Source of the DNA: Sphingobacteriia bacterium
GTDB taxonomy: Bacteria; Bacteroidota; Bacteroidia; B-17B0; Aurantibacillaceae
Direction: 5' to 3'
Length of the DNA stretch: 49,033 bases
Assembly: GCA_009927275.1 (NCBI GenBank)
Contig: RFNG01000142.1
Span: 1-49,033, forward strand
Shown here: one piece after another, positions 1 through 49,033 of the stretch
Numbering within the stretch: the first letter of the stretch is position 1
Layout: each line of letters begins with the position of its first letter
Notes under the pieces: generated by a model
Told to the model about the DNA's origin: nothing
Databases searched by the model: none
Seen by the model: only the letters and a program-made list of their open reading frames with translations
Translations under genes and position numbers: made by a program

Positions 1-1903
1 GGCGGCGGTTAAGGTCACCCACTACATCCCCCATGTTTTGTTCCGGTGTTAAAACCTCAACTTTCATAATAGGCTCAAGCAATGTTGGCTTACACTTAAG
101 CAAAGCATCACGGTAGGCATTACGAGCACAAATTTCAAATGATAAGGAGTCGGAGTCAACGGCATGATAAGAACCGTCGGTTAAAACAATTTTCATTCCA
201 ACTAAGGGATAACCTGCCAATACACCATTTGACATGGAAGCTTTAAAGCCCTTTTCAACAGCCGGTATAAACTCGCGCGGAATATTTCCACCCGTAATTT
301 CATTAACAAATTGTAACCCGTTGGTTTTAGTTCCATCAAAATCAGCATCGGGGGGCGATACCGTAAATTTGATATCTGCAAACTTACCACGTCCACCGGT
401 TTGTTTTTTATACACTTCACGATGCTCGTAAGTAGCTGCCAATGATTCTTTATAGGCTACTTGTGGTGCACCTTGATTAACTTCTACTTTAAATTCACGT
501 TTTAAACGGTCTATAATAATTTCGAGATGTAATTCGCCCATGCCACTGATTACCGTTTGTCCACTGTCTTCATCAGTATGAACTCGGAATGTAGGATCTT
601 CTTCTGCTAATTTATTTAATCCAACTCCTAAGCGATCCAAGTCACCTTGCGTTTTAGGTTCTATGGCCAGACCAATTACCGGCTCTGGAAATTTCATGGC
701 TTCTAAAACAATTGGATGCTTTTCATCACATAATGTATCTCCGGTACGAATATCTTTAAAGCCCACCGCCGCACCAATATCTCCTGCTTCTATAAACTCA
801 ATAGGATTTTGTTTATTTGCATGCATCTGAAAAATACGTGAAATACGTTCTTTGTTACCAGAACGGGTATTAAACACGTAAGAACCTGCATCTAAACGGC
901 CTGAGTAGGCGCGGAAAAAACACAGACGGCCAACAAATGGATCTGTGGCAATTTTAAATGCTAAAGCCGTGAATGGATCCTTTGCGTCAGGACGACGAAT
1001 TACTTCTGTTTCAGTATCTGGATTTATACCTTTTATATTGTCTTTATCTAAAGGCGAAGGCATAAGTTCCATTACCAAGTCTAACATGGTTTGCACGCCT
1101 TTATTTTTAAAGGAAGAGCCGCATACCATGGGAACAATTTTATTAGCAATACAGGCTTTACGCAACGCATCAAGCACCTCTCGTTCAGTAATAGAATCTG
1201 GATTGTCAAAAAACTTTTCCATGATTTTATCATCAAATTCTGAAACTGCCTCAAGCATTTTTTCACGCCATTCATGAACTTCATCTTTCATGTCATCTGG
1301 AACAGGAACAACTTCATACGTCATACCTTTGTCGTGTTCGTTCCAAATCATACCACGGTTATTTATTAAATCTACCACACCTTTAAAATGTTCTTCAGAA
1401 CCTATAGGTAATTGTAGCGGTACTGCGTTGCCTCCTAAAACTTCTTTTACTTGCTTAACTACATTTAAAAAATCGGATCCCTGACGATCCATTTTATTTA
1501 CAAAACCAATACGCGTAACATTATAGTTATCGGCTAAACGCCAATTGGTTTCAGATTGTGGTTCAACCCCGTCAACTGCAGAAAACAAAAAAACCAGGCC
1601 ATCTAAAACACGTAAAGAACGGTTAACCTCTACTGTAAAATCAACGTGTCCGGGAGTATCAATAATATTAATTTTATATTTATTTCCACGGTAATTCCAG
1701 TGGCAGGTTGTTGCTGCCGATGTAATGGTAATACCACGCTCCTGCTCTTGTGCCATCCAATCCATGGTGGCAGCCCCGTCGTGTACCTCACCAATTTTGT
1801 GATTAACACCGGTATAGTATAGAATACGTTCGGTTGTTGTTGTTTTACCAGCATCAATATGAGCGGCAATTCCTATGTTTCGGGTATATTTAAGATCGCT
1901 CAT
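1..1903 (-). CDS. fusA: Elongation factor G (partial, C-terminus beyond window)
   Basis: This is the translocase GTPase that moves tRNA-mRNA through the ribosome in the cytosol. About 634 codons are present, reading inward from ATG at 1903; the last ~70 residues of a usual ~700-residue EF-G lie outside the window. The N-terminal G domain shows the P-loop [12 protein letters not shown], the DTPGH motif and the NKMD guanine-specificity motif; domain II and most of domains III-V follow without interruption. The start lies 3 bases after the rpsG stop, so it is the third gene of the str operon. EF-G paralogues exist, but the operon position argues for the main fusA. Very sure. Confidence 0.97.
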
Positions 1904-1906
1904 GTA

Positions 1907-2374
1907 TTAAAATCTAAAGTGCGAAAATGCTTTATTGGCTTCTGCCATTTTGTGTACGTCTTCTTTTTTCTTGAAAGCTGCACCCTCTTCCTTAGCCGCT
2001 GAAATAATTTCCCCAGCCAATTTCTGAGCCATAGACTTTTCATTACGTTTGCGTGAATAGGATATTAGCCATTTCATAGCCATGGATACTTTTCGCTCAG
2101 GACGAATTTCAGTAGGAATTTGAAAAGTAGCACCCCCAACGCGGCGTGAGCGCACCTCAACTTGAGGAGTTACATTTGCTAATGCTTTTTTCCATACCTC
2201 TAAACCGTCTTCATTTGTACGCTTGGCTACAATTGCAATAGCATCATGAAACAACGTTGATGCAATACTCTTTTTTCCATCGTACATTAGGTTATTTAAA
2301 AAACGCGTAACCATTACATCATTATAAACGGGATCTGGTAACAATATTCTTTTTTTGGCCCTGGCTTTTCTCAT
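1907..2374 (-). CDS. rpsG: 30S ribosomal protein S7
   Basis: S7 is a primary assembly protein of the 30S head and contacts 16S rRNA and the E-site. The 155-residue product has the normal bacterial length and is recognisable from the N-terminal LPDPVYND and the basic stretch [16 protein letters not shown]. It starts at ATG 2374, 37 bases after rpsL, and ends 3 bases before fusA. In enterobacteria S7 represses its own operon by binding the rpsL-rpsG spacer; the spacer here is short (37 bases), and I see no convincing structure in it. No anomalies. Confidence 0.98.
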
Positions 2375-2411
2375 GATTATTTTAAATTCAAATTATGCTT
2401 TTGATAAACTT

Positions 2412-2807
2412 TTATTTTTTTGCTGCTGCAGCGCCGGCTTTTGGTCGCTTTGCGCCGTATTTGGAGCGTTGCTGCTTTCGTCCCTCAACTCCTGCTGTGT
2501 CTAAACTTCCACGAACAATATGATATCGTACCCCTGGTAAATCTTTTACACGACCGCCGCGTACCAACACAATAGAGTGTTCTTGTAAATTGTGTCCTTC
2601 ACCAGGAATGTAGGCAATAACCTCCTGTTTGTTAGTAAGTCGCACTTTAGCAACTTTACGCATTGCTGAATTTGGCTTTTTGGGCGTTGTAGTGTATACT
2701 TTGGTACATACCCCGCGACGTTGCGGACATGAATCCAAAGCTGCTGATTTGCTTTTATTTACAGGCTTTAATCGGCCTTTGCGTACTAATTGTTCAATAG
2801 TTGGCAT
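2412..2807 (-). CDS. rpsL: 30S ribosomal protein S12
   Basis: S12 sits at the decoding centre of the small subunit. The 131-residue product starts [12 protein letters not shown] and carries the invariant TPKKPNSA loop and GGRVKDLPG. Both lysines classically mutated in streptomycin resistance (in KKPNS and RVKDL) are the wild-type residue, so the sequence predicts no rpsL-type resistance. It ends in an alanine/lysine tail typical of the phylum. It is the first gene of the str operon; the promoter candidate is at 2866-2873. Confidence 0.98.
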
Positions 2808-2847
2808 ACACGGGTATCATTTTCTGGTTTGTGACATAATATTCCTT

Positions 2848-2861
2848 ACCCAATTTTGGGG
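2848..2861. promoter_or_regulatory. Short inverted repeat in the rpsL leader
   Basis: The sequence ACCCAATTTTGGGG can pair CCCAA with TTGGG across a very short loop. It lies between the proposed str promoter and the rpsL start, inside the predicted ~50-base untranslated leader. It could be a control site for the operon or may be chance; the stem is only five pairs. Confidence 0.25.
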
Positions 2862-2865
2862 ACGG

Positions 2866-2873
2866 CAAATGTA
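2866..2873 (-). promoter_or_regulatory. -7 element TACATTTG of the str operon promoter
   Basis: Read on the minus strand this is TACATTTG, matching the Bacteroidota -7 consensus TAnnTTTG. A TTG that could serve as the -33 box lies 23 bases further upstream (2897-2899), at the long end of the spacing reported for flavobacteria. It would give a leader of about 50 bases before rpsL, unlike the near-leaderless arrangement of many other genes in this window. Confidence 0.55.
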
Positions 2874-3024
2874 GATAATTATTTTCATTTGACCATCAAG
2901 TATTTAAAAAAAATATTAAGGGTATAAAACTTAAAATCAAAATGGTTTTATTAAACCCTTAGGTCTAAACGTAAAATCTTGTTTTATCTTTACAAAACAA
3001 CTATTAAATTAATGTAAATATCTG

Positions 3025-3044
3025 AAAATCAATTATTTGATTTT
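3025..3044 (-). terminator. AT-rich hairpin at the end of gldH
   Basis: A perfect 8-bp inverted repeat, AAAATCAA and TTGATTTT with a TTAT loop, overlaps the gldH stop codon. No clean U-tract follows on the minus strand, so as an intrinsic terminator it is weak. It may instead protect the 3' end of the ricT-gldH message. Confidence 0.3.
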
Positions 3045-3504
3045 ATTCTGAAATCTTTACCAATTCAAAACCAACATCTACTATTTCTGGCAAGGGATCT
3101 ATGTCCATAGCCTGAACCAATTGAATTTTATAAGTTCCTGCTTTTGAAAAGCGAAATTGACGTTTTAATGGAATTTTTAAATCATAAAGATCGCCCATGC
3201 CACTTCCTAACCATATGCCTTTGGCATCGGCTAATAGCAAATTAACAGTATCCGTTTTACTTTGTCCTTGGGGGTAAACCGTTGTTAAAAACACATACAT
3301 GTTATCGTAGGGATACGATGGGGTATGTCTTAACATTACATTAGCTGTATACAAGGCTGAAGTGTTTGTAATATTAAAGTTAAAATGTATCGTGTCTTTA
3401 GCAGGCCAGCTGGGGTTTTCAAAACTATGATAGGATGAAACTACCACGTCAGAATTACAGGATGTGATGACAGTTAATAATATGAGTAAATGGGCTAATT
3501 TCAC
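3043..3504 (-). CDS. gldH: Gliding motility lipoprotein GldH
   Basis: GldH is an outer-envelope lipoprotein needed for gliding and chitin use in Flavobacterium johnsoniae; its biochemical job is not known. The 153-residue product has a short signal sequence ending in the lipobox VITSC (Cys16), then a beta-rich domain with the family signatures WPAKDTIHFNF and YPYDNMYVF. It starts at ATG 3504, 3 bases after the ricT stop, so the two are co-transcribed, a gene order I know from other Bacteroidota. Length is normal for the family (about 155). Confidence 0.9.
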   Translation of the reverse strand: MKLAHLLILLTVITSCNSDVVVSSYHSFENPSWPAKDTIHFNFNITNTSALYTANVMLRHTPSYPYDNMYVFLTTVYPQGQSKTDTVNLLLADAKGIWLGSGMGDLYDLKIPLKRQFRFSKAGTYKIQLVQAMDIDPLPEIVDVGFELVKISE

Positions 3505-3507
3505 GCG

Positions 3508-4704
3508 TTAGGATTTTGAATTTGAGTTGCGTTTATCGTTTTGCGTTGGTTTTCTTTTAAATGGCTTAGCAGTTCGAGATTTTTTTGGATTGGCATTACG
3601 TTTTGAATCAAAACGGTTTAAACTTTCCTCACCCGAGGTGTTTTTAAACTCATAATCAGCTTTTGATATTTGAATTTTAGTAGGGCTTTTTTCTGGCGTC
3701 AAAGCCGGAGGTATATTTCCACTTTTACAAGCATTAATGTGCAATTTCACCTGTTCCACACGCATCGGTATTAGCACTTCCGGCTCATCTCGATATGAAA
3801 ACCACATAATTTGCTTAAATAAATCGAGTTTTTGTAAAACAGCATCTCCGCGCTGCGTAATTAATTTTTTAGAATCTAATTCGGGAAATGCCTTTATCGC
3901 ATCAACGTAGGAATCCAATTCAAAGTTTAAACAGCATTTTAATTTTCCACACTGTCCTGCAAGTTTTTGTGGATTTAATGACAATTGCTGATATCTTGCT
4001 GCAGATGTGGCAACCGTTCTAAAATCCGTTAACCAGGTGCTGCAACACAATTCTCTGCCACAGGACCCAATTCCACCCAATCGTGAAGCCTCTAACCGCA
4101 AGCCAATTTGCTTCATTTCTATGCGTACTTTAAACGCCTCTGCCATAACCTTGATGAGTGCTCTAAAATCTACGCGGGCTTCAGCTGTGTAATAAAAAAT
4201 AGCCTTACTCTTGTCCGCTTGATATTCAACATCACTTAATTTCATATTTAAACCTAATGCAATAGCCATTGTACGGGCTCTGTGCATGGTTTCATGTTCC
4301 AAAGCCTGTGCCTCTTTCCAGCGCTGAATGTCATTTGGTTTGGCTTTACGTAATATTGATTTTAATGCAGTGGTGTCTGTTGCATTTAATTTGTGTTCCA
4401 TTTGTATTTTTACCAACTCGCCGGTCATGGTTACCGTACCTACATCAAAGCCATGGGTGGCCTCAACAACCACATAATCTCCTACTTGCAACACATCTTG
4501 AATGGTATTTTTAAAATACTCTTTGCGAGAATTTTTAAACCGAATTTCAACACCATTAAAAGGTGTATGGCCATCTGGAAGCGTCATATTACCCAGCCAG
4601 TCGATTACTTTTAATTTCCCGCAATCTGAACTTACACCACAGGATCCATTATTGCCACAACCCGCCGGCACCCCCCCTGAACTACATATTGAACCACAAG
4701 ACAT
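3508..4704 (-). CDS. ricT: PSP1-domain protein RicT (YaaT-like)
   Basis: This 398-residue protein carries a PSP1 C-terminal domain as in Bacillus RicT/YaaT, part of an Fe-S complex affecting RNA processing and development. Visible are a Cys/Gly-rich N-terminus with five cysteines in the first 28 residues, the motif GGIGSCGRELCCSTW, and LAGQCGKLKCCLNFELD with a further cysteine group. The last ~80 residues are lysine/serine/proline-rich and probably disordered. RicA and RicF partners are not in the window. It heads an operon with gldH. A near-consensus -7 element lies 4 bases before ATG 4704. The family call is firm; the function in this phylum is inferred. Confidence 0.88.
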   Translation of the reverse strand: MSCGSICSSGGVPAGCGNNGSCGVSSDCGKLKVIDWLGNMTLPDGHTPFNGVEIRFKNSRKEYFKNTIQDVLQVGDYVVVEATHGFDVGTVTMTGELVKIQMEHKLNATDTTALKSILRKAKPNDIQRWKEAQALEHETMHRARTMAIALGLNMKLSDVEYQADKSKAIFYYTAEARVDFRALIKVMAEAFKVRIEMKQIGLRLEASRLGGIGSCGRELCCSTWLTDFRTVATSAARYQQLSLNPQKLAGQCGKLKCCLNFELDSYVDAIKAFPELDSKKLITQRGDAVLQKLDLFKQIMWFSYRDEPEVLIPMRVEQVKLHINACKSGNIPPALTPEKSPTKIQISKADYEFKNTSGEESLNRFDSKRNANPKKSRTAKPFKRKPTQNDKRNSNSKS

Positions 4705-4708
4705 CGCT

Positions 4709-4716
4709 TAAAGGTA
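4709..4716 (-). promoter_or_regulatory. Near-consensus -7 element TACCTTTA before ricT
   Basis: On the minus strand this reads TACCTTTA, one base off TAnnTTTG, with four bases (AGCG) before the ricT ATG. The spacing is the same as for the perfect elements elsewhere in the window, which is the main reason to call it. Confidence 0.4.
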
Positions 4717-4767
4717 AATAAATTATACACGTAAGAACATTAAAAATCCACTGGGGTTATTAAGGCA

Positions 4768-5391
4768 TCAATGTTTAAAGCGTTTTGGATGTTTTAACTG
4801 CACTGCTTTAACTTTAGGCGCAATAACAAACTGACAATACCCTTGTGTTGGATGGTTGTTAAAATAGTTTTGGTGATAGGGTTCCGCTTTATAAAATGTC
4901 ATTAATGGTAAAACTTGCGTACAAATAGGTTTAGAATACAATCCCGATGCCGACAAATTTAAAATAAAAGCCTTAGACGCCTGCGCTTGTAAGTCTGTAG
5001 TATAGAAAATAACCGAGCGGTATTGTGTTCCGATATCATTACCCTGCCGGTTTAATGTGGTTGGGTCATGTGCACTAAAAAATAATTCTAAAAGTGTTTC
5101 ACAAGTAATTATAGAAGCGTCATATTCAATTTTGCATACCTCGGCATGACCCGTATTGCCGCCACATACAGCTTCGTAGCTTGGATTTTTTAATGTGCCG
5201 CCACTGTATCCGCTGCTAACAGAAAGCACCCCCTCAACATTTTGAAATACAGCCTCTATACACCAAAAACAACCGCCGCCTAAAACAAGAATTTCAGTTT
5301 TGTTGTGAGTTGTATGAGATGCGGATGGCATGTTTTGTGAAAATAGGCTTAAGTTGCATAACAAGCAAAAAAATAAATAATGAATACTCAT
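4768..5391 (-). CDS. msrA: Exported peptide-methionine (S)-S-oxide reductase
   Basis: MsrA reduces methionine-S-sulfoxide in oxidised proteins. The 207-residue product has an N-terminal signal sequence (about residues 1-18, ending SLFSQ) and then GGGCFWCIEAVF with catalytic Cys41, followed by YSGG, GHAEV and PTTLNRQGNDIGTQYRS. A late Cys in QGYCQF could be a resolving cysteine. The signal sequence suggests a periplasmic or envelope repair enzyme. Its ATG overlaps the stop of the upstream lipoprotein gene by four bases (ATGA), so translation is coupled. Confidence 0.93.
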   Translation of the reverse strand: MSIHYLFFCLLCNLSLFSQNMPSASHTTHNKTEILVLGGGCFWCIEAVFQNVEGVLSVSSGYSGGTLKNPSYEAVCGGNTGHAEVCKIEYDASIITCETLLELFFSAHDPTTLNRQGNDIGTQYRSVIFYTTDLQAQASKAFILNLSASGLYSKPICTQVLPLMTFYKAEPYHQNYFNNHPTQGYCQFVIAPKVKAVQLKHPKRFKH

Positions 5392-5900
5392 GGGTTAGCC
5401 GGCTGCTCGGAATCAGTGGGTATATATTCTAAAATTGGTTTTGTTTTGCGAATGCGCTGTGGCTTACCACGTTTTTCACGACCAACAAAGTCGTAGTATT
5501 TTTTTGGCATATCGTTTAACGTAATGCGCATGGTGCCTTCAATATCCCATTCTTGAGTAAGCAATTCAAATAAATACGTTTGGTTTGTTTTGTTGGTTTC
5601 ATTTCCCTGAAGGGCTATTTGACGTATTTCAGCTCCGGTAGAGTCTATAAATGTGGTGTCTACTGTAATGCGATAACGCACCCATGCATATCCAAATTTT
5701 TTAAAAATAAAATCCGAATACATACGCCCCTTTTTAAAACGTATTTTATCATCAACAAGTTTTGAGGCGGCCTGACCGTATCGGATTTCATCCATACTAA
5801 TGGTAAATGAACGGTTATTTAGAGGGTCTCCACCCTTTCTGACTTTACATGATACCATACTAAATACCAGAAAAAAAAGTACCCCCAGCTTTATCTGCAT
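5388..5900 (-). CDS. Small lipoprotein of unknown function
   Basis: I do not recognise the family. The 170-residue product has a lipoprotein signal ending in VFSMVSC (Cys19), then a mixed alpha/beta domain with FKKFGYAWVRYRITVDTTFID and a basic, proline-containing tail (REKRGKPQRIRKTKP). It is probably anchored in the outer membrane facing the periplasm. It overlaps msrA by 4 bases and probably shares its transcript, which hints at a role in envelope maintenance or stress. A perfect TAAATTTG stands four bases before the ATG. Confidence 0.7.
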   Translation of the reverse strand: MQIKLGVLFFLVFSMVSCKVRKGGDPLNNRSFTISMDEIRYGQAASKLVDDKIRFKKGRMYSDFIFKKFGYAWVRYRITVDTTFIDSTGAEIRQIALQGNETNKTNQTYLFELLTQEWDIEGTMRITLNDMPKKYYDFVGREKRGKPQRIRKTKPILEYIPTDSEQPANP

Positions 5901-5904
5901 AATG

Positions 5905-5912
5905 CAAATTTA
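5905..5912 (-). promoter_or_regulatory. -7 element TAAATTTG, 4 nt from the lipoprotein start
   Basis: On the minus strand TAAATTTG matches TAnnTTTG exactly, and only CATT separates it from the ATG at 5900. Transcription would begin at or within a base or two of the start codon, giving a leaderless or nearly leaderless lipoprotein-msrA mRNA. Confidence 0.6.
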
Positions 5913-5958
5913 TAAAATGTGTGGTTTTGATTTGAATTCATGTAACTTAGTTTACGTT

Positions 5959-7230
5959 ATGATTCCACTTGCAGAACGCATGCGTCCCAAAACACTAGAT
6001 GCATATATTGGTCAAAAGCATTTACTCGCTCCCGGAAAACCTTTACATGATTTATTAATACAGGGACATATTCCCTCCCTAATTTTTTGGGGGCCACCGG
6101 GTGTTGGTAAAACCACATTGGCCCACATAATGGCCCGCACCCTGAATCGTCCATTTTACGCCCTAAGTGCTGTACAGTCGGGTGTTAAAGAAGTGCGTGA
6201 AATAATTGAAGAGAGTCGTAAAAAAAATTTATTCAGTTCGGCCTCACCCATTTTATTTATAGATGAAATTCACAGATTTAGTAAATCACAACAGGATGCA
6301 TTACTTATGGCTGTTGAATTGGGCCAAATAACATTAATTGGGGCCACAACTGAAAATCCGTCGTTTGAAGTTATTTCGGCATTACTTTCCAGGTGTCAGG
6401 TATATGTATTACAACCTTTAACCGCAGCAGACCTTTTAGAGATATTACACCAATGTATTACCACAGATACCTATGTTATAAGCCGACACGTAGATTTAAA
6501 AGAAACCGATGCTTTACTTAAAGCTAGTGGTGGGGATGCCCGAAGATTATTAAATGCATTTGAATTGGCATTAAACAGCAGTACAAGTTCTAATGTTGAA
6601 ATTACCAACGCCTGTATTGAAACATTAATTCAAAATTTAACCACGCGTTACGATAAAACGGGCGAACAACATTACGATTTAAGTTCGGCTTTAATAAAAT
6701 CTATACGGGGCAGCGACCCTAATGCTGCTATTTACTATATGGCACGTATGCTTCATGGCGGGGAAGACCCCTTATTTATTGCACGCCGTCTTATTATATT
6801 GGCCAGTGAAGATATTGGCAACGCCAATCCCAATGCTTTGGTTTTGGCACAATCTTGCTTTAATGCCGTACATCAAATCGGCATGCCCGAAGCCCGAATA
6901 ATACTAAGCCAATGTGTTTTGTATTTAGCCTGTGCAGCAAAAAGTAATTCAGCATATCTGGCAATTGATGCCGCGCTTTCAGAATGCAATTCCAGTGGTG
7001 ATCTTCCAGTGCCATTAGAATTGCGTAATCCGGTAAGCGGTTTAATGAAGCAATTAGATTATGGCCAGAATTATGCCTATGCGCACAACCATCCAGATAA
7101 TTTTTACAACATGGAATTTTTACCCGAAGCAATTGCAGGAACTCGGTTTTATTCTCCAGGCGAAAACCCTAAAGAACAAGATTTTCAAAGCCGCCTTAAA
7201 AACCTATGGGGTAAAAAATATAATTACTGA
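5959..7230 (+). CDS. rarA: Replication-associated recombination protein A (MgsA/RarA ATPase)
   Basis: RarA is a clamp-loader-like AAA+ ATPase acting at stalled replication forks. The 423-residue product starts MIPLAERMRPKTLDAYIGQ and has Walker A GPPGVGKTT (45-53), Walker B LFIDEIHRF (about 99-107), sensor 1 GATTENP and the family's C-terminal tetramerisation region ending near NLWGKKYNY. The reading frame stays open back to 5800, but I chose ATG 5959 because the product then begins exactly as RarA usually does and the longer version would lie across the divergent lipoprotein gene. Its 3' end overlaps the convergent YHYH gene by 7 bases. Confidence 0.94.
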   Translation: MIPLAERMRPKTLDAYIGQKHLLAPGKPLHDLLIQGHIPSLIFWGPPGVGKTTLAHIMARTLNRPFYALSAVQSGVKEVREIIEESRKKNLFSSASPILFIDEIHRFSKSQQDALLMAVELGQITLIGATTENPSFEVISALLSRCQVYVLQPLTAADLLEILHQCITTDTYVISRHVDLKETDALLKASGGDARRLLNAFELALNSSTSSNVEITNACIETLIQNLTTRYDKTGEQHYDLSSALIKSIRGSDPNAAIYYMARMLHGGEDPLFIARRLIILASEDIGNANPNALVLAQSCFNAVHQIGMPEARIILSQCVLYLACAAKSNSAYLAIDAALSECNSSGDLPVPLELRNPVSGLMKQLDYGQNYAYAHNHPDNFYNMEFLPEAIAGTRFYSPGENPKEQDFQSRLKNLWGKKYNY

Positions 7231-8609
7231 CGGTTGATTATAATTTTAGAATTCCAAGATTGTTCAGCTGTATGTGCTATAAGCGTATAAACACCATTTT
7301 GCAATGTTTGCAGGTCAAGATAACACAGCGTTTGTCCAGGATAGATAAACGCCTGCCTTACAATGCGCTGCTGTAAATCAAAAAGTTGAACCCGTACCGT
7401 TTCGGTACTTAAGTTTAGCATTTGAACGGCTGCAAAGTCCTGTGTGGGATTTGGAAATACTGTAACCTGTAAGGCTTTAGAAAAGGCCTGTAATCCGGCA
7501 GGTGAGGGCGTATAACGGGTAACGGGCTCCGAAATAGATGCCACTTTTGATGCTGTAATAGTACCGTAAAAAGTTGGGCCCACCACATAAGGGTATGCCG
7601 AATTCCACTTATTATCAACTGTAGCAAAATAAGCATATGTTCCGTTAGGATATTCGGGTGTAACGCAAAATCTACCATTATGCACATCCATATAGGTTGC
7701 ATCATTGGGATGGGCTATAAATTCGTAATCTTCTCTAAAATAACCTATGGGGTAATTGGCACTAACGGCTGGACCAGAAGTAACCGTAGTACCGTTTGCC
7801 CACTGATTGCGTACCGAGATGCTACGTTTTTGATATCCGGATTGCATACGGCTTATACCCCCTGTTCCATTTGCATTTTTAAATCCATAGGCTCCGTAAA
7901 TTGGAAATCCATCGTAGGCAAAACCAATTAAGGGACTATGCTGCGTACTGTCAATTTTATATAGACCATCAGCATCGTAAAGATTACATATAGTTGATAG
8001 TACATTTAAATCTAAATCAAAAGCCGAAGGATTTTGATGATGATGGTAATTACCCATCGCCGGGTGCCCCTTGGCACAGTCAAAGCCGGCACGTTCGGCA
8101 AGTACAGCATCTCGGTTCCAGTCCATACTTACATTTGGCCCCCCTGGACAGGGAGGGTTTCCTGGACCGCCACACAGGGTATTCGTGCTGGGATTCCAAG
8201 CCACACCGTCGCGGTAATCAAACAATGCCACACCATTTATAAAAACACCAATATTACCACCGGTTGTAGATACCGGCGTGCCAGTATTGGAAATAGGATT
8301 TAAGGGAAATTTAAAAATGGCATTTTGACTGCTGGCCAGTGATGGATTTCCATCTAAAAATGGACCTGTAACATAGGCGGGAATGCCTTTGGTGCGAACA
8401 TAAACCCAGTTTGATGAATACAATACGGTTTGAACATTTACAGAATCATTATCTTGAATGGGTGTGGAATTACCCGACACGTAATGGCGGCCTTTAATGC
8501 CACTGGTGTTTTGAAGCCATGAAGAAATGGCAGGATTGTTTTGTGCGTATGCATACTGAAATAGTATTGCATATGAAAAAAAAGAAAGTACTAAACTATT
8601 ACGAATCAT
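7224..8609 (-). CDS. Secreted YHYH-domain protein with T9SS sorting domain
   Basis: The 461-residue product has a Sec signal peptide (ending AYAQ), a YHYH domain, and a C-terminal type A T9SS sorting domain in about the last 85 residues (FPNPTQDFAAVQM, LQNGVYTLIA). The YHYH part shows MGNYHHHQNP (about 186-195), GFAYDGFPIYGAYG and scattered His/Asp/Cys residues suggestive of metal binding. The domain's reaction is not established. ATG 8609 is preferred over the in-frame TTG inside the promoter motif. Its own -7 element lies 3 bases upstream. The next gene upstream encodes a diheme peroxidase, which suggests a link to metal or redox chemistry. Confidence 0.85.
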   Translation of the reverse strand: MIRNSLVLSFFSYAILFQYAYAQNNPAISSWLQNTSGIKGRHYVSGNSTPIQDNDSVNVQTVLYSSNWVYVRTKGIPAYVTGPFLDGNPSLASSQNAIFKFPLNPISNTGTPVSTTGGNIGVFINGVALFDYRDGVAWNPSTNTLCGGPGNPPCPGGPNVSMDWNRDAVLAERAGFDCAKGHPAMGNYHHHQNPSAFDLDLNVLSTICNLYDADGLYKIDSTQHSPLIGFAYDGFPIYGAYGFKNANGTGGISRMQSGYQKRSISVRNQWANGTTVTSGPAVSANYPIGYFREDYEFIAHPNDATYMDVHNGRFCVTPEYPNGTYAYFATVDNKWNSAYPYVVGPTFYGTITASKVASISEPVTRYTPSPAGLQAFSKALQVTVFPNPTQDFAAVQMLNLSTETVRVQLFDLQQRIVRQAFIYPGQTLCYLDLQTLQNGVYTLIAHTAEQSWNSKIIINRQ

Positions 8610-8612
8610 ATT

Positions 8613-8620
8613 CAAATGTA
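8613..8620 (-). promoter_or_regulatory. -7 element TACATTTG, 3 nt from the YHYH gene start
   Basis: The minus strand reads TACATTTG-AAT-ATG. The match to TAnnTTTG is exact and the start codon follows after three bases, predicting a leaderless mRNA. It indicates that the YHYH gene can be transcribed separately from the upstream mbnH-like gene, whose stop is 62 bases further upstream. Confidence 0.6.
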
Positions 8621-8681
8621 AGATTTTTATTTTTGATATACTTTTAATTTAAATACAACGCCATACAATGAATATTGGTAA

Positions 8682-9704
8682 TTATTGGTTGCGGATTTCT
8701 TGCGGTACCTTATATGCTGGATTTTGCACAAACACTGAATCGTTAAGCGTAAACAAAAACGCTAAGAGCTGATTTTCATTTTCTAAAGTAAAGGGCTGGG
8801 CTGTATATACCTGTTTGCCGGGCCCGCGCCTGTAATGCTGTAGCACCTGCCTTAAACTGGAAAAACGACCATCATGCATGTATGGAAAACTATAACTCAA
8901 ATTACGTAAACTAGGTATTTTAAAAATAAAACTGTCTTTTGCATGCAATGTTATTTTAAATCGTCCGTAATCTGGCATAAGGGGTTGTAATGGAAGTTTA
9001 TTGTTGGAAAAATCACCTGTACTCATCAATGGTTCTGCATGACAAGAAGCGCAATGGGTTTTATAGATTGCATACCCTGCCGACTCGTCGGCATTAAACT
9101 GTGCTTTACCTGCCCTTACAAGGTCGTATTTACTTTGTGATGATATAATGTTTAAAACAAAAACTTCGAGGGCATGCAAAACATCAGATGGGCTGAGGCT
9201 ATAACCTGAGGTGCATTGTTGAATGGCTTTTTTATATACTGGAGCTTGATTAATATAGCTTACTGCCTGCTGAATGGGCAGGTCCATTTCATCCGGATGT
9301 TCAATAGGAATTTGTGCCTGAGCTTTTGCATTAATTGCACGTCCATCCCACATAAAAGCTTTATACCATGCTAAATTAAAAAGCGCCGGCGCATTGCGAA
9401 TACCAATGCGATCGTACACGCCATGGCTTAGCGGATGATCAACATGAGCAAATGCAGTAGCTGACTGATGACACGAAGCACAGGATACCGTTTGATTTTT
9501 TGAAATTCGCGTATCGTAAAACAACATGCGTCCCAATTTAAACCAATTGGAATCTATTTTATGTAACTTATGAAATGGCTTGGGCCATGATTTTGGAATT
9601 TGAGTATTGTCTTCGATTGGCCAAAATGCAAAAAATAAAAAAATCACTGTAATAAATGGAAAAAAAAGTAAAGCCGGCACGCGTCTATTGGTTGTGAAAT
9701 GCAT
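8682..9704 (-). CDS. Diheme cytochrome c peroxidase family protein, MbnH-like
   Basis: This 340-residue protein belongs to the CcpA/MauG superfamily of two-heme periplasmic enzymes. It has an N-terminal membrane anchor or signal (about 8-30) and two c-type heme sites, CASCH (75-79) and CASCH (218-222), with the family features GRMLFYDTRIS, FMWDGRA and PYMHDGRF. The gene overlaps the mbnP-like gene by 20 bases. In methanotrophs the corresponding MbnH oxidises a tryptophan of its partner MbnP to kynurenine, forming a copper site; I infer a similar protein-modifying role here. The alternative is a plain hydrogen peroxide-reducing CCP. Confidence 0.85.
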   Translation of the reverse strand: MHFTTNRRVPALLFFPFITVIFLFFAFWPIEDNTQIPKSWPKPFHKLHKIDSNWFKLGRMLFYDTRISKNQTVSCASCHQSATAFAHVDHPLSHGVYDRIGIRNAPALFNLAWYKAFMWDGRAINAKAQAQIPIEHPDEMDLPIQQAVSYINQAPVYKKAIQQCTSGYSLSPSDVLHALEVFVLNIISSQSKYDLVRAGKAQFNADESAGYAIYKTHCASCHAEPLMSTGDFSNNKLPLQPLMPDYGRFKITLHAKDSFIFKIPSLRNLSYSFPYMHDGRFSSLRQVLQHYRRGPGKQVYTAQPFTLENENQLLAFLFTLNDSVFVQNPAYKVPQEIRNQ

Positions 9705-10329
9705 AGGGAATGCGTTTGCTAAATTCTAAGGCTTCTATGCCGGGACTCATAATTTTAAATTGCTGCGATTTGAAACTTGGATTTACAATTTCAAACAGAT
9801 CTAAATTATAACGTTGCCTAAAACAGTTCCAATATTGAAAGCAATTGTAGGGAATTCGGTAACCGCCAATGTGAAATTGAAAATTTTGCCAATGTTGCTG
9901 TATTTTAATTTGGCCCTCCAATTTAAAATTTATATAACCGCTTTGCCAGGTCCAATACATGCCGTGAATGGGATCTAATACCCCACTTTGAATTCCTTTT
10001 GCATGCAAGCTACTATCTATACCGATACCAAAAGTTAAAGTGTCGGATTGTGCGTTGACGTTGGGAATTTTAATTTGAATATTGGCAACCGAATCAAATT
10101 TAAGAAGGTATACTGGTGTTTTAAAGTTTAATGGTTGTACACTGTTTGGTGTTTTTATACATTGTAAATACATATAACACTTTGTTATTACCACGCTGTC
10201 GTATTCGGTTTTTATGGCTTTTTGCATTTGTATGGCTGTGTTATGCCAAGTTAATTGCACATGCAGCTCTTGAGCAAAAATCGTTGACGCCAAGCACCAA
10301 ATGAGAATACAAATTTTAACCACATGCAT
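9685..10329 (-). CDS. MbnP-like copper-binding family protein
   Basis: The 214-residue product has a signal peptide (cleavage near IFAQ, residue 20) and the MbnP hallmark segment DPIHGMYWTWQSGYINFK (about 119-136), with Trp126 and Trp128 as candidates for oxidation. The N-terminal half resembles the beta-sandwich of the family (LHVQLTWHN and LLKFD). It starts 2 bases after the uvrA stop and overlaps the diheme peroxidase gene, the tight pairing expected for substrate and modifying enzyme. A copper role is established only for methanotroph homologues; the function here is inferred. No methanobactin precursor or synthesis genes are visible. Confidence 0.8.
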   Translation of the reverse strand: MHVVKICILIWCLASTIFAQELHVQLTWHNTAIQMQKAIKTEYDSVVITKCYMYLQCIKTPNSVQPLNFKTPVYLLKFDSVANIQIKIPNVNAQSDTLTFGIGIDSSLHAKGIQSGVLDPIHGMYWTWQSGYINFKLEGQIKIQQHWQNFQFHIGGYRIPYNCFQYWNCFRQRYNLDLFEIVNPSFKSQQFKIMSPGIEALEFSKRIPYAFHNQ

Positions 10330-10331
10330 CT

Positions 10332-13145
10332 TTATTGCAGCTTTAAATGAGACTTAAGATACAAGCCGGTATAAGAACGTTTATTTTGTGACAAAACTTG
10401 AGGCGGGCCTTCGCCAACAATTTTTCCGCCTCCGGCTCCTCCTTCAGGACCTAAATCTATAATCCAATCAGCGGCCGCAATGATGTCTAAATGGTGTTCA
10501 ATAATTATAACGGAATGCCCCTTTTGTAATAGTGCTTTAAAACTATGAATTAAACTCTGCACGTCTTTCAAATGCAAACCTGTTGAGGGCTCGTCAAAAA
10601 CAAATACCGTTGGTACTTGATGTTGTTGCATTACTAAAAAACTAGCAAGTTTTATGCGCTGAGCCTCTCCACCGCTGAGTGTACTGCTACTTTGCCCCAG
10701 CGGTACATATCCCATACCTACATCTTGCAGTGCTTTTAATTTTTCAAAAATACGTTTGTGCAAACGGGATGTACCTGTAGATTTAAAAAAATCTTGCGCT
10801 TCATTTACAGTTAAATTTAATAGCGCCGTAATATTTTTAGAATGGTATGTAACTTCCAGTGTTTCTGCTTTAAAGCGCGTTCCGTTACAAGACTCACAAC
10901 ACATATGAACATCGGCCATAAACTGCATATCAATAACAACCTCCCCCTCCCCTTGACAAGTTTCGCAACGGCCACCGGGTACGTTAAAGCTGAAATAGCC
11001 CGAACTGTACCCTCTGAGTTTTGACAAGGGTTCAGCTGCCATTAAATCACGTATATCGTCAAAAATTTTAAGATATGTAGCCGGATTACTTCGAGAGCTT
11101 CTGCCAATAGGGTTTTGATCAATATACTCTATAGCTTTAATACAATCCAAATCACCCTCCACAAGCGGACCGGAATCTGAATGTTTGTAATATCCCTCAA
11201 AATAACGCTGCAGCCGAGGCGCTATAGCCATATTAACCAAAGAGGATTTGCCTGATCCGCTTACCCCAGTTATGCAACACATAACCTGTAAAGGAACATT
11301 AACATCCAAAGCATTTAAATTGTGAGCCGTAACCTGTTTAAACCGAATCCAAAATTTTGGTTTAAGTGTTTTTGTATGCAGTGGTAAGCGAGGATTTGTT
11401 AGGAGTGCAGCAGTATAGCCCGGGGATGAAGGACCCAAAGCTTTGAGCGGTCCTTCAAAAACAACGGTACCACCTCCTGCTCCGGCTTCAGGCCCCATGT
11501 CAATTAAATAATCGGCTGCACGGATTATAGATTCATCATGTTCAACCACAACTAAGGTGTTTCCTTGTGCTTGTAATTTTCTTAAAACACCAATTAGTTT
11601 TTCTGTATCACGTGCATGTAATCCTATACTGGGTTCATCAAGTATATACAGTGATCCAACTAAAGCAGAGCCTAATTGTGTAGCTAAGTTAAGGCGTTGG
11701 CTTTCGCCACCACTTAAGGTTTGCGCTGCACGATTTAAACTTAAATAACCCAATCCCACATTTTTAATATACTCAAGGCGTGTTTTGATTTCGGTTAAAA
11801 TTATCTTTGAAATTTGTAATTGCTGCGCATCTAATTTTAAATTAAAACACCAAGTTAATACGTCGTCAATGGGCCACAATAAAATATCCGATAAACTTTT
11901 TTCACTGATTTTTACATCGTTGGTATCGGCCCTGAGGCGGGTTCCACGACATGCTGTACAAACCGTTTTACCACGATACCGGGCTAACATTACGCGGTAT
12001 TGAATTTTATATGATTCCTGCTCAAGCATTTTAAAAAAATCGTGCAAACCGGTAAAATGTGCATTACCTTCCCAAATTAATTGGTATTGACTTTTATTTA
12101 ACTGTGCAATAGGTTTATGAATTGGAAAATTAAACTTATGTGCGTTTTTAACTAATGCATTTTTATAGTACGACATAACCTCTCCGTTCCATGGTGCTAT
12201 GGCGTTTTCAAACACCGAAAGACTGGTGTTAGGAATAACAAGGTCGGGGTCAATACCCAATAAACTACCATAGCCCTCACAAGTTTTACAAGCTCCAATG
12301 GGGTTATTAAAACTAAAAAAATTAAGATCGGGTTTTTCTATGGGCGCACCATTGTGATAGGGTGTTAATGAAAACGATTTTAGGGTTTGTACATTATCAG
12401 TGCTTGTATACCACAATGTACAGGCATCATGCCCCTCAGAAAATGCTTGAGAAATACTGTCTAACACCCTCGAACTCCAGTCATCGTCACGTTTATCCAT
12501 TAAAATACGGTCTATAAGCAAATACCAAGATGCCGATGTGTATGATTGTAATTGTAGTTTTTGTAAATCGTAAACCTGACCTTCTGACCAAAATTTGGAA
12601 AATCCCATGTTTTGGTACCGTTTTATTTGGTCGGTCCAGTTTTTTTTGTTGAGTGCTTCCAGCGGTGCCAATATATAAACCATGTCAGCTTGCACGTCAT
12701 CGCATAGATACGTTAAAACACGTTCTGGCGTATAATGTATTACAGGCATACCCGTTTCCGGATGGTATTGAATTCCCGCACGGGCAAATAATAATTTAAA
12801 ATATTCGTAAAGCTCTGTAACGGTGCCTACTGTACTTCGGGGATTACGCGAAATGGTTTTTTGTTCAATAGCAATTGCAGGTGAAATTCCATGTAATGCT
12901 ACTAATTTAGGTTTTTGTAAGCGTCCTAAAAACTGTCGTGCATATGATGATAAACTTTCTACATAACGGCGTTGACCCTCTGCAAACAGTGTGTCAAATG
13001 CCAATGAGGATTTTCCCGAGCCTGATAAACCAGAAATAACGGTCCACTGGTTTCGCGGAATCTTTACATCAATATGCTTTAAATTGTGTTGATGAGCACC
13101 TTGTATATAAATCCAGCGTGCGGTGTCGAGTGATTTTAAGGGCAT
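10332..13145 (-). CDS. uvrA: Excinuclease ABC subunit A
   Basis: UvrA recognises DNA damage in nucleotide excision repair. The 937-residue product has both ABC ATPase cassettes: Walker A GLSGSGKSS (39-47) and GVSGSGKSS, with signatures LSGGESQRLNL and LSGGEAQRIKL, plus cysteine pairs of the zinc modules (CKTCEGYG, CTACRGTR, CETCQGEG, CCESCNGTR). Length is normal. It overlaps the thioredoxin-like gene by 10 bases upstream and is followed after 2 bases by the mbnP-like gene, an unusual operon for a repair gene. Bacteroidota often carry two UvrA paralogues; I cannot tell from here which one this is. Confidence 0.95.
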   Translation of the reverse strand: MPLKSLDTARWIYIQGAHQHNLKHIDVKIPRNQWTVISGLSGSGKSSLAFDTLFAEGQRRYVESLSSYARQFLGRLQKPKLVALHGISPAIAIEQKTISRNPRSTVGTVTELYEYFKLLFARAGIQYHPETGMPVIHYTPERVLTYLCDDVQADMVYILAPLEALNKKNWTDQIKRYQNMGFSKFWSEGQVYDLQKLQLQSYTSASWYLLIDRILMDKRDDDWSSRVLDSISQAFSEGHDACTLWYTSTDNVQTLKSFSLTPYHNGAPIEKPDLNFFSFNNPIGACKTCEGYGSLLGIDPDLVIPNTSLSVFENAIAPWNGEVMSYYKNALVKNAHKFNFPIHKPIAQLNKSQYQLIWEGNAHFTGLHDFFKMLEQESYKIQYRVMLARYRGKTVCTACRGTRLRADTNDVKISEKSLSDILLWPIDDVLTWCFNLKLDAQQLQISKIILTEIKTRLEYIKNVGLGYLSLNRAAQTLSGGESQRLNLATQLGSALVGSLYILDEPSIGLHARDTEKLIGVLRKLQAQGNTLVVVEHDESIIRAADYLIDMGPEAGAGGGTVVFEGPLKALGPSSPGYTAALLTNPRLPLHTKTLKPKFWIRFKQVTAHNLNALDVNVPLQVMCCITGVSGSGKSSLVNMAIAPRLQRYFEGYYKHSDSGPLVEGDLDCIKAIEYIDQNPIGRSSRSNPATYLKIFDDIRDLMAAEPLSKLRGYSSGYFSFNVPGGRCETCQGEGEVVIDMQFMADVHMCCESCNGTRFKAETLEVTYHSKNITALLNLTVNEAQDFFKSTGTSRLHKRIFEKLKALQDVGMGYVPLGQSSSTLSGGEAQRIKLASFLVMQQHQVPTVFVFDEPSTGLHLKDVQSLIHSFKALLQKGHSVIIIEHHLDIIAAADWIIDLGPEGGAGGGKIVGEGPPQVLSQNKRSYTGLYLKSHLKLQ

Positions 13146-13627
13146 TGCAAATTCAATAATGTGTAAAAATAATTACGGGTAGATGGATCGTTCCATAAAA
13201 TTTCACCCTCATGCTTTTTAATCCATTGGCCACCCGGTCCGATGATATAGGCACAGGGAATGGCATGGATTTTTAATTTAGAAAATGGTTCTATAGTTTT
13301 TCCGTATTGTAAACGCGGCGCCAGTTGCTTAAGCCGGTTTATTTTAGTCCAATTTTCGTCACTTAAAACTAAAACACTTGTAGAATCTAAGGTTGTGTAG
13401 CGGTTCATGTTTAATAACTCCTCGCGGCATGTTCCGCACCATGAGGCAGCAAAAACAAGCAAAAGCGGACGGTTTAGGTCTAATGCATGTACCTTGGTTG
13501 TAGTGCTTTTATAATAGTGTAACATGTGTGTTGAAAAATCGGGTGCTGCATAATATTGCTTTATATATAATCCCAAACCAAGCAAAAGTAAAAGCAATAA
13601 AACTCCAAAAAACAGACGCAGGCTCAT
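13136..13627 (-). CDS. Thioredoxin-like membrane-anchored protein
   Basis: The 163-residue product has a long leucine-rich membrane segment (about 4-22) followed by a thioredoxin fold with active site ASWCGTC (Cys64, Cys67) and a cis-proline region AIPCAYIIGPGG. It probably faces the periplasm. WCGTC differs from WCGPC of classical thioredoxins, and a redox role in cytochrome or copper-protein maturation is plausible given the diheme peroxidase and MbnP-like genes two and three genes downstream. It is the first gene of the operon; TACATTTG lies 4 bases before its ATG. Confidence 0.82.
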   Translation of the reverse strand: MSLRLFFGVLLLLLLLGLGLYIKQYYAAPDFSTHMLHYYKSTTTKVHALDLNRPLLLVFAASWCGTCREELLNMNRYTTLDSTSVLVLSDENWTKINRLKQLAPRLQYGKTIEPFSKLKIHAIPCAYIIGPGGQWIKKHEGEILWNDPSTRNYFYTLLNLQCP

Positions 13628-13631
13628 CTTT

Positions 13632-13639
13632 CAAATGTA
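13632..13639 (-). promoter_or_regulatory. -7 element TACATTTG, 4 nt from the thioredoxin-like gene start
   Basis: The minus strand reads TACATTTG-AAAG-ATG, an exact TAnnTTTG match. It would drive the thioredoxin-like/uvrA/mbnP-like/mbnH-like operon with practically no 5' leader. A divergent copy for gldF lies about 40 bases away. I do not see a clear -33 box. Confidence 0.6.
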
Positions 13640-13680
13640 CATCATACCTTCGGGATTATAATAATAGAACTATAATTATG

Positions 13681-13688
13681 TACTTTTG
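13681..13688 (+). promoter_or_regulatory. -7 element TACTTTTG, 3 nt from the gldF start
   Basis: The sequence TACTTTTG-AAT-ATG places an exact TAnnTTTG element three bases before the gldF start codon. It argues for ATG 13692 rather than the in-frame TTG at 13686, which is part of the promoter motif. Confidence 0.6.
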
Positions 13689-13691
13689 AAT

Positions 13692-14428
13692 ATGTTTGCC
13701 ATTTACAGAAAAGAATTGGTTTTGTTTCTAACCTCCCTTACTGGATTATTAGCCATTTTTATTTTTTTAATCCTACTGGGGTTGTTTTTATGGATTTTAC
13801 CTTCTGATCATACAGGCACTAATATTTTGGATAATGGTTTTGCGCAGTTTGATGGTTTGTTTAACATGGCACCTTGGTTATATTTATTTTTGATTCCTGC
13901 CATTACCATGCGAAGTATATCTGAAGAATTAAAAAGTGGCACCATTGAATTTTTACTTACCAAGCCCTTATCGGAATACGCTGTAATTTTTGCTAAATTT
14001 TTGGCAGGTATTACATTGGTTATAATTTCACTTATACCAACGCTGTTTTATGTTTATACCGTATTTCAATTGGGTTCTCCGCGGGGGAATTTAGACTGGG
14101 GCGCCTTGTGTGGATCTTACTTGGGATTGATTATGCTGGCATCTGTTTTTGTTGCTGTGGGCATTTTTGTTCAACATTTTCTGATCAACAGGTAACCTCG
14201 TTTTTGCTTACGGTTGTAATAAGTTTTTTTATGTACAATGGTTTTGACGTTATAGCTTCGAGTGGTTTTTTAGGTTCTGGTGATATTTGGATAAAAAACA
14301 TGGGTATTTCTCCGCATTACGAAAGTATAAGCCGCGGGGTTATTGATATTAGAGACGTGGTGTACTTTTTAACGGTAAGTTATTTATTTATAGTATTAAC
14401 CCAAAAACGTTTGTTGCTTAAACGCTAA
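13692..14428 (+). CDS. gldF: Gliding motility ABC transporter permease GldF (frameshifted as written)
   Basis: GldF is the membrane permease of the GldA-GldF-GldG ABC transporter linked to gliding. The first frame (ATG 13692 to a stop at 14193-14195) covers the N-terminal membrane segments and EELKSGTIEFLLTKPL; the rest (SDQQVTSFLLTVV to QKRLLLKR) continues one frame over to 14428. Joining the frames with one extra T in the TTTTT run at 14164-14168 gives VGIFCSTFSDQQVTSF, which fits the family (about 245 residues). Either a base was lost in sequencing or the gene is freshly broken. The intact gldG 3 bases downstream favours a sequencing or assembly error. No gldA is in the window. Confidence 0.85.
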
Positions 14429-14431
14429 ATC

Positions 14432-16156
14432 ATGAATCGATTCATTCAGTTTTTAAAAACATTTTGGTTAGGCCTGCACTGGAGTAAATGGGTTATACTT
14501 TGTGTTATAACAAATGTATTAATCCAGCATGTGGTATTTCGAATTGATTTAACATCTGAAAAACGTTTTACCCTTGCTGCCGAAACACGCCGGCTTTGTA
14601 ATGATCTCCACGATGATGTTCTGATTAAAGTGTATTTAGATGGCTCTATCAATCCCGGATTTAACCGTCTTCATAAAGCCTGTGAAGATTTATTAAACGA
14701 ATGCAAGCAGTTAAATTCAAAACATTTTAAAATTGAATTTACAACACCGTCTAAAGACCGTACCAAAGAAGAAACGGCTGCGGTTGAAAAACAACTTTAT
14801 GAAAAAGGGCTTATACCGGAAGATGTTTACGTAAAAAGTGGTGATAAATCTACTGCTTATAAAATTTTTCCGGGCGCCATTATTAGTTATAAAGGTCGGG
14901 AAAAAGTATGGCCTATATTTAATCGCCAAAGTGCTGGTGTACCAGCTGAAATATGCATTAACAACAGCATTGAAGATATAGAATACACTTTAACCAATAC
15001 CATACGAAAACTTCAAGAAACCAAACGTAAAGAAATTACCTTTTTAGACGGGCATGGTGAATTAGACACATTACAATCGTACCGTTTTAGAAGTGCACTT
15101 GCCGAATATTATAATGTAAATCATACGGCCATAACACCGGGCCGTGAATTGCGTGCGCTACGAGGAACAGATTTACTGGTAATAGCGCAGCCCGATTCTG
15201 TATTTACGGATCGTGAAAAATATGTAATTGATCAATTTATAATGCAGGGCGGAAAAACACTTTGGTTAATTGACCCGCTTTCTACCAATTTAGATTCGCT
15301 TCGTAAAGGATTTACACTGGGATTACCACGACCTTTAAATATTGAAGACATGTTATTTAAATATGGTGTTCGGCTTAATACAGGTCTGCTTCAAGATCGT
15401 CAATGTGGTTACCTGCGTATTAATGTGGGGTACGATAAAGGTCAACCCCGGTTTGAACTATTTCCCTGGTTGTATTCAGTTTTAGCGCTGCCTCAAAGCC
15501 AACATCCTATTGTGCGCAATTTAGATCTTATAAAACTGGATTACTGTAGTACAATAGACACGGTAAGTGCTCCCGGAATACAAAAAACAATTTTACTGCA
15601 GTCTTCACGTTATGCGCGTGTAATGCCCGCCCCAGTGCGCATTTCGCTGGCCAGTGTAAAGTTTCCGCCTCGCGAAGCGCAACTTATAAATTACAACCAA
15701 CCCATTGCTTGTTTACTTGAAGGTACATTTAACAGTTTTACAGAAAACCGTTTGCCTCAAGCATTACTACAAAATCCTGATTTTCATCATGCCGATGTAA
15801 GCCTACCAAATAAAATGATTATTGTTGCTGACGGCGATGTAGCTCGAAACGAAATTAATTTTTCAAGCCGTGAAATCCTACCATTGGGATTTGACCGAAA
15901 TACCAACCAAACATTTGCCAATGCTACATTTTTACTTAACTGTGTAAATTACCTATTACATGATGAAGCCTTATTAAATTTAAGATCTCGCGAAGTTAAA
16001 TTACGATTATTAGATAAAAAGCTTATAATTTTAAAACGATTAAAATGGCAAACGCTTAATGTATTGGTTCCACTGTTAAGCATTTTAATTTTAGGAGGAA
16101 CCCTGTATATTTTACGTAAACGCAAATTTGAAAATGGTGCGGATTCTGCAAATTAA
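14432..16156 (+). CDS. gldG: Gliding-associated ABC transporter component GldG
   Basis: GldG is the putative substrate-binding or auxiliary membrane subunit of the Gld ABC transporter. The 574-residue product has an N-terminal transmembrane segment (about 19-37), a large periplasmic domain with SEKRFTLAAETRRL, EITFLDGHGELDT and GGKTLWLIDPLSTNLDS, and a C-terminal transmembrane segment (VLVPLLSILILGGTLYIL) with a short basic tail. This is the usual GldG architecture and length. It starts 3 bases after gldF, so both are one unit. Confidence 0.93.
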   Translation: MNRFIQFLKTFWLGLHWSKWVILCVITNVLIQHVVFRIDLTSEKRFTLAAETRRLCNDLHDDVLIKVYLDGSINPGFNRLHKACEDLLNECKQLNSKHFKIEFTTPSKDRTKEETAAVEKQLYEKGLIPEDVYVKSGDKSTAYKIFPGAIISYKGREKVWPIFNRQSAGVPAEICINNSIEDIEYTLTNTIRKLQETKRKEITFLDGHGELDTLQSYRFRSALAEYYNVNHTAITPGRELRALRGTDLLVIAQPDSVFTDREKYVIDQFIMQGGKTLWLIDPLSTNLDSLRKGFTLGLPRPLNIEDMLFKYGVRLNTGLLQDRQCGYLRINVGYDKGQPRFELFPWLYSVLALPQSQHPIVRNLDLIKLDYCSTIDTVSAPGIQKTILLQSSRYARVMPAPVRISLASVKFPPREAQLINYNQPIACLLEGTFNSFTENRLPQALLQNPDFHHADVSLPNKMIIVADGDVARNEINFSSREILPLGFDRNTNQTFANATFLLNCVNYLLHDEALLNLRSREVKLRLLDKKLIILKRLKWQTLNVLVPLLSILILGGTLYILRKRKFENGADSAN

Positions 16157-16167
16157 ACGACTAATGG

Positions 16168-16845
16168 CTATTGCCAATGCAATTCTACCTGTGTTTTAAG
16201 CAAGTTATTTTTTACAGCAAACATTACAACACCAGCTGTATTATTTACATCTAATTTGTTAAAAATATTTTTTCGATGGGTGGCTACCGTATGCGGACTC
16301 AAATGCAATTTATGGGCGATTTGCTTATTTGACAATCCTTCTGAAATACAAATAATAATATGCCGCTCACGAGGTGTAAGCAATATACCGTCGCATTGAA
16401 TGTTTTTTATATACGAATTTAAAACACCTGATTTAGATGTTTTAGACGTTAGTTTAATTATTTTACCGCAGATAAAGTTTAAATTGTTTAATACTGCATT
16501 AAAAGCCTCTAAAATTTCTTCTTTCCCGCATTCTTTTAACAAACATGCATGTAAGCTTGAATTTAATAGGTTTTGGTAGTCGGAAAACGATAAAGGCTCA
16601 GAAATTAATATCACCTTTAATGACTTTAATGTAGGTAACCAATTTAAAAAATCAGTTGTTGTGATACCAATTGACGGATAATCTAAAACCAATAGGTCAG
16701 GCTTTGAAATTTTAATTTGGTGTTGCAAGGCTTTAAAATCTCCGCTAACCGTAGGTACTATCGTTAATCCATGTAACTCACCCACCAATAATTCAAGACC
16801 TATTCGGGAAAGAAAATTATTATCTGCAATAAGTACTTTTACCAC
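16168..16845 (-). CDS. LuxR/NarL-family response regulator (orphan)
   Basis: The 225-residue product has an N-terminal receiver domain with the acidic residues ADNN and probable phosphoacceptor Asp55 (LLVLDYPS), and a C-terminal helix-turn-helix of LuxR type (LTPRERHIIICISEGLSNKQIAHKLHLSPHTV begins at about residue 156). It probably binds DNA on phosphorylation. No histidine kinase is encoded nearby, so its partner is elsewhere. It starts with GTG at 16845, supported by TAGTTTTG four bases upstream. It is divergent from ndk and shares with it a region holding a perfect 10-bp palindrome. Confidence 0.88.
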   Translation of the reverse strand: MVKVLIADNNFLSRIGLELLVGELHGLTIVPTVSGDFKALQHQIKISKPDLLVLDYPSIGITTTDFLNWLPTLKSLKVILISEPLSFSDYQNLLNSSLHACLLKECGKEEILEAFNAVLNNLNFICGKIIKLTSKTSKSGVLNSYIKNIQCDGILLTPRERHIIICISEGLSNKQIAHKLHLSPHTVATHRKNIFNKLDVNNTAGVVMFAVKNNLLKTQVELHWQ

Positions 16846-16849
16846 GCTG

Positions 16850-16857
16850 CAAAACTA
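16850..16857 (-). promoter_or_regulatory. -7 element TAGTTTTG, 4 nt from the GTG start of the response regulator
   Basis: The minus strand reads TAGTTTTG-CAGC-GTG. An exact TAnnTTTG match four bases before a GTG codon supports both the promoter and the non-ATG start. Confidence 0.55.
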
Positions 16858-16910
16858 CAAATTAAAAAACTTTAAAATGCCCTTTTTGATACACCAAAAC
16901 TAAAACCCCG

Positions 16911-16920
16911 TACACGTGTA
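16911..16920. promoter_or_regulatory. Perfect 10-bp palindrome TACACGTGTA between the response regulator and ndk
   Basis: TACACGTGTA is its own reverse complement and lies about 34 bases upstream of the ndk -7 element, in the only sizeable gap next to a transcription regulator gene. It may be a binding site for that regulator or another dimeric protein; a chance 10-mer is also possible. Confidence 0.3.
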
Positions 16921-16953
16921 GTAATCGCTTAAATTAAATGTTTAAAAATTTAG

Positions 16954-16961
16954 TACATTTG
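16954..16961 (+). promoter_or_regulatory. -7 element TACATTTG of ndk
   Basis: An exact TAnnTTTG match lies 12 bases before the ndk ATG at 16974, predicting a leader of only a few bases. It rules out the in-frame upstream ATG at 16938, which would precede the transcription start. Confidence 0.6.
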
Positions 16962-16973
16962 CGCCCTTTAATT

Positions 16974-17390
16974 ATGGGAAATATAACTTTTACAATGATA
17001 AAACCCGACGCTGTGGGTTCGCACTATATTGGTCCAATTCTTGAACAAATAAACGCTGCCGGCTTTCAAATCATAGCCCTTAAACTTCTTAAAATGAGTA
17101 AGGAAGATGCGGGTCGTTTTTACGTAGTGCACAAAGACCGGCCTTTTTACAATGAATTAACCCAATATATGTCCAGTGGGCCCATTGTTGCCGCCGTTTT
17201 ACAAAAAGATCAAGCCGTTACTGAATTTCGAAAGCTGATTGGAGCTACAGACCCATCAAAAGCAGAACCCGGAACTATACGTCAGCGTTTTGCTAAATCT
17301 ATTGCTGCGAATGCCATACATGGTAGCGACAGTGATGAAAATGCACTTATTGAATCTGCATTTTTCTTTTCTGAGCTTGAACGGTTTTAA
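16974..17390 (+). CDS. ndk: Nucleoside diphosphate kinase
   Basis: Ndk transfers the gamma phosphate of ATP to nucleoside diphosphates through a phosphohistidine. The 138-residue product begins [14 protein letters not shown] and contains [10 protein letters not shown], the [18 protein letters not shown] block and the active-site histidine in NAIHGSDS. Length is normal. ATG 16974 is chosen over the in-frame ATG 16938 because it gives the standard N-terminus and lies 12 bases after a TACATTTG element. It appears to be a single-gene unit. Confidence 0.97.
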
Positions 17391-17493
17391 TTTAAGTATT
17401 TAATAATCAATATCTTAACTTATTACAGGTTTTAAATAAAACTTGTTAATTTAAATTAAATTGAACATTTTTGTTAATTGTAAACATTCATTC

Positions 17494-20400
17494 ATGAAAA
17501 CGCCTATCTATAACTTTTCAAAAGCCTTTTGGGTATCCATTTTATTAATCACTTCGGTTTCAATTTTTGCCCAAGGCCCACAATTAAAATGGTCGCAAGC
17601 GGGTCCCATATATACCGCCGGTAGAGCCCGAAACATGGTGGTAGATAAAACTAATAAAAGTACTTTATACGTGGGTAGCGTATCCAGTGGTATTTTTAAA
17701 TCCACTAATGGTGGTTCGCTTTGGGCACCGTTAAACGATCAAGGTAAAGTTCGTAATATTTCTTACTTAGCACAATCTGCAAATTCCACATTATGGGTTG
17801 GAACTGGTGAAGGGTTTATACGGTATGGTCAAAAAGCCAAGGCTTTGCCGGGAACAGGTTTGTACAAATTGGTTGGTAACGATTTAGTCCTAGCGGCATC
17901 ATCTACTGTAATTGGCAATGTAATTAACCGCATAGCCTGTCATCCAACAGATGCCAATAAGTTAGCATTAACAACAAATAAAGGCATTTACATTAGTACT
18001 GATGGCGGTTCTACATTTAGCAATGCACAAATTCCTAATTTAAAAACAGATACTGCTTATGGCATGGATGTAAAATTTGCCAGTAACGGTGATTTGTACT
18101 GTACCGTTGGAAATGAACGTGGTCACTCACCATTTGGAATTGTTAACGGTCGTATTTTTAAATCTACCAACCTAACGGTTTTTACAAATATCACTCCCAC
18201 TTCAAATGTTTTGGCCGATGCTAATTATGGACGTATAGAATTGGCTATTGCACCGTCAAATCCTCAGATTATATATGCCTCATGCGCCAATAAAAATTTA
18301 ACTGCACCTACCGGTGCTCAGTCATTAAATTCAGCATCGCTTAAAGCCATTTTTGTAAGCTATGATGGTGGATCTAATTGGTCACTTGTATTGGCCGGCT
18401 CAGCACAGCTCGATCCCCTTTCAAGCAGCGGTGTAATTTCAACGGGCGATTACGCTCATGTATTACTTGTAGACCCCGATGATAGTAACAAGCTCTATAT
18501 CGGAGGTTATAATTTTTACACATTTAAACGAAGCAATGCAACATCTGATCCTCAGGTATTAGGCACTTGGAATCAATTGGGAAATCCTTTTGCTCGAAAT
18601 ACGCCATTGTTTTTAAATGCCAACACCCATGATATTCAAATTGTAAAATCCGGATCCTCCAGTATATTTTATTTTGTTACAGATGCGGGTATTTACCGTT
18701 CCTCTGATATCACCAGTGCCGTTATGCTACCCTCTTTTCAACCTTTTTATAAAGGCTTTGTAACAGGACAATTCAACTCTGTTAGTATTGAACGGTATCC
18801 GCTTTCACCTAATGCACAAACTGCATCTAATGGCTCAAGCGTAACCCCTTTAGTTGGATTTTTAGGAGGTACTGGCGGTAATGGAATGACATATTACAGT
18901 GGGTCAGAATCAACCGTTTCACAAGAAACCAATTATTTAAGCGGTGAGATTTACAATGTTGAATACTCCAAAATATTAAGTAATGCTGCCCTATTATCAT
19001 CTGGTAATGGCGCATTATACAAAACATCTAATGTTAAAAATACAATACCTACGCTTTATGACTATAACAAATATACCGGAAACGTAAATAAATTATCGCC
19101 TGAAGCTTTAAGTTTTGGTAATACGAATATGAGTACCGGAACGCCATTTAAATTATGGGAAAATTATGGTCAAGTTAATCCTTCGCCTGATATGGCAGTG
19201 TTTTACAACGATACCTTACGCGTTCCTACATCAATTACCAATTTCAGTGTTTTAAATTCTCAAACACAATTTACATTTGCTGTTCCGCGTCCCAGCCGAT
19301 TTTCTGCCATTGATAGTATGGTAATACGAACCGGTACTGTAGTGTTGCCACTTGGATACTCCTTTTCAAATTGCCCTACGCCATTTACCGGTTCTGATTT
19401 AAAAGATATTACGGTTAAACTTCCAAATACCTATACATCAAGTTTAACATCTACAAATGTGGTAAGTTCATCCATTACAACAGGGCCGGCACAAGGTGCC
19501 ATCAGTTGTACTCTAAACCCTTTAACCAAGCTTGATTTTATCTCTGTTAATTTTTCTTCAGCACCATTTGCCACAAAAACCATTACAACCTATACACATT
19601 CAGCGGGTGACATTACAGATCCTTCCGTTTATTATCGTGTGTTTGCTACAATTTACTACAAGTATAAAACTGGCGATACTATCAGTGTAACAGACAATTC
19701 CATTTCTACCATGATTAACACTTACAAAACGGTGTTAACAAAACCACTATCATGGGCCTATGGTTCACTTCCTGTATACACGCTTACTTCAGGCAACAAT
19801 GCATCTATTCCATCTTCTACATTTGTATTGAATCCTGGAAATATAAGTCAATCCGGTATGACATTTACTGTAAGTCCACGTTTGCGCACATCATACACCA
19901 TAACCCAATTAGGTACCTATAATTTTACTGCTAACCCTATTCAATATACATTAAGTGCCTCTGTAAATACCGCCATAACCAATAGTACATTTCAATTAGC
20001 CCCAGGTAATATTACCAATACAACAGGTGTTTTTAATGTTGCTTCTCCCAGTGTTGCCACACAATTTACTATTACGCAAACAGGTACCGGAACTAGTGTA
20101 GCAACATCAACTTTTGCTATTGGAAATCCAACCTATATTTTAAATCCGGGTGCCATTTCACAATCAATTGCTGTTTTCAGCGGTTTACAACCAACTTCTA
20201 CAACCGTTTATACTTTAACCTCAGTTAGTGCTAATACACTTTTAGCTGCTGCAAACACAAACACTACATATACAGGTTCTGTAGCCACTACGTTTTCAAG
20301 TGTAGGCAGTCCAACGGTATTATTCAGCGCAAACAATCCACTTATTAAAATACCAACCAGCAAATCAGCACGCCTCGCTATGATTTTAAACAATTCCAAT

Positions 20401-21516
20401 ATTACCACTAATCCTTCCAATCCTTATGCCATTGTGGTTTCAAAAGCTCCCTTAAATTTAAACGATCCTTTAAATTTTGTTCGTATCAGCCAAAGTGGTT
20501 GTTTATCAGATTCTGCCAACGGTAATCCAAGTACAAATACCATTTCAATAATTGGACGACCTATTATGCTGGAATGGAGCAAATCCGGTACCGAGCTTTA
20601 TTATGCTACAGATTCAAATCGCGTTTACCGGGTTTCTCACATAACAGATATTTTTGATTTATCACCGGCATCCTATTCCGGTAAATTTTATACGGATGTA
20701 TTTACCTATACAACGCCTGTAAACTCCAATACAGCTAATGTTAACTCGCCCTACAGAACTACCTTAATTGGTAAATTTGACCGTCCGATTACAAGTATTA
20801 GCGTTTCAAATGACAACAAAAATGTGGTATTAACCTTTAATAATCCTGATCAGAGTGGATCCACAGGAATTGTAATGTACAACAGTAACGATGCCCGCAC
20901 TTCAAATACAGCCTCGATCAATTGGGTTAAAAAAGATGATAGCAATTTAAAAAATAATGCCACCTATTGTTCTTTAATTGAAAAGGATGATAGCAAAAAA
21001 GTATTTATAGGCACGGACAATGGAATCTTTTATACCTCTGACATTACGGCAAGCCCTGCGGTTTGGAGTAATGTTAACAATAACATGTTACCCAATGTGC
21101 AGATTTTTGATATCAAGCAGCAGACTTTTCCGGTTAATTACTGTTATAATTCTGGTCAAATTTATGTGGCAACCAATGGCCGCGGTATTTGGACCAACTC
21201 GGATTTTTTCAGCCCTCAATGGGTTGGCATTGAACCTTTAGAATTTAATGAACATGATAAAATGTTGCATGTGTTTCCTAATCCCAGCTCAGGTTCATGT
21301 TCGTTTAAATTTTATGCCAACACCACATCTTCTGTATGTGCTCAAATATCTGATGTTCGGGGTGCTGTAATATACAGTGAAATAATTACACCAAATGAAA
21401 CAGGTGAACAAACGGTAACCTTGCAACACAACGATTTAAAATCCGGCTTGTATTTTATTTCATTAAAAATGGATGATGGCCAGGTTAAATTTGGCAAACT
21501 AATTGTTCAACAATAA
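17494..21516 (+). CDS. Very large T9SS-exported beta-propeller protein
   Basis: The 1340-residue product has a signal peptide (ending SIFAQ), an N-terminal region of BNR/sortilin-like propeller blades (repeated DGG/NGGS..W motifs such as STDGGSTF, YDGGSNWS, STNGGSLW), a Thr/Ser/Asn-rich repeat region encoded at about 19774-20223, further propeller-like segments (IGTDNGIFYTS, IYVATNGRGIW), and a type A T9SS sorting domain in the last ~80 residues (VFPNPSSGSCSFKF, LKSGLYFISL). It is probably attached to, or released from, the cell surface; adhesin or glycan-binding roles are guesses. ATG 17494 gives the proper signal peptide. A strong terminator follows at 21534. Confidence 0.88.
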   Translation: MKTPIYNFSKAFWVSILLITSVSIFAQGPQLKWSQAGPIYTAGRARNMVVDKTNKSTLYVGSVSSGIFKSTNGGSLWAPLNDQGKVRNISYLAQSANSTLWVGTGEGFIRYGQKAKALPGTGLYKLVGNDLVLAASSTVIGNVINRIACHPTDANKLALTTNKGIYISTDGGSTFSNAQIPNLKTDTAYGMDVKFASNGDLYCTVGNERGHSPFGIVNGRIFKSTNLTVFTNITPTSNVLADANYGRIELAIAPSNPQIIYASCANKNLTAPTGAQSLNSASLKAIFVSYDGGSNWSLVLAGSAQLDPLSSSGVISTGDYAHVLLVDPDDSNKLYIGGYNFYTFKRSNATSDPQVLGTWNQLGNPFARNTPLFLNANTHDIQIVKSGSSSIFYFVTDAGIYRSSDITSAVMLPSFQPFYKGFVTGQFNSVSIERYPLSPNAQTASNGSSVTPLVGFLGGTGGNGMTYYSGSESTVSQETNYLSGEIYNVEYSKILSNAALLSSGNGALYKTSNVKNTIPTLYDYNKYTGNVNKLSPEALSFGNTNMSTGTPFKLWENYGQVNPSPDMAVFYNDTLRVPTSITNFSVLNSQTQFTFAVPRPSRFSAIDSMVIRTGTVVLPLGYSFSNCPTPFTGSDLKDITVKLPNTYTSSLTSTNVVSSSITTGPAQGAISCTLNPLTKLDFISVNFSSAPFATKTITTYTHSAGDITDPSVYYRVFATIYYKYKTGDTISVTDNSISTMINTYKTVLTKPLSWAYGSLPVYTLTSGNNASIPSSTFVLNPGNISQSGMTFTVSPRLRTSYTITQLGTYNFTANPIQYTLSASVNTAITNSTFQLAPGNITNTTGVFNVASPSVATQFTITQTGTGTSVATSTFAIGNPTYILNPGAISQSIAVFSGLQPTSTTVYTLTSVSANTLLAAANTNTTYTGSVATTFSSVGSPTVLFSANNPLIKIPTSKSARLAMILNNSNITTNPSNPYAIVVSKAPLNLNDPLNFVRISQSGCLSDSANGNPSTNTISIIGRPIMLEWSKSGTELYYATDSNRVYRVSHITDIFDLSPASYSGKFYTDVFTYTTPVNSNTANVNSPYRTTLIGKFDRPITSISVSNDNKNVVLTFNNPDQSGSTGIVMYNSNDARTSNTASINWVKKDDSNLKNNATYCSLIEKDDSKKVFIGTDNGIFYTSDITASPAVWSNVNNNMLPNVQIFDIKQQTFPVNYCYNSGQIYVATNGRGIWTNSDFFSPQWVGIEPLEFNEHDKMLHVFPNPSSGSCSFKFYANTTSSVCAQISDVRGAVIYSEIITPNETGEQTVTLQHNDLKSGLYFISLKMDDGQVKFGKLIVQQ
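19774..20223 (+). repeat. Three degenerate ~28-residue repeats in the large cargo protein
   Basis: The encoded protein repeats a core of the form L-N/A-P-G-N/A-I-S/T-Q/N followed about 20 residues later by an aromatic and T-I/L-T: FVLNPGNISQSGMTFTV, FQLAPGNITNTTGVFNV and YILNPGAISQSIAVFSG. Spacers are Thr/Ser-rich. The copies are similar in protein but not in DNA, so the duplication is old. Confidence 0.7.
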
Positions 21517-21533
21517 ATTTAACTTAACCCTTT

Positions 21534-21560
21534 AAAAGCTGCTACGGCAGCTTTTTTTTT
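21534..21560 (+). terminator. Strong intrinsic terminator with UACG tetraloop
   Basis: AAAAGCTGC and GCAGCTTTT form a 9-bp stem closed by the very stable C(UACG)G tetraloop, and the T run continues to 21560. It ends the large cargo gene. The murQ ATG follows only three bases after the T run, so murQ needs a promoter inside or before the hairpin, or read-through. Confidence 0.9.
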
Positions 21561-21563
21561 GTA

Positions 21564-22382
21564 ATGGAACGTATAACAGAACACGAATCAAAGTATAATA
21601 ATTTAGAGCAGCAATCTATTACTGATTTATTAGTTTGGATGAATCACGAAGATCAAACTGTTCCTCACGCCATACAGCATTCATTACCTCAAATACAAAA
21701 ATTAATAGAAGCACTGGTTTTAAAAATCAAACAGGGTGGTCGTTTATTTTATATTGGAGCCGGTACAAGCGGAAGACTCGGCATACTAGATGCAAGTGAG
21801 TGCCCTCCAACTTTTGGAGTATCTGAAACACTTGTAAACGGTATAATTGCGGGAGGAGACCGTGCCATTAGAAAGGCTGTTGAATTTGCCGAGGATGATT
21901 TAAAACAGGGATGGACAGATTTAAAAGCTCAATCTGTTAATTCCTCTGATTTTGTAATTGGCATAGCAGCTTCCGGAACTACCCCGTATGTAGTTTCGGC
22001 ATTACAAACATGCCGCCAACATTCAATTGCAACGGGTTGTATTACTTCCAATCCAGGATCTGCAATATGTGAACATGCTGATTTTCCTGTTGAGATCACT
22101 ACTGGACCGGAATTTGTAACCGGTTCTACGCGCCTTAAGTCAGGCACAGCTCAAAAACTGGTATTAAATATGATTTCAACCATTTTAATGATCCAATTAG
22201 GACGTGTCTCCGGAAATCGAATGGTTGACATGCAACTGAGTAATTTAAAACTTATTGAACGGGGTACCCGCATGCTTATGAAAAACACCGGTATTACTAA
22301 TTACAAAGAGGCCGAGCAATTACTTTTAAAACATGGCAGTGTAAGAACAGCTACCATATTTTATTTTAATACACATCCATAG
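21564..22382 (+). CDS. murQ: N-acetylmuramic acid 6-phosphate etherase
   Basis: MurQ removes the lactyl ether from MurNAc-6-phosphate during recycling of peptidoglycan. The 272-residue product begins MERITEHESKYNNLE and has the SIS-domain motifs YIGAGTSGRLGILDASE (about 61-77) and GIAASGTTPYV, and the MurQ segment FVTGSTRLKSGTAQK. It is slightly short compared with the ~300 residues of enterobacterial MurQ, as is usual in Bacteroidota. ATG 21564 stands three bases after a terminator, leaving no room for an ordinary leader. The gene is convergent with the exonuclease gene, 1 base between the stops. Confidence 0.93.
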   Translation: MERITEHESKYNNLEQQSITDLLVWMNHEDQTVPHAIQHSLPQIQKLIEALVLKIKQGGRLFYIGAGTSGRLGILDASECPPTFGVSETLVNGIIAGGDRAIRKAVEFAEDDLKQGWTDLKAQSVNSSDFVIGIAASGTTPYVVSALQTCRQHSIATGCITSNPGSAICEHADFPVEITTGPEFVTGSTRLKSGTAQKLVLNMISTILMIQLGRVSGNRMVDMQLSNLKLIERGTRMLMKNTGITNYKEAEQLLLKHGSVRTATIFYFNTHP

Positions 22383-22383
22383 G

Positions 22384-23193
22384 TTATGAACTTTGTCGCA
22401 TCGCCAACCGTATTTCAGTTACAACCTGCTTGGTTTGTAATGCAAAATCACCCTGCATAATCCAATGGTAATACGAAGGTTCTTTTTGAAAAACCTCCAC
22501 AACCGGTTTATCTTTATGTTTGCCAAATGCAAAAACTGGAATTTGGTCATCATTTATCCATATCCGACCTGCCAGATCAAGCCAGCGGTCTGATTTTGAA
22601 AAGCTGGCCAATTCGGGTATTGAGTTAGGAAAGGTATGCCCCGATTTTACAGATGCGGATGGGCTTTGTTGTCCCTTGTAACGGTTTAGTTGCGATTTAA
22701 ATACATCGGCTGTAGCCTTAACATCTGCCATAGCTTCATGGGCATTGGTTAATTCACGCTGGCAATAAAATGCATAGGCAGCTTTTAAATTTCGGGGTTC
22801 CATAAAATGGAAAATATTTTGCACATCAATACATTGGCGGCCTTTTATATCAAATGCTATGTTATGACGTAAACATTCTTCAACAAAGAGTGGAATATCA
22901 TATTTGTTTGAATTAAAACCGGCCAAATCAGCATTTCCTATAAATTCAATCCATTTAGGTGCCTTCATTTTAAATCCTGGACAATCCTTTATATCAGATT
23001 CTGAAATGCCATGCACTTTAAAGGCTTGCTCAGAAATGGGAATACCTGGATTTACCCGTTCTGTTAATCCCGATTCTGTACCATCCGGCATCCACTTCCA
23101 TAAAGCTATTTCAATAATACGATCGCTTGATATATTTAAACCGGTTGCTTCAATATCTATAAAAACCAAAGGCTTGTTAAGTTTTATATTCAT
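22384..23193 (-). CDS. DnaQ-like 3'-5' exonuclease
   Basis: The 269-residue product carries a DEDDh exonuclease domain: FIDIEATGL (Asp/Glu metal ligands near residue 13), GFNSNKYDIPLF and HEAMADVKAT (His and Asp). After a serine-rich linker, the last ~60 residues (VFAFGKHKDKPVVEVF, YYHWIMQGDF) form a small extra domain of the DUF3820 kind often attached to such nucleases. It could be a PolC/epsilon-like proofreading or RNase T-like enzyme; the substrate cannot be told. It overlaps ispH by 4 bases (ATGA), so it is translationally coupled. Confidence 0.86.
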   Translation of the reverse strand: MNIKLNKPLVFIDIEATGLNISSDRIIEIALWKWMPDGTESGLTERVNPGIPISEQAFKVHGISESDIKDCPGFKMKAPKWIEFIGNADLAGFNSNKYDIPLFVEECLRHNIAFDIKGRQCIDVQNIFHFMEPRNLKAAYAFYCQRELTNAHEAMADVKATADVFKSQLNRYKGQQSPSASVKSGHTFPNSIPELASFSKSDRWLDLAGRIWINDDQIPVFAFGKHKDKPVVEVFQKEPSYYHWIMQGDFALQTKQVVTEIRLAMRQSS

Positions 23194-24407
23194 AAGGCAT
23201 TAAAATAGGTTGTTACCTGATTTGCATTTAAATTAAAATGTTGTGCCACCTTAAAAACAACATCTTCAAAAACAGCGTCAGGACAGGATGCCCCGGATGT
23301 AAATGCAATTTTAGGATATTGAGGTAAATGGGGCCACATACTGTTTTCTATGTTTTTTTTATGCAAATTATAATGGTGGATTTGAGTTTTTTGTATGCAA
23401 TCTGAATGTTCAATAAAAAAAGTAGGACATACCGATTCGCAAATTTCAACTAAATGTGAGGTGTTACTGCTATTATAACCGCCAATTACAAATACCATAT
23501 CCGGACATACATTGCGAAGTTCTAAAACAGCTTCCTGATTTTCATTTGTGGCATAACACAGAGTGTCTCTGGTTTCTGCAAAATGCAGTTTTAAAGCTTC
23601 AGAACCATAGCGTATTTCCAATGCCGATTTTATAATATCGGCAATATGTTGGGTTTCGGATGCTAGCATTGTAGTTTGATTAATGACACCTATACGGGTT
23701 AAATCACGTGAAGGTTCAAAGCCTGGACTATAGCGTCCTGTAAAACGTGTTTTAAATTCCCCATCGTCTGCATTGTGTTTAATACATTCTGCAAGGTATG
23801 CTGCCTCTTCTGGTGTTCGAATAACTAAAACCGGTGTGTTTTGAATTACTGCCCGTGAAAAAGTAGCACGCGTTTCTTCATGGTTAAACGTTCCATGTAT
23901 TAGTATGGTATGTTGTGAGGTGGCTAATTTTTCTGCCCGATTCCAAACGCGTTCTACAAATGGACAGGTGGCATCGTAGGTGTGAACCTGTAATTGCAAT
24001 GCATTAATGGCTGAAAGTACCTCTAAAGAGGCGCCAAATGCAGGTATTATTATTACATCATCCGATTTTAAGGTTTGTAACGGTATTAAGGGATTACCTT
24101 GTGTGTCATTTAAAAACTGTACCCCGCGTTGACGTAAATCGGAGTTAACCTGTGGGTTGTGAATCATTTCACTTAGTAAATAAATAGATTTACCCGGATG
24201 CTCGTGTAAGGCTTTAAAGGCAATATCAATAGCATTTTCAACGCCATAACAAAAGCCAAAATGACGCGCAATAACAATAGCACAGGTTTCCGTATTTAAA
24301 ATAAACGGTTGTTTTATTTTACGGTGAGGATCTTGTGTTTTATAGTGCAGTTTTAATTTTGAAATCAGCGGGCTTCGGTAAAATGAAGGCACATTAAACG
24401 ATTTCAT
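23190..24407 (-). CDS. ispH: 4-Hydroxy-3-methylbut-2-enyl diphosphate reductase
   Basis: IspH is the last enzyme of the MEP isoprenoid pathway and makes IPP and DMAPP with a [4Fe-4S] cluster. The 405-residue product shows the cluster cysteines in ARHFGFCYGVE (about Cys53), TCPFVERVW and FTSGASCPDAVFED, plus substrate histidines (MIHNPQV, HGTFNHEE) and the GGYNSSNTSHL motif. It has the longer form common in Bacteroidota. ATG 24407 follows TACTTTTG by three bases; the in-frame TTG at 24413 is part of that motif. It is the first gene of a two-gene operon. Confidence 0.95.
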   Translation of the reverse strand: MKSFNVPSFYRSPLISKLKLHYKTQDPHRKIKQPFILNTETCAIVIARHFGFCYGVENAIDIAFKALHEHPGKSIYLLSEMIHNPQVNSDLRQRGVQFLNDTQGNPLIPLQTLKSDDVIIIPAFGASLEVLSAINALQLQVHTYDATCPFVERVWNRAEKLATSQHTILIHGTFNHEETRATFSRAVIQNTPVLVIRTPEEAAYLAECIKHNADDGEFKTRFTGRYSPGFEPSRDLTRIGVINQTTMLASETQHIADIIKSALEIRYGSEALKLHFAETRDTLCYATNENQEAVLELRNVCPDMVFVIGGYNSSNTSHLVEICESVCPTFFIEHSDCIQKTQIHHYNLHKKNIENSMWPHLPQYPKIAFTSGASCPDAVFEDVVFKVAQHFNLNANQVTTYFNAL

Positions 24408-24410
24408 ATA

Positions 24411-24418
24411 CAAAAGTA
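24411..24418 (-). promoter_or_regulatory. -7 element TACTTTTG, 3 nt from the ispH start
   Basis: The minus strand reads TACTTTTG-TAT-ATG, an exact TAnnTTTG match with a three-base gap. A near-perfect 20-bp palindrome lies just upstream (24431-24450), where the -33 region would be. Confidence 0.6.
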
Positions 24419-24430
24419 CAATTTATTCAG

Positions 24431-24450
24431 GTTAACAGTATATTGTTAAC
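24431..24450. promoter_or_regulatory. 20-bp inverted repeat GTTAACA-N6-TGTTAAC, operator-like
   Basis: GTTAACA and TGTTAAC are perfect 7-bp inverted arms around GTATAT, with only one mismatched pair in the middle. It sits in the divergent gap between ispH and the NlpC/P60 gene and covers the expected -33 region of ispH. That position is typical of a repressor operator. No regulator gene is adjacent. Confidence 0.5.
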
Positions 24451-24507
24451 ATCCAAATAGAATTTGAAAATAATGTCTGTTATTTATAATAATCTTTAAA
24501 ATGTAAA

Positions 24508-24999
24508 ATGCGATTACTTTTATTTATACTGATGTTTTCAGCCTGTGCGCTGCAACGGTACCATACGTTTACCCCCATTCAAAAAGAAGCTGAACAGGCA
24601 TTAATAAAAGAAGTTGGATATGAAACACGCGCCATAAAGCGTAATGCAATGTTACAATATCTTATAAACTGGTATGGTACGCCTTATGCGTTTGGAAAAT
24701 GTGAAAAAAGCGGCATAGACTGCAGTTGTTTTTGTAAACGGTTATATGAAACGGTGTATCAAAAGAAATTGCCCCGCACGGTTCGTGAAATTTATTCCCA
24801 ATGTGATAAAATTGCTGTTAGAAAGTTACATGAAGGTGATTTGGTTTTCTTTAAAATAAAAGGAGATGTGCCTGATCACATGGGCATATATTTGCAATCT
24901 GGGTATTTTGTGCATGCCAGCACGTCAAAAGGTGTAGTAATAAGCAGTCTTGAAAATCCCTATTATAAAAAGTATTTTTACGGTTCGGGACGGGTTTAA
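24508..24999 (+). CDS. NlpC/P60-family lipoprotein peptidase
   Basis: NlpC/P60 enzymes cut peptidoglycan stem peptides with a Cys-His-polar triad. The 163-residue product has a lipobox FSAC (Cys13) and a catalytic domain with SGIDCSCFCKRLY (catalytic Cys72), histidine in PDHMGIYL and FVHAS. The active-site loop reads DCSCFC where most members have DCSGF-V; the two extra cysteines (74 and 76) are unusual. It probably acts at the outer membrane in the periplasm. ATG 24508 begins a likely operon with the OmpH-like and MazG-like genes, although the OmpH-like gene has its own -7 element. Confidence 0.88.
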   Translation: MRLLLFILMFSACALQRYHTFTPIQKEAEQALIKEVGYETRAIKRNAMLQYLINWYGTPYAFGKCEKSGIDCSCFCKRLYETVYQKKLPRTVREIYSQCDKIAVRKLHEGDLVFFKIKGDVPDHMGIYLQSGYFVHASTSKGVVISSLENPYYKKYFYGSGRV

Positions 25000-25009
25000 A
25001 TGCTTTAAG

Positions 25010-25017
25010 TATATTTG
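25010..25017 (+). promoter_or_regulatory. -7 element TATATTTG, 3 nt from the OmpH-like start
   Basis: TATATTTG-TTT-ATG gives an exact TAnnTTTG element three bases before ATG 25021, within the 21-base gap after the NlpC/P60 stop. It suggests an internal promoter in this gene group. Confidence 0.55.
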
Positions 25018-25020
25018 TTT

Positions 25021-25632
25021 ATGTTTACACGTTTAATACAAGCTTTTCAAAAATTTAATTGGATTGTCACATTAATATTAAGTGCAGGATTTTTATACCT
25101 CTTGCTTGCTAGACCAAAACCTGAGGCTGAAAATCAAAAATCATTACCAGTTGAGTCTGTAAAAAGCACTGGTAAAATTGCTTTTGTAAAACTTCAATTA
25201 CTTAATGATTCCTGTCTTGAAATTCAAGAAATTGTAACAAAAGCCAAACAAGAAAAAAGCCGCATTGAAAACCAGTTTAACATGTTAAGTAATTCGTACC
25301 GCTTAAAGCTTGAAGCTTATCAAAACAGCATTAAAGCAGGTATTGAAAGCGATGCCAATCTCAAATCTAAAGCCGAAGAAATTCAAGCAATTGAAATACA
25401 GGCGCAACAGGTTCAAAAACAAATGGAAAACCTAGAATTGGATATCCGGCAAAAAAATGATGCCTTTTTAAGCCGTGTAAAAACATTTGTTGCTGATTGG
25501 TGTAAGGGACGTTACGATTATGTTTTAACTTACAGTGATGATGTTCCATTGCTCTTATATGGAAATCCGGCTGCAGATATCAGTAAGGCTGTGATAAATC
25601 AATTGAATTCAAATTATAAAAATTTAAAATGA
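25021..25632 (+). CDS. OmpH/Skp-like membrane-anchored coiled-coil protein
   Basis: The 203-residue product has an N-terminal transmembrane segment (about 13-31), then IAFVKLQLLNDSC and a long charged helical stretch (KQEKSRIENQFNMLSNSYR to QKQMENLELDIRQ), and a final domain ADWCKGRYDYVLTYSDD. This is the OmpH/Skp layout: a coiled coil that holds outer-membrane proteins in the periplasm. Unlike secreted Skp it appears membrane-anchored. Its stop overlaps the MazG-like gene by four bases (ATGA). Confidence 0.8.
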   Translation: MFTRLIQAFQKFNWIVTLILSAGFLYLLLARPKPEAENQKSLPVESVKSTGKIAFVKLQLLNDSCLEIQEIVTKAKQEKSRIENQFNMLSNSYRLKLEAYQNSIKAGIESDANLKSKAEEIQAIEIQAQQVQKQMENLELDIRQKNDAFLSRVKTFVADWCKGRYDYVLTYSDDVPLLLYGNPAADISKAVINQLNSNYKNLK

Positions 25633-26024
25633 GCAGTATAAAAACCAGCTTAATGCCTGTTGCTGAATTTCATGAAGTTTTTGAAATTGGCAATGCCGAT
25701 ACACCCAACCTGCTTAATTCGGAACAATTTGAATTACGACACCGGCTAATGCTAGAAGAAAATGAGGAGTATTTAGAAGCCTGCCGAAATGAAAATTTAG
25801 TTGAAATTGCAGACGCCTTAGGCGATCAGCTTTATATTTTATTTGGCACAATTTTAAAACATGGTTTACAACATAAAATTGATGAGGTTTTTCAGGAAAT
25901 TCACCGAAGTAATATGAGTAAACTTGATGCTGAGGGCAGGCCCATTTTCCGTGAAGATGGTAAAATTTTAAAATCACCCTTATACTTTAAACCTAATATT
26001 AGTAAAATATTAAACCGCAATTAA
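25629..26024 (+). CDS. MazG-like nucleoside triphosphate pyrophosphohydrolase
   Basis: The 131-residue product is an all-alpha NTP-pyrophosphatase of the MazG/HisE-like superfamily. The metal-binding signature is visible as LEENEEYLEA followed by EIADALGDQLY (ExxE...ExxD). The C-terminal MSKLDAEGRPIFREDGKILK is shared with phage and Bacteroidota relatives. It probably removes non-canonical or excess nucleotides in the cytosol. It overlaps the OmpH-like gene by 4 bases. Confidence 0.82.
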   Translation: MSSIKTSLMPVAEFHEVFEIGNADTPNLLNSEQFELRHRLMLEENEEYLEACRNENLVEIADALGDQLYILFGTILKHGLQHKIDEVFQEIHRSNMSKLDAEGRPIFREDGKILKSPLYFKPNISKILNRN

Positions 26025-26035
26025 GTACATTAATT

Positions 26036-26725
26036 TTAGTCACTGCTGGTTTTTAAAAATTTTCGTAGTGCAGCATGTAAGATGTAAATCAATGGCGTTA
26101 GCAATACTGCAATGCCCAGTTTTAAAAAGTAGTTTGTTGGTGCAACCTTCCAAAACATAGACCAATTCATAACACCAGGTAATACAAAACCTAAATACAA
26201 TACCACCAAGGTATCGATGGCCTGTGACAATACCGTACTTCCTGTGCTCCGCAACCATATATAGGAATTTCCGGTTTTTAGCTTTATCCAATGAAATAAA
26301 CTAACATCTAAAAGCTGTGAAATTAAAAATGCTGTAATACTACCCAGCATTATCCAAGGGGTTTGACCAAACACTGCCTTAAAGGCAGCATCTGAAACGC
26401 CTATATCTGCAACTGCCGGAATTTGAATTGCCAATACTACAATTAAAAAACAGTAGGCTATTAATACCGTCGTAATCCATGATAAACGCCGAACGGCTTG
26501 TTTACCATAAAATTCATTTAAGGTATCGGTTAATAAAAATACCACAGGCCAAGGTAAAACACCAACAATGGTTATAAAATTATAATGCCATATGCCCCAG
26601 TGTACAGGAATTGAAATTATTTTACTTGAAATTAACTCGGCAGTTATTGCATTGGTAATAAATAACCCCGCTAACAATACAAATAACCAATTGCGCTTTT
26701 CGTTATTTTGACCTTGGTTTTGCAT
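26036..26725 (-). CDS. yhhQ: Queuosine precursor transporter, YhhQ family
   Basis: YhhQ/QueT-type proteins import queuosine precursors such as preQ0/preQ1. The 229-residue membrane protein shows the family opening LFITNAITAELISSKI, LPWPVVFLLTDTLNEFYGK and FLISQLLDVSLFHWIK, with about six hydrophobic segments. It lies 25 bases after crcB and is probably the last gene of that unit. A tgt gene, the downstream user of preQ1, is 4.5 kb away at 31283-32413. Confidence 0.9.
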   Translation of the reverse strand: MQNQGQNNEKRNWLFVLLAGLFITNAITAELISSKIISIPVHWGIWHYNFITIVGVLPWPVVFLLTDTLNEFYGKQAVRRLSWITTVLIAYCFLIVVLAIQIPAVADIGVSDAAFKAVFGQTPWIMLGSITAFLISQLLDVSLFHWIKLKTGNSYIWLRSTGSTVLSQAIDTLVVLYLGFVLPGVMNWSMFWKVAPTNYFLKLGIAVLLTPLIYILHAALRKFLKTSSD

Positions 26726-26750
26726 GTATTAATGGTGTTTTAAAGTATTT

Positions 26751-27104
26751 TTAGCTAATGCGTTGCATAAAGAAAAACGGCAGTAACCCTATACAAATAC
26801 TAAGTATAATATTACATGTAAATATTCCGTAAAAGCCATTTAACAGTAATTGATAATTATCATATGTCCACGTTGAAAAAGTGCTTAAGCCGCCACAAAA
26901 CCCTATTATAAATAAAGGCTGAACAAAAGGCAGCTGATAAAATACTTTTATGGAAATAATTAGGGCTACTATTATACAGGCTATAAAATTAGCAATACAT
27001 GTTGACCACAGTGTATGAACATTGCACAAAGTAATCAGTCGTGAAAGTAAAAATCGAACTACACTACCCAATCCTCCTCCTATAAACACGAGAAAGTAGG
27101 GCAT
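26751..27104 (-). CDS. crcB: CrcB/Fluc-type fluoride channel
   Basis: Fluc proteins are dual-topology dimeric channels that expel fluoride. The 117-residue product has four hydrophobic helices and the motifs GGGLGSVVRFLLSRL (8-22) and GFCGGLSTFSTWTYD. The ATG immediately follows the stop of the OmpA-like gene with no gap. No fluoride riboswitch is visible upstream of this gene or of the operon head. Length is typical. Confidence 0.92.
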   Translation of the reverse strand: MPYFLVFIGGGLGSVVRFLLSRLITLCNVHTLWSTCIANFIACIIVALIISIKVFYQLPFVQPLFIIGFCGGLSTFSTWTYDNYQLLLNGFYGIFTCNIILSICIGLLPFFFMQRIS

Positions 27105-29156
27105 TTACTTTATTATATATTCAAATATTGCTTTTCGGTTTTTCTTGTGTATGGTCTCAATGCAAGTAACGTCTCCGTTACAAGTTTCATCATCGTAAAT
27201 GGATCCCTTACCTTCCATACCAATAATTTGTTTACGGCTTACACCTTTTGAAATCATATAATCGGCAGCTGCACGCGCGCGACGCTGCGATAACATCACA
27301 TTAAACATTTTAGCACCTTTAGAATCGGCAAAGCCATAAATTTTTACCTTAACTTTTGGATTTTTACGTAAAATTTCAATGTTTTGATCTAACACTGCTT
27401 TATATTCTGGAAGCAATGTGGCATCACTGTAATTGAAATAAACGGGTGAAGAATTAAATTGTAAATCCATCATTTCTTTTCCGCCAACAACAATTGAGGA
27501 CTCGGCTTTTGAAATATCCAATTTTTTAACCTCTTCTTCACTTACCTGAATCATTGTGGTATTAAAGGGGTTTATTATGGAGTTGCAGGAAACTATGGGC
27601 TGAATACAAGTATCGCATACTGCAATTAATTTAAAAGTCACTTTATATTCTCCAGACATAACATAGTCGTGAAAAAAGCCTGCCTCGCGAAGTTGATCTT
27701 CTGGTAAGGGCTGTAGGGGCGTAATGGGTTTATCATTTACCAGCCATTGAACACTTAATACCTTAACAAAATCAGGTATGCTAACTTGTATTCGATTTTT
27801 AAAATCCATCTGATTATCATCACTTAATTTTAAATCCATTGTTAACAGATTATCTGCAGGACATGCGGTGGGTATATCTGTTTTGGAAATTATTCGGTAT
27901 AAATCTAAATCTCCAGAGCCTTTGAATCGGTTTGAGGCAAAATATCCAATGGATTGATTTGCATTCCAAACAATACCAAGTTCATCATCCGGAGAGTTTA
28001 ATGTAGCACCTAAGTTTAATGGTTTTGACCAAGTTAAGTCATTACGCTGGGAAACATATAAATCCATATTTCCAAAACCCGGAAATCCGTTACTAGAAAA
28101 ATATAAGGATTTACCATCGGATGTTATAAAAGGGAAACGCTCATCCATGGCCGAATTAACTGTATTACCTAAATTTTCAACAGGTCCCCATTGACCCAAT
28201 GCGTCTTTTTCAATTTTAAAAATATCATAGCCACCATTACCGCCTAACGTATTAGAAGAAAAATACAACTGATTGCTATCAGATGAAATCCAGGCGTCTT
28301 GTAAATTTTCTTTAAAAAGATTTGAGGGCGCCATTGCCAAGAGCGCAGAATCTAAATTATTGCCCTTTAGATCTACGGATATTTTTTGCTTAGCTAAAAT
28401 GGCACGGGAATCACCGGCTATTTGTATTAACTCAGGGATATTACTTAACTTTTTAGTTTCGGTAAAGGATTTTGTAAAGTTTATTAATGCGGGATATCCC
28501 ATTAATCCTGTGGGTTCGAGCGAGGTTTTATAAACATTGTTTATAAAATGAAAATCACTGGTATTTATTTTTTCCTTGCTTTTGTCTTTCCGCTGGGAAT
28601 TAAAAACAATGGAACGGCCGTTGTCAAAAATAACTGGCCTGTACTCCGGCATATCAGTATTAACATTACGGCCTAAATTAACCGCAAAATATTTCTGAAA
28701 TAAAGGCTCAGAACCATTACGCATTGCATATTCACAGTCTTGAATTTGTTTTTGCATATAGGGTTTAATGGCACTGGCATCGTCTTGTACTTTAAATTGC
28801 AAAGCCCGTTCATAAAATGCTATGGCCTCTTTAAATCTACCACGGCTTTGATAGGATCTTGCTGCATTTAAAATAAGTTCGGGCATGGTATCGCCATTAG
28901 CGTATTTCATAGAACGCTCAATAAAAGGCAGTGCAGCACCAGGATTATTCATTATCATGCTACTTAAAAGTCCCATAGCTTTGTTGGCTTCGGCAGAAGT
29001 TGAATCTGCAGTGCTGGCCATATTGTAATACGTTTTTGCTTTACTGATGTCACCCTTAATCATGGCCGTGCCGCCTTTACGAACATATTTTTGGCTTTGG
29101 GCTTGAACCTGTATTAAAATTAAACTAAGGAGTATGGTGTAATGTAGTTTCAACAT
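27105..29156 (-). CDS. TPR / beta-propeller / OmpA-like protein (PorE-like)
   Basis: The 683-residue product has a signal peptide (ending VQAQS), TPR repeats (about 25-150), PD40/WD40-like propeller blades (DAWISSDSNQLYFSSN, FPFITSDGKSLYFSSN, LGIVWNANQSIGYFASN), a small beta domain with a CDTC motif, and a C-terminal OmpA peptidoglycan-binding domain (IYGFADSKGAKMFN, LSQRRARAAADYM). The order matches PorE of Porphyromonas gingivalis, a T9SS protein anchoring the machinery to peptidoglycan, although the third domain is not clearly the carboxypeptidase-regulatory type and no lipobox is seen. Other TPR-OmpA proteins share the layout. ATG 29156 follows TAAATTTG by three bases. Confidence 0.78.
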   Translation of the reverse strand: MLKLHYTILLSLILIQVQAQSQKYVRKGGTAMIKGDISKAKTYYNMASTADSTSAEANKAMGLLSSMIMNNPGAALPFIERSMKYANGDTMPELILNAARSYQSRGRFKEAIAFYERALQFKVQDDASAIKPYMQKQIQDCEYAMRNGSEPLFQKYFAVNLGRNVNTDMPEYRPVIFDNGRSIVFNSQRKDKSKEKINTSDFHFINNVYKTSLEPTGLMGYPALINFTKSFTETKKLSNIPELIQIAGDSRAILAKQKISVDLKGNNLDSALLAMAPSNLFKENLQDAWISSDSNQLYFSSNTLGGNGGYDIFKIEKDALGQWGPVENLGNTVNSAMDERFPFITSDGKSLYFSSNGFPGFGNMDLYVSQRNDLTWSKPLNLGATLNSPDDELGIVWNANQSIGYFASNRFKGSGDLDLYRIISKTDIPTACPADNLLTMDLKLSDDNQMDFKNRIQVSIPDFVKVLSVQWLVNDKPITPLQPLPEDQLREAGFFHDYVMSGEYKVTFKLIAVCDTCIQPIVSCNSIINPFNTTMIQVSEEEVKKLDISKAESSIVVGGKEMMDLQFNSSPVYFNYSDATLLPEYKAVLDQNIEILRKNPKVKVKIYGFADSKGAKMFNVMLSQRRARAAADYMISKGVSRKQIIGMEGKGSIYDDETCNGDVTCIETIHKKNRKAIFEYIIK

Positions 29157-29159
29157 GTT

Positions 29160-29167
29160 CAAATTTA
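29160..29167 (-). promoter_or_regulatory. -7 element TAAATTTG, 3 nt from the PorE-like gene start
   Basis: The minus strand reads TAAATTTG-AAC-ATG, an exact TAnnTTTG match, with the TTG of the motif in frame with the ATG. Predicts a leaderless mRNA for the PorE-like/crcB/yhhQ operon. Confidence 0.6.
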
Positions 29168-29229
29168 ATAATTATTCTCGTAAATTAGACCCTTGTTTAT
29201 AGTTAATTCATTAATTTACTGATATTTAG

Positions 29230-30159
29230 ATGTTAAAATATCTTTGTGCATTAGGTGTACTTGTTTTAAAGTTAAATTTTAATGCCCAAAGCTTTCCGCC
29301 CCCAGCCGGACATGCAGGAAGTACTGCCATTTCAAAAGATAGTATAATTTTTACAAGCTGGGCCCAACGCTGTACTGTAAACAGGGGTTACCAAGATATT
29401 TCTCAACCCGCATTAGGCAAAGCTACTGCAGGCCAAGCAAACGATGCCACCGGTAAAGATTTACAGCCATTGGCCGTTAGTTTGGGTGATGGCGGAAGCG
29501 CCATTTGTGAGTTTGAATCTCCGCTATACAATGGTCCTGGATTTGATTTTGCCGTTTTTGAAAATGGATTTAACGATGTGTTTTTAGAATTTGCATTTGT
29601 AGAAGTAAGTTCAAATGGCATTGATTTTTTTAGATTTCCAAATACCAGTAATACCTCCACACTAATTCAAACCGGTCCATTTGATACCACCAATACCCGA
29701 TTAATAAATGGCTTGGCCGGCAAATACAGAGCGGGCTACGGAACACCCTTTGATTTAAGTGACATACAAGACGCAGTGGGTTTAGACAAAAACAATATTT
29801 GTTTTATTAAAATACTAGATGTAATTGGTGCTGTTTCCGGATCACATAAATCTCTTGATTCTCAGGGCAACGTCATAAATGATCCCTGGCCGACTCCCTT
29901 TTCAAGTTCAGGATTTGATTTGGATGCTATAGGGGTAATACATGCAAAACCTGTTGGTTTAAATAAAATGTATTCTAAAACATGCCCATTAATTATACAG
30001 AATCCCATTTCAAAACAACATTTAAGTTACGCTTTAAGCTTGCACCCTGATTTAAAACTCTACAACATAATACACCAACCCATTCAATACCTTACAGAAG
30101 GTTTAATTTTTATTAAACACGGGAATGATTGCATTCACCGTATATTGGTGATGCCATAA
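29230..30159 (+). CDS. Secreted cell-surface protein, function unknown
   Basis: The 309-residue product has a signal peptide (ending NFNAQS) and a beta-rich domain with LGDGGSAICEFESPLYNGPGFDFAVFENGF and EFAFVEVSSNGIDFFRFP (about 85-140). I recognise this as a cell-surface protein type often found beside cobalamin-type TonB receptors in Bacteroidota, but no receptor or B12 riboswitch is here, so the link is weak. The last ~70 residues (ALSLHPDLKLYNI, LTEGLIFIKHGN) look like a degenerate T9SS sorting domain. It is divergent from the PorE-like operon. Function is unknown. Confidence 0.72.
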   Translation: MLKYLCALGVLVLKLNFNAQSFPPPAGHAGSTAISKDSIIFTSWAQRCTVNRGYQDISQPALGKATAGQANDATGKDLQPLAVSLGDGGSAICEFESPLYNGPGFDFAVFENGFNDVFLEFAFVEVSSNGIDFFRFPNTSNTSTLIQTGPFDTTNTRLINGLAGKYRAGYGTPFDLSDIQDAVGLDKNNICFIKILDVIGAVSGSHKSLDSQGNVINDPWPTPFSSSGFDLDAIGVIHAKPVGLNKMYSKTCPLIIQNPISKQHLSYALSLHPDLKLYNIIHQPIQYLTEGLIFIKHGNDCIHRILVMP

Positions 30160-30173
30160 TTTTAAATTAGAAT

Positions 30174-31286
30174 TTACTGCTGCGCTCGTTTATATATAAA
30201 CATAGCAATTATTGCAAATATCAAATTGGGAAACCAAACAGCCAGCCAAGGATAGGTAAAACCGGTTTTAGCTAAAGTAGCAAATACATATTGCATACCT
30301 ATGTATATAAAACAAAGCAATAAGCCAAGTGCCATTTGTAAACCTACACCTCCCCTACTTTTTCGGCTTGAAAGACTAACTCCGATAAACGTTAATATAA
30401 CCGTTGAAATGGGAAAAGCCGTGCGTTTATGATGTTCTACTTCCATAATTTCAATGAGGTCTGAACCCTTTTCGCGCTCGGCTTTTATATACGCTTGCAA
30501 TTCAAAATAATCTTTTGCATCAATTTTACTTTCTTCACGCCACATATCAGCCGGATAAAATGGTATGGTTAAAGTAGAATGATCCACAAAGCGACGTGCT
30601 CTGGAATAATATACTAATCCCAAACTATCGGGCTTTGAAGCATTTAAGTACGAATGCGTAACAAAATACATATTCCAACAACGTTTTAAGGTGTCCCATT
30701 GCATTCGGTCTGCGTATAAAAACTCCGTCATCCTGCCATTTTTAAAAGTTTCTAGTGTAACCCGGTATGCACTATTAGTAATATTATCATAACGTTCCAT
30801 ATACAAATTTTGTTGTGGTGATATGCGCTTGTGTATATGTTGTTGGTTGGTGTTGTAATTTTTATTCATATAGCGGTCTTCAAATGCAATTTTTCTTTGA
30901 AAAACACCGGGTAATACAAAATGATTTAAAACTAAAATAAACAACGCTATCCCTAAAGAGGTTACAATGTAAGGGCGAAGAATTCTAAAATAGGAAATGC
31001 CCCCCGATAGCAAGGCTATAAATTCACTCTTTTGGGCCATTTTTGATGTAAAAAAAACCAATGAAAGGTATAAAAACATAGGACTAAATTGTACACCATA
31101 ATACGGTATAAACATGGCGTAGTAATCCCAAATTATTTCACGAAGTGGAATGTGATTACTTGTAAAACTTCCAATTTTGTCTTTAATGTCAAAAACAATA
31201 AAAATAGAAAGTATTATAGCAAGAGAAAACAGGTAGGTTCCAATAAATCGGCGCATGATGTACCGTTCAAAAATTAACAGCTTCAT
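30174..31286 (-). CDS. LptF/LptG-family permease
   Basis: YjgP/YjgQ proteins are the permeases of the Lpt ABC transporter that lifts lipopolysaccharide from the inner membrane. The 370-residue product has the family N-terminus (LIFERYIMRRFIGTYLFSL), paired N-terminal helices, a periplasmic beta-jellyroll region in the middle, and C-terminal helices (TAFPISTVILTFIGVSLSSRKSRGGVGLQMALG). Its ATG overlaps the tgt stop by 4 bases (ATGA). I cannot separate LptF from LptG with confidence. Confidence 0.88.
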   Translation of the reverse strand: MKLLIFERYIMRRFIGTYLFSLAIILSIFIVFDIKDKIGSFTSNHIPLREIIWDYYAMFIPYYGVQFSPMFLYLSLVFFTSKMAQKSEFIALLSGGISYFRILRPYIVTSLGIALFILVLNHFVLPGVFQRKIAFEDRYMNKNYNTNQQHIHKRISPQQNLYMERYDNITNSAYRVTLETFKNGRMTEFLYADRMQWDTLKRCWNMYFVTHSYLNASKPDSLGLVYYSRARRFVDHSTLTIPFYPADMWREESKIDAKDYFELQAYIKAEREKGSDLIEIMEVEHHKRTAFPISTVILTFIGVSLSSRKSRGGVGLQMALGLLLCFIYIGMQYVFATLAKTGFTYPWLAVWFPNLIFAIIAMFIYKRAQQ

Positions 31287-32413
31287 AACTTTTGATTTAA
31301 AATTTCAACCATTTGCGTTTTCCAGGATGTAAATGTACCGTTTGCAATATGTTGACGTGCATCTGCGGTTAATCGTTGATAAAATCTCAAATTATGCAAA
31401 CTTGCAATCTGCGGACCCAGACGTTCTCCAGCAGCGAATAAATGCCTGATATAACTTTTAGAATACCCCGAAATAGGACTCTCTGGGTCGCTGGCATCCA
31501 ACGGACTAAAATCGTGTTTCCATTTTTCATTTTTAATATGAAGCATGCCCGAATAGGTATACAATAAGCCATGTCTTGCATTGCGTGCCGGTAATACACA
31601 ATCCATCATGTCTACGCCACGGGCAATGCATTCTAATACATTTTGGGGAGTACCAACGCCCATTAAATAGCGCGGTTTATTTTCAGGTAACAAGGCCGTA
31701 ACCGTATCGGTTAAATCATATAGTAAAGCCGAGGGTTCTCCTACACTCAGTCCGCCAATTGCATAACCGGCCTGGTCTAGTGCACTTACAAACTGTGCTG
31801 AATACGTTCGCCATTTTAACGATGTTCCGCCCTGAACAATTGGAAACAATGCTTGTGAATACCCGTATACAGATTGTGTTTCACTAAACCGGCGAATACA
31901 ACGCTCAAGCCAACGATGGGTTAAATGCATAGAATGTTCCGTTTCTGATTCTGAGGATGGATACGGTAAACACTCGTCAAATGCCATTATAATATCGCCA
32001 CCAATAATACGTTGTATGTCTATAGCAAGTTCTGGCGTTAGTTCATGTCGGCTACCGTCTATATGGCTTTTAAAAACGGCGCCCGATTCTGTAATCTTGC
32101 GATGCTGTGCTAAGGAAAAAATCTGATATCCCCCACTATCTGTTAAAATAGGTCCATTCCAATTCATGAACTTATGCAAACCGCCTGCTGCATTTAACAC
32201 AGAGGTTCCGGGGCGTAAATATAAATGGTATGTATTTCCGAGCAAAATGGGTGCATTAACAATGTTCTTAAGTTCATATTGGTGTATACCTTTAACCGTA
32301 CCTTGAGTGCCAACAGTCATAAAAACAGGGGTTTGTATTGTACCGTGCGCCGTTTCCAATTCCCCGCAACGGGCCTTAGAATGAATATCCGTATGTGATA
32401 CGTTAAACTGCAT
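31283..32413 (-). CDS. tgt: tRNA-guanine transglycosylase (zinc cysteines replaced)
   Basis: Tgt exchanges guanine-34 in GUN-anticodon tRNAs for preQ1 on the way to queuosine. The 376-residue product has the substrate motifs LTDSGGYQIFSL, MAFDECLPY, GGLSVGEP and the nucleophile-region MMDCVLPARNARHG. Where bacterial Tgt normally has the zinc ligands CxCxxC before YSRAYLRHL, this protein reads DPESPISGYSKSYIRHL, with no cysteine; the following His (SLHNLRFY) is kept. Activity may use a structural replacement. It is coupled to the LptG-type gene. A near-consensus TAACTTTA lies 3 bases before the ATG. Confidence 0.94.
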   Translation of the reverse strand: MQFNVSHTDIHSKARCGELETAHGTIQTPVFMTVGTQGTVKGIHQYELKNIVNAPILLGNTYHLYLRPGTSVLNAAGGLHKFMNWNGPILTDSGGYQIFSLAQHRKITESGAVFKSHIDGSRHELTPELAIDIQRIIGGDIIMAFDECLPYPSSESETEHSMHLTHRWLERCIRRFSETQSVYGYSQALFPIVQGGTSLKWRTYSAQFVSALDQAGYAIGGLSVGEPSALLYDLTDTVTALLPENKPRYLMGVGTPQNVLECIARGVDMMDCVLPARNARHGLLYTYSGMLHIKNEKWKHDFSPLDASDPESPISGYSKSYIRHLFAAGERLGPQIASLHNLRFYQRLTADARQHIANGTFTSWKTQMVEILNQKL

Positions 32414-32416
32414 ATT

Positions 32417-32424
32417 TAAAGTTA
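32417..32424 (-). promoter_or_regulatory. Near-consensus -7 element TAACTTTA before tgt
   Basis: The minus strand reads TAACTTTA-AAT-ATG, one base off TAnnTTTG and with the same three-base gap as the perfect elements. Confidence 0.4.
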
Positions 32425-32448
32425 CAATTTGAAATGTAGGGCATCCCG

Positions 32449-33114
32449 TTATAAACTTTTTAATTGATGTAAAATTGCTTTAAAGTTTTCACATACCGCA
32501 GCAATTTGTAAACCGCTGATATCAATAGTATGTTTTTGTTCTGGCATATACACAACCTGCATGCCGGCTGCAATTGCTGCCTTTAAACCATTTAAAGAAT
32601 CTTCAATAGCCCAACATTCATAGGGTTTAAATTGTAATCCCTTAATGGCATTGTGGTATACTTCGGGGTCTGGTTTGGCCTTTTTACACTGTTCAGCAGA
32701 ACAAGCCACTTTAAAGTACGAATTCAGTTTTAAGTGATTCAATACACAATGCATTATTGCTTGAGATGATGACGTTGCCAATCCCAAACCAATATCCTTT
32801 GATTTAGCATAATTCAATAAATCAACACATCCTTCAAATGCACTACCATGGCTAACAATTAAAGTCATCAGGTGTTGTTCAATAGCCGTTACCAATTGTG
32901 AAACACTAATGGTTTTAATTTTAAATTGATTAATCCAGTATGCAGCTACCTCGTTAATGCGTTGTCCAGTTGTAGCACGGCAATCATTTTCGGTAAGCAT
33001 CATGCCATGTTTTGCAAACTCAGCCATCATGGCTTTTTTCCAAAGCGGTTCAGAATCAATTAGCACGCCATCCATGTCCAAAATAATAGCTTTTGGAAAA
33101 TCTAAATTGTTCAT
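32449..33114 (-). CDS. HAD-superfamily phosphatase (beta-PGM/phosphoglycolate type)
   Basis: The 221-residue product has HAD motif I LDMDGVLIDSEPLW (Asp nucleophile about 18), a helical cap (subclass I), motif II in ATSSSQ, the lysine in KKAKPDPEVY and motif IV AIEDSLNGLKAA. This is a sugar-phosphate or 2-deoxyglucose-6-phosphate type phosphatase or phosphoglucomutase; the substrate cannot be named. Divergent from the glycosyltransferase gene; a TATATTTG element lies 18 bases before its ATG. Confidence 0.88.
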   Translation of the reverse strand: MNNLDFPKAIILDMDGVLIDSEPLWKKAMMAEFAKHGMMLTENDCRATTGQRINEVAAYWINQFKIKTISVSQLVTAIEQHLMTLIVSHGSAFEGCVDLLNYAKSKDIGLGLATSSSQAIMHCVLNHLKLNSYFKVACSAEQCKKAKPDPEVYHNAIKGLQFKPYECWAIEDSLNGLKAAIAAGMQVVYMPEQKHTIDISGLQIAAVCENFKAILHQLKSL

Positions 33115-33132
33115 TATTTTGTTTAATACCTA

Positions 33133-33140
33133 CAAATATA
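33133..33140 (-). promoter_or_regulatory. -7 element TATATTTG of the HAD phosphatase gene
   Basis: Exact TAnnTTTG on the minus strand, 18 bases before the ATG at 33114, predicting a leader of about 12 bases. It pairs with the divergent element at 33167-33174. Confidence 0.5.
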
Positions 33141-33166
33141 CCCTATGTATTTTTCATTACAGAAAA

Positions 33167-33174
33167 TACCTTTG
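33167..33174 (+). promoter_or_regulatory. -7 element TACCTTTG, 4 nt from a GTG start
   Basis: TACCTTTG-TAAA-GTG: an exact TAnnTTTG element four bases before an in-frame GTG of the glycosyltransferase gene. It is the best evidence for choosing this GTG as the start. Confidence 0.55.
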
Positions 33175-33178
33175 TAAA

Positions 33179-34303
33179 GTGATATTTAATTTTAGCTTTT
33201 CACTTTTTGAAACCTGTATTTTCGGTTTAGGTGTTATTTTATGGCTTTTGTTAATACTGCATCTTTTTCGTATGCACCGTATTATTGCAACCAAGCCACC
33301 TACTTTTAATACCATTCCACTGTCAGTAATTATTTGTGCGCGAAATGCAGACACCCATTTAACAGAATTTTTACCCAAGGTGTTAAATCAGCAATATCCC
33401 AAATTTGAGGTAATTGTAGTAAATGATTGCAGTTATGATACCACCGAACATGTTTTAGATGCGTATCAAAAGATTTTTCCACACTTGCGTTATACCACTA
33501 TTAAAGAAGATGAATATTACAAGCATGGGAAAAAATTTGCTGTATTGGTTGGTATAAAAGCGGCTCAATATGAACACCTGGTATTTACCGATGCCGACTG
33601 TTACCCGCACACCGATACATGGCTTGATGAAGTTGCGGCTTCCTTTGGACAAGAGCATGCAATAGTTATGGGTTATGGCGCATATGAAAAACAAAAAGGG
33701 CTTTTAAATGCACTCATCCGATGGGATACATTTTACAATGCAGTTTTTTTTCTAAGTAATGCGCACCGGGGTAAGGCCATTTCCGGTGTTGGTCGTAATA
33801 TGGGCTATTTAAAATCTCTATTTTATAAAGAAAAAGGGTTTTCAAAGCATTATCATATTGTTTCGGGTGATGATGATTTATTTATAAACCATGCTGCACC
33901 AAAATGCAAAAGCGCCATATATACCAATAGTAACAGCATAACGTACTCAATTGCCAAAACTACATTTTGGAGCTGGACATTACAAAAAGCGCGGCATTTA
34001 ACTACTGCACCATATTACACAAAAAGTTCTAAAATCAAATTGGGCTATCATTTTGTATTACTCTATGGGTTTTATGGTTTTATAGCAGCGGCCTGTACAT
34101 TTTATATCTTGCTCCCTTGGGCACTAACAATATGGTTTGTAAAATCTGTAGCTCATTTTTTTATCATGCGACGCGCATCAAAACAATTACTGGAACAAGA
34201 CTTAAACTACAAGTTTTTATACACCGAACCCCTCTGGCTTTTACTTTTACCATGGTTTAAAATTCAAAGCTTACGTTTTAAACCCGAATTTTGGATGCGC
34301 TGA
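33179..34303 (+). CDS. Membrane glycosyltransferase family 2
   Basis: The 374-residue product, read from GTG 33179, has an N-terminal membrane helix (about 8-28), a GT-A domain with SVIICARNADTHL, VIVVNDCSYDTT and the metal-binding DxD-type VFTDADCYPH, then two C-terminal membrane segments. It probably adds a sugar to a membrane lipid or an envelope polymer. The frame stays open upstream into the divergent HAD gene, but no ATG gives a sensible N-terminus after it, and the promoter motif supports the GTG. Its stop overlaps the sigma factor ATG by one base (TGATG). Confidence 0.85.
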   Translation: MIFNFSFSLFETCIFGLGVILWLLLILHLFRMHRIIATKPPTFNTIPLSVIICARNADTHLTEFLPKVLNQQYPKFEVIVVNDCSYDTTEHVLDAYQKIFPHLRYTTIKEDEYYKHGKKFAVLVGIKAAQYEHLVFTDADCYPHTDTWLDEVAASFGQEHAIVMGYGAYEKQKGLLNALIRWDTFYNAVFFLSNAHRGKAISGVGRNMGYLKSLFYKEKGFSKHYHIVSGDDDLFINHAAPKCKSAIYTNSNSITYSIAKTTFWSWTLQKARHLTTAPYYTKSSKIKLGYHFVLLYGFYGFIAAACTFYILLPWALTIWFVKSVAHFFIMRRASKQLLEQDLNYKFLYTEPLWLLLLPWFKIQSLRFKPEFWMR

Positions 34304-34902
34304 TGGATTTACCCCTTCACTTTACAGATAAAGCCAAACGTGATTTAGAGCTTGTAAATGCTTGTAAAATGGGAAAACAATGGGCATTTACACAATTGCT
34401 GGGTCTGTACCGTGAAAGTGTATATTTTATGATGCTTAAACTAAGTCAAAACGAAACAGATGCCGAAGATCTTATGATGGAAGCATTTTCAAGGGCATTT
34501 AAAAATATTGAACTTTACAAACCTGAGTTTGCATTTAGTACATGGCTATTTAAAATTGCCAGTAACAATGCTTTAGATTTTTTAAGAAAGAAAAAGCTGC
34601 GTCAATCCATATCATTGGATGCTGAACAGTTTGAACATATTAATCCGGGTGATGCCGGCACACCTGAACATTTCCTGCTGCAACGTGAACGTAAAACAGA
34701 ACTTAATGCCGTTATTCAACAATTAAAACCGCATTATCAAAAAATAATTGAACTTTATTATTTTGAAGATTTAAGTCAAGATGAAATTTCCAAAACCTTA
34801 AACATTTCCATTTCTGCTGTTAAAGTTCAGTTGTATAGAGCTCGAAATTTGCTTATTGAAATTCTTAATAAAAACCCTAATGGACCCCGGACCGGCATTT
34901 AA
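34303..34902 (+). CDS. ECF-type RNA polymerase sigma-70 factor
   Basis: The 199-residue product has sigma region 2 (YFMMLKLSQNETDAEDLMMEAFSRAFKNIE; FSTWLFKIASNNALDFLRKK) and region 4 (PHYQKIIELYYFEDLSQDEISKTL; SAVKVQLYRARNLLI) with no region 1 or 3, as in extracytoplasmic-function sigma factors. No anti-sigma gene lies beside it, so control is either distant or transcriptional. It is coupled to the glycosyltransferase gene upstream and overlaps rsmG by 23 bases. ATG 34303 is preferred over the in-frame TTG at 34291. Confidence 0.9.
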   Translation: MDLPLHFTDKAKRDLELVNACKMGKQWAFTQLLGLYRESVYFMMLKLSQNETDAEDLMMEAFSRAFKNIELYKPEFAFSTWLFKIASNNALDFLRKKKLRQSISLDAEQFEHINPGDAGTPEHFLLQRERKTELNAVIQQLKPHYQKIIELYYFEDLSQDEISKTLNISISAVKVQLYRARNLLIEILNKNPNGPRTGI

Positions 34903-35581
34903 AGATATATTAAACGCTCAAAAATTAAATCAACTTGAGCAATTTGCCAAGGCTTTAATAACATGGAATAAACATGTTAATTTAATTTCACGTAAAGATG
35001 AGTCTTTTATTTGGCAACATCATATTTGGCATGCCCTTAGCATAGGCTATTTTCAAACATTTAAACCCGGTGAAACATTACTCGACATCGGAACCGGAGG
35101 CGGCTTTCCGGGACTTCCGCTGGCCATCGCATTGCCGGAATGTAATTTTATTTTAATGGATAGTATTGAAAAAAAAATTCACGTTGTTAATGCCCTCATA
35201 AAAGAACTTAATATTACAAATGCCATAGGTGTCCGATCGCGTTTTGAAGAAAGCCGCCATGCTGCAGATTGGATTGTCAGTAGAGCCGTAACACAATTTC
35301 CAAAATTTATGACCTGGGTTAAACCGTATCATTTTAATGCGAAAGCCCTAAACACTATGCAAGGAGGCATTTTATACCTAAAAGGCGGCGATTTAAAAAC
35401 CGAAATGGAGCAATGGTTTTCGCGTTCTACCCAGTATTCATTATCTGATGTGTTTACAGATACCTATTATGCTGAAAAAAAACTAATCAAACTAGGACTG
35501 GATGGAATACAATTTAAACCCCATGCTGTTCCCAGTACTGTATTGCCAAAACATAACCCTCTAAACCCAAACCCGAAATAG
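34880..35581 (+). CDS. rsmG: 16S rRNA (guanine-527-N7)-methyltransferase
   Basis: RsmG (GidB) methylates G527 of 16S rRNA near the decoding site. The 233-residue product has the SAM-binding LLDIGTGGGFPGLPLA and the segments NLISRKDESFIWQHHIWHAL and IVSRAVTQFPKF. It starts with ATG 34880 inside the end of the sigma factor gene. The 3' end is extended and overlaps the convergent aroQ gene by 68 bases. The last ~20 residues are poorly conserved in the family and could be a recent extension. Confidence 0.94.
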   Translation: MDPGPAFKDILNAQKLNQLEQFAKALITWNKHVNLISRKDESFIWQHHIWHALSIGYFQTFKPGETLLDIGTGGGFPGLPLAIALPECNFILMDSIEKKIHVVNALIKELNITNAIGVRSRFEESRHAADWIVSRAVTQFPKFMTWVKPYHFNAKALNTMQGGILYLKGGDLKTEMEQWFSRSTQYSLSDVFTDTYYAEKKLIKLGLDGIQFKPHAVPSTVLPKHNPLNPNPK

Positions 35582-35936
35582 TCCCTTTGCATTTGCCGGC
35601 AGAATACAACACATGCCGTGCCGCCTCTCGTGAAAAAATATTAGAAAGATGTACTTCTATAAATGGTACGGAAATTGCTGCAAGAGCATCTGCAATTGCC
35701 AATGATGTGTGTGCATACGCACCCGGATTAATTATTCCGGCATCAAATTGTTGTGATTGCTGAATGGCATCCACCAATTCGCCTTCTATATTACTTTGAA
35801 AACAGGTAAGTTCTATATGATGAAATCGCTGCTTCAAGGCGATAAAAAACGTATCCCATGTTTGAGTGCCGTAAATATGAGGTTCTCGGCTACCCAATAA
35901 GTTTAAATTTGGCCCATTTATAATCCCTATCTTCAT
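35514..35936 (-). CDS. aroQ: 3-Dehydroquinate dehydratase, type II
   Basis: AroQ dehydrates 3-dehydroquinate in the shikimate pathway. The 140-residue product shows GIINGPNLNLLGSREPHIYG with catalytic Tyr (about 22), INPGAYAHTSLA with the catalytic His region, VPFIEVHLSN, and the FSREAARH arginine. Length is normal for the dodecameric type II enzyme. It is convergent with rsmG and overlaps it by 68 bases, and divergent from xerD with a 17-base gap. Confidence 0.95.
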   Translation of the reverse strand: MKIGIINGPNLNLLGSREPHIYGTQTWDTFFIALKQRFHHIELTCFQSNIEGELVDAIQQSQQFDAGIINPGAYAHTSLAIADALAAISVPFIEVHLSNIFSREAARHVLYSAGKCKGTISGLGLEGYVLAIQYWEQHGV

Positions 35937-35953
35937 AGCTCTAAATTACTATT

Positions 35954-36877
35954 TTGAAATCAAGTTTAGAGCAGTATTCAACACTTCAAGAGGCCTTTAG
36001 AAACTATTTAAGGCTTGAAAAGTCGCTTGCCATGCATTCTGCCGAAGCTTATGCGCATGACCTTGATAAACTCATGCAATATTGCGAACCCTTACAACTT
36101 GATTTACTTTCATTGAATTTACAACACTTACGAAGCTTTACCGCGTGGCTCACAGCTTTGGGTTGTGCCGCATCAACACAGGCCCGCATAGTTTCCGGCG
36201 TTCGTGCTTTTTTTAGTTTTTTAATTGAACAGCAATACATTACCAGCAATCCGGCAGAGGGCCTCGAAAGTCCAAAACTAAGTCGTATGTTACCCGATGT
36301 GCTTTCTGCAGAAGAAATCCAATTGCTTATGCAGGCCATCCCCTTACATACAAATGAAGGCTTGCGTAACCGAAGTATCCTCGAAACGCTATACGGTTGC
36401 GGACTAAGGGTAAGTGAGGTTATTCAGCTTAAACTATCACAATTGTTTTTTAACGAAGCTTACATTAAAAGTATTGGTAAGGGAAATAAAGAACGCTTAA
36501 TCCCTATTGGTGACACGGCCATTCGCTTTATAAAACGTTATATAAACGAAGTACGTTCTACGTATACCATATTACCTGCTTATGCCGATACCCTATTTTT
36601 AAACCGTAACCGTAAACCGCTTAGCCGGGTAATGGTATTTTATATCATTAAACACGCTGCACGTCAGGCAGGACTTACAAAATCCATTAGTCCGCATACG
36701 CTCCGGCATTCGTTTGCCACGCATCTAATAGAGGGCGGCGCCCATTTACGCGCAGTTCAAGACATGCTGGGTCATGAAAGTATTACTACAACAGAAATTT
36801 ATACCCATCTCGACCGGCAATTTGTGCGTGAAAATATTTTAAGTTATCACCCTCGAAATAAAAATAAGTACCTTTAA
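35954..36877 (+). CDS. xerD: Tyrosine site-specific recombinase XerD/XerC
   Basis: Xer recombinases resolve chromosome dimers at dif. The 307-residue product has the N-terminal SAM-like domain and all catalytic residues: Arg152 (CGLRVSEV), Lys176 (IGKGNKERLIP), His248 and Arg251 (PHTLRHSFATHL), His274 (LGHESI) and Tyr283 (EIYTH). The start is TTG 35954; no ATG is available upstream, since an in-frame TAA comes first, and only ATT codons lie between. I call XerD from the similarity pattern; a paralogous XerC cannot be ruled out. No dif site is seen in the window. Confidence 0.9.
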   Translation: MKSSLEQYSTLQEAFRNYLRLEKSLAMHSAEAYAHDLDKLMQYCEPLQLDLLSLNLQHLRSFTAWLTALGCAASTQARIVSGVRAFFSFLIEQQYITSNPAEGLESPKLSRMLPDVLSAEEIQLLMQAIPLHTNEGLRNRSILETLYGCGLRVSEVIQLKLSQLFFNEAYIKSIGKGNKERLIPIGDTAIRFIKRYINEVRSTYTILPAYADTLFLNRNRKPLSRVMVFYIIKHAARQAGLTKSISPHTLRHSFATHLIEGGAHLRAVQDMLGHESITTTEIYTHLDRQFVRENILSYHPRNKNKYL

Positions 36878-36886
36878 AGCACCGCT

Positions 36887-38944
36887 ATGAAAGTGCGTAT
36901 ACCCCGTACCACATTGCTGCAAGCATTTCAACACATGTGTACCGCAAAGCACATGTCAGAATTGTTTGAAGCCAACAAAGATGTTACAGCAAAATATGTA
37001 CACGCAACTTCTCGCGGCCATGAAGCAATTCAAATTGCCTTGGGACTGCAACTCCTACCTCAAGATTTTGTGAGTTTGTACTACCGTGATGACAGTGTTT
37101 TGTTAGCTATGGGTTTACAACCCTATGAACTTATGCTTCAACTTTTAGCCAAAGCCGATGATCCCTTTTCGGGTGGACGTACGTATTATGCACATCCCAG
37201 CCTGAGGCGTCCGGATATGGCCAAAATTCCTCATCAATCAAGTGCTACAGGCATGCAGGCAATTCCAACTACTGGTATTGCCATGGGGCTAAAATATAAA
37301 TCATCCTTGGGCTTAACTACAGGTACGCCTCCTGGTATTGCTGTATGCTCATTAGGAGATGCCAGTTGTACCGAAGGTGAAGTTTCAGAGGCCTTTCATA
37401 TGGCTAATCTCAAACAATTACCCATTTTATATCTTATACAGGATAACGATTGGGATATTAGTGCCCATTCAAGTGAAATTCGAGCGCAATCGGTTTTTGA
37501 ATCTGTTCAGGGATTTAAAGGCATACATGCCGAACGTGTAGATGGTACTGATTTTATTGCTTCGTATAATATCCTAAAAAAATGTATAGAACTTGTGCGC
37601 GACGAAAATCGCCCGGTGCTATTACATGCTCAAGTGCCTTTGTTAAATCACCACACCAGTGGTGTACGTAAAGAATGGTACCGAGATGACCTAGAAGCGG
37701 CTCAAAAACGAGATCCCTTTCCTAAATTATATCAACAATTACATTTATCAGGCGTTTCTGCTGCCGAACTTTTAGAAATAGAAAATGAAAGCCGTGCGCG
37801 GGTTGCATCAGATTATCAACGCGCACTTAATGCAAAAGATCCTGAACCTGAAGATTTATATACACATGAGTTTGCTCCCACGCCTATTACAGAAGAATCG
37901 GGAGAGCGGGCACCAGAAGGTAAATTACCCACAGTTATGGTAGACAGTGCCCTGTTTGCCATTCGTGAACTTATGACAGAACATCCCGAGTGCTTATTAT
38001 ACGGTCAAGATGTTGGCGCACGATTAGGGGGTGTTTTTCGTGAAGCTGCTACTTTAGCACAACAATTTGGATCGCATCGTGTGTTTAATACACCCATTCA
38101 AGAAGCCTTTATTGTTGGCTCAACTGTGGGTATGAGTGCTGTAGGATTAAAACCCATAGTTGAGGTTCAATTTGCCGATTATATTTGGCCGGGTTTAAAT
38201 CAATTATTTACCGAAGTAAGTCGTAGTTGTTACCTGAGCCATGGCAAATGGCCTGTTAGTATGGTATTGCGCGTTCCCATTGGTGCCTATGGCAGCGGAG
38301 GCCCCTACCACTCAAGTAGTATAGAAAGCGTACTTTGTAACATAAAAGGCATTAAAGTGGTTTACCCCAGTACCGGTGCTGATCTCAAGGGCCTTATAAA
38401 AGCGGCATACTACGACCCTAACCCGGTAATTATTTTAGAACACAAGGGATTGTATTGGAGTAAAATTAAAGGTACTGAAGCTGCTAAAACAATTGAGCCC
38501 TCAGCCAATTACAAAATTCCAATTGGTAAAGGACGCATAGTATTGGAAGCCCAGAATCATTTTTTAACAAGTGGAAAAAGTATTTTAATTATCAGCTACG
38601 GCATGGGTATATACTGGGCTCTGCAGGCCGAACAGCACTTTAAGGGTCAAATAGAAATCCTAGATCTCAGATCCTTGTACCCACTGGATGAAACCTTAAT
38701 TACGGAGCGCTCCAAAGCACACGGAAAGGTGTTAGTGCTTACCGAAGAACCTGTAAATAACTCTTTTGCACAAAGTATTGCAGCACGCGTTTCAGAACAA
38801 TGTTTTGAATTTTTAGATCAGGCCGTACAAGTATTAGGCGCCGAAAACGTACCTGCAATACCGCTTAATAGCCGGCTGGAATTTGAGATGCTTCCTAATG
38901 CAGAAAAAGTAGCTCAAAAACTATCCCGTATGCTTCAGTATTAA
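36887..38944 (+). CDS. Fused branched-chain 2-oxoacid dehydrogenase E1 (alpha-beta)
   Basis: The 685-residue product joins the thiamine-diphosphate E1 alpha subunit (residues ~1-330; SLGDASCTEGEVSEA...QDN is the ThDP motif) and E1 beta subunit (~345-685; GQDVGARLGGVFREA, TPIQEAFIVGSTVGMS, VLRVPIGAYGSGGPYHSS). It decarboxylates branched-chain 2-oxo acids, feeding branched fatty-acid primers, the main fatty acids in this phylum. E2 and E3 are elsewhere. The single-chain fusion is known in Bacteroidota. It follows xerD by 9 bases, and its end overlaps the convergent PPIase gene by 4. Confidence 0.92.
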   Translation: MKVRIPRTTLLQAFQHMCTAKHMSELFEANKDVTAKYVHATSRGHEAIQIALGLQLLPQDFVSLYYRDDSVLLAMGLQPYELMLQLLAKADDPFSGGRTYYAHPSLRRPDMAKIPHQSSATGMQAIPTTGIAMGLKYKSSLGLTTGTPPGIAVCSLGDASCTEGEVSEAFHMANLKQLPILYLIQDNDWDISAHSSEIRAQSVFESVQGFKGIHAERVDGTDFIASYNILKKCIELVRDENRPVLLHAQVPLLNHHTSGVRKEWYRDDLEAAQKRDPFPKLYQQLHLSGVSAAELLEIENESRARVASDYQRALNAKDPEPEDLYTHEFAPTPITEESGERAPEGKLPTVMVDSALFAIRELMTEHPECLLYGQDVGARLGGVFREAATLAQQFGSHRVFNTPIQEAFIVGSTVGMSAVGLKPIVEVQFADYIWPGLNQLFTEVSRSCYLSHGKWPVSMVLRVPIGAYGSGGPYHSSSIESVLCNIKGIKVVYPSTGADLKGLIKAAYYDPNPVIILEHKGLYWSKIKGTEAAKTIEPSANYKIPIGKGRIVLEAQNHFLTSGKSILIISYGMGIYWALQAEQHFKGQIEILDLRSLYPLDETLITERSKAHGKVLVLTEEPVNNSFAQSIAARVSEQCFEFLDQAVQVLGAENVPAIPLNSRLEFEMLPNAEKVAQKLSRMLQY

Positions 38945-41040
38945 GGCTCAATCGTTTTTAATACCGCTTGATTAACGCTAACCTTATACGTTGATTTTAA
39001 ATATTCCAACCAATCTTTATCAAGTTGGGCTTGATAATCAGCAGTAAGCATGCCTTTACACTCCCCAAATGTTTTTAATGTTTTTGGTATAATACGTGTA
39101 ATATGGTATACTAAAACTTTTTTGTCTTGGCTGTCGGAACTGTTTTGATCTAAAACTCCCGGCTTCCATGCCGCATCCAGCATTTTGTTTTCACCTTTTA
39201 AAAATTGAACCTCAGATGCACTTATTATATTGGATTTTGAAAATTTATCCATAAGCGCCTTTTGGCTAGTATTTTTTTTCAATAAGGCTCTTACCTCAGA
39301 TGCTGTTTTTTCATTCGGGCAATAATATATGGTAACTTCAGCCCGTTCATCCCACTGGTATTTAGATGCATTTGATGTAAAAAAAGACTTAAGTCCCAAT
39401 GTGTCTTTAATAGCTCTGCTCCAAACCATTTGATCGGTTAAATCAAAAAGTAAAATACCATCACGGTATTCACGATATAAATTTGCAAAGTCTGTATTTT
39501 TAAATTCAAGCTGAGCGTCTTCAAATGCAACAATCTGTTCGTTTTCCCAAATAACATACGCTTGCTTTACAATAGGCATAATTTCGGAAGTTGAACGAAA
39601 CGTCATTTGACTTTCTAAGTACTTGGCAAAATCATTTTGGGTGTACGCTTTATTACCGAGGGTAAACAGTGTTTTATTTCCGAGCTTTTCAGCAGCCTTC
39701 GCCTGCCATGTTGCTTTTAAAAATGTAGAATCTACAACTTTAGAAAATTCATCTAAGGCTTTTGGAAATGCTTTAAAGTTATTTTCAGATTTAACGCGTG
39801 CTATTAACATTTTGCGTCCCATCTGAGATCTGGAGTCTTTAGAAACCTTTAATTTCAGCTCGCTTTTAATTTCTTCATAATTATTTGAACGTTTTAATTC
39901 AATACGTTTAATAATATGCCAACCAAAAGGCGTTTCTACGGGATCTGATACTTGTTCGTTTTTTTCTAAAGCAAACGCAGCATCTTCAAAAGCTTTGGCA
40001 TACCGACCTGATTTAAAGGGTTGCAATTGACCACCGCGGTCTGCGCTTTGCCGATCATCGCTATAACGCCTGGCTTCATCTTCAAAACGGGCACCATTTT
40101 TAATGCGTAAAGCTATGCTATCAAGTTTTAATCGTGCATTTTTACGGTCAACATCATTAGCATTTTTTGGAAACTTACACATGATGTGGGCTACAAATAT
40201 TTCACCACGATAGGGCCTGCGATCTTCCACTTTAATTATATGATAACCAAATTTAGATCGTACAATAGTACTTAGCGCTCCGGTTTTAGTATTATATGCA
40301 GCAGATTCAAATGGATAAACCATATCAAAGGCTGTAAAATAATTCAAATCGCCCTTGTTATCAACTACTGAGGGATCATCGCTGGTTTTAGGTGCTATTG
40401 CGTGAAAAGGATCTGAAGTGCTTGAATATAAACTAGAAAGGGATTTAATGGCATTTAATTTGATATGATATAAGGAGCTGTCTTTTCCTTTTAATAATTT
40501 TTGAACCTCTGATGTGTTTTTCAATAACTTCTCGTATTGAGCAATTTCTGCAGTGGTAGGAAGTTTTCCCAAAACTGCATTACGTATTAATGAAATACGG
40601 GTCCAGGCTTCAATGGTATCTTTTGGTAAAGCATTTTCATCAATCCTAACTAAAATATGCGACGCGCGTATTTCTGTTTGTAAACGCTCAAATGCTTCAC
40701 GTAAAAGTTGTTCATTGGTGTTTTTATCAGTTAAATACGGAGCCGCCAATTGTCTCCGGTATCCGGATAACTCGTTTTTAAAACTGCGCAACGTGTCTAA
40801 TCCTAATCGTTCGGCTTCAAAAACTTTACTTTTAAAAAGTGAAAATAATTCAACATACTCATTAAGATTTTTTTGATTAGATGTGCCCTTGGGATTATTT
40901 TTTCGATAAACTGCCTCAAATTCAGATTTCAACACAGCACGGTTATTAATGGTCATAATTGTTTCTGTGGCAGGTGTTTGGGCAAGCACTGTAGAAAATG
41001 AAATACAGGCTATCAATTGTAAAGTTTTAAGTTGCATCAT
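38941..41040 (-). CDS. Periplasmic parvulin-type peptidyl-prolyl isomerase, SurA-like
   Basis: The 699-residue product has a signal peptide (ending TVLAQ), an N-terminal chaperone-like helical region, and two parvulin (rotamase) domains at about residues 130-255 and 275-380, visible from ASHILVRI...FGYHIIKVEDRRPYRGEIFVAHIM...FGWHIIKRI. The last ~300 residues are helical and charged without a recognised domain. It probably helps fold outer-membrane or T9SS proteins. The start is ATG 41040 or 41037, 4-7 bases after the TlpA-like stop, so the two form an operon. Confidence 0.9.
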   Translation of the reverse strand: MMQLKTLQLIACISFSTVLAQTPATETIMTINNRAVLKSEFEAVYRKNNPKGTSNQKNLNEYVELFSLFKSKVFEAERLGLDTLRSFKNELSGYRRQLAAPYLTDKNTNEQLLREAFERLQTEIRASHILVRIDENALPKDTIEAWTRISLIRNAVLGKLPTTAEIAQYEKLLKNTSEVQKLLKGKDSSLYHIKLNAIKSLSSLYSSTSDPFHAIAPKTSDDPSVVDNKGDLNYFTAFDMVYPFESAAYNTKTGALSTIVRSKFGYHIIKVEDRRPYRGEIFVAHIMCKFPKNANDVDRKNARLKLDSIALRIKNGARFEDEARRYSDDRQSADRGGQLQPFKSGRYAKAFEDAAFALEKNEQVSDPVETPFGWHIIKRIELKRSNNYEEIKSELKLKVSKDSRSQMGRKMLIARVKSENNFKAFPKALDEFSKVVDSTFLKATWQAKAAEKLGNKTLFTLGNKAYTQNDFAKYLESQMTFRSTSEIMPIVKQAYVIWENEQIVAFEDAQLEFKNTDFANLYREYRDGILLFDLTDQMVWSRAIKDTLGLKSFFTSNASKYQWDERAEVTIYYCPNEKTASEVRALLKKNTSQKALMDKFSKSNIISASEVQFLKGENKMLDAAWKPGVLDQNSSDSQDKKVLVYHITRIIPKTLKTFGECKGMLTADYQAQLDKDWLEYLKSTYKVSVNQAVLKTIEP

Positions 41041-41044
41041 TTTT

Positions 41045-42163
41045 TTATTTGTTAAAGAGTTCTGAAAGTTTTTGTTCTAATGCCGAACCGCGTAATTCTT
41101 TGGCTATTATAATACCATCTGGGCCAATGAGAAAATTTTGAGGTATACTGCCTACGCCATATAATTGACCAACTTCGTTTGACCATCCTTTTAAATCAGA
41201 TACCTGCGTCCACGTAAGCTGGTCTTGCTTAATGGCATTTAGCCACGCTTCTTTGTTTGAGTCCATGGATATACCTAATACCGTAAAGCCTTTATCTTTA
41301 AACTTTTGATAGGCTGCAACTACGTTTGGGTTTTCCATACGACAAGGTCTACACCAGGAGGCCCAAAAATCAAGCAATACATATTTACCTTTAAAATCAG
41401 ACAAGCTAATAGATTTTCCTTCGGGGGTATTTTGTTTAAAATCATTGGCTTTAAAGCCTACCGTTGAACCCTGCGCTTTGTTAATTTTGGATTCAATGAG
41501 CGTATAAAATTTTGTGTTTTTAAGTGCTGTTGTATTAAGATGCGAAAATGCTTCTTGGGTTTCACTTAAAGGTAAAGATGGATGTGAAAGATCTGTATAA
41601 ATTATATACGCACTAACCGGAGAGCTGGGGTTTGACTTTACAAAAGCCTTTATGCTATTTAAATAATGGGTGTTTAGATTATTAAACTCTTGGCTAATTT
41701 GATTCATTTTAGTTTGATCGGCTCGTTGTGCAGCTTCTTGATATGCCGATTGTAATGCCATTTGTGTGGCTACAATTTGCGCCTGCATAATTCTGTATTG
41801 CATATACACCTGTTGCGATGTGCCTCCAGAAATAGCAGAATACGCAATGGAATCTTTAGATTTTATATCAACTGAAATTTCACCCGGATCGCAAAAAAAG
41901 AAACACATAGGCTGTGCCTCAGGATTTGAAGCATAGCTAAACCAATATAAATTGGGCTCTTCAGATTGTAACTTCACGTTGATTTTTGATTTTCGAATTA
42001 TTACGGAATCTTTAAAATAGACATCGTTCCATTTATGATGAATATATAAAACAGATCCGTCAGCACTTTTTACTGAACCTTTTAATGTAAAAGTAAAACC
42101 GTTTCCTGCAATGCCATTTAGCATTTGAAAACAAAATCCAATTATTAAAAAATAAGCTTTCAT
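41045..42163 (-). CDS. TlpA-like thioredoxin with DUF4369-type N-terminal domain
   Basis: The 372-residue product has a signal peptide (ending GIAGN), an N-terminal beta domain of the DUF4369 type (FTLKGSVKSADGSVLYIHHK), a helical middle and a C-terminal thioredoxin domain with FWASWCRPCRMENPN (Cys271 and Cys274). WCxPC proteins of this kind reduce disulfides in the periplasm. It is in one operon with the PPIase downstream, suggesting an envelope folding pair. ATG 42163 lies 6 bases after TAATTTTG and follows directly behind the gldN terminator. Confidence 0.9.
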   Translation of the reverse strand: MKAYFLIIGFCFQMLNGIAGNGFTFTLKGSVKSADGSVLYIHHKWNDVYFKDSVIIRKSKINVKLQSEEPNLYWFSYASNPEAQPMCFFFCDPGEISVDIKSKDSIAYSAISGGTSQQVYMQYRIMQAQIVATQMALQSAYQEAAQRADQTKMNQISQEFNNLNTHYLNSIKAFVKSNPSSPVSAYIIYTDLSHPSLPLSETQEAFSHLNTTALKNTKFYTLIESKINKAQGSTVGFKANDFKQNTPEGKSISLSDFKGKYVLLDFWASWCRPCRMENPNVVAAYQKFKDKGFTVLGISMDSNKEAWLNAIKQDQLTWTQVSDLKGWSNEVGQLYGVGSIPQNFLIGPDGIIIAKELRGSALEQKLSELFNK

Positions 42164-42169
42164 GAGCAA

Positions 42170-42177
42170 CAAAATTA
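42170..42177 (-). promoter_or_regulatory. -7 element TAATTTTG, 6 nt from the TlpA-like start
   Basis: Exact TAnnTTTG on the minus strand, followed by TTGCTC and the ATG. It overlaps the T-rich tail of the gldN terminator, so the end of one transcript and the start of the next share about 20 bases. Confidence 0.55.
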
Positions 42178-42184
42178 TAAAAAT

Positions 42185-42206
42185 AAAGCCCGGTAAACCG
42201 GGCTTT
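42185..42206 (-). terminator. Intrinsic terminator of the gld operon
   Basis: AAAGCCCGG and CCGGGCTTT pair in a 9-bp stem with a TAAA loop. On the minus strand it is followed by the T-rich ATTTTTATAATTTTG, on the plus strand by TTTTTT after a four-base gap, so it may stop transcription in both directions. It ends porP-gldKLMN 20 bases after gldN. Confidence 0.9.
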
Positions 42207-42224
42207 AGCGTTTTTTAAATTGAA

Positions 42225-43310
42225 TTAAAACTGCCACCAATCGTGTTCTAACTTAAAAATGTCATTTTTAACACGTTCAGATTCTAAAAGTGCATCTATG
42301 CCTTTAGCATAATCGCTTATTTTACGATCATACACATTGGATTCGCGTGTAATTTGGCTATTAAACTGACGTTTCCAAAATACATCTTCATAGGTGCGTC
42401 GTTCGGCATCATTATCCACATTAAATACCTCATTATTTGCAAAAAACTGACGCCATTCCGGAAAATAAATCCAAATCCAATTAGTACAACCAACATCTTC
42501 ATTATCTGTGCCGTCTGCTTTTTTGGGTACTACATTAATTCCGAGCGAAATTATTCTGGAATCCATAACTCCGCGCTGTTTATCAAAAAACCAGTCTTCT
42601 TTAATATCTATCCCGCAAAAATTATTATAAATCCATTTGCAATCACTACTTGACTCCCCCATAACAAAAAATTCACAACCTGGATCGCCTGTACCATAGC
42701 CATCGATTTTCTGCTTTGGACATCCAGTAATTGAATCCATCAATGGATTTCCATTAGCGTCAAGTTCTGGCGATATTGATCCACCACATTGTTTCCCATC
42801 AGTTGATACTTTACTAACTTGTGTTGGACATGTAATCCTACATAAATTTTTCATAAGATCTTTTTTGTCTACAGGCTCTAAAAATTCATCGTCCTTATAT
42901 GCTATAGGTGGAGCAGATGAAAATTGGACTTTTTTACCTTGAAAAGTTGCTGAACCATCTGCATTATATTCAGCGCCTAATTGTTTAACAATCATTTGAA
43001 TAAATGAGGTACGATCGCGTGATTCTTCTAAAGGAAACTTAAATACCTGGTTACGACGTTCGCGAATATCAATGGATCGCCATACCCGTTTGTGCCAGGT
43101 CACATCGGCCTCACGCACATAAACATAGGGAACCAAAAAACGACCTTCGGAATTTTCTTTTTTATATGCTCCAATGGGTCCGTCCTGAATTGGCGAACTG
43201 GCAGGATCTAAAACACCCTGCTGTGCATTTAGAGATTGAAATAAAAATGTCAAAGAAAGTAGACATATATGTATTCCAAATATATTTGGTTTTTTGTTTC
43301 CTGTTTTCAT
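42225..43310 (-). CDS. gldN: T9SS ring protein GldN/PorN
   Basis: GldN forms the periplasmic ring with GldK below the outer membrane. The 361-residue product has a signal peptide (ending SLNAQ), the conserved N-terminus SSPIQDGPIGAYKKENSEGRFLVPY and HKRVWRSIDIRERRNQVFKFPLEE, and the C-terminal WIYFPEWRQFFANNEVFN. Between about residues 155 and 240 lies a cysteine-rich stretch (Cys in NLCRITC, KQCGG, TGCPKQ, PGCEFF, SDCKW, NNFCGID), with one more in VGCTNW: eight in the mature protein, an even number compatible with disulfides. I do not remember this in Flavobacterium GldN. It starts 2 bases after gldM. Confidence 0.92.
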   Translation of the reverse strand: MKTGNKKPNIFGIHICLLSLTFLFQSLNAQQGVLDPASSPIQDGPIGAYKKENSEGRFLVPYVYVREADVTWHKRVWRSIDIRERRNQVFKFPLEESRDRTSFIQMIVKQLGAEYNADGSATFQGKKVQFSSAPPIAYKDDEFLEPVDKKDLMKNLCRITCPTQVSKVSTDGKQCGGSISPELDANGNPLMDSITGCPKQKIDGYGTGDPGCEFFVMGESSSDCKWIYNNFCGIDIKEDWFFDKQRGVMDSRIISLGINVVPKKADGTDNEDVGCTNWIWIYFPEWRQFFANNEVFNVDNDAERRTYEDVFWKRQFNSQITRESNVYDRKISDYAKGIDALLESERVKNDIFKLEHDWWQF

Positions 43311-43312
43311 AT

Positions 43313-45013
43313 TTAGCGATTAACTTTAATAATGCAAGGAATAGTTGTAATAACCTTTGCGGGATCCATAATAGATGCTGAAATACTAATTTTTGAACCG
43401 GGATCAGCACCTTTAAAAATTGCAGATGCCTGAGGTGATAAATTTGGACCAGTTCCTGTTGCTTCTGTATATTTTCCTTTAACTAAACCGCTTACTTCCC
43501 AACTTTGTGTAATATAATTAGCCTGAAAATTAAAACCATTACTTCCAGCTACTAAAGCGGCTACATTTGATAATGAAGATTTTGGCAAACTACTCGGCGA
43601 AAACACTCCGGCGATTTTTAATTCTGGTTTTGGTAAGGGTAAAACAGTAAATTTTATTGGGGGTCCCTGCGGTTTAGAGCCGGTTTTAGTTTTAGCTGAA
43701 ACGGTAATCATACAATCCCCCGTGCTTCCAAATGTACCAATATAGTGTCCCGGTTTATCTTGTCGGAAATTTGCTCCACCACCAGTTGAAGATACAACCA
43801 AATCAGCTGGTGCAATACCCGCAGCTGATACAGTTATTGGATTCTCAACACCACGGTAAAATACTTGCATTTTATCTGCAGAAACAGCTGCTGCAGGCGG
43901 CGCAACCTTATAAGTTTGTTCAAAAGGGTAATATTTAAAATTACCTTCAGGATCTTTGTATTTTATAACACCTTTGTAAGTTTGCTCTCCAATACTTCCA
44001 CCTGTAGATTTATATACACCCTCTCCATCCACAATTTCAACTTTAGTTCCTGAAGCACCGCCAGCAGCAGCAGCAGAATCTACTCCAATTAATACTTCCA
44101 TATCTTCGGGACGAATTGAAGATGAGGAAGCACCTATAAATATGTTGGCTGTATATTGATCTCCTTGTTGTATATAAGAAGAAGGTGCAATTACACGCGC
44201 TTTTATTTTATCAAATTTTATGGCTAATTTACCAGAAGCGCCTGAAAAAGTTTGTAAAATTTCAGCTTCAACGTTTTTTAAATCCGCCTGCATTTTATTT
44301 AAGTTAACAAATACTGCAGCAAATGGCAAATGATAAAAATTATCCATTGGCCAAGTGTATTTAAATCCATCTTCTTCACGCCCACTATCAGTAGGCTTTA
44401 CAATAGCAATTTTTTTCTTAAGATTTTCAAATTCATCTTTAGGTAATTTGGTAACAACTTTACCATTAGCATCTGTTTTGGTTTGCATACCCTCAACCTG
44501 TTTTATTAATTTGTCATGCAGGGCATTAAGATGTGTACGTAATTCATCGGCTGTTAGTGGTCCTTTTTTAATATTAAGCTCATCTGAACCAAGTAAAAGC
44601 GTGGTTGGTTTATCGTAATCATCGATTTTACTAAACCAAGGCTCACGTCTTAAACGGATGGTGTCACCATTTACTTTACCTTTTAAGGACTCGTCAAGCT
44701 CAACCGTATAACGTGCTAACTCGCCTTTAATTTCATCAAGATATTTATACTCTTTTTCAATTTCCTTAATAGCTATTAAGGCCTCATCATAATAGGGTTT
44801 AGATGCCGGATTTCCATTAACGGTTGCTTCAAATGCGTCTTTAATCCGTTTATTACTTTCAGTAAGATTCTTTTTAGACTTTTCTAAACTCTCGTTAACA
44901 GAAAGATACCCCTGTAAAATTTGTTTAGAGACGTTTAATGCTAACATAGCTGTTAACACCAAATACATTAACCCAATCATCTTTTGCCTGGGCGTTTCTT
45001 TTCCTCCTGCCAT
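43313..45013 (-). CDS. gldM: T9SS motor stator protein GldM
   Basis: GldM spans the inner membrane and couples the GldL proton channel to periplasmic movement. The 566-residue product begins MAGGKETPRQKMIGLMYLVL, with one transmembrane helix (about 13-33), and then a long periplasmic rod of several beta domains. These include IKARVIAPSSYIQQGDQYTANIF, domains with KVEIVDGEGVYKSTGG, and AAVSADKMQVFYRGVENPI. Length (~515-570) fits the family. Separated from gldL by 33 bases and from gldN by 2, so it is co-transcribed. Confidence 0.95.
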   Translation of the reverse strand: MAGGKETPRQKMIGLMYLVLTAMLALNVSKQILQGYLSVNESLEKSKKNLTESNKRIKDAFEATVNGNPASKPYYDEALIAIKEIEKEYKYLDEIKGELARYTVELDESLKGKVNGDTIRLRREPWFSKIDDYDKPTTLLLGSDELNIKKGPLTADELRTHLNALHDKLIKQVEGMQTKTDANGKVVTKLPKDEFENLKKKIAIVKPTDSGREEDGFKYTWPMDNFYHLPFAAVFVNLNKMQADLKNVEAEILQTFSGASGKLAIKFDKIKARVIAPSSYIQQGDQYTANIFIGASSSSIRPEDMEVLIGVDSAAAAGGASGTKVEIVDGEGVYKSTGGSIGEQTYKGVIKYKDPEGNFKYYPFEQTYKVAPPAAAVSADKMQVFYRGVENPITVSAAGIAPADLVVSSTGGGANFRQDKPGHYIGTFGSTGDCMITVSAKTKTGSKPQGPPIKFTVLPLPKPELKIAGVFSPSSLPKSSLSNVAALVAGSNGFNFQANYITQSWEVSGLVKGKYTEATGTGPNLSPQASAIFKGADPGSKISISASIMDPAKVITTIPCIIKVNR

Positions 45014-45046
45014 TTTATTTTAAGTTCAAAATAGGTTTAAATGTTA

Positions 45047-45841
45047 TTACGCTTTTACATTCATTGCACTCAGCATATTACCATATACAGTATTCAATGC
45101 AGATAACTGTTTTGATAATGTTGCAATTTCTTCCTTGTATTTTTTAGTGTCATCAACAGAAGACTCAAGACTCTTCATCATATCTGCAATTCCAGAGTAA
45201 AATTTATTGGTAGCATCTAAATGGGCTTGTGAACCTTGTAATTGCAGTTCATAACTGGCATTCAGTGCAGATAGATTTTTGGCAACTTTATTAATTGACT
45301 CGCCAATTGCGTGAGCACCTGATCCGCTTTCTGATAGCTCAGTCATTGTTGTTGCAGCACCGTGGTAAGCCTCTGTTAGATTAGAAACTTCAGCTGAAGC
45401 TTTTTTCATATTTTGAGCGTACTCGTTTGTAGCTACAGAAGCAGCTGATAAATCTCCAATTTTTCCTGCAGAATCTGAAAGTGAACGCATACCTGAACCT
45501 AATTTTTCAATAAGTTCTGGACCAATTTGGGCTTCTTCAAGCATATTATTCAATTGCTCAGTTACTGGTAATTTATTCATTTCCTCCTCAACTTCATGAG
45601 CATTAGCCCCACGTAATGCAGGATATGCTAAACTCCAATCAATTTCTTCATGCGGAATATCAAAACCAAAATATATAAATAAACCAGTCTCCACAATTAA
45701 ACCCACTGGAAGCATAATGGATGCACCAGGATAGTGCATGATTTTAAATAAGGCACCTAAAATTACAGTTGCAGCACCAAAACAGGTTATCATATGGGCT
45801 GCTTTTTTTTGTCCTTTTACTTTTGGGGTCAAGTCACTCAT
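45047..45841 (-). CDS. gldL: T9SS motor proton-channel protein GldL
   Basis: GldL forms the inner-membrane pentameric motor that uses the proton gradient for T9SS transport and gliding. The 264-residue product has two adjacent membrane helices (about 16-36 and 41-58, MITCFGAATVILGALFKIMHYPG then VGLIVETGLFIYFGFD) with the conserved intramembrane glutamate (Glu51) that belongs to the proton path, followed by a helical cytoplasmic domain. An A-rich stretch (AAAAAAGCAAAACA) precedes the ATG, the kind of leader that replaces Shine-Dalgarno sequences in this phylum. Confidence 0.95.
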   Translation of the reverse strand: MSDLTPKVKGQKKAAHMITCFGAATVILGALFKIMHYPGASIMLPVGLIVETGLFIYFGFDIPHEEIDWSLAYPALRGANAHEVEEEMNKLPVTEQLNNMLEEAQIGPELIEKLGSGMRSLSDSAGKIGDLSAASVATNEYAQNMKKASAEVSNLTEAYHGAATTMTELSESGSGAHAIGESINKVAKNLSALNASYELQLQGSQAHLDATNKFYSGIADMMKSLESSVDDTKKYKEEIATLSKQLSALNTVYGNMLSAMNVKA

Positions 45842-45919
45842 TGTTTTGCTTTTTTAATTGTTTTTTTTGTTTAGGTTATAATTAAATAATACTGCAAGTA
45901 AAATAGGTTACTGAATTTA

Positions 45920-47488
45920 TTAAATATCATCAAATTTTGAACGACCTAAATACGTCATTACGTTTCTAAATCCTATATAGCATTTTGCAGTATCCTGATA
46001 TTCGTATGTACGCGCACTGTTTTGGATATAGTAACCCACATCCTTCCAGCTGCCACCACGAATAACTTTACGTTTTAAAACATTTTTAGTTTCATCGTCA
46101 CTCGCTTCAAATGTAAAATCTGGATTTAAATCCGACTGAAAATCATATGCAGATTCGTCAAATGCATTACTGGTCCATTCTGCCGCATTACCAGACATAC
46201 AATACAATCCAAAATCGTTGGGATTATAAGAGTACACGTATACGGTATGAAATCCACCATCATCCACCAAGGTTCCGCGCATAGGTTTAAAATTTGCTAA
46301 AAAACAACCTTTCGCATTACGTGTATACGGACCGCCCCATGGATAAGGCGATTTGTCTAAACCGCCACGAGCTGCATATTCCCACTCACTTTCGGTAGGT
46401 AATCTAAAATCATTAACTATAGATTGTCCGGTGCCTATTAAGTAATTATTTAATAAATGTGATCTCCAGATACTAAAGGCGCGGGCCTGTTTCCAAGTTA
46501 CACCAACTACAGGATAATCATCATAGGCCGGGTGCCAAAAATACATATTGGTCATGGGCTCATTAAATGCATACGTAAAGTCATGTATCCAGGCAAGTGT
46601 ATCCGGATAAACGTTAATTATATCTTTAACTATAAATGCTGAACGATCCAATTCTTTTACATTTCCTTTTTTAGAGTATAATCCATCCGAAAAACTCGGA
46701 GCATACTCACGGGTAGGATATGTAACATCGTAACGACCTAAATTGGTTTCTGCATTTGTAGGATCTTCGGTAGGATCTTTAGTTTTATCTGCTACTTTTT
46801 TATCACCTAAATAATTACCATCGTTTTTGGTGGTACCATTTATATATTTTTTATTTTTTGCTTTTTTGTCCTTACTCGTATCAAATGAACGGCTCGGTTT
46901 AAAGCGATTGGTTTTGGAGGCCGCAAGACGAATATCAATACGATAATACTCGTAATTTAATTTTCGGGTATCAATTTCCTTGCGGTTGTAAAAACGTTCG
47001 CCTTCAGGCAAATACATGGGGCGTAAAATTTCACGCACGTCTTCGGCCCCCGAATTCCAATCAATGGGATTGTTCCAGTTAATGTAGGGATCTTGAAGAT
47101 TTTTATCTCCGGTATACACGGGCCATGTTTGTAAAAAGTCTGCTTGGGTAATTCCAAATTCCTGATCTTTTCCGCCATCAATTAACAATCGTCTCGCAAT
47201 TGAATCACGTACCCAAAATACAAACTGCCGGTACTCATTATTAGTAATTTCAGAGTCATCAACATAAAACGCCTGTACAGAAACCATTTTAGATTTTGTA
47301 GTGTGAGCCATGGGTGCCTCTTCATCATCTGGCCCCATATGAAATGCCCCCATGGGAACAAAAAGCGTACCAAAAGGATCGGGCTGAAACCAGCGTTCGC
47401 GACCTTCAACTCCTACCAATTCGCCGGACCTTTCGTTACAAGATGTAACAAAAATTAAGGCGATAAAAAGAAAGGTTAATTTTTTCAT
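45920..47488 (-). CDS. gldK: T9SS lipoprotein GldK (FGE/sulfatase-modifying fold)
   Basis: GldK is an outer-membrane lipoprotein which with GldN makes the T9SS periplasmic ring. The 522-residue product has the lipobox FVTSC (Cys17) and a C-type-lectin-like formylglycine-generating-enzyme fold: FGTLFVPMGAFHMGPDDEE, DDSEITNNEYRQFVFWVRD, VVGVTWKQARAFSIWRS, RLPTESEWEYAARGG, YCMSGNAAEWTSNAF and RVKIRGGSWKD-like VIRGGSWKD. A charged lysine-rich insert (about 195-240) splits the fold. The FGE active-site cysteines are not expected in GldK and are not evident. It starts about 78 bases after porP. Confidence 0.94.
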   Translation of the reverse strand: MKKLTFLFIALIFVTSCNERSGELVGVEGRERWFQPDPFGTLFVPMGAFHMGPDDEEAPMAHTTKSKMVSVQAFYVDDSEITNNEYRQFVFWVRDSIARRLLIDGGKDQEFGITQADFLQTWPVYTGDKNLQDPYINWNNPIDWNSGAEDVREILRPMYLPEGERFYNRKEIDTRKLNYEYYRIDIRLAASKTNRFKPSRSFDTSKDKKAKNKKYINGTTKNDGNYLGDKKVADKTKDPTEDPTNAETNLGRYDVTYPTREYAPSFSDGLYSKKGNVKELDRSAFIVKDIINVYPDTLAWIHDFTYAFNEPMTNMYFWHPAYDDYPVVGVTWKQARAFSIWRSHLLNNYLIGTGQSIVNDFRLPTESEWEYAARGGLDKSPYPWGGPYTRNAKGCFLANFKPMRGTLVDDGGFHTVYVYSYNPNDFGLYCMSGNAAEWTSNAFDESAYDFQSDLNPDFTFEASDDETKNVLKRKVIRGGSWKDVGYYIQNSARTYEYQDTAKCYIGFRNVMTYLGRSKFDDI

Positions 47489-47566
47489 GTGTTCGCGTAT
47501 ATAATTGCTTTTATTAGAATTGGTTAAACGTAAGTTTTCAACAAAGGTTACTAAAATTGTTAATAA

Positions 47567-48550
47567 TTATAAGAAACGTGCATTTTTCTTTCGGGTTGCT
47601 TTTTTTGGTTTTTCTATAAAGGCTGCCGACAACGTTATTTCATGTGATCCGGAACTTGGTAATAATGAGGGAGTTAAGTCATAAGAATAACAAATTTTGT
47701 AGCTTAATGAGTTCCCGGACATCGCCGCGCCCTGATATCCAAAAAGTATTGAGGACTCTGTAGAATTTCGTACTGTATAACCCAACCAAAGCATGTTAAA
47801 AGCTATTATGCTAAGGTTTGCATCTAAACTTGGGGTAACCATGTCTGTTCTATACATCACATTGGGATTAATATTAAACCAAACGCCAACGGGAATATAA
47901 ACACCAGCCATAGCATAATAATGACGGTTTATTTTAAATTGTAAATCATCCGACTGTTTTAAAGTAGAAGCAGGTAAATGTGTAGAGGATAATCCTACAT
48001 AAAATTTACCTGGCGCATTAAAATATACGCCGGCACCTATATCAAGTCCAGATTTACTAAAATTGGGATTAGAATTATTATAACTGGAATATAAACCACT
48101 AGGTATGCTAGGATCATTTTTTAAGGGCTCAGGTACAATCCAATTACCATCGGCAATTGATTTTTGAATAATCCCCAAATCCAAACCCATACCTAAAGTT
48201 CCCATTCCTAACTTTAAGTTATAAGAACCCGCAGCCCTGAAATACAAAGAACTTATTGGTCCAATTTTATCTTGCATAATGGTTACCCCTAAACCAACCG
48301 GTAGTTTTGCAGCTTTCATAAGTGAGGCATCTGCCGCAAGTGCAAAAGTTGTTGGTGCACCCTCAAATCCTGCCCACTGCTTGCGGTACTGTAATGCTCC
48401 GCAATAACCTCCTGGTGTGCCTGCATATCCGGGATTATAAATAAGCTTGTTATTCATAAACTGGGTAAACAAGGGGTCTTGTTGAGCATTTAATGGCGTT
48501 AAAGCAACTACTGCTGCAATAAAACTGTAGTATAAGGAGTTCTTAATCAT
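47567..48550 (-). CDS. T9SS outer-membrane protein, PorP/SprF family
   Basis: PorP/SprF proteins are outer-membrane beta-barrels linked with T9SS substrate export. The 327-residue product starts MIKNSLYYSF with a signal peptide ending LNAQ, then the family opening QDPLFTQFMNNKLIYNPGYAGT and alternating beta strands up to the lysine/arginine tail. ATG 48550 is chosen over three upstream in-frame codons because it alone gives a proper signal peptide at the N-terminus. It is the first gene of the porP-gldKLMN unit and belongs there in Bacteroidota. Paralogues are common, so I give no single symbol. Confidence 0.9.
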   Translation of the reverse strand: MIKNSLYYSFIAAVVALTPLNAQQDPLFTQFMNNKLIYNPGYAGTPGGYCGALQYRKQWAGFEGAPTTFALAADASLMKAAKLPVGLGVTIMQDKIGPISSLYFRAAGSYNLKLGMGTLGMGLDLGIIQKSIADGNWIVPEPLKNDPSIPSGLYSSYNNSNPNFSKSGLDIGAGVYFNAPGKFYVGLSSTHLPASTLKQSDDLQFKINRHYYAMAGVYIPVGVWFNINPNVMYRTDMVTPSLDANLSIIAFNMLWLGYTVRNSTESSILFGYQGAAMSGNSLSYKICYSYDLTPSLLPSSGSHEITLSAAFIEKPKKATRKKNARFL

Positions 48551-48680
48551 GGCTCTATAGTTAAATATGTGCATAACCCGCATAGCGAATAATGCGCTAA
48601 AATAGTTAAACAATTTTAAAACACAAAATACTAGGGTTTAAAAAAATTAATTTTCATCAAATATTTAAACGAATAAGTAT

Positions 48681-48688
48681 TATATTTG
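48681..48688 (+). promoter_or_regulatory. -7 element TATATTTG of rpmE2
   Basis: Exact TAnnTTTG match 12 bases before the ATG at 48701, the same spacing as for ndk. It excludes the upstream TTG-type in-frame start. Confidence 0.6.
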
Positions 48689-48700
48689 CAACCCTATTTT

Positions 48701-48952
48701 ATGAAAAAAGATATTCACCCCGAAAATTACCGCTTTTGTGTTTTTAAAGACATGTCTAATGGCTACCGTTTTTTAACACGTTCTTGTGCCGAAACTAAAG
48801 AAACTGAAACTTGGGAAGATGGCAATGAATATCCCCTGGTAAAATTAGATATTAGCATGAGCTCGCATCCCTTTTATACCGGTAAGCAAGTATTAGTAGA
48901 TACTGCGGGACGCGTAGATAAATTTAGAAGCCGGTATTCAAAAAAGAAATAA
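48701..48952 (+). CDS. rpmE2: 50S ribosomal protein L31, type B (zinc-free)
   Basis: The 83-residue product [21 protein letters not shown] is the type B (C-minus) form of L31: the CxxC zinc ligands of type A are absent, and the tail [17 protein letters not shown] is typical. In many bacteria type B replaces type A under zinc limitation, but in Bacteroidota it is often the only form. Starts at ATG 48701. A weak AT-rich hairpin overlaps its stop. Confidence 0.95.
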
Positions 48953-48961
48953 TATTTCTTT
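48943..48961 (+). terminator. AT-rich hairpin after rpmE2
   Basis: AAAGAAAT and ATTTCTTT can pair around AAT at the rpmE2 stop, with no GC pairs to speak of and a short A-run after it. Weak as an intrinsic terminator. Confidence 0.3.
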
Positions 48962-49033
48962 AAAAACCTCCGATCTGATTTCAATTAATTCTTAATTTCT
49001 TTTAAAGTGTTACAAAATAATGCCTTTATAAAG

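What the first reader, a model, noticed from the sequence alone, without database searches (positions are those of the whole stretch)
8682..10329. MbnP/MbnH-like pair in a non-methanotroph context
An MbnP-like protein with the GMYWTWQSGYINF segment and a two-heme peroxidase with two CASCH sites overlap by 20 bases. In methanotrophs the pair makes a copper site by oxidising tryptophan to kynurenine. Here it lies behind a thioredoxin-like gene and uvrA, with no methanobactin genes. This points to a wider protein-modification system for extracytoplasmic copper, its purpose in this phylum unknown.
Basis: partly seen in the sequence, partly recalled or inferred. Interest (0 to 1): 0.7.

Follow-up and report, generated by a model that had tools for sequence, protein, structure and literature searches.

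The report
Kynurenine-copper pair with exported partner
Two neighbouring genes in this Bacteroidota genome look like a known enzyme-and-target pair that turns a tryptophan into a copper-binding residue, and in many relatives they travel with a third gene for an exported protein and often with a likely metal-sensing switch, which gives a testable lead to what the pair does outside methane-eating bacteria.

Summary
Window 9685-10329(-) is a PF20243 MbnP and 8682-9704(-) a two-heme MauG/MbnH-type enzyme, overlapping by 20 bases. M124, W126, W128 and H153 are invariant in 42 MbnP relatives; the predicted fold matches Methylosinus MbnP 7l6g at Z 14.2, next 4.1. Kynurenine and copper remain inferred. 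The pair outside methanotrophs is already in print. MbnP and MbnH lie within 4 kb of 47 of 61 YHYH loci in one family-level group and of 63 of 80 named contigs, but of only 6 of 15 loci elsewhere in the phylum. A sensor-like gene, mostly with an ECF sigma factor, is in 57 of 116 triad loci. It stands by 23 of 44 MbnP genes beside YHYH and 1 of 106 without (its profile was built from triad loci). The window lacks it; its triad starts 2 bases behind uvrA. Verdict: a divergent member of a known pair, inside a conserved, probably metal-responsive operon that I did not find described in an open-licence library lacking the two key papers.

The parts
9685..10329 (-). mbnP: 214 aa, signal peptide-like N-terminus without lipobox (by eye), PF20243
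   Evidence: ORF; Pfam 92.8 bits (cut-off 27); AF2 model pLDDT 88.5, 7l6g Z 14.2
9946..9960 (-). codons of M124-Y-W126-T-W128 (MxWxW; W126 = predicted kynurenine, M124 = predicted Cu ligand)
   Evidence: invariant M, W, W in 42 of 42; aligned with GMAWNWQAG of 7l6g through L264
9871..9873 (-). codon of H153 (predicted Cu ligand, HIGG)
   Evidence: invariant in 42 of 42; aligned with VHVG of 7l6g through L264
8682..9704 (-). mbnH: 340 aa two-heme MauG/MbnH-type enzyme, overlaps mbnP by 20 bases
   Evidence: PF03150 150.6 bits; best PDB match of the family profile is Methylosinus MbnH 6e1c
9468..9482 (-). first heme site CASCH (residues 75-79)
   Evidence: sequence; invariant CxxCH in A3
9039..9053 (-). 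second heme site CASCH (residues 218-222)
   Evidence: sequence; invariant CxxCH in A3
8832..8834 (-). codon of Y291, predicted Tyr ligand of the second heme (as in MauG/MbnH; Met in bCcP)
   Evidence: invariant in 35 of 35; Tyr in 6e1c, Met in 1iqc; but Tyr also in 18 of 20 other paralogues
7224..8609 (-). YHYH protein (PF14240) with T9SS C-terminal sorting domain; ATG at 8609 (mechanical TTG start 8615)
   Evidence: PF14240 182 bits, PF18962 36 bits; TIGR04183 29.5 bits (cut-off 23); AF2 pLDDT 83.6
8037..8051 (-). NYHHH motif of the YHYH core
   Evidence: Y190, H191, H193 invariant in 42 of 42 (numbering from the TTG)
7236..7460 (-). T9SS sorting domain of the YHYH protein
   Evidence: fold match to T9SS C-terminal domains
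10332..13145 (-). uvrA, 2 bases upstream of mbnP; local neighbour, not conserved
   Evidence: in L001-L286 the only other matches are L003 and L006, pieces of the same contig
13136..13627 (-). thioredoxin-like ORF (CGTC), overlaps uvrA; local neighbour
   Evidence: weak thioredoxin-fold matches under cut-offs; no match outside the window in L001-L286
42225..48613 (-). T9SS genes gldN, gldM, gldL, gldK and a PorP/SprF family gene: the exporter the YHYH tail implies
   Evidence: all five over NCBIfam cut-offs

Best explanation
The two genes are a divergent Bacteroidota MbnP/MbnH pair. After export to the periplasm, the two-heme MbnH is oxidised (by H2O2 or O2) and removes electrons from the MbnP bound to it, oxidising the first Trp of the WxW motif (W126) to kynurenine. 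That completes a Cu(I) site with M124 and H153. The MbnP is soluble or N-terminally anchored, not a lipoprotein. The pair works together with the third gene, a YHYH protein carried to the cell surface by the type IX system, probably a metalloprotein that MbnP serves. In relatives the set is switched on by an ECF sigma factor held by a membrane protein and a periplasmic metal sensor; here that module is gone and the triad is probably read through from uvrA. Shown: genes, motifs, fold match, gene association, neighbouring modules. Inferred: heme loading, kynurenine, copper, the link of MbnP to YHYH in function, the sensor's metal, the read-through.
For: Family and fold: Pfam MbnP and CCP_MauG; MbnP model to 7l6g Z 14.2 over 191 residues, next Z 4.1. 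M, W, W and H of MxWxW and HxGG invariant in 42 MbnP; 177 of 179 unique MbnP ORFs have a WxW, 172 MxWxW followed by G[YR], 158 the strict pattern with H[ILVF]GG. Both heme sites, Q129, E139 and Y291 invariant in 35 MbnH; the family profile hits Methylosinus MbnH 6e1c first of 30 PDB sequences. Association: P and H beside YHYH in 47 of 61 and 63 of 80 loci (the two sets overlap); two gene orders, PHY 90 and YPH 21 of 111 unique triads; P-H distances correlate, r 0.77, P-Y 0.39, H-Y 0.51, none of 500 permutations as high. In a FastTree of 70 enzymes the 35 triad MbnH (window included) form one clade and the 15 from pairs without YHYH another. Lipobox: 8 of 112 MbnP beside Y and H, 39 of 56 beside H alone. 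Regulation in relatives: sigma-70 regions 2 and 4 in 36 of 36 picked, Metal_resist or LTXXQ matches at E up to 0.1 in 16 and 8 of 29 sensors, H63 and C122 invariant, 23 of 44 against 1 of 106. YHYH was predicted on other grounds to bind a metal (PMC7824862 passage). T9SS genes in the same window.
Against: No chemistry was tested. Both proteins fall under the NCBIfam cut-offs, as do the other Bacteroidota members tested. Single-sequence search ranks classical peroxidases above 6e1c for the window MbnH, and TIGR04039 is also the best NCBIfam match of the C100 peroxidase that has no MbnP. Tyr291 is not diagnostic: 18 of 20 other CCP_MauG paralogues have it. The window MbnH sits on a long branch (1.22 against a median tip of 0.32) and its MbnP is far from all others, which could mean relaxed selection in a 2.29-Mb genome. 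Pairing is not strict: 11 of 179 MbnP have no MbnH in the DNA held, and of 20 loci without YHYH 14 show one. YHYH stands without P and H in 9 of 61 and 6 of 80 loci and in 8 of 15 outside the order. The metal predicted for YHYH in print is zinc, with a hydrolase role. 13 of 42 sensor matches lie near neither YHYH nor a listed MbnP, and the sensor profile was made from 29 proteins picked at triads, which favours triads. Ten further proteins scanned, from the window and from the C97 and C57 loci, hold no copper family by name.
Confidence: 0.7

Rival explanations
1. The two-heme enzyme is an ordinary bacterial cytochrome c peroxidase that detoxifies H2O2, and the MbnP-like protein is its unmodified periplasmic partner or electron donor.
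For: phmmer of the single window MbnH ranks bCcP structures first; an msrA-like gene lies nearby (4768-5391).
Against: Tyr replaces the Met ligand of bCcP, though paralogues share this; profile search puts MbnH 6e1c first; pairing with an MbnP that keeps its site residues in 168 of 179 cases; the pair-linked enzymes form their own clades.
Confidence: 0.12
2. YHYH is a secreted zinc-dependent hydrolase (for example on peptidoglycan or matrix) and the operon is an envelope-stress unit; the MbnP/MbnH pair is a neighbour in the same stress response and does not act on YHYH.
For: PMC7824862 (passage) predicts a Zn site of three His and an Asp and a metal-dependent hydrolase role for YHYH domains of phage tails; LTXXQ/Metal_resist sensors include envelope-stress proteins such as Spy and CpxP (recalled; matches); YHYH occurs with the module but without P and H in a few loci.
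Against: P and H are the usual neighbours of YHYH in the window's group, in two gene orders; MbnP without YHYH rarely has the module (1 of 106).
Confidence: 0.25
3. MbnH mainly modifies the YHYH protein before T9SS export, with MbnP as a docking or copper-delivery partner.
For: Tight linkage of all three; T9SS cargo passes the periplasm where MbnH works (established knowledge); invariant Tyr and His cluster Y190, H191, H193, H226.
Against: YHYH occurs with the sensor module but without P and H in several loci (saXY 3, aXY 1); MbnP keeps its own W126 site.
Confidence: 0.08
4. The triad serves a metal other than copper (for example Zn, Ni or Co, as in Cnr/Zra systems).
For: Sensor matches Metal_resist/LTXXQ, families that hold CnrX and ZraP (family members recalled).
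Against: The similar CorA site holds Cu(I) (PMC3912023 passages; Methylosinus MbnP recalled); MbnPH-like genes sit in copper operons (PMC9426467 passage); invariant Cys and His in the sensor would suit Cu(I) (inference).
Confidence: 0.15
5. In this genome the pair is decaying: the regulatory module is lost, the sequences are fast-evolving, and the second pair on C97 carries the function.
For: No match to the sensor profile in the whole genome; long branch; small genome; C97 pair present.
Against: All three ORFs are open and the invariant site residues are kept.
Confidence: 0.15

Closest known systems
MbnP/MbnH of Methylosinus trichosporium OB3b (PDB 7l6g, 6e1c; TIGR04052/TIGR04039)
   Same: Gene pair, MbnP fold, MxWxW and HxG motifs, two-heme enzyme with Tyr at the second heme
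   Different: About 16% identity in the fold alignment; under NCBIfam cut-offs; no MbnB in the genome; joined to a T9SS YHYH protein
CorA/CorB and MopE/SACCP of methanotrophs
   Same: Two-heme enzyme plus a partner with Trp oxidised to kynurenine near a Cu(I) site (PMC3912023 passages)
   Different: [quoted passage not shown] two-His site there against Met plus His here (inferred)
MbnPH-like genes in DUF2946 (cruR) copper operons
   Same: Pair in a non-methanotroph copper setting (PMC9426467 passage)
   Different: YHYH here, and an ECF module in relatives; no copper family by name among the other proteins scanned; TonB receptors and DUF2946 not searched for
YHYH domains of phage tails
   Same: Same domain by name; metal site predicted (PMC7824862 passage)
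   Different: There fused to tail or lectin domains and taken for metal-dependent hydrolases; here a T9SS cargo beside MbnP/MbnH
CnrYXH-type ECF metal sensing (Cupriavidus; recalled)
   Same: ECF sigma, small membrane protein and Metal_resist-like periplasmic protein in one operon in relatives
   Different: Absent from the window; the small membrane protein has no usable Pfam match; metal unknown
MauG of methylamine utilisation
   Same: Two-heme enzyme that oxidises Trp of a partner protein; Tyr heme ligand (recalled)
   Different: Different substrate and product; TIGR03791 137 bits against a cut-off of 444

Membership tests
MbnP (PF20243) | Pfam gathering score | tested here: met
   92.8 against 27 bits
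MbnP (TIGR04052) | NCBIfam equivalog cut-off | tested here: not met
   29 against 140 bits; six other Bacteroidota MbnP also under it
MbnP | WxW with first Trp plus Met and His of the copper site | tested here: met
   M124, W126, W128, H153 invariant in 42; aligned to 7l6g by way of L264, E 0.21 alone. That these are the ligands is recalled
MbnP | MbnP fold | tested here: met
   7l6g Z 14.2, 191 residues, 3.4 A, next Z 4.1
MbnP | kynurenine at the first Trp; Cu(I) bound | not testable with these tools
   needs mass spectrometry and metal analysis
MbnH (TIGR04039) | NCBIfam cut-off | tested here: not met
   158.9 against 362.85 bits; three other Bacteroidota MbnH 198-219 bits
MbnH/MauG superfamily | two CxxCH, Tyr at second heme, conserved Glu (role recalled) | tested here: met
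   not diagnostic within this phylum
MbnH | gene partner of mbnP | tested here: met
   overlapping genes; 168 of 179 MbnP with MbnH within 3.5 kb
YHYH (PF14240) | Pfam gathering score | tested here: met
   182.2 against 25 bits
YHYH (PF14240) | three conserved His and an Asp as metal site (PMC7824862) | tested here: inconclusive
   H184, H191, H193, H226 and several Asp invariant in 42; the passage does not say which residues are meant, and the model's coordinates were not at hand
T9SS type A cargo | C-terminal sorting domain and T9SS in the genome | tested here: met
   TIGR04183 29.5 against 23; GldKLMN
Methanobactin operon | MbnB | tested here: not met
   PF05114 0 in own genome, 2 of 14 controls rang
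Cnr-like ECF metal sensing | sigma, membrane protein and sensor in the operon | tested here: not met
   none directly upstream in the window; no sensor match in the genome; sensor present in 57 of 116 triad loci of relatives

The most novel reading that the evidence does not exclude
Bacteroidota hold a six-gene, metal-sensing operon (ECF sigma, membrane anti-sigma-like protein, His/Cys periplasmic sensor, MbnP, MbnH, YHYH) in which an enzyme-made kynurenine copper site in MbnP loads or serves a YHYH metalloprotein that the type IX system then puts on the cell surface. YHYH would then be a copper-served protein and not, or not only, the zinc hydrolase proposed for phage tails, and kynurenine-copper chemistry would be tied to type IX secretion. 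The operon in this window is a version that has lost its own switch.
Probability: 0.3. Interest if true: 0.7.

Novelty: new variant of a known kind. Interest (0 to 1): 0.5.

Why it matters
Why bacteria without methane oxidation keep kynurenine-forming pairs is open. The association with a YHYH protein and with an ECF metal-sensor-like module turns it into a concrete question: which metal induces the operon, and does MbnP hand copper to a surface protein? It also ties two poorly known families (PF14240 and the Bacteroidota MbnP) to each other, so a test of one informs the other.

Tried and rejected
Tried and set aside. (a) A conserved uvrA or thioredoxin link: in L001-L286 only pieces of the same contig matched; loci L001-L067 have short flanks. 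(b) MbnP profile against PDB sequences: no match at E up to 10; reached only through fold comparison and the intermediate L264. (c) Fold of the YHYH core: only the T9SS domain matched; the core was not folded alone, so nothing is claimed about it. (d) Tyr291 as an MbnH marker: rejected, 18 of 20 other paralogues have it. (e) A column labelled Q129 is in fact residue 131; the Q129 statement rests only. (f) Whether the two kinds of MbnH are each other's closest kin: not resolved (label 0.25 at that node; labels may shift on re-rooting). (g) Neighbours of 20 loci without YHYH: among 54 proteins scanned, DUF4198 in 5, CarboxypepD_reg in 4, Phenol_MetA_deg in 4, not followed. (h) The membrane protein of the ECF module has no usable Pfam match in 21 scanned, so anti-sigma is inferred from place and size.

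Literature searches. YHYH: 26 papers hold the word, 20 listed; passages of two read. YHYH with copper: 2 papers, neither on bacteria by title. PF14240: 1 paper. MbnP with ECF sigma and others: 2 papers. TIGR04052/TIGR04039/PF20243/metallo-mystery: 1 paper. CnrX/ECF/copper/Bacteroidetes: 12 listed, none on this operon by title. MbnP/MbnPH: 167 papers, 20 listed, many on unrelated topics by title; PMC8788703, PMC10167746, PMC12997803 and PMC12607021, listed, were not opened. That the triad is not described rests on these searches of an open-licence library only; the two key papers (PNAS 2021 on MbnP, JBC 2019 on MbnH) are not held and may mention YHYH.

Rows dropped before counts. Of 76 YHYH rows, regions were fetched for 62 rows (60 regions) plus the window; five partial and eight weak rows were left out. 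YHYH hits under 120 bits in my core profile were dropped, which removed L284-L286 of the 18 phylum loci; those 18 were picked by me from the hits of 43 genomes. The 80 named loci are the best of 581 and lean to the window's YHYH type. MbnP rows are the 150 listed; the list was cut. Proteins for the sensor, membrane and sigma alignments were picked by size and place. The lipobox comparison uses a simple pattern, and 60 of 66 MbnP counted as without YHYH come from short loci where YHYH could lie outside.

Pairing is no longer called strict.
Full report
What is there. The window is contig C72 of a 2.29-Mb, 165-contig genome, 99.3% complete. It is Bacteroidota-like by its T9SS genes and by its named relatives. 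On the minus strand the order is: thioredoxin-like ORF (13627-13136), uvrA (13145-10332), mbnP (10329-9685), mbnH (9704-8682), YHYH gene (8609-7224). mbnP starts 2 bases after uvrA ends, and mbnP and mbnH share 20 bases.

MbnP. PF20243 matches at 92.8 bits and TIGR04052, the WxW family, at 29 bits, far under its cut-off of 140. Six other Bacteroidota members tested also stay under it. Among 42 relatives, M124, W126, W128, G131, Y132, H153, G155 and G156 are invariant. Of 179 unique MbnP ORFs of at least 180 aa, 177 contain a WxW and 172 an MxWxW followed by G[YR]; 158 fit MxWxW plus H[ILVF]GG. An AlphaFold2 model (pLDDT 88.5) matches the crystal structure of Methylosinus trichosporium MbnP, 7l6g, at Z 14.2 over 191 residues; the next entry has Z 4.1. 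An intermediate Bacteroidota MbnP (L264) aligns weakly (E 0.21) with 7l6g so that GMMWSW lies on GMAWNW and MVHTG on MVHVG; the window aligns with L264 in the same register. That the first Trp of WxW becomes kynurenine and that Met and His hold Cu(I) is my recollection of the 2021 MbnP paper, which is not held here. For the similar CorA site I read passages of PMC3912023: two His, water, and kynurenine at 2.9 A.

MbnH. CCP_MauG matches at 150.6 bits and TIGR04039 (MbnH family) at 158.9 of 362.85 bits. In 35 relatives both CxxCH sites, Q129, E139 and Y291 are invariant. The family profile finds Methylosinus MbnH 6e1c first among 30 PDB sequences. Its Tyr lies under Y291, while the peroxidase 1iqc has Met there. 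The single window sequence, however, ranks peroxidases first. A FastTree was made of 35 triad enzymes (the window and 34 drawn at random from 110), 15 from pairs without YHYH and 20 other CCP_MauG proteins of the same group of genomes. The triad enzymes form one clade with the window inside (support 0.999) and the 15 another (0.992); whether these two are closest kin is not resolved (0.25). Of the 20 others, 18 also have Tyr. So Tyr supports a MauG-like rather than bCcP-like heme but does not mark MbnH here. The window's branch is long, 1.22 against a median tip of 0.32.

The third gene. The downstream ORF is a YHYH protein (182 bits) with a T9SS sorting domain; the window itself codes for GldK, GldL, GldM, GldN and a PorP/SprF protein. 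In 87 genomes of the order (one family, ten genera), MbnP is in 80, YHYH in 60 and CCP_MauG in 83. Within 4 kb and on the same strand, MbnP and MbnH flank YHYH in 47 of 61 loci; 2 have MbnH only, 3 are at contig ends and 9 have neither. In the 80 best named contigs the figures are 63, 6, 5 and 6. A rough chance estimate gives about 0.2 same-strand neighbours among 68 YHYH rows; 46 were seen. Of 111 unique triads, 90 have the order P-H-Y and 21 Y-P-H. P, H and Y distances correlate (0.77, 0.39, 0.51; none of 500 permutations as high), which relatedness alone also produces. Outside the order the link weakens: among 392 genomes of the phylum YHYH is in 43 and MbnP in 101, and of 15 scored loci that I fetched there, 6 have P and H, one has H at a contig end and 8 have neither. 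In print, YHYH domains of phage tails are predicted to hold a zinc site of three His and an Asp and to be metal-dependent hydrolases (PMC7824862, passage).

The switch in relatives. Upstream of many triads stand, close together or overlapping, an ECF sigma factor (36 of 36 picked have sigma-70 regions 2 and 4), a protein of about 95 aa with one hydrophobic stretch and no Pfam match in common (21 scanned), and a protein of about 155 aa that matches Metal_resist (16 of 29) or LTXXQ (8 of 29) at E up to 0.1, with H63 and C122 invariant. The sensor is present in 57 of 116 loci with P and H, 53 of them with the sigma gene before it, and in 4 of 40 without the full pair. It stands near 23 of 44 listed MbnP that have YHYH and 1 of 106 that do not. 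Three cautions: the sensor profile was made from proteins picked at triads, the genomes are related, and 13 of its 42 matches in the 87 genomes lie near neither YHYH nor a listed MbnP. A few loci keep the module with YHYH but without P and H. The window has no such module upstream and its genome gives no sensor match (an empty answer is weak evidence).

Two kinds of pair. The own genome also has a pair on C97 with lipoprotein-like N-termini and no YHYH, and a lone MbnP on C57. Ten further proteins scanned, from the window and from the C97 and C57 loci, hold no copper family by name. In the loci held, 8 of 112 MbnP beside both Y and H have a lipobox by my pattern, against 39 of 56 beside H alone (most MbnP counted as without YHYH lie in short loci). 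Pairing is common but not strict: 168 of 179 MbnP have an MbnH within 3.5 kb, and of 20 loci without YHYH fetched later 14 show one.

How it most likely works. MbnH, loaded with two hemes in the periplasm, uses peroxide or oxygen to oxidise W126 of MbnP to kynurenine, completing a Cu(I) site. MbnP then stores or passes copper, and the exported YHYH protein, with its invariant His, Asp and Glu residues, is a likely receiver or partner; a zinc hydrolase that merely shares the operon is the main rival. In relatives the operon probably answers to a periplasmic metal signal. Here it seems to be read with uvrA. All chemistry is inference.

What is known. PMC3621798, section 12 read in full: the pair is conserved far beyond methanobactin producers. 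PMC9426467 (passage): MbnPH-like genes in operons with copper proteins in other bacteria. PMC9601215 (passages): role of mbnPH in methanobactin clusters still described as unknown. So the pair outside methanotrophs is not new. I found no paper on the triad or its switch, within an open-licence library that lacks the two key papers.

Noticed in passing
G000 contig C97 6039-7846 (L267): Second MbnP/MbnH pair in the same genome, with lipobox-like N-termini, WSW motif, His in place of Trp119 in its MbnH, and no YHYH gene.
   Followed up: partly
G000 contig C57 1581-2393 (L268): A lone MbnP (WDW) with no MbnH match in the 12 kb fetched, followed by an AhpC-TSA/redoxin-like ORF; it may be served by one of the other two MbnH.
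   Followed up: partly
L007 1319-2271 (contig C100): Another CCP_MauG gene broken into two frames; assembly error or a decaying gene.
   Followed up: no
window 9685-10329: The window MbnP has four Cys after its signal-like stretch (51, 57, 163, 169) whose numbers pair to a constant sum of 220, as two cross-strand disulfides or a small metal site would; most relatives shown lack the first two.
   Followed up: no
L068-L207, upstream of triads, e.g. L069 8788-10163: ECF sigma, small membrane protein and sensor with invariant His63 and Cys122, a metal-sensing-like set of Bacteroidota that I did not find described.
   Followed up: partly
L287-L306: MbnP loci without YHYH often lie beside proteins of about 125 aa (DUF4198 or CarboxypepD_reg-like in some) and a protein of about 335 aa (Phenol_MetA_deg in some); six of the 20 show no MbnH match.
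   Followed up: partly
L077, L106, L119: Sigma/sensor module directly with YHYH but without MbnP and MbnH.
   Followed up: partly
L104, L111, L112, L154: Loci with the order Y-P-H or with two YHYH genes around or behind one pair.
   Followed up: partly
window 4768-5391: MsrA-like gene with a signal-like N-terminus on the same strand, downstream.
   Followed up: no
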